DNA of 64,000 nt from Burkholderiaceae bacterium (lineage in GTDB: Bacteria > Pseudomonadota > Gammaproteobacteria > Burkholderiales > Burkholderiaceae), in contig JAGTRK010000003.1 of assembly GCA_018261955.1 (NCBI GenBank), positions 1 to 64,000 on the forward strand, read 5' to 3'. Shown piece by piece: positions 1 through 64,000 of the stretch (its first letter is position 1; each line of letters starts with the position of its first letter). Both the position numbers and the translations under genes were made by a program. The notes below the pieces were generated by a model. The model ran no database searches. It was not told the origin of the DNA and saw only the letters and a program-made list of their open reading frames with translations.

Positions 1-1
1 A

Positions 2-2077
2 ACCAAAGACAACCAAATCTTGTTTGACTTGGCACCTGTGGTGACTGTGGGTACTGCCAATCCAGTGACGATTGATGGCACTGCGGGCACCATTGGTGGT
101 TTGACCAATAAAACATGGGATCCAGCCGCCATCACCAGTGGACAAGCGGCAACCGAAGACCAGTTGAAATTGGCGAGCACAGCCTTGACCGATACGGGCA
201 TCAACATCGCGGCGGACAATGGTTCACCAGACACAGTCAAACTTGGCGAAACCGTGACTTACACCAGTGGTGACAAAAACATCGTGACCACGGTGAGCGA
301 CAATCAGATTGACTACAAACTGGCACCAGTGGTGACGGTGGGCACCGCCAATCCAATCACCATCAATGGCAACACAGGTGTGATCGGTGGCTTGACCAAC
401 ACCACTTGGAACCCAACTTCAGTTGTGAGTGGCCAAGCAGCGACAGAGGATCAATTGTTGCAAGCGACGAATAGTTTGACTGCAACGGGCATCAACATCA
501 CAGCCCAAGGCGGTACGGCAGACAACGTCAAACTGGGTGAAACCGTGGACTACTCAAACACCGATAACAACATCGTGGTGAGCAAAGGCGCAGACAACCA
601 AGTCTTGTTTAACTTGGCACCCGTGGTCACTGTGGGTACCACCAACCCAGTGGTGGTGGATGGCAATACAGGTAGTTTGACGGTCGGTTCAGTGACCAAC
701 CCAATCACCATCAGCAGCACAACAGGCACCATCAATGGTTTGGACAACATCACTTGGAATCCAGCAGCCATCACCAGTGGACAAGCGGCAACCGAAGACC
801 AGTTGAAATTGGCGAGTGCGGCGGCTAAAACCACTGTGACTGCTGGTGATAATATTGTGGTGACGCCAACTTCAAATACTGATGGCAGCACCACTTATCA
901 AGTGGCCACTGCTAAGAATGTAAGCTTTGATTCAGTCAAAGTGGGCAGTGTGAGCATTGACAGCACCAAAGTCGATGCAGCAGGCAATACCATCATCTCT
1001 GGTGTGGGTGCAGGCGCGGTCTCTGCGACCTCAACCGATGCCATCAATGGCAGTCAGTTGTATAACTTGGGTACAGGGGTACAAAACATCATCGGTGGTA
1101 CCACCACTTATGATCCAATCACCGGTACTTATGTCAACAACAACATTGGTGGTACGGGTAAGGGCAATATCAATGATGCGATTGCATCAGTGGGTGATGC
1201 GGCGACTAAAGCCAAAACCACTGTGACTGCTGGCAGCAATGTTGTGGTTACCCCAAGCCTCAATGCTGATGGTAGCAACAATTACGAAGTCGCCGTGGCC
1301 AATGATTTGAATGTCAACAGTGTGACCTCAAATGCGGTGACAGTAGGCAGTGTCGGCATTGATAAAAACAATGCCGATGCCGCAGGCAATACCATCATCA
1401 GCGGGGTGGGTGCAGGTGCAATCTCTGCCACCAGTACCGATGCGGTCAATGGCAGCCAGTTGTATGCAACCAATCAACAAGTGACTCAAAACACCACTGA
1501 TATTACCAATATCAGTACCGCATTGGATAAAGGAATGAGTTTCAGTGCTGACAGTGGCACCGCGGTGAGCCGTAAGTTGGGTGATACCGTGGCAATTACG
1601 GGTGATGGCAATATCACTACCACCACCACTGCGAATGGGGTTCAACTTAAACTCTCTGATAATCTCAATGTCGATAACGTCACCGTGAACCAAAACTTCT
1701 CAGTGGCTGAAGGTGCGACTGTGAATATGGGTGGTAATGTGATTCAAAACGTCGCTCCAGGGGTCAATGGTACTGATGCAGTGAATGTCAATCAGTTGAA
1801 TAATGTGACGGGCAATTTGAGCAACCGCATCACGAATGTTGGACATATTGCCAATGCGGGTGTTGCACAAGCCATTGCGACGGCTGGTTTACCGCAGGCG
1901 TATTTACCTGGTAAAAACATGATGGCTGTGGCAGGCGGTACTTATCAAGGTGAAACAGGTTATGCCGTCGGTTTCTCAACCATCTCAGATAATGGAAAGT
2001 GGATTATCAAGGCGACGGGTAGTGGCAATTCACGTGGTAAATACGGTGCATCTATCGGCGCTGGTTATCAATGGTAA
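2..2077 (+). CDS. Trimeric autotransporter adhesin (YadA-like), C-terminal part
   Basis: The reading frame is open from the left edge, so the signal peptide and N-terminal head lie outside the window; 691 residues are visible. The body consists of YadA/Hia-type stalk and neck repeats. DAINGSQLY and DAVNGSQLY are typical head-insert/neck motifs and GTDAVNVNQLN is a late neck. After a short coiled coil (NQLNNVTGNLSNRI) comes a membrane anchor of about 70 residues starting near NAGVAQAIATAGLPQAY, with four predicted beta strands and a terminal Trp (GAGYQW), as expected for an outer-membrane beta barrel formed by three chains. Known members are surface-exposed adhesins secreted by type V transport. 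The class call is firm; the ligand cannot be told. Confidence 0.93.
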   Translation, partial: TKDNQILFDLAPVVTVGTANPVTIDGTAGTIGGLTNKTWDPAAITSGQAATEDQLKLASTALTDTGINIAADNGSPDTVKLGETVTYTSGDKNIVTTVSDNQIDYKLAPVVTVGTANPITINGNTGVIGGLTNTTWNPTSVVSGQAATEDQLLQATNSLTATGINITAQGGTADNVKLGETVDYSNTDNNIVVSKGADNQVLFNLAPVVTVGTTNPVVVDGNTGSLTVGSVTNPITISSTTGTINGLDNITWNPAAITSGQAATEDQLKLASAAAKTTVTAGDNIVVTPTSNTDGSTTYQVATAKNVSFDSVKVGSVSIDSTKVDAAGNTIISGVGAGAVSATSTDAINGSQLYNLGTGVQNIIGGTTTYDPITGTYVNNNIGGTGKGNINDAIASVGDAATKAKTTVTAGSNVVVTPSLNADGSNNYEVAVANDLNVNSVTSNAVTVGSVGIDKNNADAAGNTIISGVGAGAISATSTDAVNGSQLYATNQQVTQNTTDITNISTALDKGMSFSADSGTAVSRKLGDTVAITGDGNITTTTTANGVQLKLSDNLNVDNVTVNQNFSVAEGATVNMGGNVIQNVAPGVNGTDAVNVNQLNNVTGNLSNRITNVGHIANAGVAQAIATAGLPQAYLPGKNMMAVAGGTYQGETGYAVGFSTISDNGKWIIKATGSGNSRGKYGASIGAGYQW
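29..823 (+). repeat. Three long tandem repeats in the adhesin passenger
   Basis: The motif LAPVVTVGT-NP recurs at nucleotides 29, 320 and 614, giving a period of 291-294 bases (97-98 residues). Each unit carries a variant of GQAATEDQL and the first two share GINI and VKLGETV. The third unit has an extra TVGSVTNPI segment. Such in-frame repeats in adhesin stalks vary in number by recombination. Confidence 0.8.
827..1464 (+). repeat. Second repeat type, two copies, in the adhesin
   Basis: A second unit begins with KTTVTAG at 827 and again at 1214 (period 387 bases). Both copies contain VTP, the string GNTIISGVGAGA and end in the neck motif D-A-(I/V)-NGSQLY. They are diverged at many positions, so the duplication is not recent. 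Confidence 0.7.
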
Positions 2078-2087
2078 TGTGTGATTT

Positions 2088-2119
2088 CAGACGGCCTGAT
2101 GAGTTCATCGGGCTGTTTG
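2088..2119 (+). terminator. Long hairpin after the adhesin gene
   Basis: CAGACGGCCTGATGA (2088-2102) pairs along its full 15 bases with TCATCGGGCTGTTTG (2105-2119), with three G-T wobbles. It lies 10 bases after the adhesin stop. No T tract follows, so it may be a weak or factor-assisted terminator or an RNA-stabilising hairpin. Confidence 0.5.
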
Positions 2120-2145
2120 AGAAAAAAACATAAAAGGAATCAATA

Positions 2146-2840
2146 ATGAACTTTCAAATGAATAAAAAAATCGTTGCATTGGCTGCTGTTGCGGCTGTAT
2201 TGGCAGGCTGTGCAGGCACTCAAGTGTCCAGTGAGGGTACTACGGAACAACCTGTGTGGCCAAAGTGGGATGCAGTCACCTTTAATAATGAAAAAGGTAC
2301 TTTCCCTGATTTACAAAGCTTGTCTCAAGTGCGCACAGGGATGACCAAAGACCAGTTGTATTATTTGTTGGGTCGTCCACAGTACAACGATGGTTGGCGA
2401 CCCGTTGAGTGGAATTATTTGTTCCATTTCCATACCCCTGGACAAGGCACGAATGATGTGACGACTTGGGTGCAGATGCTTTGTTTGCATTTGACCGAGG
2501 TGGTTTGTCTGACCTAAATCCTAAGGGCAAGTATGATTTGGATAACTTGGCCACACAACTGAAACAGTTTGATCAATTGAATTCGGTCAAAATCACAGGT
2601 CATACCGATTACTTGGGTTCTGATGCATATAATTTGCGCTTGTCAGAACAACGTGCACAAACTGTGCGTCAATATCTGTTCAGCAAAGGCTTACCTGTCA
2701 GTAAAATGATGGCTGTTGGCATGGGTGAGTCTCAACCTGTAAAACAATGTGCAAACACAGGCAATCGCTCAGCCTTGATTGCCTGTCTGCAACCGAACCG
2801 TCGTGTAGAAGTTGAAGTTGATGGTTCGGGAAAAGAGTAA
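2146..2840 (+). pseudogene. Frame-broken lipoprotein: BamE-like domain plus OmpA-like domain
   Basis: The first part (2146-2517) starts at an ATG behind AAAAGGAAT, has a lipoprotein signal with lipobox LAGC, and a BamE/SmpA-like segment (VRTGMTKDQLYYLLGRP...WNYLFHF). After NDVTT the frame runs into an unrelated 17-residue tail. The next frame, open from about 2466 to 2840, encodes a complete OmpA-like peptidoglycan-binding domain (ADALFAFDRGGL, GHTDYLGSDAYNLRLSEQRA, NRRVEVEV) with no good start codon of its own. In related proteins, as I recall them, the BamE part continues for some tens of residues before the OmpA domain, so this looks like an internal deletion that also shifted the frame. 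A sequencing error alone would not restore the missing piece. The N-terminal part could still make a truncated lipoprotein. Confidence 0.7.
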
Positions 2841-2842
2841 TT

Positions 2843-3119
2843 ATGGATACTCAACCCAATTGAAAATTCATCGTATTGGTTGTTGCTGTTTTGTTGTGAG
2901 TTGCTTTACGGTACTCGCACGGCAAAGGATGGTATTCTAAATCAATCTGGTATATAGACCAAGTGGACTTCAGTTGCTTTTAATGTGAATGGTAGTGTGC
3001 GGTATGGACAAAGATTAGTTATTTGTTTGGTCACGCACATTACGAAGGGGTTTGGCATCACACTGAGTGAAACCGTCTATTGCATTTTGATATTTCAGGT
3101 CAAGGTATATTAGTAATGT
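2843..3119 (+). pseudogene. Decayed small membrane-protein reading frame
   Basis: One frame from the ATG at 2843 reads MDTQPN, stop, KFIVLVVAVLL, stop, VALRYSHGKGWYSKSIWYID and so on to GQGILVM at 3119, with five internal stops (three TGA, one TAA, one TAG). It keeps a protein-like composition: a hydrophobic segment near the N-terminus, then an aromatic-rich stretch. I do not recognise the family. It begins 2 bases after the lipoprotein remnant, so both may be relics of one operon. The alternative is chance in AT-rich DNA. Confidence 0.35.
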
Positions 3120-3270
3120 GACTGCTTATCAATTAAGGTCGTTTTTGATAAGGATATCTACGCCCGTGGTTTTTTTATTTTATTGGCGTTCGGTGGATTT
3201 TAGAGATGGGGTTTGTTCTTTGGTGGTTAAATAGTGGGTATTAATTTTATAAAAGTTATTGGCATCGACA
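3120..3270. other. AT-rich spacer without recognised content
   Basis: Apart from T-rich runs I see no open frame, hairpin or repeat of note between the decayed frame and the next small gene. There is no clear ribosome binding site for the gene that follows. Confidence 0.4.
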
Positions 3271-3537
3271 ATGAAAAAAAAATCTATATTGTTTAGTTTT
3301 GATGAATTGATTGAGATATGGTCTGGTCTTGATGCGGTGGTGAGTAATGCACACCTCATGATAAAAGCTAATGTAGATAAAGAATCTTATTTACATTCTT
3401 TGCGTGTTTGTTATAGTGCTTCGAATAAAGTTCAAAGAGCAATCAGCAAGTTACGTGATGAAGGTGCCAAATCAAATGAAAACTCGACGGGTGAGGTATC
3501 AGATAGTCAGTCCGGTTTTAAAATTATCAATAATTGA
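3271..3537 (+). CDS. Small hypothetical protein, 88 residues
   Basis: I do not recognise it. The likely start is the ATG at 3271 (MKKKSILFSFDELIEIW); a TTG 12 bases upstream is the only longer option. The product is soluble-looking, helical and basic in the middle (VCYSASNKVQRAISKLRDEG), with a polar Ser-rich tail. No signal peptide or membrane segment is visible. The gene is much richer in AT than the lpxK-adk block after it and stands alone, followed by a strong terminator. Its position in a decayed region suggests an accessory or transferred origin. Confidence 0.5.
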   Translation: MKKKSILFSFDELIEIWSGLDAVVSNAHLMIKANVDKESYLHSLRVCYSASNKVQRAISKLRDEGAKSNENSTGEVSDSQSGFKIINN

Positions 3538-3586
3538 TTTGAGAATTTTATAGAATTATAGATTGCTATTGTCATTGACAAGAGTG

Positions 3587-3626
3587 AAACCCCGCTTGAC
3601 TCGTATCTGGTCAAGTGGGGTTTTTT
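3587..3626 (+). terminator. Rho-independent terminator after the small orphan
   Basis: AAACCCCGCTTGAC (3587-3600) and GTCAAGTGGGGTTTTTT form an 11-14 bp stem with one wobble and a 9-base loop, ending in a run of six T. Confidence 0.85.
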
Positions 3627-3774
3627 ATGAAAGTTGTTGGTCTGGTTTGCTAATGTATTTAATATCAATTTTTTCAACCATCATTGATTTATAGGCAGTT
3701 GTTGTCTTGCTTCAATAAACCGTGTTGGCATGATAGAATGCACACACAATCGAACCACAGCAGATATTTTATTC

Positions 3775-4896
3775 ATGAGCGCGCACGACTCGCCCCAATC
3801 TTTAACTCAAAAAGCCCATCGGCATGCCAAATGGCTGGCTGTTTGGCAGTCACGTGGGGCTTTGGCGCGGACACTGTATCCGTTGTCATGGTTGTTTGAA
3901 AAAATCGTGCGTGTGCGCCGCGCGGCGTTTTTGCGTCATTGGTGCGCGCAATATCGCATGCCAATTCCCGTGGTGGTGGTCGGCGGGATTATGGTCGGTG
4001 GTGTGGGCAAAACACCGATTGTCGCGCGACTGGTGCAGGATTTACGCGAGGCAGGGTTTCACCCAGTGATTGTTTCACGCGGCTACGGTGGCGCGAACGC
4101 GGCGAACCATCGCATGGAAGCGACCCGTGTGATCGAGAATAGTTTGGCGAGCGAGGTCGGTGATGAGCCTTTGCAACTGGCGATGAATACAGGTGTGCCT
4201 GTGTGGGTGGGACAAGACCGCGTGGCGGTTGCGCGCGCGGTATGTGTCGCGCATCCCGAATGCGATGTTATCGTGAGTGATGATGGTTTGCAGCATTACC
4301 ATTTGTATCGCGATATTGAATTGGTGGTGATGGACGAGCGCGGCGTGGGCAATGGTTGGTGTTTACCTGCAGGGCCACTGCGTGAGCCGCCTGCGCGTTT
4401 GAACTCGGTGTTTGCAATTGTGCAACATTCCCGTGGGATTGCGCAAAATGCGCGTGCGTTTGCATGGATGCCTGAGCCCTTGAATACGCCTCAGTTTGCG
4501 GTCAACAGTACTTTGGGCGATGCGTATGCTTTACTTGACCGTCATCAACGTCAACCATTACATGCATTTGTTGGGCAAAAAGTGTTGCGTTGCGCAGGGA
4601 TTGCCCGTCCGCAGGTGTTTTTTGAGATGTTGGCAGGTGAGGGGATTGCTGGGGAAACATTGGCTTTGCCTGACCATGCGCCATTTGATGAGTCTTTGGC
4701 GCAATCTTTAAGCGCGATGGATTTTGATGTATTGCTGTTGACTGAAAAAGACGCGGTGAAGTGCTTGCCGTGGGTGAATTCGCATTCAGAGTTGGCGCGA
4801 AGAATTTGGGTGGTTCCGTTGGTGGTTGCACCCAATGTCGATTGGACTGATTTATCACAACAGATTGTGGCGCGTTTGCGTACAATTGGGGATTGA
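3775..4896 (+). CDS. lpxK: Tetraacyldisaccharide 4'-kinase LpxK
   Basis: LpxK phosphorylates the 4' position of the lipid A disaccharide precursor at the inner membrane using ATP. The 373-residue protein has the family P-loop GGIMVGGVGKTP near residue 75, then SRGYGG, the conserved VGDEPLQLA, DDGLQHYHLYRDIELVVMD and LPAGPLREPP. The start was set at the ATG of MSAHDSPQ because an upstream in-frame ATG at 3730 would add a tail not seen in the family; neither has a good Shine-Dalgarno sequence. It heads the lpxK-Trm112-kdsB-adk block common in betaproteobacteria. Confidence 0.93.
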   Translation: MSAHDSPQSLTQKAHRHAKWLAVWQSRGALARTLYPLSWLFEKIVRVRRAAFLRHWCAQYRMPIPVVVVGGIMVGGVGKTPIVARLVQDLREAGFHPVIVSRGYGGANAANHRMEATRVIENSLASEVGDEPLQLAMNTGVPVWVGQDRVAVARAVCVAHPECDVIVSDDGLQHYHLYRDIELVVMDERGVGNGWCLPAGPLREPPARLNSVFAIVQHSRGIAQNARAFAWMPEPLNTPQFAVNSTLGDAYALLDRHQRQPLHAFVGQKVLRCAGIARPQVFFEMLAGEGIAGETLALPDHAPFDESLAQSLSAMDFDVLLLTEKDAVKCLPWVNSHSELARRIWVVPLVVAPNVDWTDLSQQIVARLRTIGD

Positions 4897-4909
4897 AATT
4901 ATGAATGAT

Positions 4910-4939
4910 TTTGTAAGGTGGGCAGTCCCCACCCTACAA
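4910..4939. repeat. Short palindromic intergenic repeat (GGTGGG type)
   Basis: TTTGTAAGGTGGG is followed by a near inverted copy CCCACCCTACAAA, separated by a few bases. It sits between lpxK and the Trm112-like gene. A related GTAGGGTGGG...GCCCACC copy lies near 51746. Confidence 0.6.
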
Positions 4940-4956
4940 AGCACAGGAATATAACG

Positions 4957-5142
4957 ATGAACGAAAAATTATTAAAAGCCCTGCGTTGCCCGAAAACAGG
5001 CGGTGAGTTGGTGTTTCGCCCCGCGCAAGATGGACAACCCGAAGGCTTGTATTCAGAACAAGCGCATTTACTTTACCCCATTCGTGATGGGATTCCAATT
5101 TTATTGATTGAGCAAGCCATTGCGCTCGAAATCAAGTTATGA
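4957..5142 (+). CDS. Trm112-family small protein (YcaR-like)
   Basis: A 61-residue protein starting MNEKLLKALRCPKTGGELVF. Bacterial Trm112-like proteins of this size sit next to lpxK and kdsB in many proteobacteria; their exact role there is not settled. Only one Cys (in RCPKTGG) is present, so the four-Cys zinc site of some relatives is absent. The start has AGGAA 8 bases upstream. Its TGA overlaps the kdsB start in an ATGA junction, indicating translational coupling. Confidence 0.85.
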   Translation: MNEKLLKALRCPKTGGELVFRPAQDGQPEGLYSEQAHLLYPIRDGIPILLIEQAIALEIKL

Positions 5143-5918
5143 GCGAGTTTAAAGTCGTGATTCCTGCCCGCATGGGCAGCAGTCGTTTTTATGGCAAACC
5201 GCTCGTGCCGATTTTGGGGCGGGCGATGGTCTTGCGCGTGGTGGATCAGGCATTATCAGCAAATGCAGATGAGGTCATCGTTGCCACAGATCATGCGGAG
5301 ATTGCTCAGATCGTGAACGATGCGGGTTTCAGTGCACACATGACGGATGAATACCATCCGTCGGGCACAGACCGCATTGCTCAGGTTGCCATAGAACGTG
5401 ATTGGCCCGACGATGTGATTGTGGTCAATGTGCAGGGCGATGAGCCAGCGATTGCGCCCGAACTCATCCGCGCGGTGGCGCAGGCTTTGCACGATGATGC
5501 CGATTGTGTGATGGCGACTGCGGCACATCCTTTATACAGCACAGCGGATTTTTTCAATCCGAATATGGTGAAAGTGGTGCTTGATAATCAACAACGCGCG
5601 CTGTATTTCTCGCGCACGCCCATTCCTTATCCACGCGACTGGCTGCGAGCGCAAGGGGATGAACGACCTGAGCGATTGCCTGATGATTTACCTGCTTTAC
5701 GCCACATGGGGATTTATGCGTATCGGGTGGGCTTTCTCAAACGCTACGGCGCGCTACCCGTGAGTGCTTTGGAGCAGATTGAGAGTTTAGAGCAACTGCG
5801 CGTTTTGGCGCATGGTGAAAAAATCTCGGTCTATATCAGTCATCAGTCCGCCGCACCGGGGGTCGATACGCCTGAGGATGTGGCGATTGTTGAGCATTTT
5901 TTGCGCCCCCATCCATAA
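5139..5918 (+). CDS. kdsB: 3-deoxy-manno-octulosonate cytidylyltransferase (CMP-Kdo synthetase)
   Basis: KdsB activates Kdo with CTP for transfer to lipid A in the cytoplasm. The 259 residues contain the nucleotidyltransferase start VVIPARMGSSRFYGKPL, the DH-EI segment, VVNVQGDEPAI for metal and sugar binding, and the late segment HMGIYAYRVGFL. Length is normal. The gene overlaps the Trm112-like gene by 4 bases and belongs to the same lipopolysaccharide-core unit as lpxK. Confidence 0.95.
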   Translation: MSEFKVVIPARMGSSRFYGKPLVPILGRAMVLRVVDQALSANADEVIVATDHAEIAQIVNDAGFSAHMTDEYHPSGTDRIAQVAIERDWPDDVIVVNVQGDEPAIAPELIRAVAQALHDDADCVMATAAHPLYSTADFFNPNMVKVVLDNQQRALYFSRTPIPYPRDWLRAQGDERPERLPDDLPALRHMGIYAYRVGFLKRYGALPVSALEQIESLEQLRVLAHGEKISVYISHQSAAPGVDTPEDVAIVEHFLRPHP

Positions 5919-5998
5919 TCGTTTGCTTTCGCACATTTATCTGACTTGACCCTGTGCTCAGTCTGCGGTAAGGTTATGGGTTCATAATTTTATTTTAA

Positions 5999-6667
<669 letters not shown>

Positions 6668-6710
6668 TCCTCAATTGTTGGGGTTCGCAAACATTGCGCA
6701 CCGCCAACCT

Positions 6711-6737
6711 ACCCCAGTTTAGGCTGGGGTATTTTTT
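6711..6737 (+). terminator. Terminator after adk
   Basis: ACCCCAG, loop TTTAGG, CTGGGGT, then ATTTTTT: a 7-bp GC-rich stem with T run, 44 bases past the adk stop. Confidence 0.85.
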
Positions 6738-6781
6738 ATATGATGACGCCTTCGCTCATCGTAGTGACCCATCCCAAACAT

Positions 6782-7510
6782 ATGACTACAGACACACAAA
6801 ACCCAAAAGAATCCAATCTTGAGCAAAATCCGCACGGACACATCAAAAGTTTCGTGCGTCGATTGGGTCGATTTACCGATGCGCAAAGAAGTGCGTATGA
6901 AACCCTATTGCCGCAATTTGGCGTGGTGTATGAAAAGCAATTGAAAACTGCCGCCGACTGGGCGAGTGTTTTTGGGAACGAGAACCCCATCGTTTTAGAA
7001 ATCGGTTGCGGTATGGGCGAGACCACTGCGAAAATTGCCGCGCAAAATCCGCACATCAACTACATCGGCGTGGAAGTATTCACCTCTGGCGTGGGTGCCT
7101 TGCTCAAACGCATCACCGAGTATGGTTTGACCAATTTGCGTGTGATGCAACATGATGCGGTCGAAATCATCCGTGACATGATCGCGCACGGCACATTGGA
7201 CGGCATTCACATCTATTTTCCTGACCCGTGGCACAAAGCGCGTCACCACAAACGTCGCTTGATACAATCGCCATTCGTGTATGAATTGGCACTGCGCCTC
7301 AAACCGAATGCCTATATTCACTGCGCCACTGATTGGGAAAACTATGCCGAGCAAATGCTTGAAGTGCTCTCTGCCGAAGTCCTGTTGCACAACGCCAGCC
7401 CGACCCAAACCTATATTCCGCGACCAGAAACCCGTCCACTGACCAAATACGAAAACCGTGGCAATCGTTTGGGTCATGGGGTTTGGGATTTGATGTTTAC
7501 CCGAAAATAA
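6782..7510 (+). CDS. trmB: tRNA (guanine-46-N7)-methyltransferase
   Basis: TrmB methylates G46 of tRNA with S-adenosylmethionine. The 242 residues show the SAM motif VLEIGCGMGETT, YIGVEVFTSGVG, and the catalytic/tRNA region IYFPDPWHKARHHKRRL, then the C-terminal TKYENRGNRLGHGVWDL. Two ATGs at 6740 and 6743 lie within a few bases of the adk terminator and would leave almost no leader, so the start MTTDTQNP at 6782 is preferred; it lacks a clear Shine-Dalgarno sequence, so the exact start is uncertain. Confidence 0.93.
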   Translation: MTTDTQNPKESNLEQNPHGHIKSFVRRLGRFTDAQRSAYETLLPQFGVVYEKQLKTAADWASVFGNENPIVLEIGCGMGETTAKIAAQNPHINYIGVEVFTSGVGALLKRITEYGLTNLRVMQHDAVEIIRDMIAHGTLDGIHIYFPDPWHKARHHKRRLIQSPFVYELALRLKPNAYIHCATDWENYAEQMLEVLSAEVLLHNASPTQTYIPRPETRPLTKYENRGNRLGHGVWDLMFTRK

Positions 7511-7519
7511 TCGATTGTT

Positions 7520-7548
7520 GAGTTGCACTTGGGCGCAACTCATTTTTT
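7520..7548 (+). terminator. Terminator after trmB
   Basis: GAGTTGC (7520-7526) and GCAACTC (7535-7541) form a 7-bp stem, followed by ATTTTTT. Confidence 0.8.
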
Positions 7549-7645
7549 ATTGTGGTCTCATCCCACAAACCGACAGACATTTACCAGTCAATTCGCTACA
7601 ATACAATCCCATGAGGTATTAAACTTGCTCAAAGACAGGAAAGAC

Positions 7646-8470
7646 ATGCATACGCCCACTCGATTAGAAAAAAAATTAGCCCAAAACCGCACAGCGCAAC
7701 GTAAAAATTTAGTGACCTTCATCACCGCAGGCGATCCTGATTTGGCGACGAGCGAGGTCTTGATGCACACCTTGGTTGCCAGCGGGGTGGATGTGATTGA
7801 ACTGGGCGTGCCGTTTTCTGACCCGATGGCCGATGGCCCTGTGATTCAACGCGCGAGTGAGCGTGCCGTGGCGCAGGGCGTTGGGGTGCGCGATGTGTTG
7901 GCGTTGGTGAAAAAATTTCGTACGCGCAACACCGATACCCCCGTGGTGCTGATGGGCTATGCCAATCCGATTGAACACATGGGGCAGGATGCATTTATCC
8001 AAGAAGCAGTCGCGGTAGGGGTGGATGGTGTGCTGGTGGTGGATTATCCACCTGAGGAGTCCATTGAATTTGCGCAAAAATCCCGCGCGGCAGGATTGAA
8101 TGTGATTTACTTGGTCGCACCCACGACCACCACCGAGCGCATGCAAGCCACGGCGAAGGTCGCCAGCGGCTTTATTTACTATGTTTCGCTCAAAGGTGTG
8201 ACGGGCGCGGGCACATTGGATGTCAGCGATGTGAGCCAAAAAGTCGGCGTGTTGCGCCAGTACACCGATTTACCGATACACGTCGGTTTCGGGATTTCTG
8301 ATGCGACGAGCGCGCAAGCGGTGGCAAAAACCGCCGATGGCGTGGTCATCGGCAGCAAATTGATTACGATAATTGAATCGGCGGTGGCGAACGGTCGCGA
8401 CCCCAACATCGCTTTAAGCGCATGGTTAAGTGATATTCGCACCGCTTTGGATGAAATTTCCGCGGCTTAA
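7646..8470 (+). CDS. trpA: Tryptophan synthase alpha chain
   Basis: TrpA cleaves indole-3-glycerol phosphate to indole, which passes to TrpB. The 274-residue TIM barrel has the catalytic Glu in VIELGVPFSDPMADGPVIQ, the catalytic Asp in VLVVDYPPEE, and the phosphate site VGFGISDATSA and GVVIGSKLI. Start MHTPTRLEKK has AGGAAAG just upstream; the longer frame upstream is non-coding. In many betaproteobacteria trpF-trpB-trpA precede accD; here trpF and trpB are missing and trmB lies upstream, so TrpB must be encoded elsewhere. Confidence 0.95.
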   Translation: MHTPTRLEKKLAQNRTAQRKNLVTFITAGDPDLATSEVLMHTLVASGVDVIELGVPFSDPMADGPVIQRASERAVAQGVGVRDVLALVKKFRTRNTDTPVVLMGYANPIEHMGQDAFIQEAVAVGVDGVLVVDYPPEESIEFAQKSRAAGLNVIYLVAPTTTTERMQATAKVASGFIYYVSLKGVTGAGTLDVSDVSQKVGVLRQYTDLPIHVGFGISDATSAQAVAKTADGVVIGSKLITIIESAVANGRDPNIALSAWLSDIRTALDEISAA

Positions 8471-8566
8471 AAGACGATTTTTGCGAACGGTAGTGCGGTT
8501 AAAATCAATGGTTTTATACGTGCAAAGTCATTATAATGGCGCACCCAAATACGATGGAGCAAGATG

Positions 8567-9436
8567 ATGAGTTGGTTAGATAAAATTTTACCCCCACGGA
8601 TGCAGTCAACAGAAGTCAAAAAATCAGACATGCCCGATGGTTTGTGGATGAAATGTCCCTCGTGCGATGAAGTTTTATACAAATCTGATTTGGAGGCCAA
8701 TCAGTACGTTTGTCCCAAATGTGACCACCACCTGCGCGTCAAAGCGCGCGCGCGGATTGAGCAACTGTTGGATGCGGACAATCGCGTTGAACTGGCACAA
8801 GAGGTCAAGCCTGTTGACAGTTTGAAATTCAAAGACAGCCGCAAATACTCCGATCGTTTGACCGAAGCGGTCAAAAACACAGGCGAAACCGAAGCCCTGG
8901 TGGTGCAAGCGGGCACAATTTTTGAGCAGCCCGTGGTGATTGCGGCATTTGAATTTGACTTCATGGGCGGCTCAATGGGCTCGGTGGTCGGCGAGCGTTT
9001 TGTGCGCGGTGTGCGCCATGCGATTGAAACCAACTCTGCATTTATCAGTATCTCGGCTTCAGGCGGCGCGCGCATGCAGGAGGCCTTGTTGTCCTTGATG
9101 CAAATGGCGAAAACCACCGCAGCATTGACCCTGCTTGCTGAGAAAAAACTTCCCTACATTTCATTGCTGACCGACCCGACCATGGGCGGCGTGTCGGCGA
9201 GTTTTGCATTCATCGGTGATGTGGTGATTGCCGAGCCAAAAGCCCTGATTGGTTTTGCGGGGCCGCGTGTGATTGAACAAACTGTGCGCGAAACCCTGCC
9301 CGATGGATTTCAACGCTCAGAATTTTTACTCGAGCACGGCGCGATTGACATGATTGTGCATCGCAAAGACATGCGTGAAGAAATGGCGCGTCTGCTTACT
9401 TTACTGCGTAATCAGGCGGAAATTTCTGTCGCTTAA
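8567..9436 (+). CDS. accD: Acetyl-CoA carboxylase carboxyltransferase subunit beta
   Basis: AccD with AccA transfers CO2 from carboxybiotin to acetyl-CoA in fatty acid synthesis. The 289-residue protein has the N-terminal zinc ribbon (CPSC near residue 31 and CPKC 22 residues on), then the crotonase-like carboxyltransferase fold with [33 protein letters not shown] and [12 protein letters not shown]. Of two adjacent ATGs, the second (MSWLDK) is better spaced from GGAG and matches the usual start. A TATAAT lies at 8532-8537. It sits between trpA and folC, the standard betaproteobacterial order. Confidence 0.96.
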
Positions 9437-9461
9437 GTTTGACACGGGTTTGATTGTGTAC

Positions 9462-9495
9462 AATACCGCAATGAACGCATTGCGGTATTTTTATT
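9462..9495 (+). terminator. Perfect 12-bp terminator hairpin between accD and folC
   Basis: AATACCGCAATG (9462-9473), loop AACG, CATTGCGGTATT (9478-9489), then TTTATTT. The stem is fully paired. Confidence 0.88.
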
Positions 9496-9514
9496 TGGGA
9501 TTTTGGGAAAAGTG

Positions 9515-10825
9515 ATGGTGTTTGATAATTTGAAGGACTGGTTGACGCATTTGGAAACGGTGCACAAAACCGCGATTGATTTGGGCTTGACGCGCGTTGG
9601 CGAGATGAAAGCGCGTTTGCAACAAGTGGGCGCACTGAAACTGAATTATCTGATACTCACGGTCGGTGGCACGAATGGCAAAGGCTCGACCTGTGCGTAT
9701 TTAGAGCAAATGTTATTGGCGGCGGGGTATCAAGTCGGCTGTCACACGTCGCCGCATGTGTTGGACTTTACCGAGCGTGCGCGTTTCAATGGCGTCGATG
9801 CGACGCCTGAGCAATTACTACCCCATTTTCGGACAGTTGAGTCAGCGCGTGTACAGTCACCAGAAATTTCTCTGACTTATTACGAATTTACCTTGCTTGC
9901 CATCATGTGTTGGTTTGATGCGCAGCAGCCCGATGCGGTGGTGTTGGAAGTCGGTTTGGGCGGGCGTTTGGATGCGACCAATGTGTTTGATAGTGAGGTG
10001 GCGATTGTGACTTCGGTGGATATTGACCATGTGGGCTTTTTGGGCGATACGCGCGAGGTGATTGGCTTTGAGAAAGCGGGAATTTTTCGCGCGGGCAAAA
10101 CCGCCATCTGCGCTGACCCCAATCCGCCGCAAAGTCTAATCGACTATGCGCAGACCATCGGTGCGGATTTGAAATTGATTCACCGCGATTTTCGTTATCA
10201 AATGGTACAAGACGATCAACGCAAACAGTGGCGTTTTATCGGCGAGCACAGCACGCGCAATTCGCTCGCCATGCCTGCGATGCGTGGCGATTATCAGTTG
10301 AGCAATGCGAGCGCGGCTCTGGCGGCACTCGATGCGCTGCGTGAGCGTCTGCCCGTGATGCAGCAAGCGGTGCGCACGGGGTTGTCGAACGCGGTGGTGC
10401 GCGGGCGTTTTCAAATTCTACCTGGGCAGCCGATGACCATATTGGACGTGGCGCACAATCCACATGCAGCGCGCGCTTTGGCAAAAAATATCCATCAAAT
10501 TGGCTACGCGCCCTACACCCACGCCGTGTTTGGCGCGATGGCGGACAAAGACATCGTCGGCGTGATGAGTGCGATGCGTGGTGTGGTCGATCATTGGCAT
10601 TTGTGTGCATTGCCCAGTTTGCGGGCGGCGAGTGTGGCGCAGTTGCACGCATGTTTGTTACAAACAGGGTTTGTCGCTGATGCCGAGCACAGCGTGCAGA
10701 CCCACGATTCGGTGCAACAAGCCTTGTTGCAATTGTCCACACAAGTGCCTGCGAGTGATAGAATAGTAATATTCGGCTCCTTCGTGACGGTGGAGCAGGC
10801 ATTGTTGGGTATGCCACGGGCATAA
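9515..10825 (+). CDS. folC: Folylpolyglutamate synthase / dihydrofolate synthase
   Basis: FolC joins dihydropteroate to glutamate and adds further glutamates. The 436-residue Mur-ligase-type protein has the P-loop GGTNGKGSTCAYLEQ near residue 49, SPHV, the ALEVGLGGRLDATN-type motif (VVLEVGLGGRLDATNV), SVDIDHVGFLG and DVAHNPHAA in the C-terminal domain. Start MVFDNLKDW follows GGGAAAAGTG. It is separated from accD by a strong terminator, so it probably has its own promoter. Confidence 0.94.
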   Translation: MVFDNLKDWLTHLETVHKTAIDLGLTRVGEMKARLQQVGALKLNYLILTVGGTNGKGSTCAYLEQMLLAAGYQVGCHTSPHVLDFTERARFNGVDATPEQLLPHFRTVESARVQSPEISLTYYEFTLLAIMCWFDAQQPDAVVLEVGLGGRLDATNVFDSEVAIVTSVDIDHVGFLGDTREVIGFEKAGIFRAGKTAICADPNPPQSLIDYAQTIGADLKLIHRDFRYQMVQDDQRKQWRFIGEHSTRNSLAMPAMRGDYQLSNASAALAALDALRERLPVMQQAVRTGLSNAVVRGRFQILPGQPMTILDVAHNPHAARALAKNIHQIGYAPYTHAVFGAMADKDIVGVMSAMRGVVDHWHLCALPSLRAASVAQLHACLLQTGFVADAEHSVQTHDSVQQALLQLSTQVPASDRIVIFGSFVTVEQALLGMPRA

Positions 10826-10856
10826 CCGAGCCAGACAACTTTTAGAAAGACCGATG

Positions 10857-11666
10857 ATGAAGTGGTTTAACAGCAAACAAGCCCAACCCAATAGTGATGC
10901 ACAGAATGCTTCTGTGCATAGACCAAGCACTGACATGCGCAGTGAGTTGGGCATACAAACGGATGCGCAGCCCGCAGTGCGCATTCGAGCGAACCGCTCC
11001 AATCCAAATCCAAGCAACACCATGCATGCTGAAGCGGCTGCCGTGTATGACGAAGAAGTGCGTTTACACGACTTAAAAATACGCACACGCCGACGCTTAG
11101 TCGGCGCGGTGGTGTTATTGACGGCGGCGTTTATTATTTTGCCTTGGATTTTTGATGAGCAACGCAAACAAACTGCGTCTGAAATCGCGGTGGTGGTTCC
11201 TGACAAAAACCTTCAGTTTGATGTCAAAAACCCGCGGGCAACCGATGAGAGCATTAAAGCGGCGGCTGACAAGTTGGAGCAAAAGCCCGCGGTTAGTGCT
11301 GTGCCATCAACCGATGTTTTGCAAGCCCCGTCCGTTGCGCCAGCAGCGGCATCGCAAAAATCCACGGCAAAACCCAGCGTGACTACGCCAGTTCCAGAGC
11401 CAAAACCCAAAACTGAGCCATCCACACAAAAATACGCGGTTCACATTGGTTTGGTGAGCAATGGCAAAGAATTGGATGCTTTGTTGAGTAAATTGCGTGC
11501 TGCAGGGGTAGAGCCGCAATTAAAAACGGTGGTGGTGGATGGGGTGACTAAAACCCGTGTGCGTTTGGGCTTGTTTGACACCCAAGCTGCCGCTGCTGCC
11601 GCGGCAGCAAAAGCCAAAGGCGCGGCTAAAAATCCAGTGGTGATTCCGATAAAAACAGAACAATAA
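10857..11666 (+). CDS. SPOR-domain membrane protein (DedD-like)
   Basis: A 269-residue inner-membrane protein: a cytoplasmic N-terminal tail of about 80 residues, one membrane segment (LVGAVVLLTAAFIILPWIF), a Pro/Ala/Lys-rich periplasmic linker, and a C-terminal SPOR domain of about 75 residues (KYAVHIGLVSNGKELDALLSKLRAAGV ... RVRLGLFDT). SPOR domains bind denuded glycan strands at the division septum. The gene follows folC as dedD-like genes do in gamma- and betaproteobacteria; the usual cvpA-purF continuation is absent. Two adjacent ATGs compete; the second is better spaced. Confidence 0.85.
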   Translation: MKWFNSKQAQPNSDAQNASVHRPSTDMRSELGIQTDAQPAVRIRANRSNPNPSNTMHAEAAAVYDEEVRLHDLKIRTRRRLVGAVVLLTAAFIILPWIFDEQRKQTASEIAVVVPDKNLQFDVKNPRATDESIKAAADKLEQKPAVSAVPSTDVLQAPSVAPAAASQKSTAKPSVTTPVPEPKPKTEPSTQKYAVHIGLVSNGKELDALLSKLRAAGVEPQLKTVVVDGVTKTRVRLGLFDTQAAAAAAAAKAKGAAKNPVVIPIKTEQ

Positions 11667-11740
11667 TTGAACCATGTCCTCATTGATTAAAGGTGAGGGC
11701 TTGGTTTGCTTGAATACGATTGCATCCAACCATACATCCC

Positions 11741-12994
11741 ATGTCTTTTGATTTGACCCCCACAGCGCAAACGCCCACCACAAAACCCTATATTGCCTTC
11801 ATTGTCGCCGCATGTCTGATTTTAATGGTGACGATGGGGATACGCCAATCTTTGGGTTTGTTCGTACAGCCGATTGTGCTCAATACAGGCATATCCATCG
11901 CGGTGGTGAGTTTGGCAATGGCGGTGGGGCAAGTGATTTGGGGGTTTGCGCAACCGATTGCTGGGTTGCTCGCTGAACGTTATGGTGTGCGTTATGTGGC
12001 TTTATTGGGTTTGTTGTGCATTGGTGGTGGTTTATTGGCCGTACCTCTTTGGCACAATGCCACAGGTGTGTTTGCTACATTTGGTCTTTTAAGTGCGGTG
12101 GGGGCAGGTTTTGCCAGTATTTCACTGTTTATTGGTGCTGCGGTACAGATGGTGCCTGAACAGCGTACGGGGTTTGTCTCGGGAATGATTAATGCCGCCA
12201 GTTCGCTGGGACAGTTTATTTTTGCACCTTTGGTGCAATTTTTTCTGAGCATGTGGACGTGGACGATTGCCGCGGCGAGTTTGGGGGTAATTGCACTGGC
12301 AAGTCTGCCGCTGCTGTACTGGGTGACGGGTAAAGCGGTGCAATCAGAAACGGTTTCGCCAGTGTGTTGTGGTGTGGCTGTGCCTGCGGAGAAAGTGGGC
12401 TTTCGCCATGCGTGGAGTTCACGCAATTACCGACTGTTGCACCTTGGCTTTTTTACCTGTGGATTTCACATCGCGTTTTTGGTCACGCATTTACCAGGTG
12501 CCGTGTCGATGTGTGGTTTACCGACCACTGTTGCCAGTACTGCGTTGGCGGTGATTGGTATTGCCAATGTGATTGGCAGTCTATTGGTTGGCAAAATTTG
12601 TGAAAAAGTTGCCATGCAAAAAGTGTTGGGCAGCTTGTATTTAATTCGAGTGTTTGCGGTTATGTTTTATGTGTTTGCTCCCAAAACAGAACTCACTTGG
12701 TATCTTTTTGCGGGGCTTTTGGGCGTGACTTGGTTGGCAACTGTCCCACCAACAGCAGGTCTGGTCGGTGGGATGTTTGGTCTGCGCAATATCAGCACCT
12801 TGTTTGGATTGACCATGCTGTCACATCAGATTGGTGCGTTTTTAGGTGCTTGGCTCGGTGGCCTTGCTGTTCAATACACCCACAGTTTTGACTGGATGTG
12901 GTGGGCAGACGCGGGGCTGGCATTGATTGCTGCGGTGGCAAGTTTTGCGATTGTGCCGCAGCAAAAAATAAAGATGCAAAATATCATTTCATAA
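11741..12994 (+). CDS. MFS transporter
   Basis: A 417-residue protein with about twelve membrane segments. It starts MSFDLTPTAQTPTTKPYIAF and has the first-loop motif GIRQSLGLFVQPI, then GLLAERYGVRYVALLG, like monocarboxylate/oxalate-type members of the major facilitator superfamily. A central loop (residues about 205-235) separates the halves. The substrate cannot be deduced. It stands alone, 170 bases before isocitrate lyase; a carboxylate substrate would fit but is only a guess from context. Confidence 0.85.
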   Translation: MSFDLTPTAQTPTTKPYIAFIVAACLILMVTMGIRQSLGLFVQPIVLNTGISIAVVSLAMAVGQVIWGFAQPIAGLLAERYGVRYVALLGLLCIGGGLLAVPLWHNATGVFATFGLLSAVGAGFASISLFIGAAVQMVPEQRTGFVSGMINAASSLGQFIFAPLVQFFLSMWTWTIAAASLGVIALASLPLLYWVTGKAVQSETVSPVCCGVAVPAEKVGFRHAWSSRNYRLLHLGFFTCGFHIAFLVTHLPGAVSMCGLPTTVASTALAVIGIANVIGSLLVGKICEKVAMQKVLGSLYLIRVFAVMFYVFAPKTELTWYLFAGLLGVTWLATVPPTAGLVGGMFGLRNISTLFGLTMLSHQIGAFLGAWLGGLAVQYTHSFDWMWWADAGLALIAAVASFAIVPQQKIKMQNIIS

Positions 12995-13069
12995 TACAAA
13001 GCGTATTTATTGCAATATGAAAAAACACGGAAATTTTGCAATTTAACGTGTTTTATTGCGTAAAAGTAC

Positions 13070-13098
13070 TTGCGCATATGGGAATGCTTGAGTATTAT
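13070..13098 (+). promoter_or_regulatory. Candidate sigma70 promoter of aceA
   Basis: TTGCGC (13070-13075), 17-base spacer, TATTAT (13093-13098). Transcription would start near 13105, just ahead of the palindrome at 13109. Confidence 0.5.
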
Positions 13099-13108
13099 TC
13101 GTACTGAC

Positions 13109-13130
13109 TTATGTCTTATATAAGACATAA
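13109..13130. promoter_or_regulatory. 22-bp perfect palindrome, operator-like, at aceA
   Basis: TTATGTCTTAT (13109-13119) is followed directly by its exact reverse complement ATAAGACATAA. It lies between the candidate -10 box and the aceA ribosome binding site, the position of a repressor operator for a dimeric regulator. The regulator is not in the window. A terminator role is unlikely because there is no loop and no T run directly after it. Confidence 0.65.
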
Positions 13131-13164
13131 AACACTTTTTTCACTTCAACTTAGGAATATTATC

Positions 13165-14754
13165 ATGAGCGTATATGCATCAGCTTTAAAAGTGGTACAA
13201 GATTTAAAAGCCAAACACGGCGATTCTTGGGGCGCAATCAACCCTGAACACGCAGCGCGTATGGTCGTTCAAAACCGTTTCAAAACAGGTTTGGACATCG
13301 CTAAATACACAGCGGCCATCATGCGCAAAGACATGGCTGATTTTGACAAAGACACATCAAACTACACGCAATCTTTGGGTTGCTGGCATGGTTTTGTCGG
13401 TCAACAAAAAATGATCGCGGTGAAAAAACACCACGGTACAACTGACAAGCGTTATTTGTACTTGTCTGGCTGGATGGTTGCCGCTTTGCGCTCAGAATTC
13501 GGTCCTTTGCCTGACCAATCGATGCACGAAAAAACTTCTGTGCCTCATTTGATTGAAGAGTTATATACGTTCTTGCGCCAAGCAGATGCCAAAGAATTGA
13601 ACGATTTGTTCCGCGCTTTGGAAACCGCTAAAGAAAAAGGCGAAGACACTGCTGCAATCCAAGCAAAAATCGACAACTTCGAAACCCACGTAGTACCCAT
13701 TATTGCCGACATTGACGCGGGTTTCGGTAATCCGGAAGCGACTTATTTGTTGTCTAAAAAAATGATTGAAGCGGGTGCGTGCTGTATCCAAATTGAAAAC
13801 CAAGTATCAGACGTGAAACAATGTGGTCACCAAGACGGTAAAGTGACTGTACCACACGAAGAATTCCACGCGAAAATCAACGCAGTGCGTTACGCGTTCT
13901 TGGAACTGGGCGTGAACGACGGTGTGATTGTTGCGCGTACCGACTCTGAAGGTGCTGGCTTGACGCAAACCTTGCCAGTGTCTCGTGAAAAAGGCGACTT
14001 GGCTTCACAATACATCAGTTTCTTGAAAACTGAAGAAGTGAGCATTGCCGATGCGAAAGACGATGAAGTATTGATTAAACGTGATGGTAAATTGTTGCGC
14101 CCAGCACGTTTGGCTTCTGGCTTGTTTGAATTTGCACCAAACACCAACATTGATCGCGTGGTGCTTGACTGTGTGGCATCTTTGCGCGCTGGTGCAGACT
14201 TGTTGTGGATTGAAACCGCAACACCAAACGTCAAAGACATCGCTGATATGGTGAACCGTGTTCGCGAACAAGAGCCAACAGCGAAATTGGTGTACAACAA
14301 CTCACCATCATTCAACTGGACCTTGAACTTCCGTCAACAAGCGTATGACGCAATGAAAGCCGAAGGTAAAGACGTTTCTGCATACGATCGTTCTAAATTG
14401 ATGAGCGTTGAGTATGACAACACTGAATTGGCATTGGCTGCAGATCAACGCATCCGTACATTCCAAGCAGACGCGTCACGTGAAGCGAACATCTTCCATC
14501 ACTTGATTACTTTGCCAACGTACCACACCACCGCATTGCACATGAATAACTTGGCACAAGGCTACTTTGGTGAAGACGGTATGCTCGCTTATGTATTGAA
14601 CGTACAACGCGAAGAAATCCGTAAAGGCGTTGCCTGCGTGAAACACCAAGCGATGTCTGGTTCTGACATTGGTGATGACCACAAAGAATTCTTTGCGGGT
14701 GAAGCGGCATTGAAAGCAGGCGGTGCGAAAAACACCTCTAACCAATTCCATTGA
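13165..14754 (+). CDS. aceA: Isocitrate lyase, long form
   Basis: AceA splits isocitrate to glyoxylate and succinate, the first step of the glyoxylate bypass needed for growth on acetate or fatty acids. At 529 residues it belongs to the longer class known from Pseudomonas and Acinetobacter rather than the ~435-residue E. coli type. The active-site segment reads VKQCGHQDGKVTVPHEE, with the catalytic Cys in KQCGH. Other family markers are IIADIDAGFGNPEATYLL and VYNNSPSFNW. Start MSVYASALK has TTAGGAAT upstream; an in-frame ATG at 13111 lies inside the palindrome and is rejected. Malate synthase is not adjacent. Confidence 0.95.
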   Translation: MSVYASALKVVQDLKAKHGDSWGAINPEHAARMVVQNRFKTGLDIAKYTAAIMRKDMADFDKDTSNYTQSLGCWHGFVGQQKMIAVKKHHGTTDKRYLYLSGWMVAALRSEFGPLPDQSMHEKTSVPHLIEELYTFLRQADAKELNDLFRALETAKEKGEDTAAIQAKIDNFETHVVPIIADIDAGFGNPEATYLLSKKMIEAGACCIQIENQVSDVKQCGHQDGKVTVPHEEFHAKINAVRYAFLELGVNDGVIVARTDSEGAGLTQTLPVSREKGDLASQYISFLKTEEVSIADAKDDEVLIKRDGKLLRPARLASGLFEFAPNTNIDRVVLDCVASLRAGADLLWIETATPNVKDIADMVNRVREQEPTAKLVYNNSPSFNWTLNFRQQAYDAMKAEGKDVSAYDRSKLMSVEYDNTELALAADQRIRTFQADASREANIFHHLITLPTYHTTALHMNNLAQGYFGEDGMLAYVLNVQREEIRKGVACVKHQAMSGSDIGDDHKEFFAGEAALKAGGAKNTSNQFH

Positions 14755-14804
14755 TTTTGAATGGATGGTAACTGGGTGTTGAATTAATAAAATACTCACT
14801 GCTG

Positions 14805-14839
14805 ACAAACCCTCGCATCTTGCGGGGGTTTGTTGTTTT
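14805..14839 (+). terminator. Terminator after aceA
   Basis: ACAAACCCTCGCA and TGCGGGGGTTTGT pair around TCT with one mismatch, followed by TGTTTT. Confidence 0.85.
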
Positions 14840-14869
14840 AGAATCGGCTTTAGACAACGCACCCGACCA

Positions 14870-14997
14870 TCATTGCGAGCGAAGCGAGAGGAAATATTGC
14901 GCCGAGCAAATCTATGGCATGTGCCCTTGATGTGGGTGTATACATTGCTTCGCGAAAACGGTTTTACCGTTTCTGTATAAAACATCGCTCGCAATGA
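14870..14997. repeat. Palindromic repeat, TCATTGCGAGC family, copy 1
   Basis: Outer arms TCATTGCGAGCGA (14870-14882) and TCGCTCGCAATGA (14985-14997) are exact reverse complements. Inside are GAAGCGAG, ATTGCTTCGCG and the hairpin AAACGGT-TTT-ACCGTTT. The end motif and the GAAGCAATCC-type interior recur at 26353-26451 and in part at 15031 and 27803. Such mobile palindromes occur widely in bacterial intergenic DNA. Confidence 0.75.
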
Positions 14998-15030
14998 CGG
15001 GGTGCTGATGACGGTGATACAAATTGGCGT

Positions 15031-15117
15031 ACCGTCATTGCGTCCCTCGAATGGTTTTATCGAGGGGTGGCCATTCATCTGAGTTCGCTGAGTTGATATT
15101 GTATGGATTGCTTCGTT
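15031..15117. repeat. Palindromic repeat, TCATTGCG family, partial copy 2
   Basis: Starts ACCGTCATTGCG, holds the hairpin CCCTCGA...TCGAGGG, and ends GCTGAGTTGATATTGTATGGATTGCTTCG, closely matching the right half of the copy at 26353-26451. The far arm of the palindrome is missing. The region from here to the rarA start at 15257 holds no other structure I can name. Confidence 0.55.
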
Positions 15118-15256
15118 GATAAAATATGACGCGCAATCACCACTAACTTATGGGCGTAATCACGATGAAAAACTCAAAAGCCCATACAGCGATTGCCTCG
15201 TTGACTTAAAATACGCGTATCAAAATCAGCCTGATAAACACACATACAGGATTTGC

Positions 15257-16600
15257 ATGAGCGACTTATTTGCACACGAGCAGATATCCACCCAACATCA
15301 GAACGCACCGTTGGCGGAACAACTGCGCCCACAAACCCTTGCCGAGGTCATTGGGCAAAAGCATCTGCTCCAAGCAGGGCAACCTCTCGCCGTGGCATTT
15401 GCCCAGCGGCGCATGCACTCGATGATATTTTGGGGACCTCCAGGTGTGGGCAAAACCACGTTGGCGCGTTTGGTGGCGCATTCGTTCGATGCCCAGTTTG
15501 TCGCGCTCTCGGCCGTGCTCTCAGGTGTCAAAGAAATCCGCGAAGTGGTTGAGCAGGCAACCGTTTGGCGAGCGAATGGGCGGCAGACGATTCTATTTGT
15601 CGATGAAGTGCATCGATTTAATAAATCTCAGCAGGACGCATTTTTACCGCATGTTGAATCGGGCTTGTTGACCTTCATCGGCGCGACCACTGAGAACCCA
15701 TCGTTTGAAGTGAACAACGCCTTACTCTCACGGGCGACAGTGTATGTTTTGGAGCCGTTAAATCACGATGAGTTAAAAGAATTGATTCAACGCGCCAGCC
15801 AAGCGACAGGGTGCCAAGTGAGCGAAGACGCGCAAAAAATGCTGGTTGATTCGGCAGATGGCGATGCACGGCGACTGCTCAACCATTTTGAGCAGGCCAT
15901 GCATGTCGCAATGTCTGATGACAAAAACGGCAGCACAGAAAACCCCATCACTGTTGAACATTTAAAATCCAGCCTTGGCGCGACGTTACGGCGTTTTGAC
16001 TCGGGCGGTGAGGCGTTTTACGATCAAATCTCAGCACTACACAAATCTGTTCGTGGTTCAAACCCTGATGCCGCGTTGTATTGGTTCACCCGCATGCTTG
16101 ATGGCGGTACAGACCCGCGCTACCTTGCGCGGCGCATCGTGCGCATGGCGTGGGAAGACATCGGACTGGCCGATCCACGCGCCATGCAACTGTGCAACGA
16201 TGCAGCGCAGACCTACGAGCGGCTCGGCTCACCTGAGGGTGAACTCGCACTGGCACAAGCGGTCATCTACCTTGCCATTGCCGCCAAATCCAACGCGGGC
16301 TACAACGCCTACAATCAAGCCCGCGCATGGGTCAAGCAAGACGGCTCGCGCCCCGTGCCGCTGCACCTGCGCAACGCACCGACCAAGTTAATGAAGTCCT
16401 TGGATTATGGCAAAGCCTATCGTTATGCACATGACGAACCAGAAGCCTATGCGGCGGGCGAGAAATATTTACCCGATGACATGCCTGAGGTGGGTTTTTA
16501 TCAGCCGACTGAGCGTGGTTTGGAAGCGAAAATTAAAGAAAAATTGGCGTATTTGAAGGGTTTGGACGAGCAAAACCGTATTAAGAAAGGTGAAAAATGA
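15257..16600 (+). CDS. rarA: Replication-associated recombination protein A (RarA/MgsA)
   Basis: RarA is an AAA+ ATPase that acts at stalled replication forks with SSB. The 447-residue protein has [20 protein letters not shown] at its N-terminus, Walker [13 protein letters not shown] near residue 60, Walker [11 protein letters not shown], sensor [20 protein letters not shown], and the C-terminal clamp/tetramerisation region ([26 protein letters not shown]). Start MSDLFAHEQ has ACAGGA 7 bases upstream; the longer frame covers repeat DNA. Its TGA overlaps the start of the Mrr gene (ATGA). Confidence 0.94.
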
Positions 16601-17538
16601 TACCAAAACATAATGAAATTCGTTTGGAAGCACTCAAACTGTTGAACCAAGAAGGTGCGATGCCATTTCGTGCAATGGAAATGCCTTTGGCGAAAGTTTT
16701 TAAATTGACCGATGAAGAGGTAGAAAAGAAGTATGAATCGGGTAATGGTAAAATATTTCTTGATAGAATTTCTTGGGCATTAAGTTATATGTTTAACTCA
16801 AAATTGGTGGAGAAACCCGGTCGTGGTGTGTTCAAAATTTCGGAGTTGGGAACTAAAATGCTCGAGACTCCGAATGAAATTGAGTCTTTTGTGCAAAAAC
16901 AAATGCGCCAAAGATACGCCCAAAAGAAAGAACAACAGCCTAATGAAGAACATAATTCGGAATTAAAATTAGATGATGTCAACCCAACTGAGTTGATGCA
17001 CAGCACTTACCAAAGTGTTCGTAAACGTGTTTACGATGAAATATTAAGCACCATTTTGAGTAAAAAACCTTATGAATTTGAAAAACTGGTGGTGCAATTA
17101 TTGCAAAAAATGGGTTATGGTGGTGAAGTTGAAAATTCGGGTTTGGTAACGCAACAATCCAATGATGGTGGTATTGATGGGGTGATTAAAGAAGATGTTT
17201 TAGGGTTCGGGCGTATCTACATCCAAGCCAAACGTTATGCTCTTGATACGAAAATTGGCCGCCCAGAGTTAAGCAATTTTGTTGGAGCATTGGCTGGTTC
17301 TCAAGCAAGCAAGGGTGTGTTTATCACCACGGCTCAATTCAATGAAAATGCAAAACGTTATGCACAGAGTTTACCCAGTACTACCTTGGTACTCATAGAT
17401 GGACAAGAGTTGGCTAAGCACATTTACAACTATTCCTTAGGTATGCAAACTGAGCAAATGTTTGAGATTAAAGGATTGGATGGCGATTTTTGGGATGAAA
17501 TGCTAAATGAAGATGCTCGTGGGGAAGAAGTGTCATGA
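16597..17538 (+). CDS. Mrr-type restriction endonuclease
   Basis: A 313-residue protein with an N-terminal winged-helix Mrr_N-like domain (residues 1-105) and a C-terminal PD-(D/E)xK nuclease of the Mrr_cat type (about 155-285): KPYEFEKLVVQLLQKMGYGG, then NDGGIDGVI and the catalytic core IYIQAKRY. Known Mrr proteins are type IV enzymes that cut modified DNA, and relatives act in defence. The gene is more AT-rich than its neighbours and overlaps both by 4 bases (ATGA), so it is translated from a shared message with rarA. No methylase or partner gene is adjacent. The domain call is strong; the target is unknown. Confidence 0.88.
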   Translation: MIPKHNEIRLEALKLLNQEGAMPFRAMEMPLAKVFKLTDEEVEKKYESGNGKIFLDRISWALSYMFNSKLVEKPGRGVFKISELGTKMLETPNEIESFVQKQMRQRYAQKKEQQPNEEHNSELKLDDVNPTELMHSTYQSVRKRVYDEILSTILSKKPYEFEKLVVQLLQKMGYGGEVENSGLVTQQSNDGGIDGVIKEDVLGFGRIYIQAKRYALDTKIGRPELSNFVGALAGSQASKGVFITTAQFNENAKRYAQSLPSTTLVLIDGQELAKHIYNYSLGMQTEQMFEIKGLDGDFWDEMLNEDARGEEVS

Positions 17539-18086
17539 CCCATTTCATCACCCCACAAACCATTCTCGATTTTTGGTTTACTGAAATTGATTCCAAACTC
17601 TGGTGGACAAAGGATGCTGCGTTTGACGCGCTAATTCGCGAGCGGTTTGCGCAGGTGCACGCGCAGGCCAATCGTGGCGAATTGGTCGATTGGCGCGATA
17701 CATCAAAAGGACGTTTGGCAGAAATCATTGTGCTCGATCAGTTCTCACGCAATATGTTTCGCGACACGCCGCGCGCGTTTGCTTCGGATGCGCTGGCTTT
17801 GGTTTTGGCACAGGAAGCCATACGCGCGGGTTGTCATTTCGATGTGCCTGAGAATATGCGCGGGTTTATGTTTTTGCCGTTTATGCACAGTGAGTCCGCG
17901 CCGATGCACGAGCGTGCGCTGGCTTTGTACACCGAATTGGGCGAACCAAATCAATTGGATTTTGAGTACAAGCATAAACGCATCATTGACCGTTTCGGTC
18001 GCTACCCACATCGCAATGCGATTTTGGGGCGCGTATCCACCGAAGCAGAATTGGCTTTTTTGCAAGAAGCAGATTCGTCGTTTTAG
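17535..18086 (+). CDS. DUF924 family protein
   Basis: The 183 residues begin MTHFITPQTILDFWFTEI and carry the family landmarks WWTKDAAFD, IIVLDQFSRNMFRDTPRAFASD, NMRGFMFLPFMHSES and HRFGRYPHRN-like (IDRFGRYPHRNAILGR). The fold is a helical TPR-like repeat; no biochemical function is established. It overlaps the Mrr gene by ATGA and closes the rarA unit. DUF924 genes are common in proteobacteria, so it is probably an old resident rather than part of the restriction module. Confidence 0.88.
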   Translation: MTHFITPQTILDFWFTEIDSKLWWTKDAAFDALIRERFAQVHAQANRGELVDWRDTSKGRLAEIIVLDQFSRNMFRDTPRAFASDALALVLAQEAIRAGCHFDVPENMRGFMFLPFMHSESAPMHERALALYTELGEPNQLDFEYKHKRIIDRFGRYPHRNAILGRVSTEAELAFLQEADSSF

Positions 18087-18295
18087 TGGATAAATCATTG
18101 CCAAATGATTTGGGAGGTGGGTTATTTTGGGATATAATTATCAAAATTAAACTTCATTTCTGCTTGGTTTTTTGTTTGATATTTATGCGTTAACCTCAAT
18201 ATGTGGGTATAACAATCAAAATATCGTTAATTAACAAAATATTATACTTTTCAGAATGGGTGTTTTTGAGTTTTTGTTAATGAATGGAGAAACCC

Positions 18296-19480
18296 ATGTA
18301 TCAAACGTTTAAATTTTTACCTTTGGTGGCTGCTGTGGCGTTGGTGGCTTGTGGTGGTGATAAGTCCAGTGATGCCTGTGGTAAGTTAGACGCAGGTCAA
18401 GTCTGTGTCAAAATCGGTCACGGTGCGCCACGCACGGGCGGGATTGCGCATCTGGGCAAGGATAATGAAAATGGCGCGCAACTGGCGGTCAATGAAATCA
18501 ATGCCAAAGGCGGTATTAAAGTTGGCGATAAAGTGGTGAAATTGGCGTTGGTCGGTGAAGACGATGCGGCCGACCCTAAGCAAGGACCTGTGGTGGCGCA
18601 AAAGTTGCTGGATGCGGGCGTGGTTGGTGTGGTCGGACATTTGACCTCAGGGGTCACCATCCCTGCGAGTGCCGTGTACGCAAAGGCTGGCGTGGTAGAA
18701 ATTTCCCCTTCTTCGACCAATCCTGACTACACCTTAAAAGGTGAAAAAACGCCCAAAGGCTCTGTAAGTACTTATCGTATGGTAGCGACGGATGCGATGC
18801 AAGGTCCTGCAATGGGTCGGTTTATGCTGAATAAAGGCGCGAAAACGGTTGCAATTTTGGATGATTCAACCCAATACGGCAAAGGCTTGGCAGATCAAGT
18901 TGAAAAAACCTTGAAAGATGGCGGTGTGCAGGTCGTGGCACACGAGGCTTCGACTGCAACCACAACAGATTTCAAAGCGATTTTGACCAAAATCAAAGGG
19001 ATGAATCCTGATTATCTGTTTTGGGGTGGGATGGACGACACGGCGGCTTCATTGGTCAAGCAGATGAAAGAATTGGGTATGACCACCAAACTGGCTTCTG
19101 CGGATGGTCCGTGTACCAAAAAGTTCATTGATTTGGCGGGTGATGCAGGTGAGGGCGTGGTGTGTTCACAAGCTGGGATGCCTTTGTCAAAAATGGCCAA
19201 AGGTGCTCAGTACAATGCCAACTATGAAAAAACCTTTGTTGGACAAAAAGTGCAAATTTACTCGCCATTCGCCTATGATGCGGTGTACGCTTTGGCTGAA
19301 GCGATGAAGATTGCAGGTTCAACTGAGCGCGAAGCGATTGCGGCAGCCATGCCTAAAGTGAATTTTTCTGGATTGACGGGACAGGTCGCGTTTGATGAAA
19401 AAGGAGACATCAAAGGTGGTGCAATTTCAATTTTCCAAGTCATCAATAAAAACTTGGAAGTGATTGATATTATTAAGTAA
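18296..19480 (+). CDS. Branched-chain amino acid-type ABC substrate-binding lipoprotein
   Basis: A 394-residue periplasmic binding protein of the LivJ/LivK family, with a lipoprotein signal ending ALVAC (acylated Cys near residue 19). Markers are VKIGHGAPRTGG, HLGKDNENGAQLAVNEINAKGG, VGHLTSGVTIPASAVYAKAGV and the late QVAFDEKGDIKGG. Such proteins bind leucine, isoleucine, valine or related compounds. No permease or ATPase genes follow, so it must use a transporter encoded elsewhere. Start MYQTFK was chosen because GGAG lies 7 bases before it; an ATG 12 bases upstream overlaps that site. Confidence 0.9.
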   Translation: MYQTFKFLPLVAAVALVACGGDKSSDACGKLDAGQVCVKIGHGAPRTGGIAHLGKDNENGAQLAVNEINAKGGIKVGDKVVKLALVGEDDAADPKQGPVVAQKLLDAGVVGVVGHLTSGVTIPASAVYAKAGVVEISPSSTNPDYTLKGEKTPKGSVSTYRMVATDAMQGPAMGRFMLNKGAKTVAILDDSTQYGKGLADQVEKTLKDGGVQVVAHEASTATTTDFKAILTKIKGMNPDYLFWGGMDDTAASLVKQMKELGMTTKLASADGPCTKKFIDLAGDAGEGVVCSQAGMPLSKMAKGAQYNANYEKTFVGQKVQIYSPFAYDAVYALAEAMKIAGSTEREAIAAAMPKVNFSGLTGQVAFDEKGDIKGGAISIFQVINKNLEVIDIIK

Positions 19481-19508
19481 TTCTCTGATATGCCTCGTTG
19501 TGTGGTTG

Positions 19509-19552
19509 AAAACTGAGTGCGGGGTTATTGATAGACTCCGCGCTCAGTTTTT
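19509..19552 (+). terminator. Terminator after the binding protein gene
   Basis: AAAACTGAGTGCGG and CCGCGCTCAGTTTTT form a long stem with one mismatch around a loop of about 15 bases. Confidence 0.8.
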
Positions 19553-19585
19553 GTATTAACGTACAATAATTTTGATTTTAAACAT

Positions 19586-19618
19586 AAAAAAGGATGCCGC
19601 AAATGAGGCATCCTTTTT
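19586..19618 (-). terminator. Terminator of the minus-strand citrate synthase (bidirectional)
   Basis: AAAAAGGATGCC and GGCATCCTTTTT are exact inverted copies with loop GCAAATGA. The hairpin lies 18 bases past the stop of the minus-strand gene and has T runs in both directions. Confidence 0.88.
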
Positions 19619-19636
19619 GGTTGGTACAAAGGTCAA

Positions 19637-20965
19637 TTACGACATTTGGCGACCGCCAGCCTCAGCCCATTTTTCGAGCATTTCGGTGGTGACTGATTTT
19701 GGACGTTCGATTGCATAGCCCAAAGCGCGATCCCAAGTGATATTTGCCATACAACCGAGTGCGCGACCCACACCGAACAACACGGTGTAAAAATCGAATT
19801 CCCGCACGCCGTAGTACCATTGAATCACGCCTGATTGTGAGTCCACGTTTGGCCACGGGTTTTTGGTTTTGCCGTGTTCGGTCAATACACCTGGAGCCAC
19901 TTCAAAAATCATGGATACCAATTTGAACAATGGGTCTTCATTCAAGCCCGGGGTGTTTAAGCAGAACTCACGTTGCGCAGTGTAACGTGGGTCGGTTTTA
20001 CGCAATACCGCGTGACCATAACCCGGAATGACTTGACCAGAGTTCAATGTATCCCACAAAGCGGCGGTGAGCAATTCTTTGGTGGGCTCTTGGTCAGGGC
20101 AGTATTTTTGTTGGAATTTGAGGGTCCAGTACAATACTTCTTGATTTGCCAAGCCATGCAAAGGACCGGCCAAACCGTTCAAACCTGCTGAATACGCGTA
20201 GTATGGATCAGACAGAGCAGAGTGTACCAAATGCGTGGTATGCGCCGATACATTGCCAGATTCGTGGTCAGAGTGGAGGATGAAATACATACGTGCCACG
20301 TCTTGATACTCTTTTGACTGACCAATCATGTGGGCAAAGTTCGCACCCATGTCCAATTTGCGGTTGATTTCGATTTGTTTGTTGTCGCGGTATTTCAGAT
20401 TGTAGATGTAAGCAGCAATCACAGGGATGCGCGCAACGATGTCGAATGCGTCTTCGTAAACGTATTCCCAAGCGTCGTTTTTCTTGAAGTTACCAGAACT
20501 GTAGTATTCGTGGAAAGAAGAGTCTTTTTGCATTGCCAAAATCGCCGTTGACAACATGGTCATCGGGTGAGATTCAATCGGCATGTGATTCAAAATCTCG
20601 AACACATAGTGGGGCACGTGTTGGCGTACTTTGAATTCGAGCATCACGCCTTCAACTTGCTCTTGCGTTGGGATGTCGCCTGTGAGCAAAAAGAACCAAA
20701 ACGCTTCTACCGTTGGGTATTCTGAGCCTTCTGCTTTAGGTAGGGCGGCGAAAGTTTCTTCGATGGTTTTGCCGCGGAAAGTGATGCCGTCTTGAGGGTC
20801 AAGATAAGAAATATCCGTCACCAAAGCACGAATATCGCGTGCGCCACCGATACATTGATCAATCGTCACTTCGTCAATTTTGACTTTGCCAAATTCTTTG
20901 ACCAAGCGCGCCGTGCGTGGGCGGTGCTCTTCAATTTTTTGCTTTAAGATTTTTTTCAAAGACAT
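19637..20965 (-). CDS. Citrate synthase, eukaryotic (mitochondrial) type
   Basis: A 442-residue citrate synthase that condenses oxaloacetate and acetyl-CoA. It resembles the mitochondrial/dimeric type rather than GltA: long N-terminal extension, IDQCIGGARDIRALVTDISYLDP, and the three catalytic residues in HSDHESGNVSAHTTH (His), PGYGHAVLRKTDPRY (His) and PNVDSQSG (Asp), each in the mitochondrial-type context. Start MSLKKILK has TAGGAGA upstream. It faces sdhE-gltA across a 422-base intergenic region, so two different citrate synthases sit back to back. Acquisition by transfer is plausible but composition is not obviously foreign. Confidence 0.9.
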   Translation of the reverse strand: MSLKKILKQKIEEHRPRTARLVKEFGKVKIDEVTIDQCIGGARDIRALVTDISYLDPQDGITFRGKTIEETFAALPKAEGSEYPTVEAFWFFLLTGDIPTQEQVEGVMLEFKVRQHVPHYVFEILNHMPIESHPMTMLSTAILAMQKDSSFHEYYSSGNFKKNDAWEYVYEDAFDIVARIPVIAAYIYNLKYRDNKQIEINRKLDMGANFAHMIGQSKEYQDVARMYFILHSDHESGNVSAHTTHLVHSALSDPYYAYSAGLNGLAGPLHGLANQEVLYWTLKFQQKYCPDQEPTKELLTAALWDTLNSGQVIPGYGHAVLRKTDPRYTAQREFCLNTPGLNEDPLFKLVSMIFEVAPGVLTEHGKTKNPWPNVDSQSGVIQWYYGVREFDFYTVLFGVGRALGCMANITWDRALGYAIERPKSVTTEMLEKWAEAGGRQMS

Positions 20966-21028
20966 ACTTATCTCCTAAGAAGTAATAATGGACGCAATTG
21001 CGAAATATGAAAAATTTTAACAGCCGCT

Positions 21029-21058
21029 ATTATAGTGATGCAATTGTGATAATTTCAA
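21029..21058 (-). promoter_or_regulatory. Candidate promoter of the eukaryotic-type citrate synthase
   Basis: On the minus strand TTGAAA (21058-21053), 18-base spacer, TATAAT (21034-21029). The leader to the ATG at 20965 would be about 57 bases. Confidence 0.55.
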
Positions 21059-21116
21059 TAATTATTTTGGATAAGTCGCATATTTTAGAAGTTTGCGCTA
21101 TTTGTTGTAAGATGGG

Positions 21117-21148
21117 TGTAAGTTCAAGTGTTTTGGATGTAAGTCAAG
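21117..21148 (+). repeat. Direct repeat pair in the citrate synthase control region
   Basis: TGTAAGTTCAAG (21117-21128) and TGTAAGTCAAG (21138-21148) start 21 bases apart, two helical turns, differing by one inserted T. This spacing suits tandem binding of a regulator, but the match could be chance. Confidence 0.35.
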
Positions 21149-21387
21149 CGTAAGGCATGGTTAAGAAACATTGAATTTAAGACAATATTGTTGCCTTTTG
21201 GTTTGATTATGTATGAATTGTGTGTGGCTTATTTGATTTTAGAATGGTTGCAAAAATAATCTCAATAAAGTAGGCAACCAGCGCAGTTTTACAGGCGATT
21301 TTCACTTATAATTTTGGTCAGTTGTTGGTAAGTATTTGACAGTAGTATGTGAGGTACAAAAACCCTTATGAATTGAAAAGGCTTTTT

Positions 21388-21714
21388 ATGAGTTTTGATG
21401 AGACAACGCCTTTGGGCGCGATTGCAAAAAATGAAGTCACCGATGCGGTGCGCCGTGCACGCTTGATGTGGCGCGCCAAGCGTGGTTTGTTGGAAAATGA
21501 TATTTTGATGACCCGTTTTTTTGAAATGCATCCAGTGTTGACAGATGCTCAAGTATATGGTTTGGACTTATTGCTCGATTTGCCTGACGATGAATTACTT
21601 GGGTTGATTATGGCGCGCAAAGAGTTGAAAGACGTTGATCCGTCTGAGCACATGATGAACGAAGAGGATATGCTTCAAGCAAACGCTGTTTTGATGATGC
21701 TCAGAGCGGTTTAA
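21388..21714 (+). CDS. sdhE: FAD assembly factor SdhE (DUF339)
   Basis: SdhE helps attach FAD covalently to the flavoprotein subunit SdhA of succinate dehydrogenase. The 108-residue protein has the family core RARLMWRAKRGLLENDILM, including the RGxxE motif (RGLLE), followed by the second half LLDLPDDELLGLIM. Start MSFDETTPLG follows AAAAGG. It lies 47 bases upstream of gltA and is probably cotranscribed with it. The sdh structural genes are absent from the window. Confidence 0.9.
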   Translation: MSFDETTPLGAIAKNEVTDAVRRARLMWRAKRGLLENDILMTRFFEMHPVLTDAQVYGLDLLLDLPDDELLGLIMARKELKDVDPSEHMMNEEDMLQANAVLMMLRAV

Positions 21715-21761
21715 TAATTTTTGATGGATTGGCTTTTATTTTTTTATTTTAGGAGTGTGAC

Positions 21762-23057
21762 ATGAATGTAACAGCAAAAAGTACCGCGACGCTATCGTTC
21801 TCCGATGGTTCGGCTTCCGTTGATTTTCCAGTGTATGGTGGTTCAATTGGTCCAGATGTGATTGATATTCGTAAGCTGTATGGTCAAACAGGTAAATTCA
21901 CCTATGATCCTGGTTTTATGTCCACTGCATCCTGTAATTCAACCATCACGTTTATTGATGGTGATAAGGGCGAATTGTTGTACCGTGGTTATCCAATTGA
22001 GCAGTTGGCTGAAAAATGCGAATATTTAGAAGTTGCCTATTTGCTATTGAATGGTGAATTGCCGAACAAAGAAGAAAAAGAAAAATTCATCAAGCAAGAC
22101 ATTATGCACCACACCATGGTTCATGAACAAATGCAATCGTTCTTGCATGGATTCCGCCGTGATTCGCATCCAATGGCGATTTTGACCGCTTCAGTAGCCG
22201 CAATGAGTGCGTTTTATCCATCGGACAACAGTAGCCCAGAAAGCCGCAAAATCGCTGCGCATCGTTTGATTGCTAAAATTCCGACCTTGGTGGCAATGGC
22301 TTATAAATATTCTGTGGGCGAGCCATTTGTACACCCGCGCAATGATTTGTCATATGCGGGTAACTTCCTGCGTATGATGTTTGCAGTGCCAACCGAAGAA
22401 TACGTGGTCAATCCTGTGCTCGAACGTGCTGTGGATCGCATTTTCACTTTGCACGCAGACCATGAACAAAACGCTTCGACTTCAACGGTGCGTTTGTGTG
22501 GTTCATCGGGCACTAGCCCATACGCAGCGGCAGCGGCGGGCGTGGCGTGTTTGTGGGGGCCAGCACATGGTGGCGCGAATGAAGCATGCTTGACCATGCT
22601 TGAAGAAATCGGCACGGTTGAAAATGTCAAACCATTTATGGAACGCGTGAAAAACAAAGAACCTGGTGTGCGTTTGATGGGCTTTGGTCACCGTGTTTAC
22701 AAGAACTACGACCCACGTGCTAAATTGATGCGCGAAACCTGCTATGAAATTTTGAAAGAATTGGGCTTGGAAAATGATCGTTTGTTTGCTTTGGCGATGG
22801 AACTCGAAAAAATTGCACTGAACGATGAGTATTTCGTATCTCGCAAATTGTATCCAAACGTTGATTTCTACTCAGGCATCGTTCAACGCGCTCTGGGCAT
22901 CCCAACAGAATTGTTCACGGGCATCTTTACCTTGGCGCGTATGTCGGGTTGGATTGCACAGTGGACAGAAATGATTACTGATCCAGAATATAAAATTGGT
23001 CGTCCGCGTCAGTTGTTTATGGGTTCGCCCAAACGTGATGTACCTGACGCACGCTAA
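21762..23057 (+). CDS. gltA: Citrate synthase, GltA type
   Basis: The standard proteobacterial citrate synthase of 431 residues, the NADH-regulated hexameric class in relatives. The catalytic residues lie in [15 protein letters not shown] (His), [13 protein letters not shown] (His) and PNVDFYSGI (Asp). The N-terminal small beta domain and [19 protein letters not shown] are typical. Start MNVTAK has TTAGGAGTG 4-9 bases upstream. With sdhE it forms the conserved TCA pair; the second citrate synthase just upstream on the other strand makes the locus unusual. Confidence 0.96.
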
Positions 23058-23067
23058 TAACTGAAAC

Positions 23068-23105
23068 AAGGTGGGCAAGGTGGGTCATAAAAACGCCCAC
23101 CTTTT
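23068..23105 (+). terminator. Terminator after gltA
   Basis: AAGGTGGGC (23068-23076) and GCCCACCTT (23095-23103) are exact inverted copies, followed by TT. Confidence 0.75.
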
Positions 23106-23484
23106 CTATTGGCGGTTTTGGTGGTGTGCTAGTTTCACGAGTTTAAACAGCCAGATTTAATTGATTTTAATGCAAGATAAATGCGGTTCGCTGTGGTTTG
23201 GCGCATCGCATTTTTTGCAGATGGTTTGTGTTCGCTTATGATAGAATGAGCGAGTTTGATGGGTGTTGCATCTAATTATGATGTTGATGTCTATCTTGTT
23301 TTTTAATCCCGTTTTCGGTGATTTAAATTTTTTGGTGTCAAGTTCTGTTAGACAGAGCAGTGTGGTCACTTGATATAAAAAAATGCTGTTGATGGTGCGG
23401 TGAGGCCGCTAAATCAACGGGAGCGCGATTTATTCCATTCCCACATCCACTTGTACGAAGCGTACAGAAAGGCTGAGCAACATT
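23106..23484 (+). other. sucA upstream region
   Basis: About 380 bases without a gene. A candidate promoter is TTGCAG (23215-23220), 16-base spacer, TATGAT (23237-23242), which would give a leader of about 235 bases. I see no strong palindrome or riboswitch in the leader. Confidence 0.4.
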
Positions 23485-26346
23485 ATGATGAATGATTATT
23501 TATCCAATTCATACCTCTTTGGCGGTAATGCACCGTATGTCGAGGAGATGTATGAACAATATCTGAATAACCCCAACTCGGTTCCCGAGCAATGGCGCGG
23601 TTATTTCGATTCCATGCAGAATCTCCCTGCCGCCAATGGTCATGTAGAAACGCCAGATGTGGCGCATTTGCCCGTCGTAGAGTCGTTTGCGCAACGTGCC
23701 AAACAAAACAAATTCTTAGCATTCCAATCTGCCAATTCAGGCGCAGTCGGTGGGCGCAAGCAGGTTGCGGTGCAGTCACTGATTTCCGCTTATCGCTTTT
23801 TGGGCGCACGTTGGTCAAATCTCGATCCGCTCAAACGGCATGATCGTCCAAGCATTCCAGAATTGGATCCCGCATTCTACGGTTTTACCGATGCGGATAT
23901 GGACACGTTGTACAGCATCAATAACACCTATTTTGGCGAAGAAGAGATGTCTTTGCGTGATTTGATTCATGCTCTGCGCAATACCTATTGTGGCAACTTG
24001 GGTGTCGAATACATGTACATCACCGACCCAGCAGAAAAACGCTGGTGGCAAGAGCGCATCGAGTCATGTCGTTCTACTCCACAATTTAACACAGACCAAA
24101 AACGCCGCATCATGGTCGAATTGACCGAAGCCGAAGGTTTGGAGCGTTATTTACACACACGTTATGTGGGACAAAAACGTTTCTCACTTGAGGGTGGTGA
24201 AAGTTTCATCGCGTCAATGGACGCATTGATTCAGCACGCAGGCGCGCAAGGTGTACAAGAAATCGTCATTGCGATGGCGCATCGTGGGCGTTTGAACGTC
24301 TTGGTCAACACCTTGGGTAAAAGCCCATCGGAATTGTTCGCTGAATTTGAAGGCAAACATGGCGACGATTTGCCCGCAGGCGACGTGAAATACCACCAAG
24401 GTTTCTCCAGCGATGTCTCGACCGCAGGCGGTCCTGTGCATTTGAACTTGGCGTTTAATCCATCGCACTTGGAAATCGTTAATCCAGTGGTGGAAGGCTC
24501 CGCGCGCGCGCGCCAAGACCGCCGTGGCGACACCACAGGTGACCAAGTTTTACCTGTGCAAGTGCATGGTGATGCCGCATTTGCTGGTCAAGGTGTGGTG
24601 ATGGAAACCCTCAACCTCGCGCAAACCCGTGGTTACGGTACGTTTGGCACGGTGCATATTGTGATTAACAACCAAATCGGTTTCACCACTTCAGACCCAC
24701 GCGATAAAGGTTCGACCTTGTATTGCTCGGACGTGGTAAAAATGATTGAAGCCCCAGTGTTGCACGTCAATGGCGACGATCCAGAAATTGTGGTTTGGGC
24801 AACGCAATTGGCATTGGATTATCGCAAACGTTTCAAAAAAGACGTGGTGATTGACATCGTGTGTTTCCGTAAACTCGGTCACAACGAGCAAGACACGCCC
24901 GCATTGACTCAGCCTTTGATGTACAAATCGATTGGTAAACACCCTGGTACACGTGCTTTATACGCAGAAAAATTGACCACACAAGGCGTGCTCAAGGAGG
25001 GCGAAGGCGATCAATTGGTGGCGGATTATCGTCAAGCAATGGACGAAGGACGTAACTTCTCGACCGCTGTTTTGACCAACCACAAGCACATGTTTGCCAA
25101 TGATTGGTCACGCTATTTGGATAAAAAGTGGGCAGATGCGACCAACACAGGTTTGAACTTAACTGAACTCAAACGCTTGGGCGAAAAAATCACCACGATT
25201 CCATCGACCTTCAAAATGCACCCACTGGTCGCGACGTTGATTAAAAATCGCAGTTTGATGGCAAGTGGCGATATGCCACTTGACTGGGGTATGGCTGAGC
25301 ATTTGGCGTTTGCATCATTGTTGGCCAATGGTTACGATGTGCGCATTACAGGGCAAGATTCGGGTCGTGGTACATTCGTACACCGTCATGCCGTATTGCA
25401 TGACCAAGAGCGTGAATCTTGGGATTCGGGCACATATATTCCGTTACAAAACGTCACCGATAAATCCACCTTCACCGTGATTGACTCGGTGTTGTCTGAG
25501 GAAGCCGTGATGGCGTTTGAGTATGGTTACTCAACCACCGCACCCAACACCATGGTGATTTGGGAAGGGCAGTTCGGCGACTTTGCCAACGGTGCGCAAG
25601 TGGTGATTGACCAATTTATTTCATCAGGTGAAGTGAAATGGGGTCGTTTGTCTGCATTGACCTTGATGTTGCCACACGGTTACGAAGGGCAAGGTCCAGA
25701 GCACTCATCGGCGCGTATTGAACGCTACTTACAATTGTGCGCAGACAACAACATGCAAGTGGTTCAACCGACCACACCCGCGCAAATTTTCCATATCCTG
25801 CGCCGTCAAATGGTCGCCGACTATCGCAAGCCTTTGATTATCTTTACGCCAAAATCATTGTTGCGTCACAAAGAAGCCATTTCTGAATTGACCGATTTGG
25901 CTAAAGGTGGCTTCCAAACCATCATCCCAGAGGTGGATAAAACAGTGGAAGTGGATGCGAAGAAAGTGAAGCGTTTATTGGTGTGTTCAGGTCGTGTGTA
26001 CTATGACATCATCGCGGCGCGCCGTGAAGAAAAAGACCAAAACGTTCCTGTGATTCGTGTGGAGCAAATGTACCCATTCCCGCATAAAGCCTTCGCTGCG
26101 GAATTGAAAAAATATCCGAACCTTGAGGAAGTCGTGTGGGTACAAGATGAGCCACAAAACCAAGGGCCTTGGTTCCAAATTCAACACAACTTGTTTGAAA
26201 ATTTGGCAGAAGGTCAAAAACTCGGCTATGCAGGTCGCCCAGCGTCCGCATCGCCAGCAGTGGGTTACTACGCAAAACACTATGAGCAACTGAAAAACCT
26301 GTTGCAAGCAGCGTTTGGCAAACAAAAATCTTGGTTGAAAAAATAA
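23485..26346 (+). CDS. sucA: 2-oxoglutarate dehydrogenase E1 component
   Basis: SucA is the TPP-dependent decarboxylase of the 2-oxoglutarate dehydrogenase complex. The 953 residues begin MMNDYLSNSYLFGGNAPYVEEMYEQY, the conserved N-terminal E2-binding segment. Further markers are EGGESFIASMDALI, IAMAHRGRLNVL, the TPP/metal region HGDAAFAGQGVV to INNQIGFTTS, and the transketolase-like QDSGRGTFVHRHAV. Length is normal. The start has GAAAGG about 10 bases upstream; the second ATG is also possible. It leads the sucA-odhB-lpdA group. Confidence 0.97.
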   Translation: MMNDYLSNSYLFGGNAPYVEEMYEQYLNNPNSVPEQWRGYFDSMQNLPAANGHVETPDVAHLPVVESFAQRAKQNKFLAFQSANSGAVGGRKQVAVQSLISAYRFLGARWSNLDPLKRHDRPSIPELDPAFYGFTDADMDTLYSINNTYFGEEEMSLRDLIHALRNTYCGNLGVEYMYITDPAEKRWWQERIESCRSTPQFNTDQKRRIMVELTEAEGLERYLHTRYVGQKRFSLEGGESFIASMDALIQHAGAQGVQEIVIAMAHRGRLNVLVNTLGKSPSELFAEFEGKHGDDLPAGDVKYHQGFSSDVSTAGGPVHLNLAFNPSHLEIVNPVVEGSARARQDRRGDTTGDQVLPVQVHGDAAFAGQGVVMETLNLAQTRGYGTFGTVHIVINNQIGFTTSDPRDKGSTLYCSDVVKMIEAPVLHVNGDDPEIVVWATQLALDYRKRFKKDVVIDIVCFRKLGHNEQDTPALTQPLMYKSIGKHPGTRALYAEKLTTQGVLKEGEGDQLVADYRQAMDEGRNFSTAVLTNHKHMFANDWSRYLDKKWADATNTGLNLTELKRLGEKITTIPSTFKMHPLVATLIKNRSLMASGDMPLDWGMAEHLAFASLLANGYDVRITGQDSGRGTFVHRHAVLHDQERESWDSGTYIPLQNVTDKSTFTVIDSVLSEEAVMAFEYGYSTTAPNTMVIWEGQFGDFANGAQVVIDQFISSGEVKWGRLSALTLMLPHGYEGQGPEHSSARIERYLQLCADNNMQVVQPTTPAQIFHILRRQMVADYRKPLIIFTPKSLLRHKEAISELTDLAKGGFQTIIPEVDKTVEVDAKKVKRLLVCSGRVYYDIIAARREEKDQNVPVIRVEQMYPFPHKAFAAELKKYPNLEEVVWVQDEPQNQGPWFQIQHNLFENLAEGQKLGYAGRPASASPAVGYYAKHYEQLKNLLQAAFGKQKSWLKK

Positions 26347-26352
26347 TGGGTA

Positions 26353-26451
26353 CGTCATTGCGAGCAGTTTTATCGCGAAGCAATCCACGAGTATGCGCTG
26401 AATTGATATCGATGGATTGCTTCACCTCACGATGTTCGGTTCGCAATGACG
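26353..26451. repeat. Palindromic repeat, TCATTGCGAGC family, full copy
   Basis: CGTCATTGCGA (26353-26363) and TCGCAATGACG (26441-26451) are exact inverted copies; inner arms GAAGCAATCCA and TGGATTGCTTC also pair. The interior GCTGAATTGATATCGATGGATTGCTTC matches the partial copy near 15089. It lies between sucA and odhB, which are normally contiguous, and would fold in the shared transcript. Confidence 0.75.
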
Positions 26452-26529
26452 GTCAATGATGAAAAATTAGGACATTCTTGCTGACACAATTAAGCAAAAG
26501 GTCTTTGAAAAGATTAAAAGGAATACAAA

Positions 26530-27792
26530 ATGGCACTTATCGACGTAGTCGTCCCCCAACTCTCGGAATCCGTAGCAGAAGCAACTTTATTGTCTTGGCA
26601 CAAAAAAATTGGTGAAACCGTCGCTCGTGATGAAAACCTCATCGATGTCGAAACCGACAAAGTCGTGCTCGAACTACCCGCACCTGCTGCAGGTGTTTTG
26701 GTTGAAATCATTGCCAATGATGGTGATATGGTGACCAGCGGTCAACTCATTGCAAAAATTGACACTGAAGCCACGGCATCTGCGAGCGCATCGGTTCCAG
26801 CGACTGCGGCACCAGCACCCACACCTGTTGCCGCTCAAGCCGTTGCGCCTGCATCGAGCTCATCTGCAGGCACAGCGATGCCAGCTGCTGCTAAAATTTT
26901 GGCAGAAAAAGGCATGAGTGCGTCTGACGTGGCAGGCACAGGCAAAGATGGTCGCGTGACCAAAGGCGATGCCTTAGTTGCCACACCGAAAGCCCCAGCA
27001 ACCGTAGTTGCGTCGGCATTGCCAGCCGTAGGCGCAGGCGCGTCACTGCCCCAAGTCAAACCACCGATTAGCATTGCCGATGTGCTGGCCGATCGTCCAG
27101 AGCAACGCGTGCCCATGAGCCGTTTGCGCGCACGTGTGGCAGAGCGTTTACTGCAATCACAGTCCACCAACGCGATTTTGACCACGTTCAACGAAGTCAA
27201 TATGCAACCCGTGATGGACTTGCGCGCGAAATACAAAGACCGCTTTGAGAAAGAACACGGCGTCAAACTCGGCTTCATGGGCTTCTTTGTTAAAGCCGCT
27301 GTTGCTGCGCTGAAAAAATATCCCGTATTGAATGCCTCTGTGGACGGCAATGACATCGTCTATCACGGCTACTTTGACATCGGTATCGCAGTCGGCTCAC
27401 CCCGTGGTTTGGTCGTACCGATTTTGCGCAACGCGGATCAATTGACCTTAGCCGACATCGAGAAACAAATTGCCGAATTTGGCGCGAAAGCCCGCGATGG
27501 TAAATTGACGATTGAAGACATGACTGGCGGTACATTCAGTATCTCCAACGGTGGTACATTCGGCTCCATGATGTCCACACCGATTATCAACCCACCGCAA
27601 TCGGCGATTTTGGGTGTACACGCAACCAAAGACCGCCCCGTGGTGGAAAATGGTCAAATCGTGATTCGTCCGATGAACTACCTTGCCATGTCGTATGACC
27701 ACCGTATCATTGATGGTCGCGAAGCGGTATTGGGCTTGGTGGCGATGAAAGATGCATTGGAAGACCCTGCAAGATTGTTGTTGGATTTGTAA
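26530..27792 (+). CDS. odhB: Dihydrolipoyllysine succinyltransferase (E2 of 2-oxoglutarate dehydrogenase)
   Basis: E2 carries the succinyl group on a lipoyl arm and passes it to CoA. The 420-residue protein has one lipoyl domain (lipoyl Lys in [10 protein letters not shown], near residue 43), an Ala/Pro-rich linker, a peripheral subunit-binding domain ([26 protein letters not shown]) and a catalytic domain ending in [14 protein letters not shown] with the active His and Asp. Start has AAAAGGAATAC upstream. Also named sucB. Confidence 0.97.
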
Positions 27793-27802
27793 AAGCGAAA
27801 CG

Positions 27803-27843
27803 CGTCATTGCGGGCTTGACCCGCAATCTCCTTGCAAGGAGAT
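27803..27843. repeat. Short palindromic repeat, TCATTGCGGG variant
   Basis: CGTCATTGCGGGCTTGACCCGCAATCTCC contains the hairpin TTGCGGG-CTTGA-CCCGCAA, followed by CTCCTTGCAAGGAG. It shares the TCATTGCG end with the copies at 14870 and 26353 but has a different interior. Confidence 0.6.
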
Positions 27844-27872
27844 AACGAGTCAAACGCACGCATGACAAAAAC

Positions 27873-27970
27873 GGGTAGGGTGCAATAAGCGTAACGCATT
27901 GCACCGTATGTAGTCAGACTATTGAACACATACGGCGCAATGCACAAAAAGCGTTTATTGCGCCCTACGG
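27873..27970. repeat. Palindromic element of about 98 bp, GTAGGGTGCAATAA family
   Basis: Outer arms GGTAGGGTGCAATAAGCG (27874-27891) and GCGTTTATTGCGCCCTACG (27951-27969) pair with few mismatches. Inner arms GCATTGCACCGTATG (27896-27910) and CATACGGCGCAATGC (27929-27943) pair with one mismatch. The element has the form of a non-coding mobile palindrome. No flanking target duplication is obvious. Confidence 0.65.
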
Positions 27971-28067
27971 GTTACGTCTGAATAATGTGAAACGGCGTGG
28001 GCAAATGAAAAGCAAAGGCATTTACCACACCCTACAATACTCACTCACCACCAACCTACAAGACACC

Positions 28068-28727
28068 ATGACCCACAACAAACAGGCCGTAGGCACTAAC
28101 TTCGATATTCAAAAAATGCGGTTCGCGCGCGACCAGACTTTTGAAGCGGTCAACCGCATTGCGGATAAAGTTACAGTTGGCATGACGGAGTTGGATGCAC
28201 GTGCGATGGCGATGGATGTTTTGCGAGAAATGGGCATGGATCGAATTTGGCATCCTGCCTTGGTGCGTTTTGGCGCGAACACGCTAAAAAAGTTTAATCA
28301 AGTGTCAGAAGGTAATCCTATATTGCAACCAAACGATATATTTTTTGTCGATTTGGGTGTGGTGTGGGATGGTCACGAGGGTGATGCGGGTTCGACTTTT
28401 GTGGTGGGTGATGATGCGGATATGCGCGCTTGTGCGGATGCCTGCAAGTTAATTTACGATGAAGTTGAGGCGTATTGGCATAAAACCTGTTGTTCAGGCA
28501 AAGCCTTGTATGACTACGCTGAGCAGGTGGCAAGTACGCATGGTTGGCGCTTGAATGTTGAAATCCGCGGGCATCGTGTGAGCGATTTTCCGCACGCGAT
28601 TTATCGAGCTGGCGATTTGGGTGATTTGGATGAAGTGCCTGAAGTGGGTTTATGGATTTTGGAAATACAAATCGCACATCCATCCAAGTTATTTGGTGCA
28701 TTTTATGAAGATTTGTTGGTTAAATAG
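28068..28727 (+). CDS. M24 family metallopeptidase-like protein
   Basis: A single-domain 219-residue protein with the pita-bread fold of methionine aminopeptidase and aminopeptidase P. The five metal ligands appear present: Asp in FVDLGVVWDGHE, Asp in GDAGSTF, His in RGHRVSDFPH, Glu in LWILEIQI and Glu in FYEDLL. True substrates of such short M24 proteins are mostly unknown. Start MTHNKQAVG was chosen because the longer frame crosses repeat DNA; its ribosome binding site is weak. It lies between odhB and lpdA, genes usually adjacent, so it was inserted into or has moved into the operon. Confidence 0.8.
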   Translation: MTHNKQAVGTNFDIQKMRFARDQTFEAVNRIADKVTVGMTELDARAMAMDVLREMGMDRIWHPALVRFGANTLKKFNQVSEGNPILQPNDIFFVDLGVVWDGHEGDAGSTFVVGDDADMRACADACKLIYDEVEAYWHKTCCSGKALYDYAEQVASTHGWRLNVEIRGHRVSDFPHAIYRAGDLGDLDEVPEVGLWILEIQIAHPSKLFGAFYEDLLVK

Positions 28728-28793
28728 TTTGTCATTGATTTATAAATACAGTAGATAAACAAAAGTCTTAATTTTTAAATAAAGGAATTGAAT

Positions 28794-30233
28794 ATGTCAC
28801 AATCATTTGACGTGGTGGTCATTGGCGCAGGCCCTGGCGGTTATATCGCGGCGATTCGCGCGGCGCAGTTGGGTTTATCGACCGCTTGTATCGAGGGCAA
28901 TCCGTATGACGACCCTAAAGGTGAGCCGCGCTTGGGCGGTACGTGTTTGAATGTCGGCTGTATTCCAAGCAAAGCCTTGCTCGCCAGTTCGCATCATTAT
29001 GAAGATGCGACCCAACATTTGGGTGAGCATGGTATTACAGTGAAAGGCGCGAGCTTGGACGTGGCTAAATTGGTGGCGCGTAAAAATGGCATTGTCGATA
29101 AAATGACGGGCGGCATTCAATACTTGTTCAAGAAAAATAAAGTGACTTTGCTCAAAGGTTATGGCGCATTCGTGGGTCAGACGGACGGATTGACACAAGT
29201 TAAAATCACCGACAAAGACGGCAAAGAAGAAGTGGTCAGCGCGAAAAATGTCATCATTGCCACAGGCTCAAAAGCCCGTCATCTACCGATGGTTGCGGTG
29301 GACAACAAAATCGTCTGCGACAACGAAGGTGCGTTGAATTTTGACGCGGTACCGAAAAAACTGGGCGTGATTGGCGCGGGTGTGATTGGTTTGGAGTTGG
29401 GTTCGGTCTGGCGACGTTTGGGCGCGGAAGTGACGATACTCGAAGCCATGCCAGCCTTCCTCGGTGCGGCCGATGGCGCGATTGCCAAAGAAGCCAAAAA
29501 ATTGTTTGAAAAACAAGGTTTGAAATTTGATTTGGGCGTGTCGATTGGTGATGTGAAAGTCGATAAAAAAGGCGTGAAAGTTGCCTACACCAATGCCAAA
29601 GGTGAAGCACAAACTTTGGACTGCGATAAACTCATCGTATCGGTTGGTCGTGTACCCAACACCGATGGTTTGAACCTTGAAGCCATCGGTGTGAAAACCA
29701 ATGAGCGCGGTTTCATCGAAGTCAACCACGATTGCCAAACAGCGGTAGCGGGTGTTTGGGCGATTGGCGATGTGATTCCAGGCCCGATGCTCGCGCACAA
29801 AGCCGAGGACGAAGGTGTGGCAGTGGCTGAGCGCATCGTTGGTCAAAAACCGCACATTGATTACAACTGCATTCCTTGGGTGATTTACACTTCGCCTGAA
29901 ATTGCTTGGGTGGGTCAAACAGAGGAGGTCATTAAGGTTTCGGGTCGTGCCTACAAAACAGGGCAGTTTCCATTCATGGCGAACGGTCGCGCTCTGGGTA
30001 TGGCATCAGCCGATGGTTTTGTGAAGGTGATTGCCGATGCAACGACAGACGAAATCTTGGGTGTGCACATCATTGGTGCAGGCGCGTCTGATTTGATTGC
30101 CGAAGCAGTGGTGGCGATGGAGTTCAAAGCCTCATCTGAAGACATCGCACGCATTTGTCACCCACATCCGAGTTTGTCCGAAGTCATGCGTGAAGCAGCT
30201 TTGGCAGTGGACAAGCGTGCTTTGAATATGTAA
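28794..30233 (+). CDS. lpdA: Dihydrolipoyl dehydrogenase (E3)
   Basis: E3 re-oxidises the dihydrolipoyl arm of E2 with FAD and NAD+. The 479 residues show the FAD motif [21 protein letters not shown], the redox disulphide [13 protein letters not shown], the NAD motif [31 protein letters not shown], and the C-terminal active-site HPHPSLSE. Start ATG (MSQSFD) has AAAGGAATTGA upstream; a TTG 6 bases before it is rejected. It completes the sucA-odhB-lpdA complex. Confidence 0.96.
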
Positions 30234-30253
30234 TTTGTATTGTGTGCAAAATC

Positions 30254-30296
30254 AAAGGCGAGCCTTGGGTAAATAAACCTAAGGCTCGCCTTTTTT
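30254..30296 (+). terminator. Bidirectional terminator between lpdA and the thioesterase
   Basis: AAAGGCGAGCCTTGGGT and ACCTAAGGCTCGCCTTTTTT form a stem of about 17 pairs with one mismatch. It serves lpdA and, read on the other strand, overlaps the last bases of the convergent gene. Confidence 0.9.
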
Positions 30297-31128
30297 AGTA
30301 TTCGCCATCAAACACTGAAACCAATTGACTGCTGACAGCAACCAATTGACCGTCATTGTCCCAAATTTCGGCATGGGTTAGACCATAGCCGTGCGCTGCT
30401 TGGGCGATGTTGGCGCGGTACAAATGCCATGAATTGTCGAAAGCAGGTATGGGTTGGGCAAACTGTAGTGTCCAAGTCATGCTGGATGCGGGCGCAGGTT
30501 TTTTAATCAATGGCAAAATCGCAGGCGGCCAAGCATCGGTCAGCGCGACACGATGCGCCTCAAACAATTCGGACTCAATTTCCTCTGCCACACAATCCTT
30601 CCAACGCCACCAACCGCCCATTTCGTGTGTCCCCTGTCCTGAGTAAGGCAGCGCACCAAACACCCAGCGCATGTCCACATGCTGCACGAAATTCGGAATG
30701 ATATTGGGAATGAAAGGCAAGGCGGGTAATGCATCAGGCGAGGGCACGCTGGGTGCAGGCGAGGGGCTGAGTACAGCCTTCGATGGGCGCAGTGCACCGA
30801 ATGAGGCAATCACAATTGTAGGGTTGAGATTGCCTTTACCGTCGTCTTGGACAATGCGGGCTTCTAACTGCATGGCGTTTTTACCATTGCGCAAAATATA
30901 GGTGCTGATGGTAAATGGCATATCCAACAATACAGGACCGACAAAGGTACAGGACATCGAGAGCAAAGCGCGCTCAGCAGGAACTTCACGGCGCATCGCT
31001 GCAATCATCATGCCTGCCACCAAGCCACCAAAGCCCGCACGACCTTGCCCCCAGTCGGTTGGTAAAGTGTATTGTGTTTGTGCCGTGCCGTGGTAGGCGG
31101 CTTTGAGGTAATGGTGTGCGTTGTGCAT
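30295..31128 (-). CDS. Thioesterase family protein (TesB-like double hotdog)
   Basis: A 277-residue protein that looks like two fused hotdog domains, as in acyl-CoA thioesterases of the TesB type. N-terminal markers are GFGGLVAGMMIAAMRREVP and LSMSCTFVGPVLLDMPFTI; the C-terminal half has TWTLQFAQPIPAFDNSWHLYRANIAQAAHGYG and THAEIWDNDGQLVAVSSQ. A Pro-rich linker of about 20 residues (SPSPAPSVPSPDALPALP) joins them. The exact acyl-CoA substrate is unknown. Its start follows AGAAAGAG. It stands alone, convergent with lpdA. Confidence 0.82.
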   Translation of the reverse strand: MHNAHHYLKAAYHGTAQTQYTLPTDWGQGRAGFGGLVAGMMIAAMRREVPAERALLSMSCTFVGPVLLDMPFTISTYILRNGKNAMQLEARIVQDDGKGNLNPTIVIASFGALRPSKAVLSPSPAPSVPSPDALPALPFIPNIIPNFVQHVDMRWVFGALPYSGQGTHEMGGWWRWKDCVAEEIESELFEAHRVALTDAWPPAILPLIKKPAPASSMTWTLQFAQPIPAFDNSWHLYRANIAQAAHGYGLTHAEIWDNDGQLVAVSSQLVSVFDGEY

Positions 31129-31254
31129 GGGGCTCTTTCTAATTGGATTGGTTTTTTAGTGGAGCATTATACAAAAGTTTTTTCAACTCGGTGAGGGACG
31201 GATTTTCAGTGGCATTTGTGTGAAAAACTGGGATTTACAACACAATGCGGTTAG

Positions 31255-32652
<1,398 letters not shown>

Positions 32653-32722
32653 AAACGTTTTTGAGCAGTTTGTGTTACAATTATGCGCTGTTTTAATATG
32701 AAAATTTAATAAGGAACTTTAA

Positions 32723-33238
32723 ATGTATACAAAGCAAAAATACCCTAAATCGATGATTTTTTATCACAGCTTGTTGGCGGTGCTGATGATTGCCACCTTG
32801 GTGTTGGGCTGGGTGATGGATCGTGAAAATGGTCTGATGTTTTTCCACAAATCGGTGGGCGTACTGGTTTTGGTGTTTGGTGTGTTGCGCATCATCAATC
32901 GCATGCGCAATATGTCCAACATCCCGCCATCGGTCAATCACGGTACATTGCATTTGGTTGAAAAATCAGTGCATGGTATTTTGATGCTGATGATGTTGGT
33001 TTTGCCGATTGTCGGCTGGTTGGTGAGCAATGCCAAAGGTTATCCCGTAAGTGTTTTTGGTTTGTTTGATTTGCCTAACCTAATGGGTAAAAATGAAGCA
33101 CTCTCAGAAACTTTGGGTGAAATGCATGAAGTTGGCGCCAATGTATTCTTTTTCCTGTTGATTTTCCACGTGGTTGGTGCGGTTTATCATAAACTGAAAA
33201 CCAAAGAAGATGTGATTTCTCGTATTTTGCCTTGGTAA
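32723..33238 (+). CDS. Cytochrome b561 family protein
   Basis: A 171-residue membrane protein with four helices. Candidate haem ligands are His15 (FYHSL), His42 (FFHKS), His at HLVEKSVHG and His in the last helix (LIFHVVGAVYH). Prokaryotic b561 proteins carry electrons between quinones and acceptors such as superoxide. Start has AAGGAAC upstream. It lies alone between purB and corC; no partner gene such as a yceI-like gene follows. Confidence 0.9.
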   Translation: MYTKQKYPKSMIFYHSLLAVLMIATLVLGWVMDRENGLMFFHKSVGVLVLVFGVLRIINRMRNMSNIPPSVNHGTLHLVEKSVHGILMLMMLVLPIVGWLVSNAKGYPVSVFGLFDLPNLMGKNEALSETLGEMHEVGANVFFFLLIFHVVGAVYHKLKTKEDVISRILPW

Positions 33239-33260
33239 AATCATGGCGGTGTTTTAAAGT

Positions 33261-33291
33261 AAACAGGACTTGAATATCAAGTCCTGTTTTT
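33261..33291 (+). terminator. Terminator after the cytochrome b561 gene
   Basis: AAACAGGACTTGA, loop TAT, TCAAGTCCTGTTT plus TT: 13 perfectly paired bases. Confidence 0.9.
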
Positions 33292-33360
33292 GTGTGTGCG
33301 CTTGCATCCATCGGGGCTTTGGGTTATTCTAACAACTCGATTAACTCTCTTGGATGCTCA

Positions 33361-34260
33361 ATGTCCGACGACTCGTATCCCTCGCGTGGCGCGAAAACAG
33401 AAAAACGCCACAAATCATTTTTTGAACGTTTGGCAGGTATGTTTGATGCCGAGCCTGAAACGCAAGAACAACTGCTTGAAATCCTCCACAGCGCGCATGA
33501 ACGCGATTTACTTGATGACGATGCCTTGTCCATGATAGAGGGCGCGATGCAAGTTTCCACCATGCAGGCACGCGATATTATGGTGCCGCGCTCGCAAATG
33601 GATGGCATCAACATTGAAGAGCCGCCCAAAGAATTCATTCCCACGATTATCAGCACCAGCCACTCACGTTTTCCAGTGTTTGAAGGCGGGCGCGATAAGG
33701 TGATTGGTATTTTGCTTGCCAAAGATTTATTGCGTTACTACGAGAATGAGGACGAATTTGATGTGCGTGATAACTTGCGTCCTGCGGTGTTTGTCCCTGA
33801 ATCCAAACCGCTGAATATTTTGTTGCGTGAGTTCCGTGAAAATCGCAACCACATGGCGATTGTGGTTGATGAATACGGCGGTGTGGCGGGTTTGATTACG
33901 ATTGAGGATGTGTTGGAGCAAATCGTCGGTGACATCGAAGATGAACACGATTGGGACGAAGAAGCCGACAACATCATTGAGGACAAATCAGGTCGCTACC
34001 GTGTGCGTGCTTTGACCGAAATTGAGCAATTTAATGATTTTTTCAAGGTTGAGTTGTCGGATGAAGATGCAGATACACTGGGTGGTTTGGTCACATCTGA
34101 GTTGGCGCGTATGCCGCGTCGTGGCGACGTGGTGGTGATTGACCGCTTTGAAATCGAAGTACAACGGGCGGATGCGCGTCAAGTGCATGTGCTGTTGGTG
34201 CGAAAAATGAGTGATGAAGAGTTGACCGATCGGGCAGAATCACCTTCTGAAGAGGCTTAG
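33361..34260 (+). CDS. corC: CorC/YbeX-like CBS-domain protein
   Basis: A 299-residue cytoplasmic protein with an N-terminal helical segment (residues 1-60), a CBS pair (about 65-185; MVPRSQMDGI, VIGILLAKDLLRYY, MAIVVDEYGGVAGLITIEDVLEQIVGDIEDE) and a C-terminal CorC_HlyC domain. Such proteins are linked to magnesium and cobalt efflux. Start MSDDSYPS was preferred; the longer frame runs back into the terminator. In many proteobacteria this gene is next to ybeY and lnt; neither is here. Confidence 0.9.
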   Translation: MSDDSYPSRGAKTEKRHKSFFERLAGMFDAEPETQEQLLEILHSAHERDLLDDDALSMIEGAMQVSTMQARDIMVPRSQMDGINIEEPPKEFIPTIISTSHSRFPVFEGGRDKVIGILLAKDLLRYYENEDEFDVRDNLRPAVFVPESKPLNILLREFRENRNHMAIVVDEYGGVAGLITIEDVLEQIVGDIEDEHDWDEEADNIIEDKSGRYRVRALTEIEQFNDFFKVELSDEDADTLGGLVTSELARMPRRGDVVVIDRFEIEVQRADARQVHVLLVRKMSDEELTDRAESPSEEA

Positions 34261-34290
34261 TCGTTCAGCATTCTTGTTTTAATCTGATCC

Positions 34291-34317
34291 AAACCCTGCA
34301 ATTCGCGGGGTTTTTTT
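34291..34317 (+). terminator. Terminator after corC
   Basis: AAACCCTGC, loop AATTC, GCGGGGTTTTTTT with one wobble. It also separates the convergent membrane-protein gene. Confidence 0.82.
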
Positions 34318-34322
34318 GACCT

Positions 34323-34991
34323 TCACATGCCAGTGAATGATGGATGTCGGTACAGCCATTCTGGATAGTAGGTGGCGATTAAGGCAATGACTGCACCGCT
34401 CAAAAAACCTTCTCCCCAACCCAATAGTAAGGGGCTTGCCCAAAGCATTTGATTGCCAGCTAAAGAAATGAAGTTAAATGCACTGCCGATGAGCGTTAGA
34501 TTAATCAGCATGGCGAGTGTCATACCAATGGCGGCAGCGAAAAACCCCCGCACAAATATATAAATGAACAATCGATGCGGAAGCCATTTTTTCAGCAGAT
34601 AGTGTAGCAACCCCACAGTTGATAAGGGAATGACGGATGCGAGTAAGTATTGCAAGCCCCAAATCCAAGGCGAGGTATGCAGAATAATGTTGGTGACCAA
34701 TGTGGTACAAGCCAATGCCAACAGTGCCAACGGTGCGCCGAGTACCAGAAGTGCGACGCTTGCACCAATCAGATGGATATACAAATTGTCCATGACTTGG
34801 GCTTTGATGAGCCACAAGCAAACCATGACAAAACTGATGAATAGCCAATGATTCAGACGTGTACTGTCTTGGAAGTCTTTGCGTTGTAGGGCGATAGAAA
34901 ACGCACCCAAAACAATGCCTAAGGCAATCGTGTTCAGAATAATCCACACGAAGGCGGGCCAGTAGTGCAGTGGGTGGCTTAGTATAAACAT
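34323..34991 (-). CDS. COG3235-like integral membrane protein (CbiM-related)
   Basis: A 222-residue protein with six or seven membrane segments. MDNLYIHLIGASVALLVLGAPLALLA and the C-terminal GWGEGFLSGAVIALIATYYPEWL resemble the predicted membrane proteins of COG3235, distantly related to the CbiM permease of energy-coupling-factor transporters. Function is unproven; metal uptake is a guess from the fold. An ATG at 35063 gives a longer frame but lies inside the cspA terminator, so MFILSHPLHYW at 34991 is preferred; it has no good Shine-Dalgarno sequence. Confidence 0.65.
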   Translation of the reverse strand: MFILSHPLHYWPAFVWIILNTIALGIVLGAFSIALQRKDFQDSTRLNHWLFISFVMVCLWLIKAQVMDNLYIHLIGASVALLVLGAPLALLALACTTLVTNIILHTSPWIWGLQYLLASVIPLSTVGLLHYLLKKWLPHRLFIYIFVRGFFAAAIGMTLAMLINLTLIGSAFNFISLAGNQMLWASPLLLGWGEGFLSGAVIALIATYYPEWLYRHPSFTGM

Positions 34992-35045
34992 AACAGATGG
35001 GATGCACAGAGCATTTGAATCAAACGATAAATAAGTTAACAGCAA

Positions 35046-35081
35046 TAAAAAATGCCTGAACATTGCTGTTCAGGCATTTTA
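35046..35081 (-). terminator. Terminator of cspA
   Basis: On the minus strand AAAATGCCTGAAC and GTTCAGGCATTTTTT pair around AGCAAT, 16 bases past the cspA stop. Confidence 0.9.
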
Positions 35082-35096
35082 GCAAATACGTAAGAA

Positions 35097-35300
35097 TTAC
35101 GCTTCGCGAATGTTAGAAGCTTGCTTGCCTTTAGGGCCATCAGTTACTTCAAAACTAACACGCTGTTCTTCTTTGAGGGATTTGTATCCGTCCATTTCGA
35201 TTGAAGAGAAGTGCGCGAACAAATCTTCGCCACCACCATCAGGAGTAATGAAACCAAAACCCTTGCTATTATTAAACCATTTTACTGTACCGGTAGCCAT
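35097..35300 (-). CDS. cspA: Cold shock protein, CspA family
   Basis: A 67-residue single-domain nucleic-acid chaperone with RNP1 KGFGFI and RNP2 DLFAHF, starting [14 protein letters not shown]. It binds single-stranded RNA and DNA and loosens RNA structure. Start has AAGGATGG upstream. A promoter candidate lies about 120 bases upstream, giving a long leader as in known cold-shock genes, though cold induction itself cannot be read from the sequence. Confidence 0.95.
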
Positions 35301-35648
35301 AACCCAGCCATCCTTTTTTCAAATCAAAAAAATTTATTCTCGCTTATTTTTTAAGAAACATCTTAATCGTAAACCTTGAGAATCACTTACTGCGCATATT
35401 ACTGCCAACGCATACTGTGATTGTTGACCCTTTTATAGTCCTTGTCAAGCGATAACGTTGATTTTATGCAATTCACCCACAAATAATGAGTAAACAAACC
35501 ATTCGAGAGGTTTTTTGGTGGTATGTCTGATGTTTAGCCTGTATTTTCAGAGCATCGAACTCAAAAACAGGGCTCTGCGTGAATATGTGTTTTCAGGTAA
35601 TATGTAAGCACGAATAAATAAATTGAACTCAACTGCTTTGGATTGTGT
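35301..35648. other. Divergent region between cspA and clpS
   Basis: These 348 bases hold the cspA leader and promoter on the minus strand and the upstream region of clpS. No gene is credible. I see no palindrome beyond short AT-rich ones. Confidence 0.5.
35420..35448 (-). promoter_or_regulatory. Candidate promoter of cspA
   Basis: On the minus strand TTGACA (35448-35443), 17-base spacer, AACAAT (35425-35420). The -35 box is perfect. The leader would be about 115 bases. Confidence 0.5.
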
Positions 35649-35972
35649 ATGGGTAATCGAAAATCAACCAAGTTAGACCACGGCGCATTGGCGCAATTGG
35701 AGCGCAAACAGGTCGCGAATCCACCACCAATGTATTGTGTGTGGTTGCTCAACGATGACTACACGCCGATGGAATTTGTGGTTGAGTTGTTACAAAAATA
35801 TTTTAACAAAACCTCTGATGAAGCCGAATTCATTATGTTAACGGTACATACTGCAGGACGTGCGGTGTGTGGCGAATACCCGCGCGATGTGGCGGAAACA
35901 AAAGTGGCGCGTGTGACGCGCTTTGCGCGCGAGCATGGTCATCCATTGCAATGCGTGTTGGAGGGAATATGA
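35649..35972 (+). CDS. clpS: ATP-dependent Clp protease adaptor ClpS
   Basis: ClpS delivers N-degron substrates to ClpAP. The 107-residue protein has a disordered N-terminal tail and the core [22 protein letters not shown], with the substrate-pocket NDD, then [21 protein letters not shown]. Start MGNRKSTK is an ATG; a TTG 6 bases upstream is rejected. Its TGA overlaps the clpA start in ATGA, the usual coupling of adaptor and unfoldase. Confidence 0.95.
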
Positions 35973-38290
35973 TTGCTCAAGATTTAGAAGTGACGCTGCA
36001 TTTGGCGTTTGTCGAGGCGCGCAAATCGCGCCACGAGGATTTGACTTTGGAGCATTTGCTTTATGCTTTGCTCGATAACCCAACGGTGATTGAGTTGCTC
36101 AATGCGGTCGATGCCGACATACGCGTGTTGAAAATCGATTTACAACGCTTTTTGACAGACAATATTGTTGCCAAATCGGGTGAGGATGAGATTGATACCC
36201 AACCGACCATCGGCTTTCAGCGCGTGATGCAGCGCGCGATTATGCACGTGCAATCCACGGGCAATGATAAAAAAGAAGTCTCTGGGGTTGAAGTGCTGGT
36301 CGCGATGTTTGGTGAAAAAGATTCACACGCCGTGTATTTCATGCGCAAACAGGGCATCGAGCGTGTCGATTTGACCCAGTATTTATCGCATGGCATTCGC
36401 AAAAGTGGCAAACCTGAGTTTACGGGGTTGGGGCAATCGGCTTCGGCTGCACGTACAGACGAGCAAACGGTCACCACTGAAAAAGACGAGCTAAAAAAAT
36501 CATCTGCGTTGGATAAATACACCACTGATTTAAATCAAATGGCGCAATCAGGTCGCTTGGATCCGCTGATTGGTCGTGAGTCTGAGGTCACGCGCGCGGT
36601 GCAAGTACTCTCGCGTCGCCGTAAAAACAATCCCGTATTGGTCGGCGAAGCAGGTGTGGGCAAAACCGCGATTGCCGAAGGATTGGCGTGGAAAATCGTG
36701 CGTGGTCAAGTGCCTGAAGTGCTCGAAAAAACCCATATTTATTCGCTTGACATGGGCGCGTTGATGGCGGGTACGAAATACCGCGGCGACTTTGAGCAAC
36801 GTCTCAAAGACGTATTGCATGAATTGGAAATGAAACCAGAAGCGATTTTGTTCATCGATGAAATCCACATGCTCATTGGTGCGGGCGCGACAGGTGGCGG
36901 CTCGATGGATGCGAGTAACCTCATCAAACCCGCGCTGTCCAATGGCTCTTTGCGTTGCATCGGCGCGACCACGTTTGAGGACTATCGCCGCGTGTTTGAG
37001 AAGGATACCGCGCTCGCAAGACGCTTCCATAAAATTGATGTGGTTGAGCCATCGGTGGCGCAGACTATTGATATTCTCAAAGGTTTGAAACCACAGTTTG
37101 AAAGCCATCACCACGTGAAATACGCGCCATCGGCGATTATCGCGGCAGCAGAGTTGTCAGCGAAATACATGAATGAGCGGTTTTTACCCGACAAAGCGAT
37201 TGATTTGATGGACGAAGCAGGCGCGGCACAGCGCGTATTGCCAGCGGAACAACGCAAGAGCAAAATCACCAAAAATGAAATCGAGGAGTTGATTGCAAAA
37301 ATTGCACGCATTCCGCCGAAAACCGTGAGCACCGATGCGCGCGCGAAACTCAAATATTTAGAACGCGATTTGAAAAACACCGTGTTTGGACAAAACAAAG
37401 CCATCGAAGCTGTGTCCAGTGCCATCAAGATGACCCGCGCAGGCTTGGGCAATGGCGACAAACCCATTGGCTCGTTTTTATTCACGGGGCCAACAGGCGT
37501 GGGTAAAACCGAGTTGGCGCGTCAACTGGCGTTCACGCTCGGCATAGATTTGATACGCTTTGATATGTCCGAGTACATGGAGCGTCACGCGGTCAGTCGT
37601 CTGATTGGTGCGCCGCCCGGCTACGTCGGCTTTGAGCAGGGTGGTTTGCTCACTGATGCAGTGACCAAAAAGCCGCACGCCGTATTGCTGCTCGATGAAA
37701 TTGAAAAAGCGCATCCTGAGATATTCAATATTTTATTGCAAGTTATGGATCATGGTAATTTGACCGACAACAACGGACGTGTCGCTGATTTTCGCAATGT
37801 CATCTTGATTATGACCACCAACGCAGGCGCACGTGCCACGCAGTCGCACGCATTGGGGTTCTCAAAAGCCACGGTGTCGCAAGACAATTCTGAGGAAATT
37901 AAACGTGCGTTTAGCCCAGAGTTTCGCAATCGTTTGGATGCGACTGTGCAATTTGCCGCGTTGGATGAAGACATCATCTTGCGTGTGGTCGACAAATTCC
38001 TCATGCAACTCGAAGAGCAATTGCACGAGAAAAAAGTCGATATCAGTTTCACCAGCGCACTGCGCAAACATTTAGCGAAAGACGGTTTTGACCCGCTGAT
38101 GGGCGCGCGTCCGATGGCACGAATGATACAAGACACCATTCGCAAAGCTTTGGCAGATGAATTACTGTTTGGCAAACTCAAAAACGGCGGAACAGTGCGC
38201 GTGGACTATTCGACACCTGAGCAAAAAGTTTTGTTTGATGTGCAATCATCGCGCAAAAAAGAGACCGAAAATGCCGATGTGATGGTGTAA
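35969..38290 (+). CDS. clpA: ATP-dependent Clp protease ATP-binding subunit ClpA
   Basis: ClpA is a double-AAA+ unfoldase that feeds proteins to ClpP. The 773 residues start [35 protein letters not shown], the N-domain where ClpS binds. Walker A motifs are [12 protein letters not shown] (near 230) and [12 protein letters not shown] (near 510), with Walker [11 protein letters not shown] and [13 protein letters not shown]. The start overlapping clpS was chosen because the longer frame lies inside clpS. ClpP is not in the window. Confidence 0.96.
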
Positions 38291-38322
38291 AATACGGGCA
38301 TCAAACCACGCAAAAGGACACT

Positions 38323-38763
38323 ATGAACACCCCAGCAAACTCATCTGCAATCGCAACATTGGACACAAATTACGCCGAATTTTGGAAGCGTGTGGTGGCA
38401 ACCGTGATTGACACATTGGTGTTTTTACCACTCATCGGTTATGTGGGTCGAGAGCCGACAGTCTATCAAGAGATGTCGGGCACGGGTGCAATATTGGCAC
38501 TGTTTTTTACGGTGTTGATGTGGTTGTATTACGCGGGCATGGAAAGTTCTGCCAGTCAGGCGACCATAGGAAAAATGCTTATGGGCATCAAAGTGACCGA
38601 TATGAACGGTCATCGCATCAGTTTTGCGCGTGCGTCGGGGCGGTTTTTTGGTAAAGCCTTATCCAAACTCATCGTGTACATTGGCTTTATTATGGCGGCG
38701 TTTACTGAGAAAAAACAAGGTTTGCACGACATTTTGGCAAAAACTTTGGTAATCAATAAATAA
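38323..38763 (+). CDS. RDD family membrane protein
   Basis: A 146-residue protein with three membrane segments and the RDD pattern: Arg in EFWKRVVATVIDTLVFLPL with Asp in the same helix, and TIGKMLMGIKVTDMNG in the loop. The role of RDD proteins is mostly unknown; some act as sodium/proton carriers. It lies 32 bases after clpA and may be cotranscribed with it. Confidence 0.85.
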   Translation: MNTPANSSAIATLDTNYAEFWKRVVATVIDTLVFLPLIGYVGREPTVYQEMSGTGAILALFFTVLMWLYYAGMESSASQATIGKMLMGIKVTDMNGHRISFARASGRFFGKALSKLIVYIGFIMAAFTEKKQGLHDILAKTLVINK

Positions 38764-38781
38764 ATCGTTGGGTTAAATAGT

Positions 38782-38811
38782 AAAAAACCGCTTTTCAACA
38801 GCGGTTTTTTT
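38782..38811 (+). terminator. Terminator after the RDD gene
   Basis: AAAAAACCGCT, loop TTTCAAC, AGCGGTTTTTT followed by another T. Confidence 0.88.
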
Positions 38812-38821
38812 AATGGGTGCT

Positions 38822-38849
38822 CTTGAAAACCACCCAAACGCCTCTATGT
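38822..38849 (+). promoter_or_regulatory. Candidate heat-shock (sigma32) promoter of dnaK
   Basis: CTTGAAA (38822-38828) is the sigma32 -35 consensus. After 13 bases comes CTCTATGT (38842-38849), which matches 6 of the 7 fixed-or-close positions loosely of CCCCATNT. The leader to the dnaK ATG would be about 67 bases. Confidence 0.5.
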
Positions 38850-38923
38850 AGCATTCAAGGCGCGCTCAAAGGCAAGACAAACAGCGCAACGACACAATTC
38901 ACAGCATAGAATGGAGTAATAAA

Positions 38924-40852
38924 ATGGGTAAAATTATTGGTATTGATTTGGGTACAACCAACTCGTGTGTGGCCGTTATGGAAGGCAACACACCCAAAGT
39001 GATTGAAAATGCAGAAGGCGCACGCACCACGCCATCGATTATCGCGTATCAAGAAGACGGTGAAATCTTGGTGGGGGCAGCGGCGAAACGCCAAGCCGTG
39101 ACCAATCCAAAAAACACCTTGTTCGCGATTAAACGCCTCATCGGTCGTCGTTTTGAGGACAAAGAAGTACAAAAAGACATCGAACAAATGCCGTTTGAAA
39201 TCATCAAGGCGGACAATGGCGACGCTTGGGTCAAAGTACGTGACCAGAAATTGGCTGCACCACAAATTTCGGCGGAAGTTTTGCGTAAGATGAAAAAAAC
39301 CGCTGAGGATTATTTGGGTGAAGCGGTGACCGAAGCCGTCATTACTGTGCCTGCCTATTTCAATGACGCGCAACGTCAAGCGACCAAAGACGCGGGACGC
39401 ATCGCGGGTTTGGATGTCAAACGCATCATCAATGAGCCAACCGCAGCGGCATTGGCGTTTGGTTTGGATAAAAAAGAAGGTGGCGATCGCAAGATTGCGG
39501 TGTATGACTTGGGTGGTGGTACGTTTGACGTATCGATTATCGAAATCGCCGACGTGGACGGTGAGAAGCAATTTGAAGTGTTGGCGACCAACGGTGATAC
39601 CTTCCTTGGCGGTGAAGACTTTGATCAACGCATCATTGGTTACTTGATTGACGAATTCAAAAAAGAGCAGGGCGTGGATTTGTCCAAAGATATTTTGGCT
39701 TTGCAACGCCTCAAAGACGCGGCTGAAAAAGCAAAAATCGAGTTGTCATCTGCAGCGCAAACGGAAATCAATTTGCCTTACATCACTGCCGATGCGAGCG
39801 GTCCAAAACACATGGCGTTGAAAATTACCCGTGCGAAACTCGAAGCATTGGTCGATGATTTGGTTTCGCGCACGATTGAACCATGTCGCGTGGCATTGAA
39901 AGACGCGGGTTTGAAAGTTTCGGATATTGACGACGTGATTTTGGTCGGTGGTCAAACGCGCATGCCTAAGGTGCAAGAACAGGTCAAAGAATTCTTTGGC
40001 AAAGAAGCACGCAAAGACATCAACCCCGATGAAGCGGTGGCGGTGGGTGCGGCGATTCAAGGTCAAGTCTTGGGTGGCGGCCGTACCGATGTGTTGTTGT
40101 TGGACGTGACCCCATTGTCATTGGGTATTGAAACCATGGGCGGTGTGATGACCAAAATGATTAACAAAAACACCACGATTCCGACGAAATTTGCGCAAGT
40201 GTATTCGACTGCCGAAGACAACCAACCAGCGGTGACGGTCAAAGTGTACCAAGGCGAGCGTGAAATGGCAGCGCACAACAAATTGCTCGGCGAATTCAAT
40301 TTGGAAGGCATTCCACCAGCACCACGCGGTGTGCCACAAATTGAAGTGACTTTTGACATTGATGCCAATGGTATCTTGCACGTGAACGCCAAGGACAAAG
40401 GCACGGGCAAAGAAAACAAAATCGTGATTAAAGCCAACTCAGGTTTGTCGGACGATGAAATCCAGCAAATGATTAAAGACGCTGAATTGAATGCCGAAGA
40501 AGATAAAAAAGCCCGTGAATTGGTTGAAGCGAAAAACGGTGCGGACGCGTTGGTTCACTCAACCAAAAAATCATTGGAAGAGTACGGTGACAAAGTCGGC
40601 GCGGATGAAAAAACGCAGATTGAAACTGCTTTAAAAGCCTTGGAAGAAGTGATTCCAACAGGAACTAAGGAAGACATCGAAGCCAAAACCGAAGCGTTGA
40701 GCAAAGTGTCGCAAAAACTCGGCGAAGCGATGTATGCCGATATGCAAGCCAAAGCGCAAGCGGAGGCGGGCGCGGCAGGTGGCGCAAGTGACGAGCCACA
40801 ACCTGCTGATGTGGTGGATGCGGACTTTAAAGAAGTGAAAAAAGATGAGTAA
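38924..40852 (+). CDS. dnaK: Chaperone DnaK (Hsp70)
   Basis: A 642-residue Hsp70: [16 protein letters not shown] at the N-terminus, [21 protein letters not shown], the second signature [26 protein letters not shown], the interdomain linker [16 protein letters not shown], the substrate-binding domain and a C-terminal tail with Ala/Gly stretch ending near [14 protein letters not shown]. It works with DnaJ and GrpE. Neither is adjacent: grpE is 11 kb downstream and dnaJ is not in the window, although grpE-dnaK-dnaJ is the usual order. Confidence 0.98.
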
Positions 40853-40862
40853 TTAAATCATC

Positions 40863-40890
40863 AAGGTGGGTTTTATGCCCACCTTTTTTT
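40863..40890 (+). terminator. Terminator after dnaK
   Basis: AAGGTGGG, loop TTTTATG, CCCACCTTTTTTT. Confidence 0.9.
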
Positions 40891-40912
40891 ATTCTGAATT
40901 CCTTTACATTTG

Positions 40913-41134
40913 ATGGCAAAAAAGTTTCCGCTTAATCCAGCCCATCCCGAGCGTATCTGTTGGGGTTGCGAGCGATATTGTCCTGTGGAGGACATTGCTT
41001 GTGGCAATGGCTCCGACCGAACGCAACATCCGATTGAAATTTTCGGTGAGGGTTGGGAGCAATGGTTGCTTGATGATGAGAACAAAGCGGATAAAGAACA
41101 CACAGGTCTTGCTGATAAAAAACCTGATAAATGA
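40913..41134 (+). CDS. DUF3079 family protein
   Basis: A 73-residue protein matching the small DUF3079 family: KKFPLNPAHPERICWGCERYCPVEDIACGNGSDRTQHPIEIFGEGW. Four Cys (in CWGC, YC and AC) could bind a metal. Function is unknown. The family is found mainly in beta- and gammaproteobacteria, which helps place the organism. It has its own terminator. Confidence 0.82.
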   Translation: MAKKFPLNPAHPERICWGCERYCPVEDIACGNGSDRTQHPIEIFGEGWEQWLLDDENKADKEHTGLADKKPDK

Positions 41135-41136
41135 GC

Positions 41137-41170
41137 AAAACGGGCTGAAATGATTTCAGTCCGTTTTTTT
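41137..41170 (+). terminator. Terminator after the DUF3079 gene
   Basis: AAAACGGGCTGAAA and TTTCAGTCCGTTTTTTT form a long stem with one wobble. It may also stop the convergent lpxH transcript. Confidence 0.85.
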
Positions 41171-41193
41171 ATGCAATCGGTTGGAGGTGGTTA

Positions 41194-41991
41194 TTAAAAG
41201 CGTTTTAAATCAAAACGCTTATTTTGATAACTCAAATAGCCCCAACGGTTGGGTGGGTTGTCCAAATCCCAGTCGGGCAGCACCCAGCGCGTCAACTCGT
41301 CGTGGCGGTGCTGGGCAGGGCGGTGGGTGTGTCCGTGAACGAGGGTGTTGACTGAGTATTTGGTTTGCCAGTTTTTCACTGCCGAATCAGGCACATCTTG
41401 CTCGACCATGCGTTGCTTGCGCAAATGCTCAGGCGTGGCAAGCCAACGCTGACGGGATTTTTCGCGCAAATGCTGTACGAGTTTGACGCGCCAGTTCAGT
41501 GGCATTTTGAGTAACAGTCCTTTGACCCAAGGGTGTGCGTAAAAGCGACGTTGGCGTTGATAGACCACATCGTCGGTACACAGCAAGTCGCCATGACTGA
41601 TGAGGACGCGCTGTTCAGGCAATTCAATCAGACATGGGTCGGGCAGCAGCGTCATGCCTGCGCATTGGCAAAACGCGTGTTCAATCGCAATGTCGCGATT
41701 GCCGCGCATGAAATACACCATTGTATGGCTTGCCTTTAATCTTTGAATGGCTTGTATCACGCGCATGGCGACAGGATTTAAATCCGCCGCATCATCTCCC
41801 ACCCAGTATTCAAACAAATCACCGAGAATAAACAATGCGTCATATTGCACAGCAACGGTCGTGCAAAATTGCTCAAACTGCGCCAAGGTATTGGGTGCGT
41901 TTTCAGACAGATGCAAATCCGAAATCGCGCACCAACCACGCTGAGCATGTGTTAAATCGATGGCAGGTGGCGTGGCGCGATGGGGTTTCAT
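41194..41991 (-). CDS. lpxH: UDP-2,3-diacylglucosamine hydrolase
   Basis: LpxH removes UMP in lipid A synthesis to give lipid X. The 265-residue calcineurin-like phosphoesterase has the metal motifs ISDLHLSE, GDLFEYWVGDD, RGNRD, SHGDLLCTDD and HGHTHRP. Its ATG directly follows the ppiB stop codon, so the two genes are coupled; ppiB-lpxH is a conserved pair in betaproteobacteria. Confidence 0.95.
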   Translation of the reverse strand: MKPHRATPPAIDLTHAQRGWCAISDLHLSENAPNTLAQFEQFCTTVAVQYDALFILGDLFEYWVGDDAADLNPVAMRVIQAIQRLKASHTMVYFMRGNRDIAIEHAFCQCAGMTLLPDPCLIELPEQRVLISHGDLLCTDDVVYQRQRRFYAHPWVKGLLLKMPLNWRVKLVQHLREKSRQRWLATPEHLRKQRMVEQDVPDSAVKNWQTKYSVNTLVHGHTHRPAQHRHDELTRWVLPDWDLDNPPNRWGYLSYQNKRFDLKRF

Positions 41992-42495
41992 TTAAACCAA
42001 TTCTGCTTTTTCGATGATGATGTCTTCAACGGGGACGTCTTGGTGAAAGCCTGAGCGCGAGGTTTTAACGCTTTCAATCGCATCCACCACGTCAAAGCCT
42101 TCAACCACTGCGCCGAATACCGCATAGCCCCAGCCACTTGGCGTGGGTGAAGTAAAGTTTAAAAAGTCATTGTCGGTTACGTTGATGAAAAACTGCGCAG
42201 TTGCCGAATGTGGGTCGCTGGTGCGCGCCATGGCAAGGGTGTATTTGTTGTTTTTCAATCCGTTGTCGGCTTCGTTGGTAATCGGCGCATTGAGCGATTT
42301 TGATTTTTCTTTCATACCGACGAGGTGACCACCGCCTTGAATCATGAAGTTTTTAATCACGCGGTGAAAAATCGTGCCATCGTAGTGACCTGCTTTGACG
42401 TATTCGATGAAATTGGCAACGGTTTTTGGGGCTTTTTCAGCGTTCAATTCAATCACGATGGTGCCGTGGTTGGTGGTCAGTTGTACTTTTGACAT
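41992..42495 (-). CDS. ppiB: Peptidyl-prolyl cis-trans isomerase B (cyclophilin)
   Basis: A 167-residue cytoplasmic cyclophilin without signal peptide. The family core is complete: [37 protein letters not shown] with the catalytic Arg, and [21 protein letters not shown]. Start MSKVQLTTN follows CAGGAC. It is divergent from cysS, the common betaproteobacterial arrangement. Confidence 0.96.
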
Positions 42496-42581
42496 GAGGT
42501 GTCCTGTGGTTGGTTAAAATAAGGGTGCAATTATAGTACAATGACGCTCTGTTTTGTATCCGTCCTTAAATAGAAGCCATT

Positions 42582-44012
42582 ATGCTGCACATTTATAACA
42601 CCTATTCGCGTCAAAAAGAAGTCTTTAAACCCATCAATCCCCACCAAGTTCGCATGTATGTCTGTGGTATGACGGTGTATGACTACTGTCACTTGGGTCA
42701 TGCGCGGGTGATGGTGGTGTTTGATATGGTGCAACGCTGGTTGCGCGCATCAAATTACGAAGTCAATTATGTGCGCAACATCACCGATATTGACGACAAA
42801 ATCATCAAACGCGCGCTTGAAAATGGCGAGTCCATCCGCGCGTTGACTGACCGATTCATTGCCGCAATGCACGAGGATGCCGATGCGTTGGGCATCGAGC
42901 GACCCACGCACGAACCACGCGCGACTGAATACGTTGAGCAAATGCTGGAGATGATTGAGCAATTGGAGTCCAAAGGTTTGGCGTATCAAGCGGACAATGG
43001 TGATGTTAATTACGCCGTGCGCGACTTTAAAAACTACGGTCGCTTGTCGGGCAAATCCTTGAATGAATTGCGTGCGGGCGAGCGCGTGGCAGTCGCCACG
43101 GAAAAGCGCGACCCATTGGATTTTGTGCTGTGGAAGTCCGCCAAAGCTGATGAGCCCGCCGACACCAAATGGCAGTCCAAGTGGGGTGTGGGTCGCCCTG
43201 GATGGCATATTGAGTGTTCTGCCATGTCCAAAGCATTGTTGGGTGAGCAATTTGACATTCATGGCGGTGGTGCGGATTTACAGTTTCCGCACCACGAAAA
43301 CGAAATCGCCCAATCCGAAGGCGCACTGTGTGGTGGCGAGGGTTGCGGCTGTGATGAAGAGTATAAGTCCAATGGCTTTGTGCGTTACTGGATGCACAAT
43401 GGCTTTATCCGCGTGGACAACGAAAAAATGAGCAAATCGCTGGGTAATTTTTTCACCATCCGCGATGTACTCAAACAATACGATGCCGAAGTGGTGCGCT
43501 TTTTCATCTTGCGCGCGCAATACCGCAGTCCTTTGAATTACTCTACTGAGCATTTGAATGATGCCAAATCGGCTTTGACGCGTTTGTACACAGCATTAAA
43601 AGACTTCGCGGATGTTCAACCTGATGTAAAAATAGACTGGACCACGTCGTATGCCGCACAGTTCAAAGCCGCGATGGACGATGACTTTAACACCGCAGTC
43701 GCAGTATCGGTTCTGTTTGATTTGGCAAGCGAAATCAATAAATCGGCGGATGTTGCACTGGCGCGCGAATTGAAAACTTTGGCAGGCGTGTTGGGATTGC
43801 TACAACGCGACTCGAATGAATTTTTACGCGCCACGGTGGGCGAGGGCGAAGTTTTGGACGTGGCGAAAATTGAAGTCCTCATCGAACAACGCAAAGTCGC
43901 CAAAGTCAATAAAGACTTCGCGCAGTCTGATGCAATCCGTGCGCAATTGCTCGAAATGGGCATTGTGATTGAAGACAAAGCGGGTGGCGTGGTGGATTGG
44001 CGCAAGGCTTGA
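42582..44012 (+). CDS. cysS: Cysteinyl-tRNA synthetase
   Basis: A class I synthetase of 476 residues that charges tRNA-Cys. It has [18 protein letters not shown] (zinc Cys and HIGH-like HLGH), the second zinc site [10 protein letters not shown] and [15 protein letters not shown], and KMSKSLGN. Residues about 260-275 carry a small insertion with three Cys ([11 protein letters not shown]). A TACAAT lies 45 bases before the start. Confidence 0.96.
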
Positions 44013-44043
44013 ACGTTTTCAATCAGCGAATTGGAGACATGAC

Positions 44044-44068
44044 TGGGGGCAAATGCCCCCAATTTTTT
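44044..44068 (+). terminator. Terminator between cysS and the convergent EF-G paralogue
   Basis: TGGGGGCA, loop AA, TGCCCCCA, then ATTTTTT. Confidence 0.85.
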
Positions 44069-44086
44069 ACCCCATGATTAAAAGAA

Positions 44087-46135
44087 TTACTCTTCTTCTT
44101 GCAACTCAAACTGACTGGCTAACTGCTGTTGAATGTGCGCAGGCACAGCAGCATAGCGCGCAAATTCAATCGAATAACTGCCTTGTCCGCCCGTCAAGGA
44201 TTTGAGGCGAGACTGATAATCGGCGATTTCTGAGAGCGGCACTTCGCCCGAGAGTGATGCCATGCCGTGGCTTTTTTCACCTGTGCCCGTGACATGACCG
44301 CGTCGACCCGATAAATCACCTGCCAAGTCACCGATATGGCTTTGTGGAATGGCGATTTCGATGGTCACAATCGGTTCCAACACAATCGGGTTGGCATTGC
44401 GTATCGCTTGGATGGTGGCTTTTTTAGCCGCGGATACAAACGCGATTTCTTTGCCGTCCACGGGATGGGTTTTGCCATCGTACACCGTGACTTTAACATC
44501 CTCAACTGGATGACCTGCCACGATGCCATCAGCCAATGCTTGGCGCACCCCTTTTTCGACTGCGGGCATGAAGACCCCTGGGATGACCCCACCTTTGATG
44601 GCATCGATAAACTCAAAACCTTCGCCACGACCTTTGGGCTCAACGCGTAGATGGACTTCGCCAAATTGTCCTGAACCGCCCGATTGTTTTTTATGGCGGC
44701 ACATGCCTTCGGCGGGCGCGGTGATGGTTTCACGGTACGGAATCATCGGCGGTTTGGTATCCACTTCGAGCTTATATTGATTTGCCATTTTTGCCAGTTT
44801 GGATTTGAGGTGCATTTCGCCCAAGCCACGAATCACGGTTTCATTTGAACTTGGATGACGCTCGATGATGAATGTGGGGTCTTCCATTGCCAGTTTGGCC
44901 AAAACCTCAAATAGTCGTTGCTCATCGCCTTTTTTACGGGTTTCGACCGCCAATCCTGCCATGGGTTTGGGAAATGCCAAAGGTGTCAGATGGATATGAT
45001 CTTCGTCGTGTGAGTCATGTAGCACACTGTCAAACTCGATGTCATCGACTTTGGCTATCGCACCGATGTCACCAGCGACCAATTCATCCACTTCAACCGT
45101 GTTTTTACCCTGCAATTGGTATAAGTGTGCCACTTTAAAGGGGCGTTTGGAGTCGCCGATGAACAATTGCATGTCTTTTTTAACTGTACCTTGATGCACG
45201 CGGAACACGCTGATTTTGCCCATATATGGATCGGCGATGATTTTAAATACATGTGCCAAAACATGTTTGTTTGCGGCAGGTTCGGCATGAAACGGTTCAG
45301 TTTGATTGCCGAGTTCACCTTTATAAAAAGGCGGTGGATTGGTCTCCAAAGGATTCGGTGCCAAAGATGCCAGCACATGAAGCAATTCTTTCACGCCCGC
45401 ACCTGTTTTCGCCGAGGTGAATAAAATTGGGATGAGGTGACCTTCGCGCAAGGCTTTTTCAAATGGCGCGTGTAGGTCTGCGGCACTTGGGTCTGCACCA
45501 TCTTCGAGGTACTGCGCGAGTAAATTCTCGTCCTCCTCAACGATTTGGTCAATCAGCGCGCGGTGGGCATTGGCAACCGACTCAAAATCGGCATCGCCTG
45601 CGTTGTGCTCAAGCACTTCAACCACATCCGCGCCGCCGTGTGCGGGTAAATCCAATACCATGCATTGCTTACCAAATGTCTCGCGAATCTCATTAATCAA
45701 TGCGGGCAAATCAACGTTTTCGGCATCGATTTTGTTGATGACAATCATGCGTGCGAGTTTGCGCTCGGTCGCGTACTGCATCATGCGCTCGGTCATCAAT
45801 TCAATGCCTGTTTGCGCGTTGATGACAATCAGCGCGGTGTCCACACCTGCCAATGCGGCGATGGATGTGCCCGAAAAATCAGGAAAACCCGCCGTGTCGA
45901 TGAGGTGAATGTGTGTGTCTTCATATGCAAAATTCACGACAGCGGAGGTGAGCGAGTGTCCTGCTTCTTTTTCGGCAGGGTCAAAGTCGCAGACAGTCGT
46001 ACCGCGTTCAATGCTGCCTTTATTGGGAATGGCACCTGTGGCGAGCAATAAAGCCTCTGCTAAACTCGTCTTACCGACTGCGCCGTGACCGACCAGAGCA
46101 ACCGAACGAATGGCTTGGGTGGGGTATCGTGACAT
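44087..46135 (-). CDS. Elongation factor G-like protein (EF-G paralogue)
   Basis: A 682-residue translational GTPase. G motifs are GHGAVGKT (residues 16-23), DTAGFPDF and NKID; domains II to V follow, with RGLGEMHLKSKLAKM, GQFGEVHLRVEP and the C-terminal SGRRGHVTG. It differs from standard EF-G in having GHGAVGKT in place of the usual AHIDAGKTT, and matches the EF-G-like/FusA2 group whose role is unclear. The start MSRYPTQ is 7 bases after GGAG; an ATG at 46147 lies upstream of that site. The linker between the G domain and domain II contains NPPPFYKGELG, which looks like a translated palindromic repeat. A MITE-like element lies 14 bases upstream of the start. Confidence 0.9.
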   Translation of the reverse strand: MSRYPTQAIRSVALVGHGAVGKTSLAEALLLATGAIPNKGSIERGTTVCDFDPAEKEAGHSLTSAVVNFAYEDTHIHLIDTAGFPDFSGTSIAALAGVDTALIVINAQTGIELMTERMMQYATERKLARMIVINKIDAENVDLPALINEIRETFGKQCMVLDLPAHGGADVVEVLEHNAGDADFESVANAHRALIDQIVEEDENLLAQYLEDGADPSAADLHAPFEKALREGHLIPILFTSAKTGAGVKELLHVLASLAPNPLETNPPPFYKGELGNQTEPFHAEPAANKHVLAHVFKIIADPYMGKISVFRVHQGTVKKDMQLFIGDSKRPFKVAHLYQLQGKNTVEVDELVAGDIGAIAKVDDIEFDSVLHDSHDEDHIHLTPLAFPKPMAGLAVETRKKGDEQRLFEVLAKLAMEDPTFIIERHPSSNETVIRGLGEMHLKSKLAKMANQYKLEVDTKPPMIPYRETITAPAEGMCRHKKQSGGSGQFGEVHLRVEPKGRGEGFEFIDAIKGGVIPGVFMPAVEKGVRQALADGIVAGHPVEDVKVTVYDGKTHPVDGKEIAFVSAAKKATIQAIRNANPIVLEPIVTIEIAIPQSHIGDLAGDLSGRRGHVTGTGEKSHGMASLSGEVPLSEIADYQSRLKSLTGGQGSYSIEFARYAAVPAHIQQQLASQFELQEEE

Positions 46136-46153
46136 CATTTTCTCCATGTTATA

Positions 46154-46262
46154 GAAACCTTTGCATAGCCTTGCCTTTAGAAATTTTGACAGTTTTTAAG
46201 TCTTGAAAATCAAAGACTTAAAAATCGCCGAAATGCTTTTAACGTTGCTATGCAAAGGTTTC
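46154..46262. mobile_element. MITE-like element with 16-bp terminal inverted repeats
   Basis: GAAACCTTTGCATAGC (46154-46169) and its exact reverse complement (46247-46262) bound a 109-bp non-coding element. Directly outside, TTATA occurs on both sides (46149-46153 and 46263-46267), as a target-site duplication would. Inside is a second palindrome, TTTTTAAGTCTT / AAGACTTAAAAA (46193-46224). The ends recall the CCTTTGCA-type termini of some IS5-family elements, from memory. It has no coding capacity and sits at the 5' side of the EF-G-like gene. Confidence 0.75.
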
Positions 46263-46382
46263 TTATATTGACAAAAACTGACAAAAAACTGGATTTCACA
46301 AACTATTTTCAGTGTTTTTAGTTGTGAATGAATAATGTCACTATACGCCGTTCAAGAGGGCTTTACAATTGAGAAAAAGCAA

Positions 46383-46414
46383 AAATAAAAGGGCAAACCA
46401 TGCTTGGATTTGCC
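46383..46414 (-). terminator. Terminator of map
   Basis: On the minus strand GGGCAAATCC and GGTTTGCCC pair around a short loop, followed by TTTTATTTTT. Confidence 0.82.
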
Positions 46415-46447
46415 CTCACTGTGTTTAACCAATCAGCCGATGACTGA

Positions 46448-47266
46448 TTAGCATTTTGTGGTTTTGATAAACTCGGGCAAAGGCGGATAGCCATCCGACA
46501 GCGACAGCACTTCATAACCCGTTGGTGTGACCAAAATCGTGTGCTCCCACTGCGCAGACAAACTGCGGTCTTTGGTTTTCACAGTCCAACCGTCTGACAT
46601 GGTGCGCAAATCGCGTTTGCCTGCGTTAATCATCGGCTCAATAGTGAAAATCATGCCTGCTTTTAGTTTCAAACCCGTGCCCTTGACCCCATAGTGCAGC
46701 ACCTGTGGTTCTTCGTGGAATACTTTACCGATGCCGTGCCCGCAATACTCACGCACTACGGACATACCGTTGGCATTGGCGTGTGCTGAAATCGCGGCAC
46801 CGATGTCGCCGAGGGTCGCGCCTTCTTTGACCTGCGCAATCCCAAGCCACATACATTCATAAGTGACCGCACACAGACGCTTTGCAGCAATTGAGGCTTC
46901 GCCGACGATAAACATGCGACTGGTGTCGCCAAAATAGCCAGCGGGTGTGATGACGGTGATGTCAATGTTGAGAATATCACCGTCTTTGAGGAATTTGTCA
47001 TCATCGGGCACGCCGTGGCAAATCACGTCGTTGAGCGAAATACAGCAAGATTTGGGGTAGGGTGGATAACCCGGTGGTTGATAGCCCAATGTGGCTGAGA
47101 CCGTGCCTTGTACATTAACCATATAGTCATTGATCATGCGATCCAACTCGCCTGTAGAAATGCCTGCGCGGATGTGGGGTTCAATGAAGTCCAAAACTTC
47201 AGAGGCGAATTTGCATGCCACACGCATGTGGGCGATGTCGGTTTCGGTTTTGATGGTAACGGGCAT
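46448..47266 (-). CDS. map: Methionine aminopeptidase, type I
   Basis: Map removes the initiator Met from new proteins. The 272-residue enzyme has the metal ligands in ILNIDITV, GYFGDTSRMF, EYCGHGIGKVFHEEP, TIEPM and QWEHTILV. Start MPVTIKTETDIAHMR fits the family; an ATG 39 bases upstream would add a tail (MNALCIFKKNTYR) and is less likely. It is divergent from rpsB, the usual arrangement. Confidence 0.95.
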   Translation of the reverse strand: MPVTIKTETDIAHMRVACKFASEVLDFIEPHIRAGISTGELDRMINDYMVNVQGTVSATLGYQPPGYPPYPKSCCISLNDVICHGVPDDDKFLKDGDILNIDITVITPAGYFGDTSRMFIVGEASIAAKRLCAVTYECMWLGIAQVKEGATLGDIGAAISAHANANGMSVVREYCGHGIGKVFHEEPQVLHYGVKGTGLKLKAGMIFTIEPMINAGKRDLRTMSDGWTVKTKDRSLSAQWEHTILVTPTGYEVLSLSDGYPPLPEFIKTTKC

Positions 47267-47331
47267 ACGGTAGGTATTCTTTTTAAAAATACACAAGGCG
47301 TTCATTTCAAATGATTTTTTGGTGGCTTGCC

Positions 47332-47360
47332 TTGTGCTTTGTGGTGAAGTCGTCTATAAT
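47332..47360 (+). promoter_or_regulatory. Candidate promoter of rpsB
   Basis: TTGTGC (47332-47337), 17-base spacer, TATAAT (47355-47360). The rpsB leader would be about 170 bases, long enough for autogenous control by S2, though I do not recognise a known leader structure. Confidence 0.55.
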
Positions 47361-47536
47361 TATAAACGGTCTTGAATGTGCGTGCAGAGAATGTTTTGGC
47401 GCAAATTTAAACCTGTGATGGATTTAAATTCGTCACAAATAGCGCGTATGGGCGTATCGGGTGCAATTTTATCGCAAATAAATTGCCAACCGCTCGTATG
47501 TTAGATGATAACCCTGATAAATGTTAGGTATTAAAT

Positions 47537-48298
47537 ATGTTAGTTACAATGCGTGAAATGCTCGAAGCGGGCTGTCACTTTGGTCACCAAACTCGTTTTT
47601 GGAATCCTAAAATGGCACCGTTCATCTACGGGCACCGTAATAAAATCCACATCATCAACCTCGAAAAAACCGTGGTGATGTACAACGATGCGGCTGAGTT
47701 TGTTAAAAAATTGGCGGCACGTCGTGGCACGATTTTGTTCGTTGGCACAAAACGTGCGGCGCGTGAAATCATGGCTGAAGAAGCCACACGTGCAGGCATG
47801 CCTTACGTGAACCAACGTTGGTTGGGCGGTACTTTGACCAACTTCAAAACCATCAAAACCTCAATCAAACGCTTGAAGGACATGGAAGCCATGGTTGAAT
47901 CAGGCGATGTTGAAAAATTGACCAAAAAAGAAGCTTTGTTGTTCTCTCGTGAAATCGAAAAATTGAACAAATCCATCGGTGGCATCAAGGACATGAACGG
48001 TATCCCTGACGCAATTTTCTGCGTGGACATCGGTTACCACAAAGGTGCATTGCTCGAAGCGAAAAACTTGGGTATTCCTGTGATTTCCGTGGTCGATACC
48101 AACCACAATCCAGAAGGCGTGGACTTCGTGATTCCAGGTAACGATGACTCGGCGCGCGCAGTGCGTTTGTACGCGCGTGGTATGGCCGATGCAGTGTTGC
48201 AAGGTCGCGCGAATGCGGTTCAAGAAGTGGTTGAAGCGGTGCAAGAAGCAACCTCTACTGAAGAATTTGTAGAAGTGACAGAGGGTGAACAAGCCTAA
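47537..48298 (+). CDS. rpsB: 30S ribosomal protein S2
   Basis: A 253-residue S2 protein: [67 protein letters not shown], then an acidic C-terminal tail. It is followed by tsf, the universal order, but a strong hairpin lies between them. Confidence 0.98.
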
Positions 48299-48327
48299 GT
48301 TTATCAACCCATAATGGTTGACAAAAC

Positions 48328-48359
48328 AAGGGGCGATGTGGTTTTTTCGCCCCTTTTTT
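48328..48359 (+). terminator. Terminator or attenuator between rpsB and tsf
   Basis: AAGGGGCG and CGCCCCTT form an 8-bp GC-rich stem around a 12-base loop, followed by TTTTTT. It would reduce tsf transcription relative to rpsB. Confidence 0.8.
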
Positions 48360-48419
48360 AAAGATTTTTGTCATGTGATGAATGTAAACTCATGTGATGT
48401 TTCAAATAAAGGATAGAAA

Positions 48420-49298
48420 ATGACAACAATTACTGCAGGTATGGTGGCGGAATTGCGCGGTAAAACCGATGCGCCGATGATGGAGTGTAAAAAAGCCTTG
48501 ACCGAAGCGGCTGGCGACATGGCGAAAGCCGAAGAAATTTTACGTGTGAAATTGGGTAGCAAAGCGGGTAAAGCGGCTTCGCGCATTGCGGCTGAAGGCG
48601 TGGTTGCGGTGTATGTCAATGGCACAACGGGCGCGATTGTTGAAGTGAACTCGGAAACCGACTTCGTTGCGAAAAATGATGATTTTCTTGCATTGGCAAA
48701 TGGTTCAGCGAAATTGGTGGCAGAGCAAAACCCAGCAGACGTGGCGGCATTGGGCGCATTGGATTTGAACGGCAAATCGGTTGAGCAAACCCGTGCGGAT
48801 CTCATCGGTAAAATCGGTGAAAACATGAGCATCCGCCGTTTCAAGCGTTTTGCTTCTGATAATAGCTTGGCGTACTACTTGCACGGCGCGAAAATTGGTG
48901 TGATGGTTGAATACAAGGGTGACGAGACTGCTGCCAAAGATGTCGCGATGCACATCGCTGCGATGAAACCCGTGGCATTGTCATCAAGCGATGTGCCTGC
49001 TGAATTGATTGAAACAGAGCGTTCAGTGGCTAAAGCCAAAGCCATGGAACAAGGCAAACCCGCAGAAATCGCTGAAAAAATGGTGGAAGGCTCTGTACAA
49101 AAATACTTGAAAGAAGTGTCTTTGTTGAACCAATCGTTTGTGAAAAATGACAAACAAACCGTCGAGCAAATGCTCAAAGAGAAAAACACCGTGGTGGCAG
49201 GCTTTACCATGTTTGTGGTGGGTGAAGGCATCGAGAAAAAAGTCGATGACTTCGCCGCAGAAGTTGCGGCGCAAGTGGCTGCAGCATCTCAAGCGTAA
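48420..49298 (+). CDS. tsf: Elongation factor Ts
   Basis: EF-Ts recycles EF-Tu by nucleotide exchange. The 292-residue protein has the N-terminal UBA-like region [22 protein letters not shown], then [13 protein letters not shown] and the TDFV motif, and a normal C-terminal core. Start has AAAGGATAG upstream. The terminator before it suggests partly separate expression from rpsB. Confidence 0.97.
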
Positions 49299-49308
49299 CG
49301 CTACACAG

Positions 49309-49334
49309 AAAGCGGGCATTGCCCGCTTTTTTTT
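49309..49334 (+). terminator. Terminator after tsf
   Basis: AAAGCGGGC, loop ATT shared with the stem end, GCCCGCTTTTTTTT. Confidence 0.88.
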
Positions 49335-49402
49335 GAATCAAAATTAGATGCGCACGTGCAATGATATTTACAAACTTATAATTAATCAGAAAAGGAAAAA
49401 TC

Positions 49403-50113
49403 ATGTCAGGATATAAACGTGTTTTACTCAAATTATCAGGCGAAGCCCTCATGGGCGACGATGCGTTTGGTATCAATCGCGCCACCATCGAGAGCATGGT
49501 CGCACAAATCAAAGCCGTTGTGGATACAGGTGTGCAAATGGCAGTGGTGATTGGTGGCGGCAATATTTTCCGTGGCATGGCAGGCGGCGCAGCGGGGATG
49601 GATCGCGCCACGGCCGACTACATGGGGATGCTTGCGACCATCATGAATGCGCTGGCTTTGCAAGATGCGATGAAACACGCGGGTTTAGAAGCGCGGGTGC
49701 AATCCGCATTGCGCATTGACCAAGTGGTGGAACCATACATCCGCCCGCGCGCGATGCGTCATTTGGATGAAGGCAAAATCGTGATTTTCGCCGCAGGTAC
49801 AGGCAACCCATTTTTCACCACCGATACCGCTGCAGCCTTGCGCGGTGTGGAAATCGGTGCGGAAATTGTCCTCAAAGCCACTAAGGTTGATGGTATTTAC
49901 ACCGCCGACCCGAAAAAAGATTCGAGTGCCACGCGTTACAGCGACATCACTTTTGATGAAGCCATCAGTAAAAATTTAGGCGTGATGGACGCAACCGCTT
50001 TTGCGCTGTGTCGCGACCAAAAAATGCCAATTAAAGTCTTCTCGATTTTTAAAGAGGGTGGTTTGATGCGTGTGGTCAAAGGTGAGGATGAAGGGACTTT
50101 GGTTCACGTGTAA
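49403..50113 (+). CDS. pyrH: UMP kinase
   Basis: PyrH phosphorylates UMP to UDP. The 236-residue amino-acid-kinase-fold protein has [62 protein letters not shown] and [13 protein letters not shown]. Normally frr and uppS follow pyrH; here a terminator and thrC follow instead. Confidence 0.97.
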
Positions 50114-50186
50114 CCAAGTCCAATGGCCAAAACAGACATCCATCACAATATTGACTGGTCGTATCTTTCAGGCCTTAATTCATCAT

Positions 50187-50216
50187 AAAAGGGCGCAACC
50201 AATGCGCCCTTGTTTT
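50187..50216 (+). terminator. Terminator after pyrH
   Basis: AAGGGCGCA, loop ACCAA, TGCGCCCTT, then GTTTT. Confidence 0.82.
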
Positions 50217-50263
50217 ATAATAGCGCATTCAAATTTCCCTTATTTTATTCATACTGGAATCCC

Positions 50264-51718
50264 ATGAAGTACATATCAACCCGTGGTCATGCAGCGAACG
50301 AGCAGTTTTGCGATATTTTATTGGGTGGCTTGGCTCCCGATGGTGGTTTGTATTTGCCTGAACACTACCCGAAAATTTCCAAAGAGGAATTGGCGTCCAT
50401 GCGCCATCTGTCGTACGCTGAACTGGCATTTTCGATTTTCAGTAAGTTTGTCAGCGACATTGCGCCAGAAGAACTCGCACCTTTGGTGAGTAAAACCTAC
50501 GCGCCACAGGTGTTTATCAATGCGCGCCCGAGCCAGTGGATTGAGGACATCACGCCATTGACCGTCTTGGGTCAAGAGAAGAACACAAGTTTGAGTTTAT
50601 TGGGCTTATCGAATGGACCGACTTTGGCATTCAAAGACATGGCGATGCAGTTGCTCGGCAGTTTGTTTGAGTACGTATTGCACAAGCGCGGTCAAACGCT
50701 CAACATCCTTGGCGCAACCTCAGGAGACACGGGTAGTGCGGCTGAGTATGCGATGCGCGGCAAGCAGGGCGTGAACGTATTTATGCTCACGCCCAAAGGC
50801 AAAATGAGCCCTTTCCAAACGGCGCAGATGTACAGTTTACAGGACGAAAATATTTTCAATATCGCCATTGAAGGTGTGTTTGATGATGCGCAAGACATTG
50901 TCAAAGCGGTCTCGAACGACCATGCCTATAAAGCCGAGCACCACATTGGTACGGTCAACTCAATCAACTGGGCGCGTGTGATGGCGCAGGTGGTGTACTA
51001 CTTCAAAGGGTATTTTGCCGCGACGAAATCAAACGATGAAAAGGTCTCATTCACCGTGCCATCAGGGAATTTTGGCAATGTCTGTGCGGGACACATTGCA
51101 CGTCAAATGGGCTTGCCGATTGAAAAATTGGTGGTGGCGACCAATGAAAACAATGTGTTGGACGAGTTTTTCAAGACAGGCGTGTACCGTGTGCGCAGTG
51201 CGAACGATACACACCACACCTCCAGTCCGTCGATGGATATTTCTAAAGCGTCGAATTTTGAGCGTTTTATGTTTGACCTCATGGGGCGCGATGCAGAGAA
51301 AACCCGCCAACTCTTTAAACAAGTTGAACAAACGGGGCAATTTGATATTTCGGGCACACCTGAGTTTGCCAAGATTCGTGCGCGATATGGCTTTGTCTCA
51401 GGTTCAAGCACCCACAATCAACGCTTGCAAGCGATTCGTGAAGTGTACAAGGATTACAAACAAATTATTGACCCCCACACCGCTGATGGCGTGTTTGTCG
51501 CGTATCAGTATTTAGAGGCAGGCATACCGATGGTGGTACTCGAAACGGCACAGGCAGCGAAGTTTGAGGCGACGATTGAGGAAGCATTGGGCATCAAACC
51601 GCCGCGCCCTGATTCGAGCAAAGGGATTGAGTCTTTGCCACAACGGGTCTTTGATTTACCGAATTCGGTGGATGCGATTAAACAATTTATTCACGCACAG
51701 ACACAAAATCACGCTTGA
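50264..51718 (+). CDS. thrC: Threonine synthase
   Basis: ThrC makes threonine from O-phosphohomoserine using PLP. The 484-residue protein starts MKYISTRG, has the PLP Lys in GPTLAFKDMAMQ, the phosphate-binding GATSGDTGSAAEYA, and VPSGNFGNVCAGH. It belongs to the long bacterial class. Start has TGGAAT upstream; the longer frame covers the terminator region. In many betaproteobacteria thrC follows hom; hom is not here. Confidence 0.95.
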   Translation: MKYISTRGHAANEQFCDILLGGLAPDGGLYLPEHYPKISKEELASMRHLSYAELAFSIFSKFVSDIAPEELAPLVSKTYAPQVFINARPSQWIEDITPLTVLGQEKNTSLSLLGLSNGPTLAFKDMAMQLLGSLFEYVLHKRGQTLNILGATSGDTGSAAEYAMRGKQGVNVFMLTPKGKMSPFQTAQMYSLQDENIFNIAIEGVFDDAQDIVKAVSNDHAYKAEHHIGTVNSINWARVMAQVVYYFKGYFAATKSNDEKVSFTVPSGNFGNVCAGHIARQMGLPIEKLVVATNENNVLDEFFKTGVYRVRSANDTHHTSSPSMDISKASNFERFMFDLMGRDAEKTRQLFKQVEQTGQFDISGTPEFAKIRARYGFVSGSSTHNQRLQAIREVYKDYKQIIDPHTADGVFVAYQYLEAGIPMVVLETAQAAKFEATIEEALGIKPPRPDSSKGIESLPQRVFDLPNSVDAIKQFIHAQTQNHA

Positions 51719-51745
51719 AATCGATGATTAAGTCCCTATTATTAT

Positions 51746-51787
51746 GGGGTAGGGTGGGTTGCCCAAGGCATTGTTTTTGCCCACCAT
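51746..51787. repeat. Palindromic repeat, GGTGGG type, second copy
   Basis: GGGGTAGGGTGGGTTGCCC and TTGCCCACC form an imperfect inverted repeat upstream of grpE, related to the shorter one at 4910-4939. Confidence 0.5.
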
Positions 51788-51814
51788 TTCTCATACAACC
51801 GAACTGAGTAAATT

Positions 51815-52399
51815 ATGACTGAGCAAGTGAATAAACCCCAAGAAACCACTGGCGACGTGGTACAAGAGACGCAAGGGACGCAAGGGAATCCGATTGAGCA
51901 TGAGGACGTTTTAGCGGAGGATTTGGTTGAAACATCGCTGAGTGCTGACGACGCAACTGAAAACCAATTGAGTGCTTTAGAAGAAGAAAACGCACGCCTA
52001 AAAGATCAATTGTTGCGCACGGTGGCTGAGATGGACAATGTGCGTCGTCGCGCAGCGGAAGATGTGAGCAAAGCACATAAATTTTCAATTGAAAAATTCG
52101 CTGAAAACATGGTGCCTGTACAAGATAGTTTGGAAAAAGCCTTGCAGGACAATTCAGGCGATGTGCAGACTTTACGCGAAGGTGTTGAGTTGACATTCAA
52201 ACAACTCACATCTGCGCTGGAAAAAAGCGGGGTGGTTGAATTGAATCCAAAAGGTGAAAAATTCGACCCCCATTTTCATCAAGCCATTTCTATGGTGCCT
52301 TCAGATTTAGAGTCAGGTTTGGTGGTGGATGTATTACAAAAAGGCTTTAAGATTGCCGACCGTGTGTTGCGCCCAGCGTTGGTGATTGTCGCGCAATAA
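51815..52399 (+). CDS. grpE: Nucleotide exchange factor GrpE
   Basis: GrpE releases ADP from DnaK. The 194-residue protein has an acidic disordered N-terminus (residues 1-55), a long dimerising helix ([26 protein letters not shown]) and a beta domain with [16 protein letters not shown] and [21 protein letters not shown]. It is not next to dnaK, and I see no sigma32-type promoter just upstream. Confidence 0.96.
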
Positions 52400-52474
52400 T
52401 CAAAACAACTTGAATGCACGGGTGAAATCAGTACGTTTTTTACCAATCATTCCATATATCTGTGCGAGGACAAA

Positions 52475-52702
52475 ATGGATGCAGAACTCAAAAAAGGCTT
52501 GATTGACGGCGTTTATGATGCATTTGCCTTTGTGGTCGGTGGCTGTGTGGGGTTATTGGTCTCTCAAATGCTGGGTTTTGATTTGTTTGCACAGGGCTAC
52601 ACGACAAGCAGCATGGCCGCCATCGTCTTGGTGGGCTTGGGTGCTGGTTTGGGTTTACGCTTGGTGCGAAAATATCGCTCATACAGCCAACGCAAATTAT
52701 AA
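52475..52702 (+). CDS. Small hypothetical membrane protein, 75 residues
   Basis: I do not recognise the family. The protein has a short charged N-terminus (MDAELKKGLIDG), two hydrophobic segments (FAFVVGGCVGLLVSQML and MAAIVLVGLGAGLGLRLV) and a basic tail (RKYRSYSQRKL), so both ends are probably cytoplasmic. It lies 75 bases after grpE. Start has GCGAGGAC upstream. Confidence 0.6.
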   Translation: MDAELKKGLIDGVYDAFAFVVGGCVGLLVSQMLGFDLFAQGYTTSSMAAIVLVGLGAGLGLRLVRKYRSYSQRKL

Positions 52703-52913
52703 AAAAATCTAACCGTAATTCGATAAGCATACCAACACTCATGTGTTTGCGGTAAAGAAAGCGCGATTGAGTTCGTGCTTTTTGACTTCGGGATGGCTTT
52801 ATCGGGTAAATAGGGCTATAATGTCGCGTTAAAATTTGTTTGATTCGGAAAAATTTTACAGGTCAATCAAACACTTACATCTAATTTCACAAAACATAAG
52901 GTATTTTTTTACT

Positions 52914-53474
52914 ATGAAAACAGCTCAAGAACTCCGCGCAGGCAACGTATTTATGGCCGATGGCGTGGCAAAAGTGGTGTTAAAAACAGAGTACAGCCGT
53001 TCAGGTCGCTCTGGCTCAATTATTAAAATGAAAATGAAGGATTTATTGACGGGCGCAGGCACTGAAGTGGTGTATCGCGCGGACGATAAATTTGATGTGT
53101 TGGTGTTAGATAAAAAATCGGTAACGTATTCATATTTTGCCGATCCAATGTATGTGTTCATGGATGATGAATACAACCAATACGAAATTGAAGCCGACAG
53201 CATGGGCGATGTTCTCAACTACCTCGAAGATGGCATGCGTTGCGACGTGGTGTTTTACCAAGATCGTCCGATTTCTGTTGAGCCAGACACGATTATCGTT
53301 CGTGAAGTGACTTACACTGAGCCAGCGGTTAAAGGCGATACTTCATCGGGTAAAGTGTTGAAAACCGCTAAAATTTCCACAGGTCATGAAATTCAAGTGC
53401 CCCTGTTTGTGGATACGGGCGACAAGATTGAAATTGACACACGCACCAATGAATACCGCAACCGTGTGAAGTAA
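52914..53474 (+). CDS. efp: Elongation factor P, Arg32 type
   Basis: EF-P relieves ribosome stalling at polyproline stretches. The 186-residue protein starts [14 protein letters not shown] and has Arg at position 32 in the loop YSRSGRSGS, where E. coli has Lys34. Arg32 EF-Ps are rhamnosylated by EarP in Pseudomonas and Neisseria. earP usually lies next to efp in such genomes but is not here. The start was set after AAGG; the longer frame has an unrelated N-terminus. A TATAAT is at 52817-52822. Confidence 0.95.
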
Positions 53475-53492
53475 TTTAGAATGGTTTTATTC

Positions 53493-53526
53493 AAAAAAGC
53501 GCGACTGAAATCAGTCGCGCTTTTTT
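53493..53526 (+). terminator. Bidirectional terminator between efp and the rhodanese gene
   Basis: AAAAAAGCGCGACTGA, loop AA, TCAGTCGCGCTTTTTT: 16 perfectly paired bases with T runs on both strands. Confidence 0.92.
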
Positions 53527-53541
53527 GTTTTTGAAACGGCA

Positions 53542-53919
53542 TTATTTTTCAATGCTCAATCCGTATTGAGCCAAATCACTCAAGCCACCCAAATTGACAA
53601 TGTGGGTGTAACCCATGCCTTTGAGCGTGTCAAAAGCAATGCCTGAGCGTCGTCCAGAGCGACAGTATAGGTAAATTGTTTGATTTTTATCGGGTGCAAT
53701 GCTCGAAATGGTTTGAGCAATACTGTCGTGCGGTACGAGTAGGGCATTGCGCACGTGACCAGATTGGTACTCATCGGGCGTGCGCACATCCAACATCACC
53801 GCTTGACGCGCAGCCAGTTCGGCGTTGATTTGTGTTGCGTTGACTTGTATTTGTGAGGAAGCTTGTTTGCAGGCGGTCAATGAAATGACACACATCACAA
53901 TGCATAAAAATTTTTTCAT
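53542..53919 (-). CDS. Rhodanese-domain lipoprotein
   Basis: A 125-residue protein with a lipoprotein signal ending SLTAC (Cys near residue 17) and a single rhodanese domain: VMLDVRTPDEYQSGHV and the active-site loop LYCRSGRRSG with the catalytic Cys. It should sit in the periplasm and transfer sulfane sulphur or act as a redox protein. The physiological partner is unknown. It lies 32 bases after the DUF3579 gene and is probably cotranscribed with it. Confidence 0.88.
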   Translation of the reverse strand: MKKFLCIVMCVISLTACKQASSQIQVNATQINAELAARQAVMLDVRTPDEYQSGHVRNALLVPHDSIAQTISSIAPDKNQTIYLYCRSGRRSGIAFDTLKGMGYTHIVNLGGLSDLAQYGLSIEK

Positions 53920-53951
53920 GGTATTTGGGATATAAAAAAAGCCGATGGATA

Positions 53952-54257
53952 TCAGCCTTGGGGTTCAATAGAAGGTAATTCAACCACTTGAAGTTTATTG
54001 CTTTCTGCGAATTCTAAGAAAAAACGATAAGCCTCAGGTTTAATTTCTTCGAGGGCGTGGTGGACAATCACCGACTTCACCCCTTCAAATAAAGTCGGGC
54101 GCACATACTCAGAATAAGTGATGTGGTTGTAACCTTGCTGATCACGCTCAAAACAGCGCATCACACCACACAATCGCTCCGCCCAATCGCTTGGGCGAAA
54201 CGCTTTGCCAGCGGTGGTCAGTCCTTTGATAATAATGCCGTCTTCTAATGTACTCAT
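53952..54257 (-). CDS. DUF3579 family protein
   Basis: A 101-residue protein with the pattern IIIKGLTTAGKAFRPSDWAERLCGVM, SEYVRPTLFEGVKSVIVHHAL and EAYRFFLEFAESNKLQVVELP, matching DUF3579, a family typical of betaproteobacteria. Function is unknown. It follows folD by 27 bases on the same strand. Confidence 0.82.
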   Translation of the reverse strand: MSTLEDGIIIKGLTTAGKAFRPSDWAERLCGVMRCFERDQQGYNHITYSEYVRPTLFEGVKSVIVHHALEEIKPEAYRFFLEFAESNKLQVVELPSIEPQG

Positions 54258-54284
54258 ATCTTGATTGTCTCTTAACGTCTGTTT

Positions 54285-55145
54285 TTAATACACCGATTTT
54301 AAGGTGTTTTGTGCCGATTCCAAAGTGTTCATGAGCAGCATGGTAATGGTCATCGGCCCCACACCACCCGGTACTGGGGTAATCGCCCCCGCCACTTTTT
54401 TGACGGATTCAAAATCCACGTCGCCGCACAGTTTGCCCTCTGCATTGCGGTTCATGCCCACATCAATCACGGTCGCACCTGCGCGCACCATATCAGCTGT
54501 CAAAATATTTTCGCGTCCGACCGCAGCGACAATGATGTCGGCGTTGCGCGTGTGTGAGGCCAAATCGCGGGTTTTTGAATTACAAATAGTCACCGTTGCG
54601 CCCGCTTGCAAAAGCATCATCGCCATCGGTTTGCCAACGATGTTGGATGCGCCGATGACCACGGCATTCGCACCCCAAGGTGAAATTTTGTGATATTCCA
54701 GCATTTTCATCACGCCGTACGGTGTACACGCACGCAAACGCGGTTGTCCCGTCATCAGTGCGCCTGCATTCATTAGGTGAAAACCGTCAACATCCTTCTC
54801 AGGAGCGATGGCCTCGAGTACCGCGTGTTCGTTGATGTGTTTGGGGAGCGGCAATTGCACCAGAATGCCGTGGATGTTGGGGTCAGCGTTGAGTTCTTCG
54901 ATGCGTGCGAGCAATTTGACTTCGGATAAATCAGCAGGGTAGCGGTCTAAGACAGAGTGCATACCGACGTTTTCGCAACCTTTGACTTTATTGCGCACAT
55001 ACACTTGCGAAGCAGGATTGTCACCGACCAAAATCACCGCCAATCCAGGGCGCACACCTTGCTCTACCAATTGTGTAACGCGTGTCTTGATTTCGGCTTG
55101 GGTGGCGGTGGCGATGGCTTTGCCGTCGATGATGGTTGCACTCAT
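54285..55145 (-). CDS. folD: Methylenetetrahydrofolate dehydrogenase / cyclohydrolase
   Basis: FolD interconverts methylene- and formyl-tetrahydrofolate with NADP. The 286 residues include [16 protein letters not shown] with the catalytic Lys, [12 protein letters not shown], the nucleotide-binding [28 protein letters not shown] and [15 protein letters not shown]. Start [10 protein letters not shown] has GAGGACTG upstream; an ATG 108 bases further up is in the promoter region. Confidence 0.96.
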
Positions 55146-55178
55146 TGCAGTCCTCTGTCTGATAATCCAATGGGCGCG

Positions 55179-55207
55179 ATTATACCACTTACCAGATGGG
55201 TTGGCTA
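55179..55207 (-). promoter_or_regulatory. Candidate promoter of folD
   Basis: On the minus strand TAGCCA (55207-55202), 17-base spacer, TATAAT (55184-55179), about 30 bases before the folD ATG. Confidence 0.5.
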
Positions 55208-55280
55208 TTTTTGCGAATGATGGGAGTGTCTTAGTTGGGTGTTCTACAAACACGCATAAGTATGCTCTGACAAGTCAAAA

Positions 55281-55949
55281 TCAGTCGGATATTTTGCATG
55301 CTTGCCATTGTTGGTAGAGTAACCAGTTGCATTCCCAATGCGGTTGTTCGGGACGCAGGCCATTGACCATCGCAATTGCGTGCACACCTGTTTGAGCGAC
55401 TTCAATAAAGTTCTGGCTGTTGATACCGCCAATTGCACAGATAGCCGTTTGTGTGCCGTAGCGTTGTACCCACTCACGCAAACGAGCAATCCCCTGAGGT
55501 GCAAAGGACATGGTTTTTGTGCTCGTGGGAAAAATTGGGCCTAAAGCAATATATGAGGGACTTAGTGTCATGGCACGTTCAGCCTCCGCGTGATTATGGG
55601 TGGATAAGCCTAAGTATAAACCTGCTTTTTGAATGGATACGAAATCCGCAGTGTCCATGTCCTCTTGTCCCAAATGCACACCATGAATGCCTTGCTCTAT
55701 TGCCACTTGCCAATAGTCATTGATGTACAGTTTCACTTGATGGCGTGCACAAATTTCCTGTGCCAAAATGGCTTGTGAACGAATTTGCGCCAACGATTGA
55801 TTTTTCAGACGCAGTTGTATCATGCGCACACCCAATTGTGCCAAATATGTCAACCAACCCAAGTTGTCTACTACCGCGTACAAGCCCAAATGCTTGTCAG
55901 GGTATTTGGGAAAAGGTGATGTGGAGAGGTGGTTGCGGGTATTGATCAT
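55281..55949 (-). CDS. thiE: Thiamine phosphate synthase
   Basis: ThiE joins the pyrimidine and thiazole moieties to give thiamine phosphate. The 222-residue TIM barrel has [61 protein letters not shown] and AIGGINSQN. The ATG at 55949 overlaps the thiG stop (ATGA); a TTG 12 bases upstream is less likely. Last gene of the thiamine operon. Confidence 0.92.
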
Positions 55950-56770
55950 GTTTGATGCCAAAGAGGTTGATCCAATAAAGGCGTTGAGGTCTGTGCGGTT
56001 TGTCGCTTGGGCATCAACCCAGCGCGGTATGCGCCTCGTCCAGCGGCGATGCTCTGAGAAAAACTCTGTGCCATTGCGATGGGGTCATGGGCTTTGGCAA
56101 CGGCTGTATTTAGGAGCACGCCATCAAACCCCATTTCCATCACACGACAGGCATCCGAGGGTTTGCCGATGCCTGCATCGACAATCAATACGGTATTGGG
56201 CAGCCTTTGGCGCAAAGTTTCCAATGCGTATGGATTGAGTATGCCTTGTCCTGTACCAATGGGTGATGCCCAGGGCATGATCACTTGACAGCCGACATCG
56301 ACTAATTTTTGACACAGTACCAAATCATCTGTTGCGTAGGGAAATACTGCGAATCCATCGTCAATCAGTTGTTTTGCAGCCACCACTAAGGCAAATGGGT
56401 CGGGTTGTAAATTGTAGTCATCGCCAATCACTTCTAACTTTATCCAATTGGTATTAAATAATTCACGCGCCATGTGTGCCAGTTGAATGGCGTCCAGTGC
56501 TGTTTTGCATCCTGCAGTATTGGGCAATAAATGTGTACCGATGCGGGTAATTAAATCAAAAAATACTTGGCTATTGGTAGATGCATCGGTATCCGATTGG
56601 CTGCCCACGATGCGGCGCAAACTCAGCGTCACCACGTCACAATGGCTCGTTTTAATTGCCTGACTCATGATTTCGGGGGATGGGTACAGTGCTGTACCCA
56701 AGAGTAAACGGCTGTTTAAAGTTTGTCCATAAACCATCCAAGCATCTGCAGTTGTGGTTGAATTTCGCAT
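55946..56770 (-). CDS. thiG: Thiazole synthase
   Basis: ThiG forms the thiazole ring from deoxyxylulose phosphate, dehydroglycine and ThiS thiocarboxylate. The 274-residue protein has [36 protein letters not shown] with the Schiff-base Lys, [13 protein letters not shown] and [11 protein letters not shown]. The start MRNSTT was chosen because GGAGG lies 6 bases upstream; that site overlaps the thiS stop. Cotranscribed with thiS and thiE. Confidence 0.95.
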
Positions 56771-56771
56771 A

Positions 56772-56949
56772 TTAACCTCCAACGATGGCCATCAAGACAT
56801 CGACTGAATCATTTTCGTACAAAGTATAACTTTCCCATTGGCTGCGTAAAATGTGCACATGATTGACAGCAATGACAACAGGGCGCTCGTAACCCAAATC
56901 TTGAACCAATTGTGCGAGATTGCTGTGCTCAATATTTTTTTCTTGTGCA

Positions 56950-56966
<17 letters not shown>
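56772..56966 (-). CDS. thiS: Sulphur carrier protein ThiS
   Basis: A 64-residue ubiquitin-fold carrier ending in the required GlyGly (AIVGG), which ThiF adenylates and which then carries the thiocarboxylate sulphur. It overlaps the end of thiO by 17 bases and is followed directly by thiG. The N-terminal KLLINAQEK and RPVVIAVN are typical. Confidence 0.93.
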
Positions 56967-59990
<3,024 letters not shown>

Positions 59991-60029
59991 TTATTTAAAA
60001 AATCAACCATTGATGTTTCACAGCGTGCT

Positions 60030-60117
60030 CTTGTTTCCTACGCAGGTATTATCCCAACAGGTTCAACGGGTTCACTATTTCAGTATCTCAGTTTGCACAT
60101 GCAAACACCCCGACAAG
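60030..60117 (-). ncRNA. TPP riboswitch (THI element) in the thiC leader
   Basis: On the minus strand the element begins CTTGTCGGGGTG and closes with GGAAACAAG, so P1 is CTTGT/ACAAG. The conserved cores are CTGAGATACTGAAATAGTG, GAACCCGTTGAACCTG, and GGGATAATACCTGCGTAGG, close to the family consensus. It binds thiamine pyrophosphate and turns the downstream genes off. It ends about 110 bases before the thiC start. Confidence 0.95.
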
Positions 60118-60124
60118 CGATTTC

Positions 60125-60153
60125 ATTATATAGCAAAGTATCTTATATTTCAG
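60125..60153 (-). promoter_or_regulatory. Candidate promoter of the thiamine operon
   Basis: On the minus strand CTGAAA (60153-60148), 17-base spacer, TATAAT (60130-60125). Transcription would start near 60118, exactly at the riboswitch edge, which supports both calls. Confidence 0.65.
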
Positions 60154-60255
60154 GTGCGTTTTCAGTTCACTCTTTAGATGAGACAGTCGCAGGTATAAGA
60201 TGTTTTATAATCAGACTATAATCACCCCCAATCCACATAGACCCTAAACACCGTT

Positions 60256-61029
60256 ATGACTGAATTGACCGACTCACAATTAGAACGCTATTCCCGTCAC
60301 ATACTCTTGGATGAAATTGATTTGGCAGGGCAAATGCGTTTGCTTCATTTGCACGCATTGGTCATTGGATGTGGCGGTTTGGGTTCAGCGTGTATTCCTT
60401 TTTTAGCCAGCTCTGGTGTGGGGTATTTGACGCTTGTTGATGCGGATGTCATTGAGTTGTCCAATCTTCAACGTCAAACAACTTATCGCACACACGATGT
60501 GGGGCTGGCGAAAGTCCATTCTATGGCACAAGCCATTCACGCGCTCAATCCCGACATTCAGGTGCAAGCAGTGCAAGAATATGTGGATGAAACACGATTG
60601 TTGACACTCGTACAATCAGTGGATGTGGTGGTTGATTGCACAGATCACTTCAGCATCCGTCAAGCCATTAATCGCGTTTGTGTGCGCATGAACATTCCAT
60701 TGGTATCAGGTTCGGCAGTTCGTTTTGAAGGGCAATTGGCAGTGTACGATGCGCGAGCAATCGACAGTCCATGTTATGCCTGCGTGTTCGAACCCGATGT
60801 CGATGTGGGTGATGGTGCCTCCTGCGCATCCTTGGGAATTTTTGCACCTGTGGTCGGGGTGATTGGCGCGATACAAGCCAGTTTAACCTTGCAAATATTA
60901 TTGCACATGCCGGTAGCCACTGGACAGTTACAAACCTATAACGCCTTGCGCAATGAGTGGCACAGTTTCAAACTCACCCGCAATCCACACTGCACAGTTT
61001 GTGGTGAAAACAATAAGAGTCCCAATTGA
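60256..61029 (+). CDS. thiF: ThiF/MoeB-family adenylyltransferase
   Basis: A 257-residue E1-like enzyme that adenylates a GlyGly C-terminus. It has SRHILLDEIDLAGQ, the ATP motif GCGGLGSACIPFLASSGVG, VDADVIELSNLQRQ, DCTDHFSIR and two zinc pairs (CYAC and CTVC). Proteins of this family serve ThiS, MoaD or both; the position divergent from the thiC operon favours ThiS. Two TATAAT boxes (60206 and 60217) precede it, and it has no riboswitch of its own. Confidence 0.88.
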   Translation: MTELTDSQLERYSRHILLDEIDLAGQMRLLHLHALVIGCGGLGSACIPFLASSGVGYLTLVDADVIELSNLQRQTTYRTHDVGLAKVHSMAQAIHALNPDIQVQAVQEYVDETRLLTLVQSVDVVVDCTDHFSIRQAINRVCVRMNIPLVSGSAVRFEGQLAVYDARAIDSPCYACVFEPDVDVGDGASCASLGIFAPVVGVIGAIQASLTLQILLHMPVATGQLQTYNALRNEWHSFKLTRNPHCTVCGENNKSPN

Positions 61030-61110
61030 TACAACCCTGTATTGAGCCTGTCATCGAATCAGGCAATCCACCACAATAAAATCACAACTTAAAATATTGG
61101 AAAGATTGGT

Positions 61111-62706
61111 ATGTCGAATCAGTGGTTGAAAATTATCGTGAGCATTTGGAGCATTGCCTGCCTACCCACTTGGGCGCAAACTGCTGGGGATTTAAACCCT
61201 ACTATGCCCGCGGTGCTTGAGTCCAAGACTTTGCCAGAGTCTGATTTTTCGATAGCCCAATCCAGACGCGATGACTTTATAAATGCTTTGGGTCGGGATA
61301 TTGCGCGCTCAAACGTCTCTTTCTACGCGCAAGCCGTTGGGGATTCTGCCCCCATCATTGCCATCAACGCCAACCGTGCGCAAAATCCTGCGTCGGTGAT
61401 TAAATTGTTGACCACGTTTGCAGCATTGAAAAAATTCGGCGCGGATTACCGCTGGCAAACGAGTTTATGGGCGCAAGAGCCCATCAATGCGCAAGGACAA
61501 CTCAATTCACCTTTGTTGCTCAAAGGTTCGGGCGACCCTCAATTGGTGATTGAACGCTTAGACGATTTGGTACAGCAACTCAAGCGCGCTGGTCTAAAAC
61601 AATTGAGTGCTCCCTTGCTAATTGACCGAAACGCTTTTGCCTATGTGGCACAAAACCCAGCCGAATTTGATGGTGAGCCAGCCATGCCCTACAACGCATT
61701 GCCCGATGCGGCTTTACTGAATTATCATGCCTTGAGTTTTGGTTTTGACCCCAATCATCAGCAGGTGCGCATGGTGCCGTGGTTGGATGGGTTTGTGTTG
61801 AACAATCATGTGCGCTTTGTTGAAGGTGCTTGTCCTGAGAATGGTTGGAAAAGCACCATCAATTTGGGCGTGTCGGGTTATTCCGCTTCGCTCAGTGGCA
61901 CGTATTATTCGGGTTGTGGTGTGCAACAGTGGCATGTGCATGCCTACCAACTTTCTGCCAATCAGTATGCCCAAGGTGTGTTGGGTGCTTTGTTCAAAGG
62001 GCACACAGGTTTAGAATTTTCCAGTTGCGGTGTGGCGCGTTTTTGGGACAAACTGTTTCAGCGTTGGCATGATTGCTTTGCGCCGACGATTGCATGGTCT
62101 GAACCGCAAGCCATGGATGCGGTTTCCAGTTCGCGCACGTCCAACAAACTTGATACCGATGAATCATGGCGTGTGTTGGCAACGGTGCCATCCCCGCCGT
62201 TGTCGGCGATGATTAAAGACATGAATTTTTACAGCAACAATGTCATGGCGAGGCAAATTTATTTAAATTTATCGGTACAAGCCAATCAAGCTGCAAGCCT
62301 ATCGAGTAGTGCCCAAGTGGTACATCAGATTTTAAATGACGCGGGTTTGAGCGATGACAGCGTCCAAATGGGCAACGGTTCTGGGTTGTCCAATGAAACA
62401 CGCATCAGCCCACGTGAACTGGCGCAGGTATTGATTCAGGCCAATCAGATGTCTGAGTTTATTGACAGTTTGCCGCGCATTGGTCTGGAAGGCACAGTAA
62501 AAAAACGCCTAACCGACACGGATATGGTGGGGCGCGGGCGTATTAAAACAGGTTCGCTCAACAACGTGCGGGCGATAGCGGGCTATGTTGATGGTAAAAG
62601 TGGCAAACGTTATGCTGTGGTCTCACTCATCAACGATGACAATGCGCAATCTGATACAGGCAAACGCGCACATGATATATTTATGCAATGGGTGGGTGAG
62701 CAGTAG
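61111..62706 (+). CDS. dacB: D-alanyl-D-alanine carboxypeptidase/endopeptidase (PBP4, DacB)
   Basis: A 531-residue class C low-molecular-mass penicillin-binding protein exported to the periplasm (signal peptide MSNQWLKIIVSIWSIACLPTWAQ). Catalytic motifs are SVIK in NPASVIKLL, YSNN for SxN and KTG in GRIKTGSLNN. It trims or cleaves peptidoglycan cross-links. A domain of about 200 residues sits between the first two motifs, typical of the family. It stands alone with a terminator. Confidence 0.93.
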   Translation: MSNQWLKIIVSIWSIACLPTWAQTAGDLNPTMPAVLESKTLPESDFSIAQSRRDDFINALGRDIARSNVSFYAQAVGDSAPIIAINANRAQNPASVIKLLTTFAALKKFGADYRWQTSLWAQEPINAQGQLNSPLLLKGSGDPQLVIERLDDLVQQLKRAGLKQLSAPLLIDRNAFAYVAQNPAEFDGEPAMPYNALPDAALLNYHALSFGFDPNHQQVRMVPWLDGFVLNNHVRFVEGACPENGWKSTINLGVSGYSASLSGTYYSGCGVQQWHVHAYQLSANQYAQGVLGALFKGHTGLEFSSCGVARFWDKLFQRWHDCFAPTIAWSEPQAMDAVSSSRTSNKLDTDESWRVLATVPSPPLSAMIKDMNFYSNNVMARQIYLNLSVQANQAASLSSSAQVVHQILNDAGLSDDSVQMGNGSGLSNETRISPRELAQVLIQANQMSEFIDSLPRIGLEGTVKKRLTDTDMVGRGRIKTGSLNNVRAIAGYVDGKSGKRYAVVSLINDDNAQSDTGKRAHDIFMQWVGEQ

Positions 62707-62750
62707 AGGGCTTGAGTGTGTCTATGGACATGTGCGTGGTCGAAGCAATA

Positions 62751-62779
62751 GAAAAACACCTCATGGCGAGGTGTTTTTC
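62751..62779 (+). terminator. Terminator after dacB (bidirectional)
   Basis: GAAAAACACCTC, loop ATGGC, GAGGTGTTTTTC. It also lies past the convergent OmpA-like gene. Confidence 0.88.
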
Positions 62780-62812
62780 GTGTTACCTACTATTTATTTA
62801 AAGTGCATTGAT

Positions 62813-63391
62813 TTATGGCATCGACACAAACGCAATGCGTCGATTTTGTTGACGACCCTCTGCCGTATCGTTGCTGGCAATCGGTTGAGATTCGCCATAG
62901 CCTTTGGCAGTCATACGCTCGCTTGCCACGCCTTTTTTAATCAGATACGCAACCACTGATTGGGCGCGTGATTCTGATAGGGTTTGGTTAGCGGCATCAT
63001 TGCCTTGGGCATCCGTGTGACCTGCGACTTCAAACTTGCCTTCTTTCAAGCATTCTGACACCGCATCGAGTTGACTCACACCTTTGGTTGTGAGTTTGGC
63101 ACTGCCTGTGTCAAATTCAACCACCATTTTTAAGGTGTCCACGCAAGCGGCATTTTTTGCCATATCGGTTTGCGCGGGTACAACACTCGTTGCGGGTGCA
63201 GGTGTTGATGTGGCGACGGGTGCAGTTGCCACAGCAGTTGCTGGTGCAGTCATGGCGGCAGTGGTATCCACTGCTTTGGGTGCCATACAGCCGCGCAACA
63301 GTAAGAAAGCCAAAATTGCCGCGACCAACCAACGCAACCAAGTGCACCAACAGGGACGCTTGCATTGGCAATCGTTTTGATTGTGTTTCAT
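62813..63391 (-). CDS. OmpA-like peptidoglycan-binding membrane protein
   Basis: A 192-residue protein: a Cys-rich N-terminus (MKHNQNDCQCKRPCWC), one membrane segment (WLVAAILAFLLLRGC), an Ala/Thr-rich linker and a C-terminal OmpA-like domain (VVEFDTGSAKL, VAGHTDAQGNDAANQTLSESRAQ, GYGESQPIASND, QQNRRIAFV) with the Asp and Arg that bind diaminopimelate. It should anchor the envelope to peptidoglycan from the inner membrane. Cotranscribed with the Cys-rich upstream gene, which shares a Cys-rich N-terminal region. Confidence 0.88.
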   Translation of the reverse strand: MKHNQNDCQCKRPCWCTWLRWLVAAILAFLLLRGCMAPKAVDTTAAMTAPATAVATAPVATSTPAPATSVVPAQTDMAKNAACVDTLKMVVEFDTGSAKLTTKGVSQLDAVSECLKEGKFEVAGHTDAQGNDAANQTLSESRAQSVVAYLIKKGVASERMTAKGYGESQPIASNDTAEGRQQNRRIAFVSMP

Positions 63392-63427
63392 AGAGTTTCT
63401 CCTTGTGTTTGATGAGCAGTGAACGTG

Positions 63428-63925
63428 TTAAACGCGCACGCCACCTTTTAACTCTTCGGTCAAACGCTCGAAACCTGCTTGGTCGCCTTTGGCAATCAGG
63501 GCGGCTTGTTCGGGCCAAGTGCCTGGGTTCATCATTTGCAAGCCCGCGGCGTTTAAGATTTCATCCAATTTGGCAACAGGCGTGACAGCCAATTCGTGGA
63601 ATTGATGAATGCCCGCGGCGTGTAAAATTTCTGCGACTTTAGGACCGATGCCTTCAATCACTTTCAAATCATCCCTACCATCGATTTGGAATAAACCACT
63701 CGATAGTACCGCGGTAGTTTTTGCTGTCTCACTGACAAGATGAGAAGATGTTGCTTTTTCTGTAACTTGATTGTTTGCACAACAATTGTTTTTATTCGAG
63801 CCTGAGCAAGTGCCGTCTTTACAACACTCGCAAGTGCATTTGCATTTACAGAAAAAAGCAGTGAGTATCCAATGAATCACCCAACCAATTAATAAACCGA
63901 GCGTCAACCACCAAAACTTATCCAT
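63428..63925 (-). CDS. Membrane-anchored Cys-rich protein with helix-hairpin-helix domain
   Basis: A 165-residue protein: one membrane segment (WWLTLGLLIGWVIHWILTAFF), then nine Cys within about 25 residues (FCKCKCTCECCKDGTC...CC), a polar linker, and a C-terminal helix-hairpin-helix-like domain with DDLKVIEGIGPKVAEILHAAGI, as in the DUF4332/L21-associated group. The Cys cluster could bind metal. The function is unknown. It lies 36 bases upstream of the OmpA-like gene on the same strand. Confidence 0.72.
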   Translation of the reverse strand: MDKFWWLTLGLLIGWVIHWILTAFFCKCKCTCECCKDGTCSGSNKNNCCANNQVTEKATSSHLVSETAKTTAVLSSGLFQIDGRDDLKVIEGIGPKVAEILHAAGIHQFHELAVTPVAKLDEILNAAGLQMMNPGTWPEQAALIAKGDQAGFERLTEELKGGVRV

Positions 63926-64000
63926 AATAAACCCCTTATTTGAAAAATATCGGATATAGAAAACTGCTGTTGTACGACCAATCGTCGCTGGAGGGTATGA

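Follow-up and report, generated by a model that had tools for sequence, protein, structure and literature searches.

A 109-bp MITE with IS5/ISAba23-type ends directly upstream of the presumed Shine-Dalgarno sequence of an EF-G paralogue gene in a Burkholderiaceae bacterium

In the part of the literature available to us, ISAba23 is described as an IS5-family member of 1249 bp whose repeats measure 16 bp and whose duplication measures 5 bp (PMC4110982). Two plasmid copies of ISAba23 that we retrieved are each 1249 bp long and have the ends GAAACCTTTGCACGAA and GAGACCTTTGCACGAA; one is flanked by TATGA on both sides and the other is without a duplication. ISNme1, an IS5-family element of Neisseria with the end GAGACCTTTGCAAAA, is given in an excerpt of PMC4596501 as the proposed parent of ATR, and the literature on CCTTTGCA as an inverted repeat includes this same paper, in whose available portion the ends of ISNme1 and of BrickBuilt appear. 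An ATR located upstream of relA was associated with strain- and condition-dependent fitness effects in meningococcus, according to the accessible text of PMC5383966.

The window analyzed here is a stretch of 64,000 nucleotides at the start of contig JAGTRK010000003.1 of a Burkholderiaceae bacterium (assembly GCA_018261955.1). Positions 46149-46267 consist of TTATA, a 109-bp element, and a second TTATA (Table 1). The element is A+T-rich (G+C content of 33.9% compared with 47.9% for the window), and the list of ORFs contained none of at least 80 amino acids across it. Its terminal inverted repeats are identical at 16/16 positions, with the arms reaching 17 bp once the adjoining A/T of the duplication is counted, and its inner 12-bp repeat is nested in a pair of 22-bp arms that are 82% complementary. 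The exact 16-bp terminal repeats, the nested 12-bp palindrome, and the 5-bp direct repeat TTATA described in a first-pass annotation of this sequence were all borne out. The predicted fold of 46130-46290 has a free energy of –48.2 kcal/mol, compared with –22.4 ± 3.6 kcal/mol for 200 shuffled sequences (z of –7.2), none of which folded as well (0/200). The window contains two perfect inverted repeats of at least 16 bp within 120 bp, the ends of the element and a hairpin at 53492-53527, whereas none were present in 30 simulated windows (order-1 Markov). The latter hairpin is a perfect 17-bp inverted repeat with runs of A and T at its ends and resembles a bidirectional terminator. A search of Rfam (46, 45900-46500, E-value mode) yielded no family at its gathering score; the four matches with an E value of up to 1 were all to microRNA-precursor families and were far below the gathering scores.

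Table 1. Features of the locus and copies of the element in the draft genome
Feature	Position	Strand	Remarks
EF-G paralogue gene, 686 aa from first ATG; likely start ATG 46135	44087..46147	-	ORF, NCBIfam, orthologues
GGAG, presumed Shine-Dalgarno, 8 nt from element	46142..46145	-	read from sequence; same in congeners
Target-site duplication TTATA, first copy	46149..46153	.	single in congeners
MITE, 109 bp, non-coding	46154..46262	.	five-copy alignment; exact 109-bp absence in two congeners; composition
Terminal inverted repeat GAAACCTTTGCATAGC, EF-G-proximal end	46154..46169	+	
Inner 12-bp inverted repeat, left arm TTTTTAAGTCTT	46193..46204	.	read from sequence
Inner 12-bp inverted repeat, right arm AAGACTTAAAAA	46213..46224	.	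read from sequence
Terminal inverted repeat GAAACCTTTGCATAGC, EF-G-distal end	46247..46262	-	
Target-site duplication TTATA, second copy	46263..46267	.	single in congeners
Sigma-70-like promoter TTGTAA-17-TATAGT, upstream of element	46340..46368	-	scan; hexamers in congeners
Terminator-like hairpin between map and EF-G	46389..46417	-	scan, 1 site against an expectation of 0.4; G001 has a counterpart
map, type I methionyl aminopeptidase, upstream neighbour of EF-G paralogue	46448..47305	-	
Copy 1, window element	C8:46154-46262		18 nt upstream of likely EF-G paralogue start
Copy 2	C8:342245-342353		88 nt upstream of leuS start
Copy 3	C8:305345-305453		42 nt upstream of carA start
Copy 4	C5:35492-35600		31 nt upstream of OmpA-family gene start
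Copy 5, decayed, extra nested hairpin	C3:104164-104324		between nrdA and end of metE

The genome to which the window belongs (G000; a draft of nine contigs totalling 1.85 Mb, with a rated completeness of 88.7%) was found to contain further copies of the element, five in total, in line with its description as mobile. Four copies are exactly 109 bp in length, are 84–90% identical to each other, and lie at unrelated sites, and the fifth is a decayed copy of 161 bp. The copy at EF-G is the sole one of the five with fully matched terminal repeats (16/16), with the other four matching at 14, 12, 15, and 11 of 16 positions. Duplications are exact at three of the intact copies (TTATA and TCAAT, 5 bp each, and TATCAA, 6 bp) and near-exact at the fourth (ACCTT/ATCTT, 4/5), and no clear duplication was apparent in the flanks of the decayed copy. 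With respect to the downstream gene, the element is in the opposite orientation at EF-G and in the same orientation at leuS, carA, and the OmpA-family gene, the latter three names resting on partial proteins. The decayed copy also holds a nested hairpin of ~50 bp (AAGGAAATACGGAACAACC...GGTTATTCCGTGTTTCCTT), which may be another small mobile repeat that entered the first one; an arm of this hairpin was present in 6 of 209 loci examined, and these six all cover the place of the decayed copy.

Two congeners, G001 and G002, provided the corresponding loci for comparison. The EF-G leader is empty in both (2/2), with the element absent and the target present once: BLAST blocks stop and resume exactly at the borders of the element with an overlap of 5 bases in the subject, and TATAA is single in the alignment of the congener leaders. 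The empty site with a single TTATA for which the first-pass annotation had proposed to look in relatives was therefore seen. The opposite outcome would have been a sole copy whose structure is kept at orthologous positions; it was not observed, which favours the interpretation as a MITE. The carA site is also empty in both congeners, with TATCAA once. In G001 the leuS site also lacks the element, as judged from a contiguous junction-spanning match of 112 nt at 87% identity, with the full-length alignment being untidy on its left side, and in G002 no more than 48 nt of the left flank gave a match. The loci of the two remaining copies (C5:35k and C3:104k) had no match in G001 or G002. A search of 198 other genomes revealed no copy and two partial matches (28 and 33 bp); given that at most four candidates were scored per genome, a strongly diverged copy could have been missed. 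A covariance search found no copy among the candidates scored in G001 (150 of 530) or G002 (150 of 327). At an E value of 0.001, the covariance model gave matches in four of the eight genomes covered. One of these is the own genome, and the other three are from Neisseriaceae, with weak matches (best E value of 4.7e-6) that the ends probably account for.

With regard to an insertion sequence with the same ends, the check proposed in the first-pass annotation was positive for the congener G001, in which 12-bp ends match, but not for the own genome, in which none was found. The 12-mer GAAACCTTTGCA has 16 exact occurrences in G001, 15 of them near contig ends (contigs C4, C5, C6, C9, C11-C15, C17, C25, C29, and C30, which are broken in this IS), and from this clustering, a usual sign of such a case, we infer a repeat that was too long for the assembler to resolve. 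The ends are of two kinds, with A running into an ORF start (MSIKHLTQLSLADGM...) and B not doing so. Among the 56 pairs of seven A and eight B flanks, five match as 5- to 6-bp duplications, compared with a mean of 0.13 and a maximum of 2 for offset controls; the search yielded no contiguous counterpart of the matching pairs, the regions having no match in G000 and G002. The ORF start is identical to the ISAba23 transposase at 18 of 38 residues (47%). The IS is readable as broken ends alone, which include 39 residues of the ORF, so that any catalytic domain would lie outside them, and this 39-residue fragment matched no Pfam or NCBIfam model and had no match in a plasmid search. The ends of the MITE and those of the G001 IS have the 12-bp repeat in common and nothing else of note.

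An autonomous element with these ends in the same genome, which is usual for a MITE but not essential, was not found in the own draft: no IS was detected with the 16-bp end (up to three mismatches) or the 12-bp end (up to one), and queries with the ORF start from G001 or with the transposase of ISAba23 retrieved no transposase. Given that the draft is 88.7% complete, the mobilizer may be absent or unassembled. The Pfam models DUF772 and DDE_Tnp_1 each matched in none of three genomes, the own one included, and the ISAba23 transposase query had no match in G000 or G002 and one weak match in G001 (E value of 9.8e-5). The same query matched in 177 of 398 genomes of the family, and these matches reflect IS5-family transposases in general. 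Two candidates from other genomes were set aside. A match in G042 (50% to the G001 ORF start) consists of a short remnant adjoining a GATCTTTGCACAACCC end, with no full IS in the stretch read; its 47-residue fragment retrieved ISAba23 in a plasmid search with an E value of 4e-3 at best. A 967-bp stretch of a Neisseriaceae MAG (L148 ~564-1530; G478:C164:2563-3529) was rejected as a parent IS because its ORF encodes DUF1643, not a transposase. This DUF1643 gene lies between GAAACCTTTGCAAAA-type ends, and the stretch may be a passenger cassette that ends of this kind have mobilized.

The sister copies, their duplications, the empty sites, and the matching IS ends in G001 uphold the earlier description of a compact non-autonomous element, and on this basis we conclude that it is a MITE with IS5/ISAba23-type ends and that it has moved. 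It is ordinary in kind and new as a member in its lineage. The copy in the window was almost certainly inserted at TTATA, directly upstream of the presumed EF-G Shine-Dalgarno sequence, after the split of this lineage from the two sequenced congeners and by a transposase acting in trans. The transposase that moved it would have been of the ISAba23 kind.

The EF-G paralogue matches NCBIfam NF009891 with a score of 929 bits (cut-off of 597), its orthologues in the two congeners are 97% and 95% identical to it, and another EF-G in the own genome (G000:C2:241-2322) is 32% identical. The nearest annotated plasmid matches to the EF-G region were from Paraburkholderia in 9 of 15 records, with an identity of ~66% over a third of the query, which is suggestive of a betaproteobacterium. 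In-frame ATGs are present at codons 1, 4, and 5, and the gap between the element and ATG 46147, 46138, or 46135 is 6, 15, or 18 nt, respectively. Given that GGAG (46145-46142) fits ATG 46135 best, with a spacing of 6, the first-pass estimate that the element ends about 14 bases from the EF-G-like start is fair. On the minus strand, the order of features is map, the terminator-like hairpin, the sigma-70-like promoter, the element, GGAG, and the EF-G start. The number of sigma-70-like sites in 46100-46500 (one) is similar to that expected from shuffled sequences (0.9 ± 0.9), so that the main support for this promoter is that its TTGTAA and TATAGT hexamers are unchanged in G001 and G002. The site predicts a transcript start near 46333. 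A scan of the G001 leader revealed a second weak promoter-like site in addition to the conserved one. A consensus scan, covering this one promoter type, detected no sigma-70-like site within the element or at its junctions.

Because the sole sigma-70-like site found is upstream of the element and conserved, what the element contributes to the EF-G paralogue is probably a hairpin in the mRNA leader and not a promoter. The first-pass annotation had offered these two as alternatives; the leader hairpin is the one to which the promoter-like site, with its hexamers in both congeners, points, and the supply of a promoter is less favoured. Judging from the sequence, the mRNA leader is probably 114 nt longer as a result of the insertion, with a strong stem now at a distance of 8 nt from the presumed Shine-Dalgarno sequence. 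With the ancestral promoter upstream, the element would be transcribed as a hairpin of ~109 nt in the EF-G leader, which could be a target of RNase III, tune translation, or be neutral. Comparison of predicted accessibility with the element and in the empty version of the window showed the first three Shine-Dalgarno bases to be more open and the AUGs to be less open in the presence of the element, and in the G002 leader, without the element, the AUGs were as closed as in the element-bearing leader. Given that these predictions are mixed, we claim no direction of effect, whether activation or repression. The locus and its empty counterparts form a natural with/without pair for the effect of a hairpin insertion 8 nt from the ribosome binding site of a translation-factor gene. 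A more far-reaching proposal, which we consider a long shot, is that lineage-specific spread of an IS5-type MITE placed hairpins upstream of the EF-G paralogue, leuS, carA, and the OmpA-family gene (four of five copies), at 18–88 nt from their starts, and that the EF-G copy is a new switch on a translation factor, either sensitive to RNase III or hindering the ribosome; if true, part of the translation machinery owes its present wiring to a mobile element.

That the element itself supplies the EF-G promoter in place of an ancestral one has a precedent in CREE of Neisseria, which can generate promoters at its ends according to the consulted part of PMC2649163, but it is unlikely here, given that the scan for one promoter type found only the upstream site, with hexamers intact in three genomes. 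We consider it still less probable, indeed very improbable, that the structure serves the EF-G paralogue as a regulatory leader, with an RNA acting in cis (an attenuator or autoregulatory site, for instance) that is a long hairpin by coincidence. Its strong fold (z of –7.2), its position between the conserved promoter-like site and the start codon, and the fully matched terminal repeats unique to this copy are in keeping with such a role. However, the copies precede unrelated genes (carA, leuS, and the OmpA-family gene) in either orientation to the gene, and the Rfam matches are sub-threshold and to microRNA precursors only. The empty sites in the congeners speak against an ancestral regulatory role, and we reject this explanation because the leader of both congeners, although otherwise conserved and retaining the promoter-like site, is without the element and has a single target. 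An extragenic palindrome of the REP/REPIN type or a transcription terminator, rather than a transposable element, would account for a palindromic, intergenic sequence, but the duplications, the precise empty sites, ends common to a multi-copy IS of a congener, and a scan that detected no terminator-like site within the element leave it a negligible probability.

Ends of the type carried by this MITE also occur elsewhere. A two-ended exact-pattern scan of genome contigs, in which the own genome was possibly not included, returned 45 stretches. Eleven of these are from Neisseriaceae (six from Alysiella crassa, one from Neisseria sp., and four from MAGs), with the ends GAAACCTTTGCAAAA or variants thereof and an exact 5-bp duplication at 7 of the 11 loci. 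A literature search identified no paper joining the full term for MITE with Alysiella. MITEs with these ends were located in or beside AGGCTGCCTGAA/AGGCAGCCTGAA motifs (L048, L050, L051, L057, L063, and L067), with the duplications AGCCT, AGGCT, or AGGCA. We take these motifs to be DNA-uptake-sequence dialects of Neisseriaceae, and the MITEs at them show an apparent target preference for uptake sequences. Ten of the 45 stretches correspond to a different element in one Caldisericaceae MAG, a separate family of 96–120 bp with the ends GAAACCTTTGA... (L054, L062, L068, L073, L075, L078, L081, L082, L086, and L089), and several of the other 24 look like coincidences in coding sequence.

Among known systems, ISAba23 of Acinetobacter/Moraxella resembles the element in its ends (GAAACCTTTGCAC.../GAGACCTTTGCAC...), 16-bp repeats, and 5-bp duplication, as far as given in the available part of PMC4110982, and the NH2-terminus of its transposase resembles the product encoded at the G001 IS end. 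The IS5/ISAba23-type end GARACCTTTGCA and the 5-bp duplication are present in the element, with one of the five copies having 6 bp. ISAba23 is, however, a full IS of 1249 bp with a transposase, whereas the window element is non-coding, is 109 bp long, and was compared at the ends only. The Neisseriaceae elements of 106–124 bp have ends of GAAACCTTTGCAAAA or close variants and a similar length, but their subterminal bases differ; because their interiors also differ by eye, we regard them as sharing a class of ends rather than forming one MITE family with the window element. ATR of Neisseria meningitidis is likewise an A+T-rich MITE, and the end of its parent ISNme1, as quoted in partial text, is nearly identical to that of the window element, with differences at the third base and beyond base 12. 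The available section of PMC5383966 gives a length of 181 bp and perfect repeats of 13 bp for ATR, compared with 109 bp and 16 bp here, and with its different ends the window element is not an ATR. Correia elements of Neisseria (CREE) are MITEs able to lie in mRNA leaders and to serve as RNase III substrates; in the accessible portion of PMC2649163 they have a mostly TA target and a different length and ends, and the duplications of 5–6 bp here, as opposed to a TA target, do not fit this assignment. The binding of CREE by RNase III and the fitness effects of ATR at relA are precedents, not evidence for the window element. BrickBuilt of Porphyromonas gingivalis shares an IS5-type end, with GAGACCTTTGCA in some copies, but contains a minisatellite, and its duplications vary in length and are missing in some copies (PMC4596501, in part). 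With its clean empty sites, the element described here is an example of a MITE with IS5/ISAba23-type ends from a lineage other than those of Neisseria and Porphyromonas.
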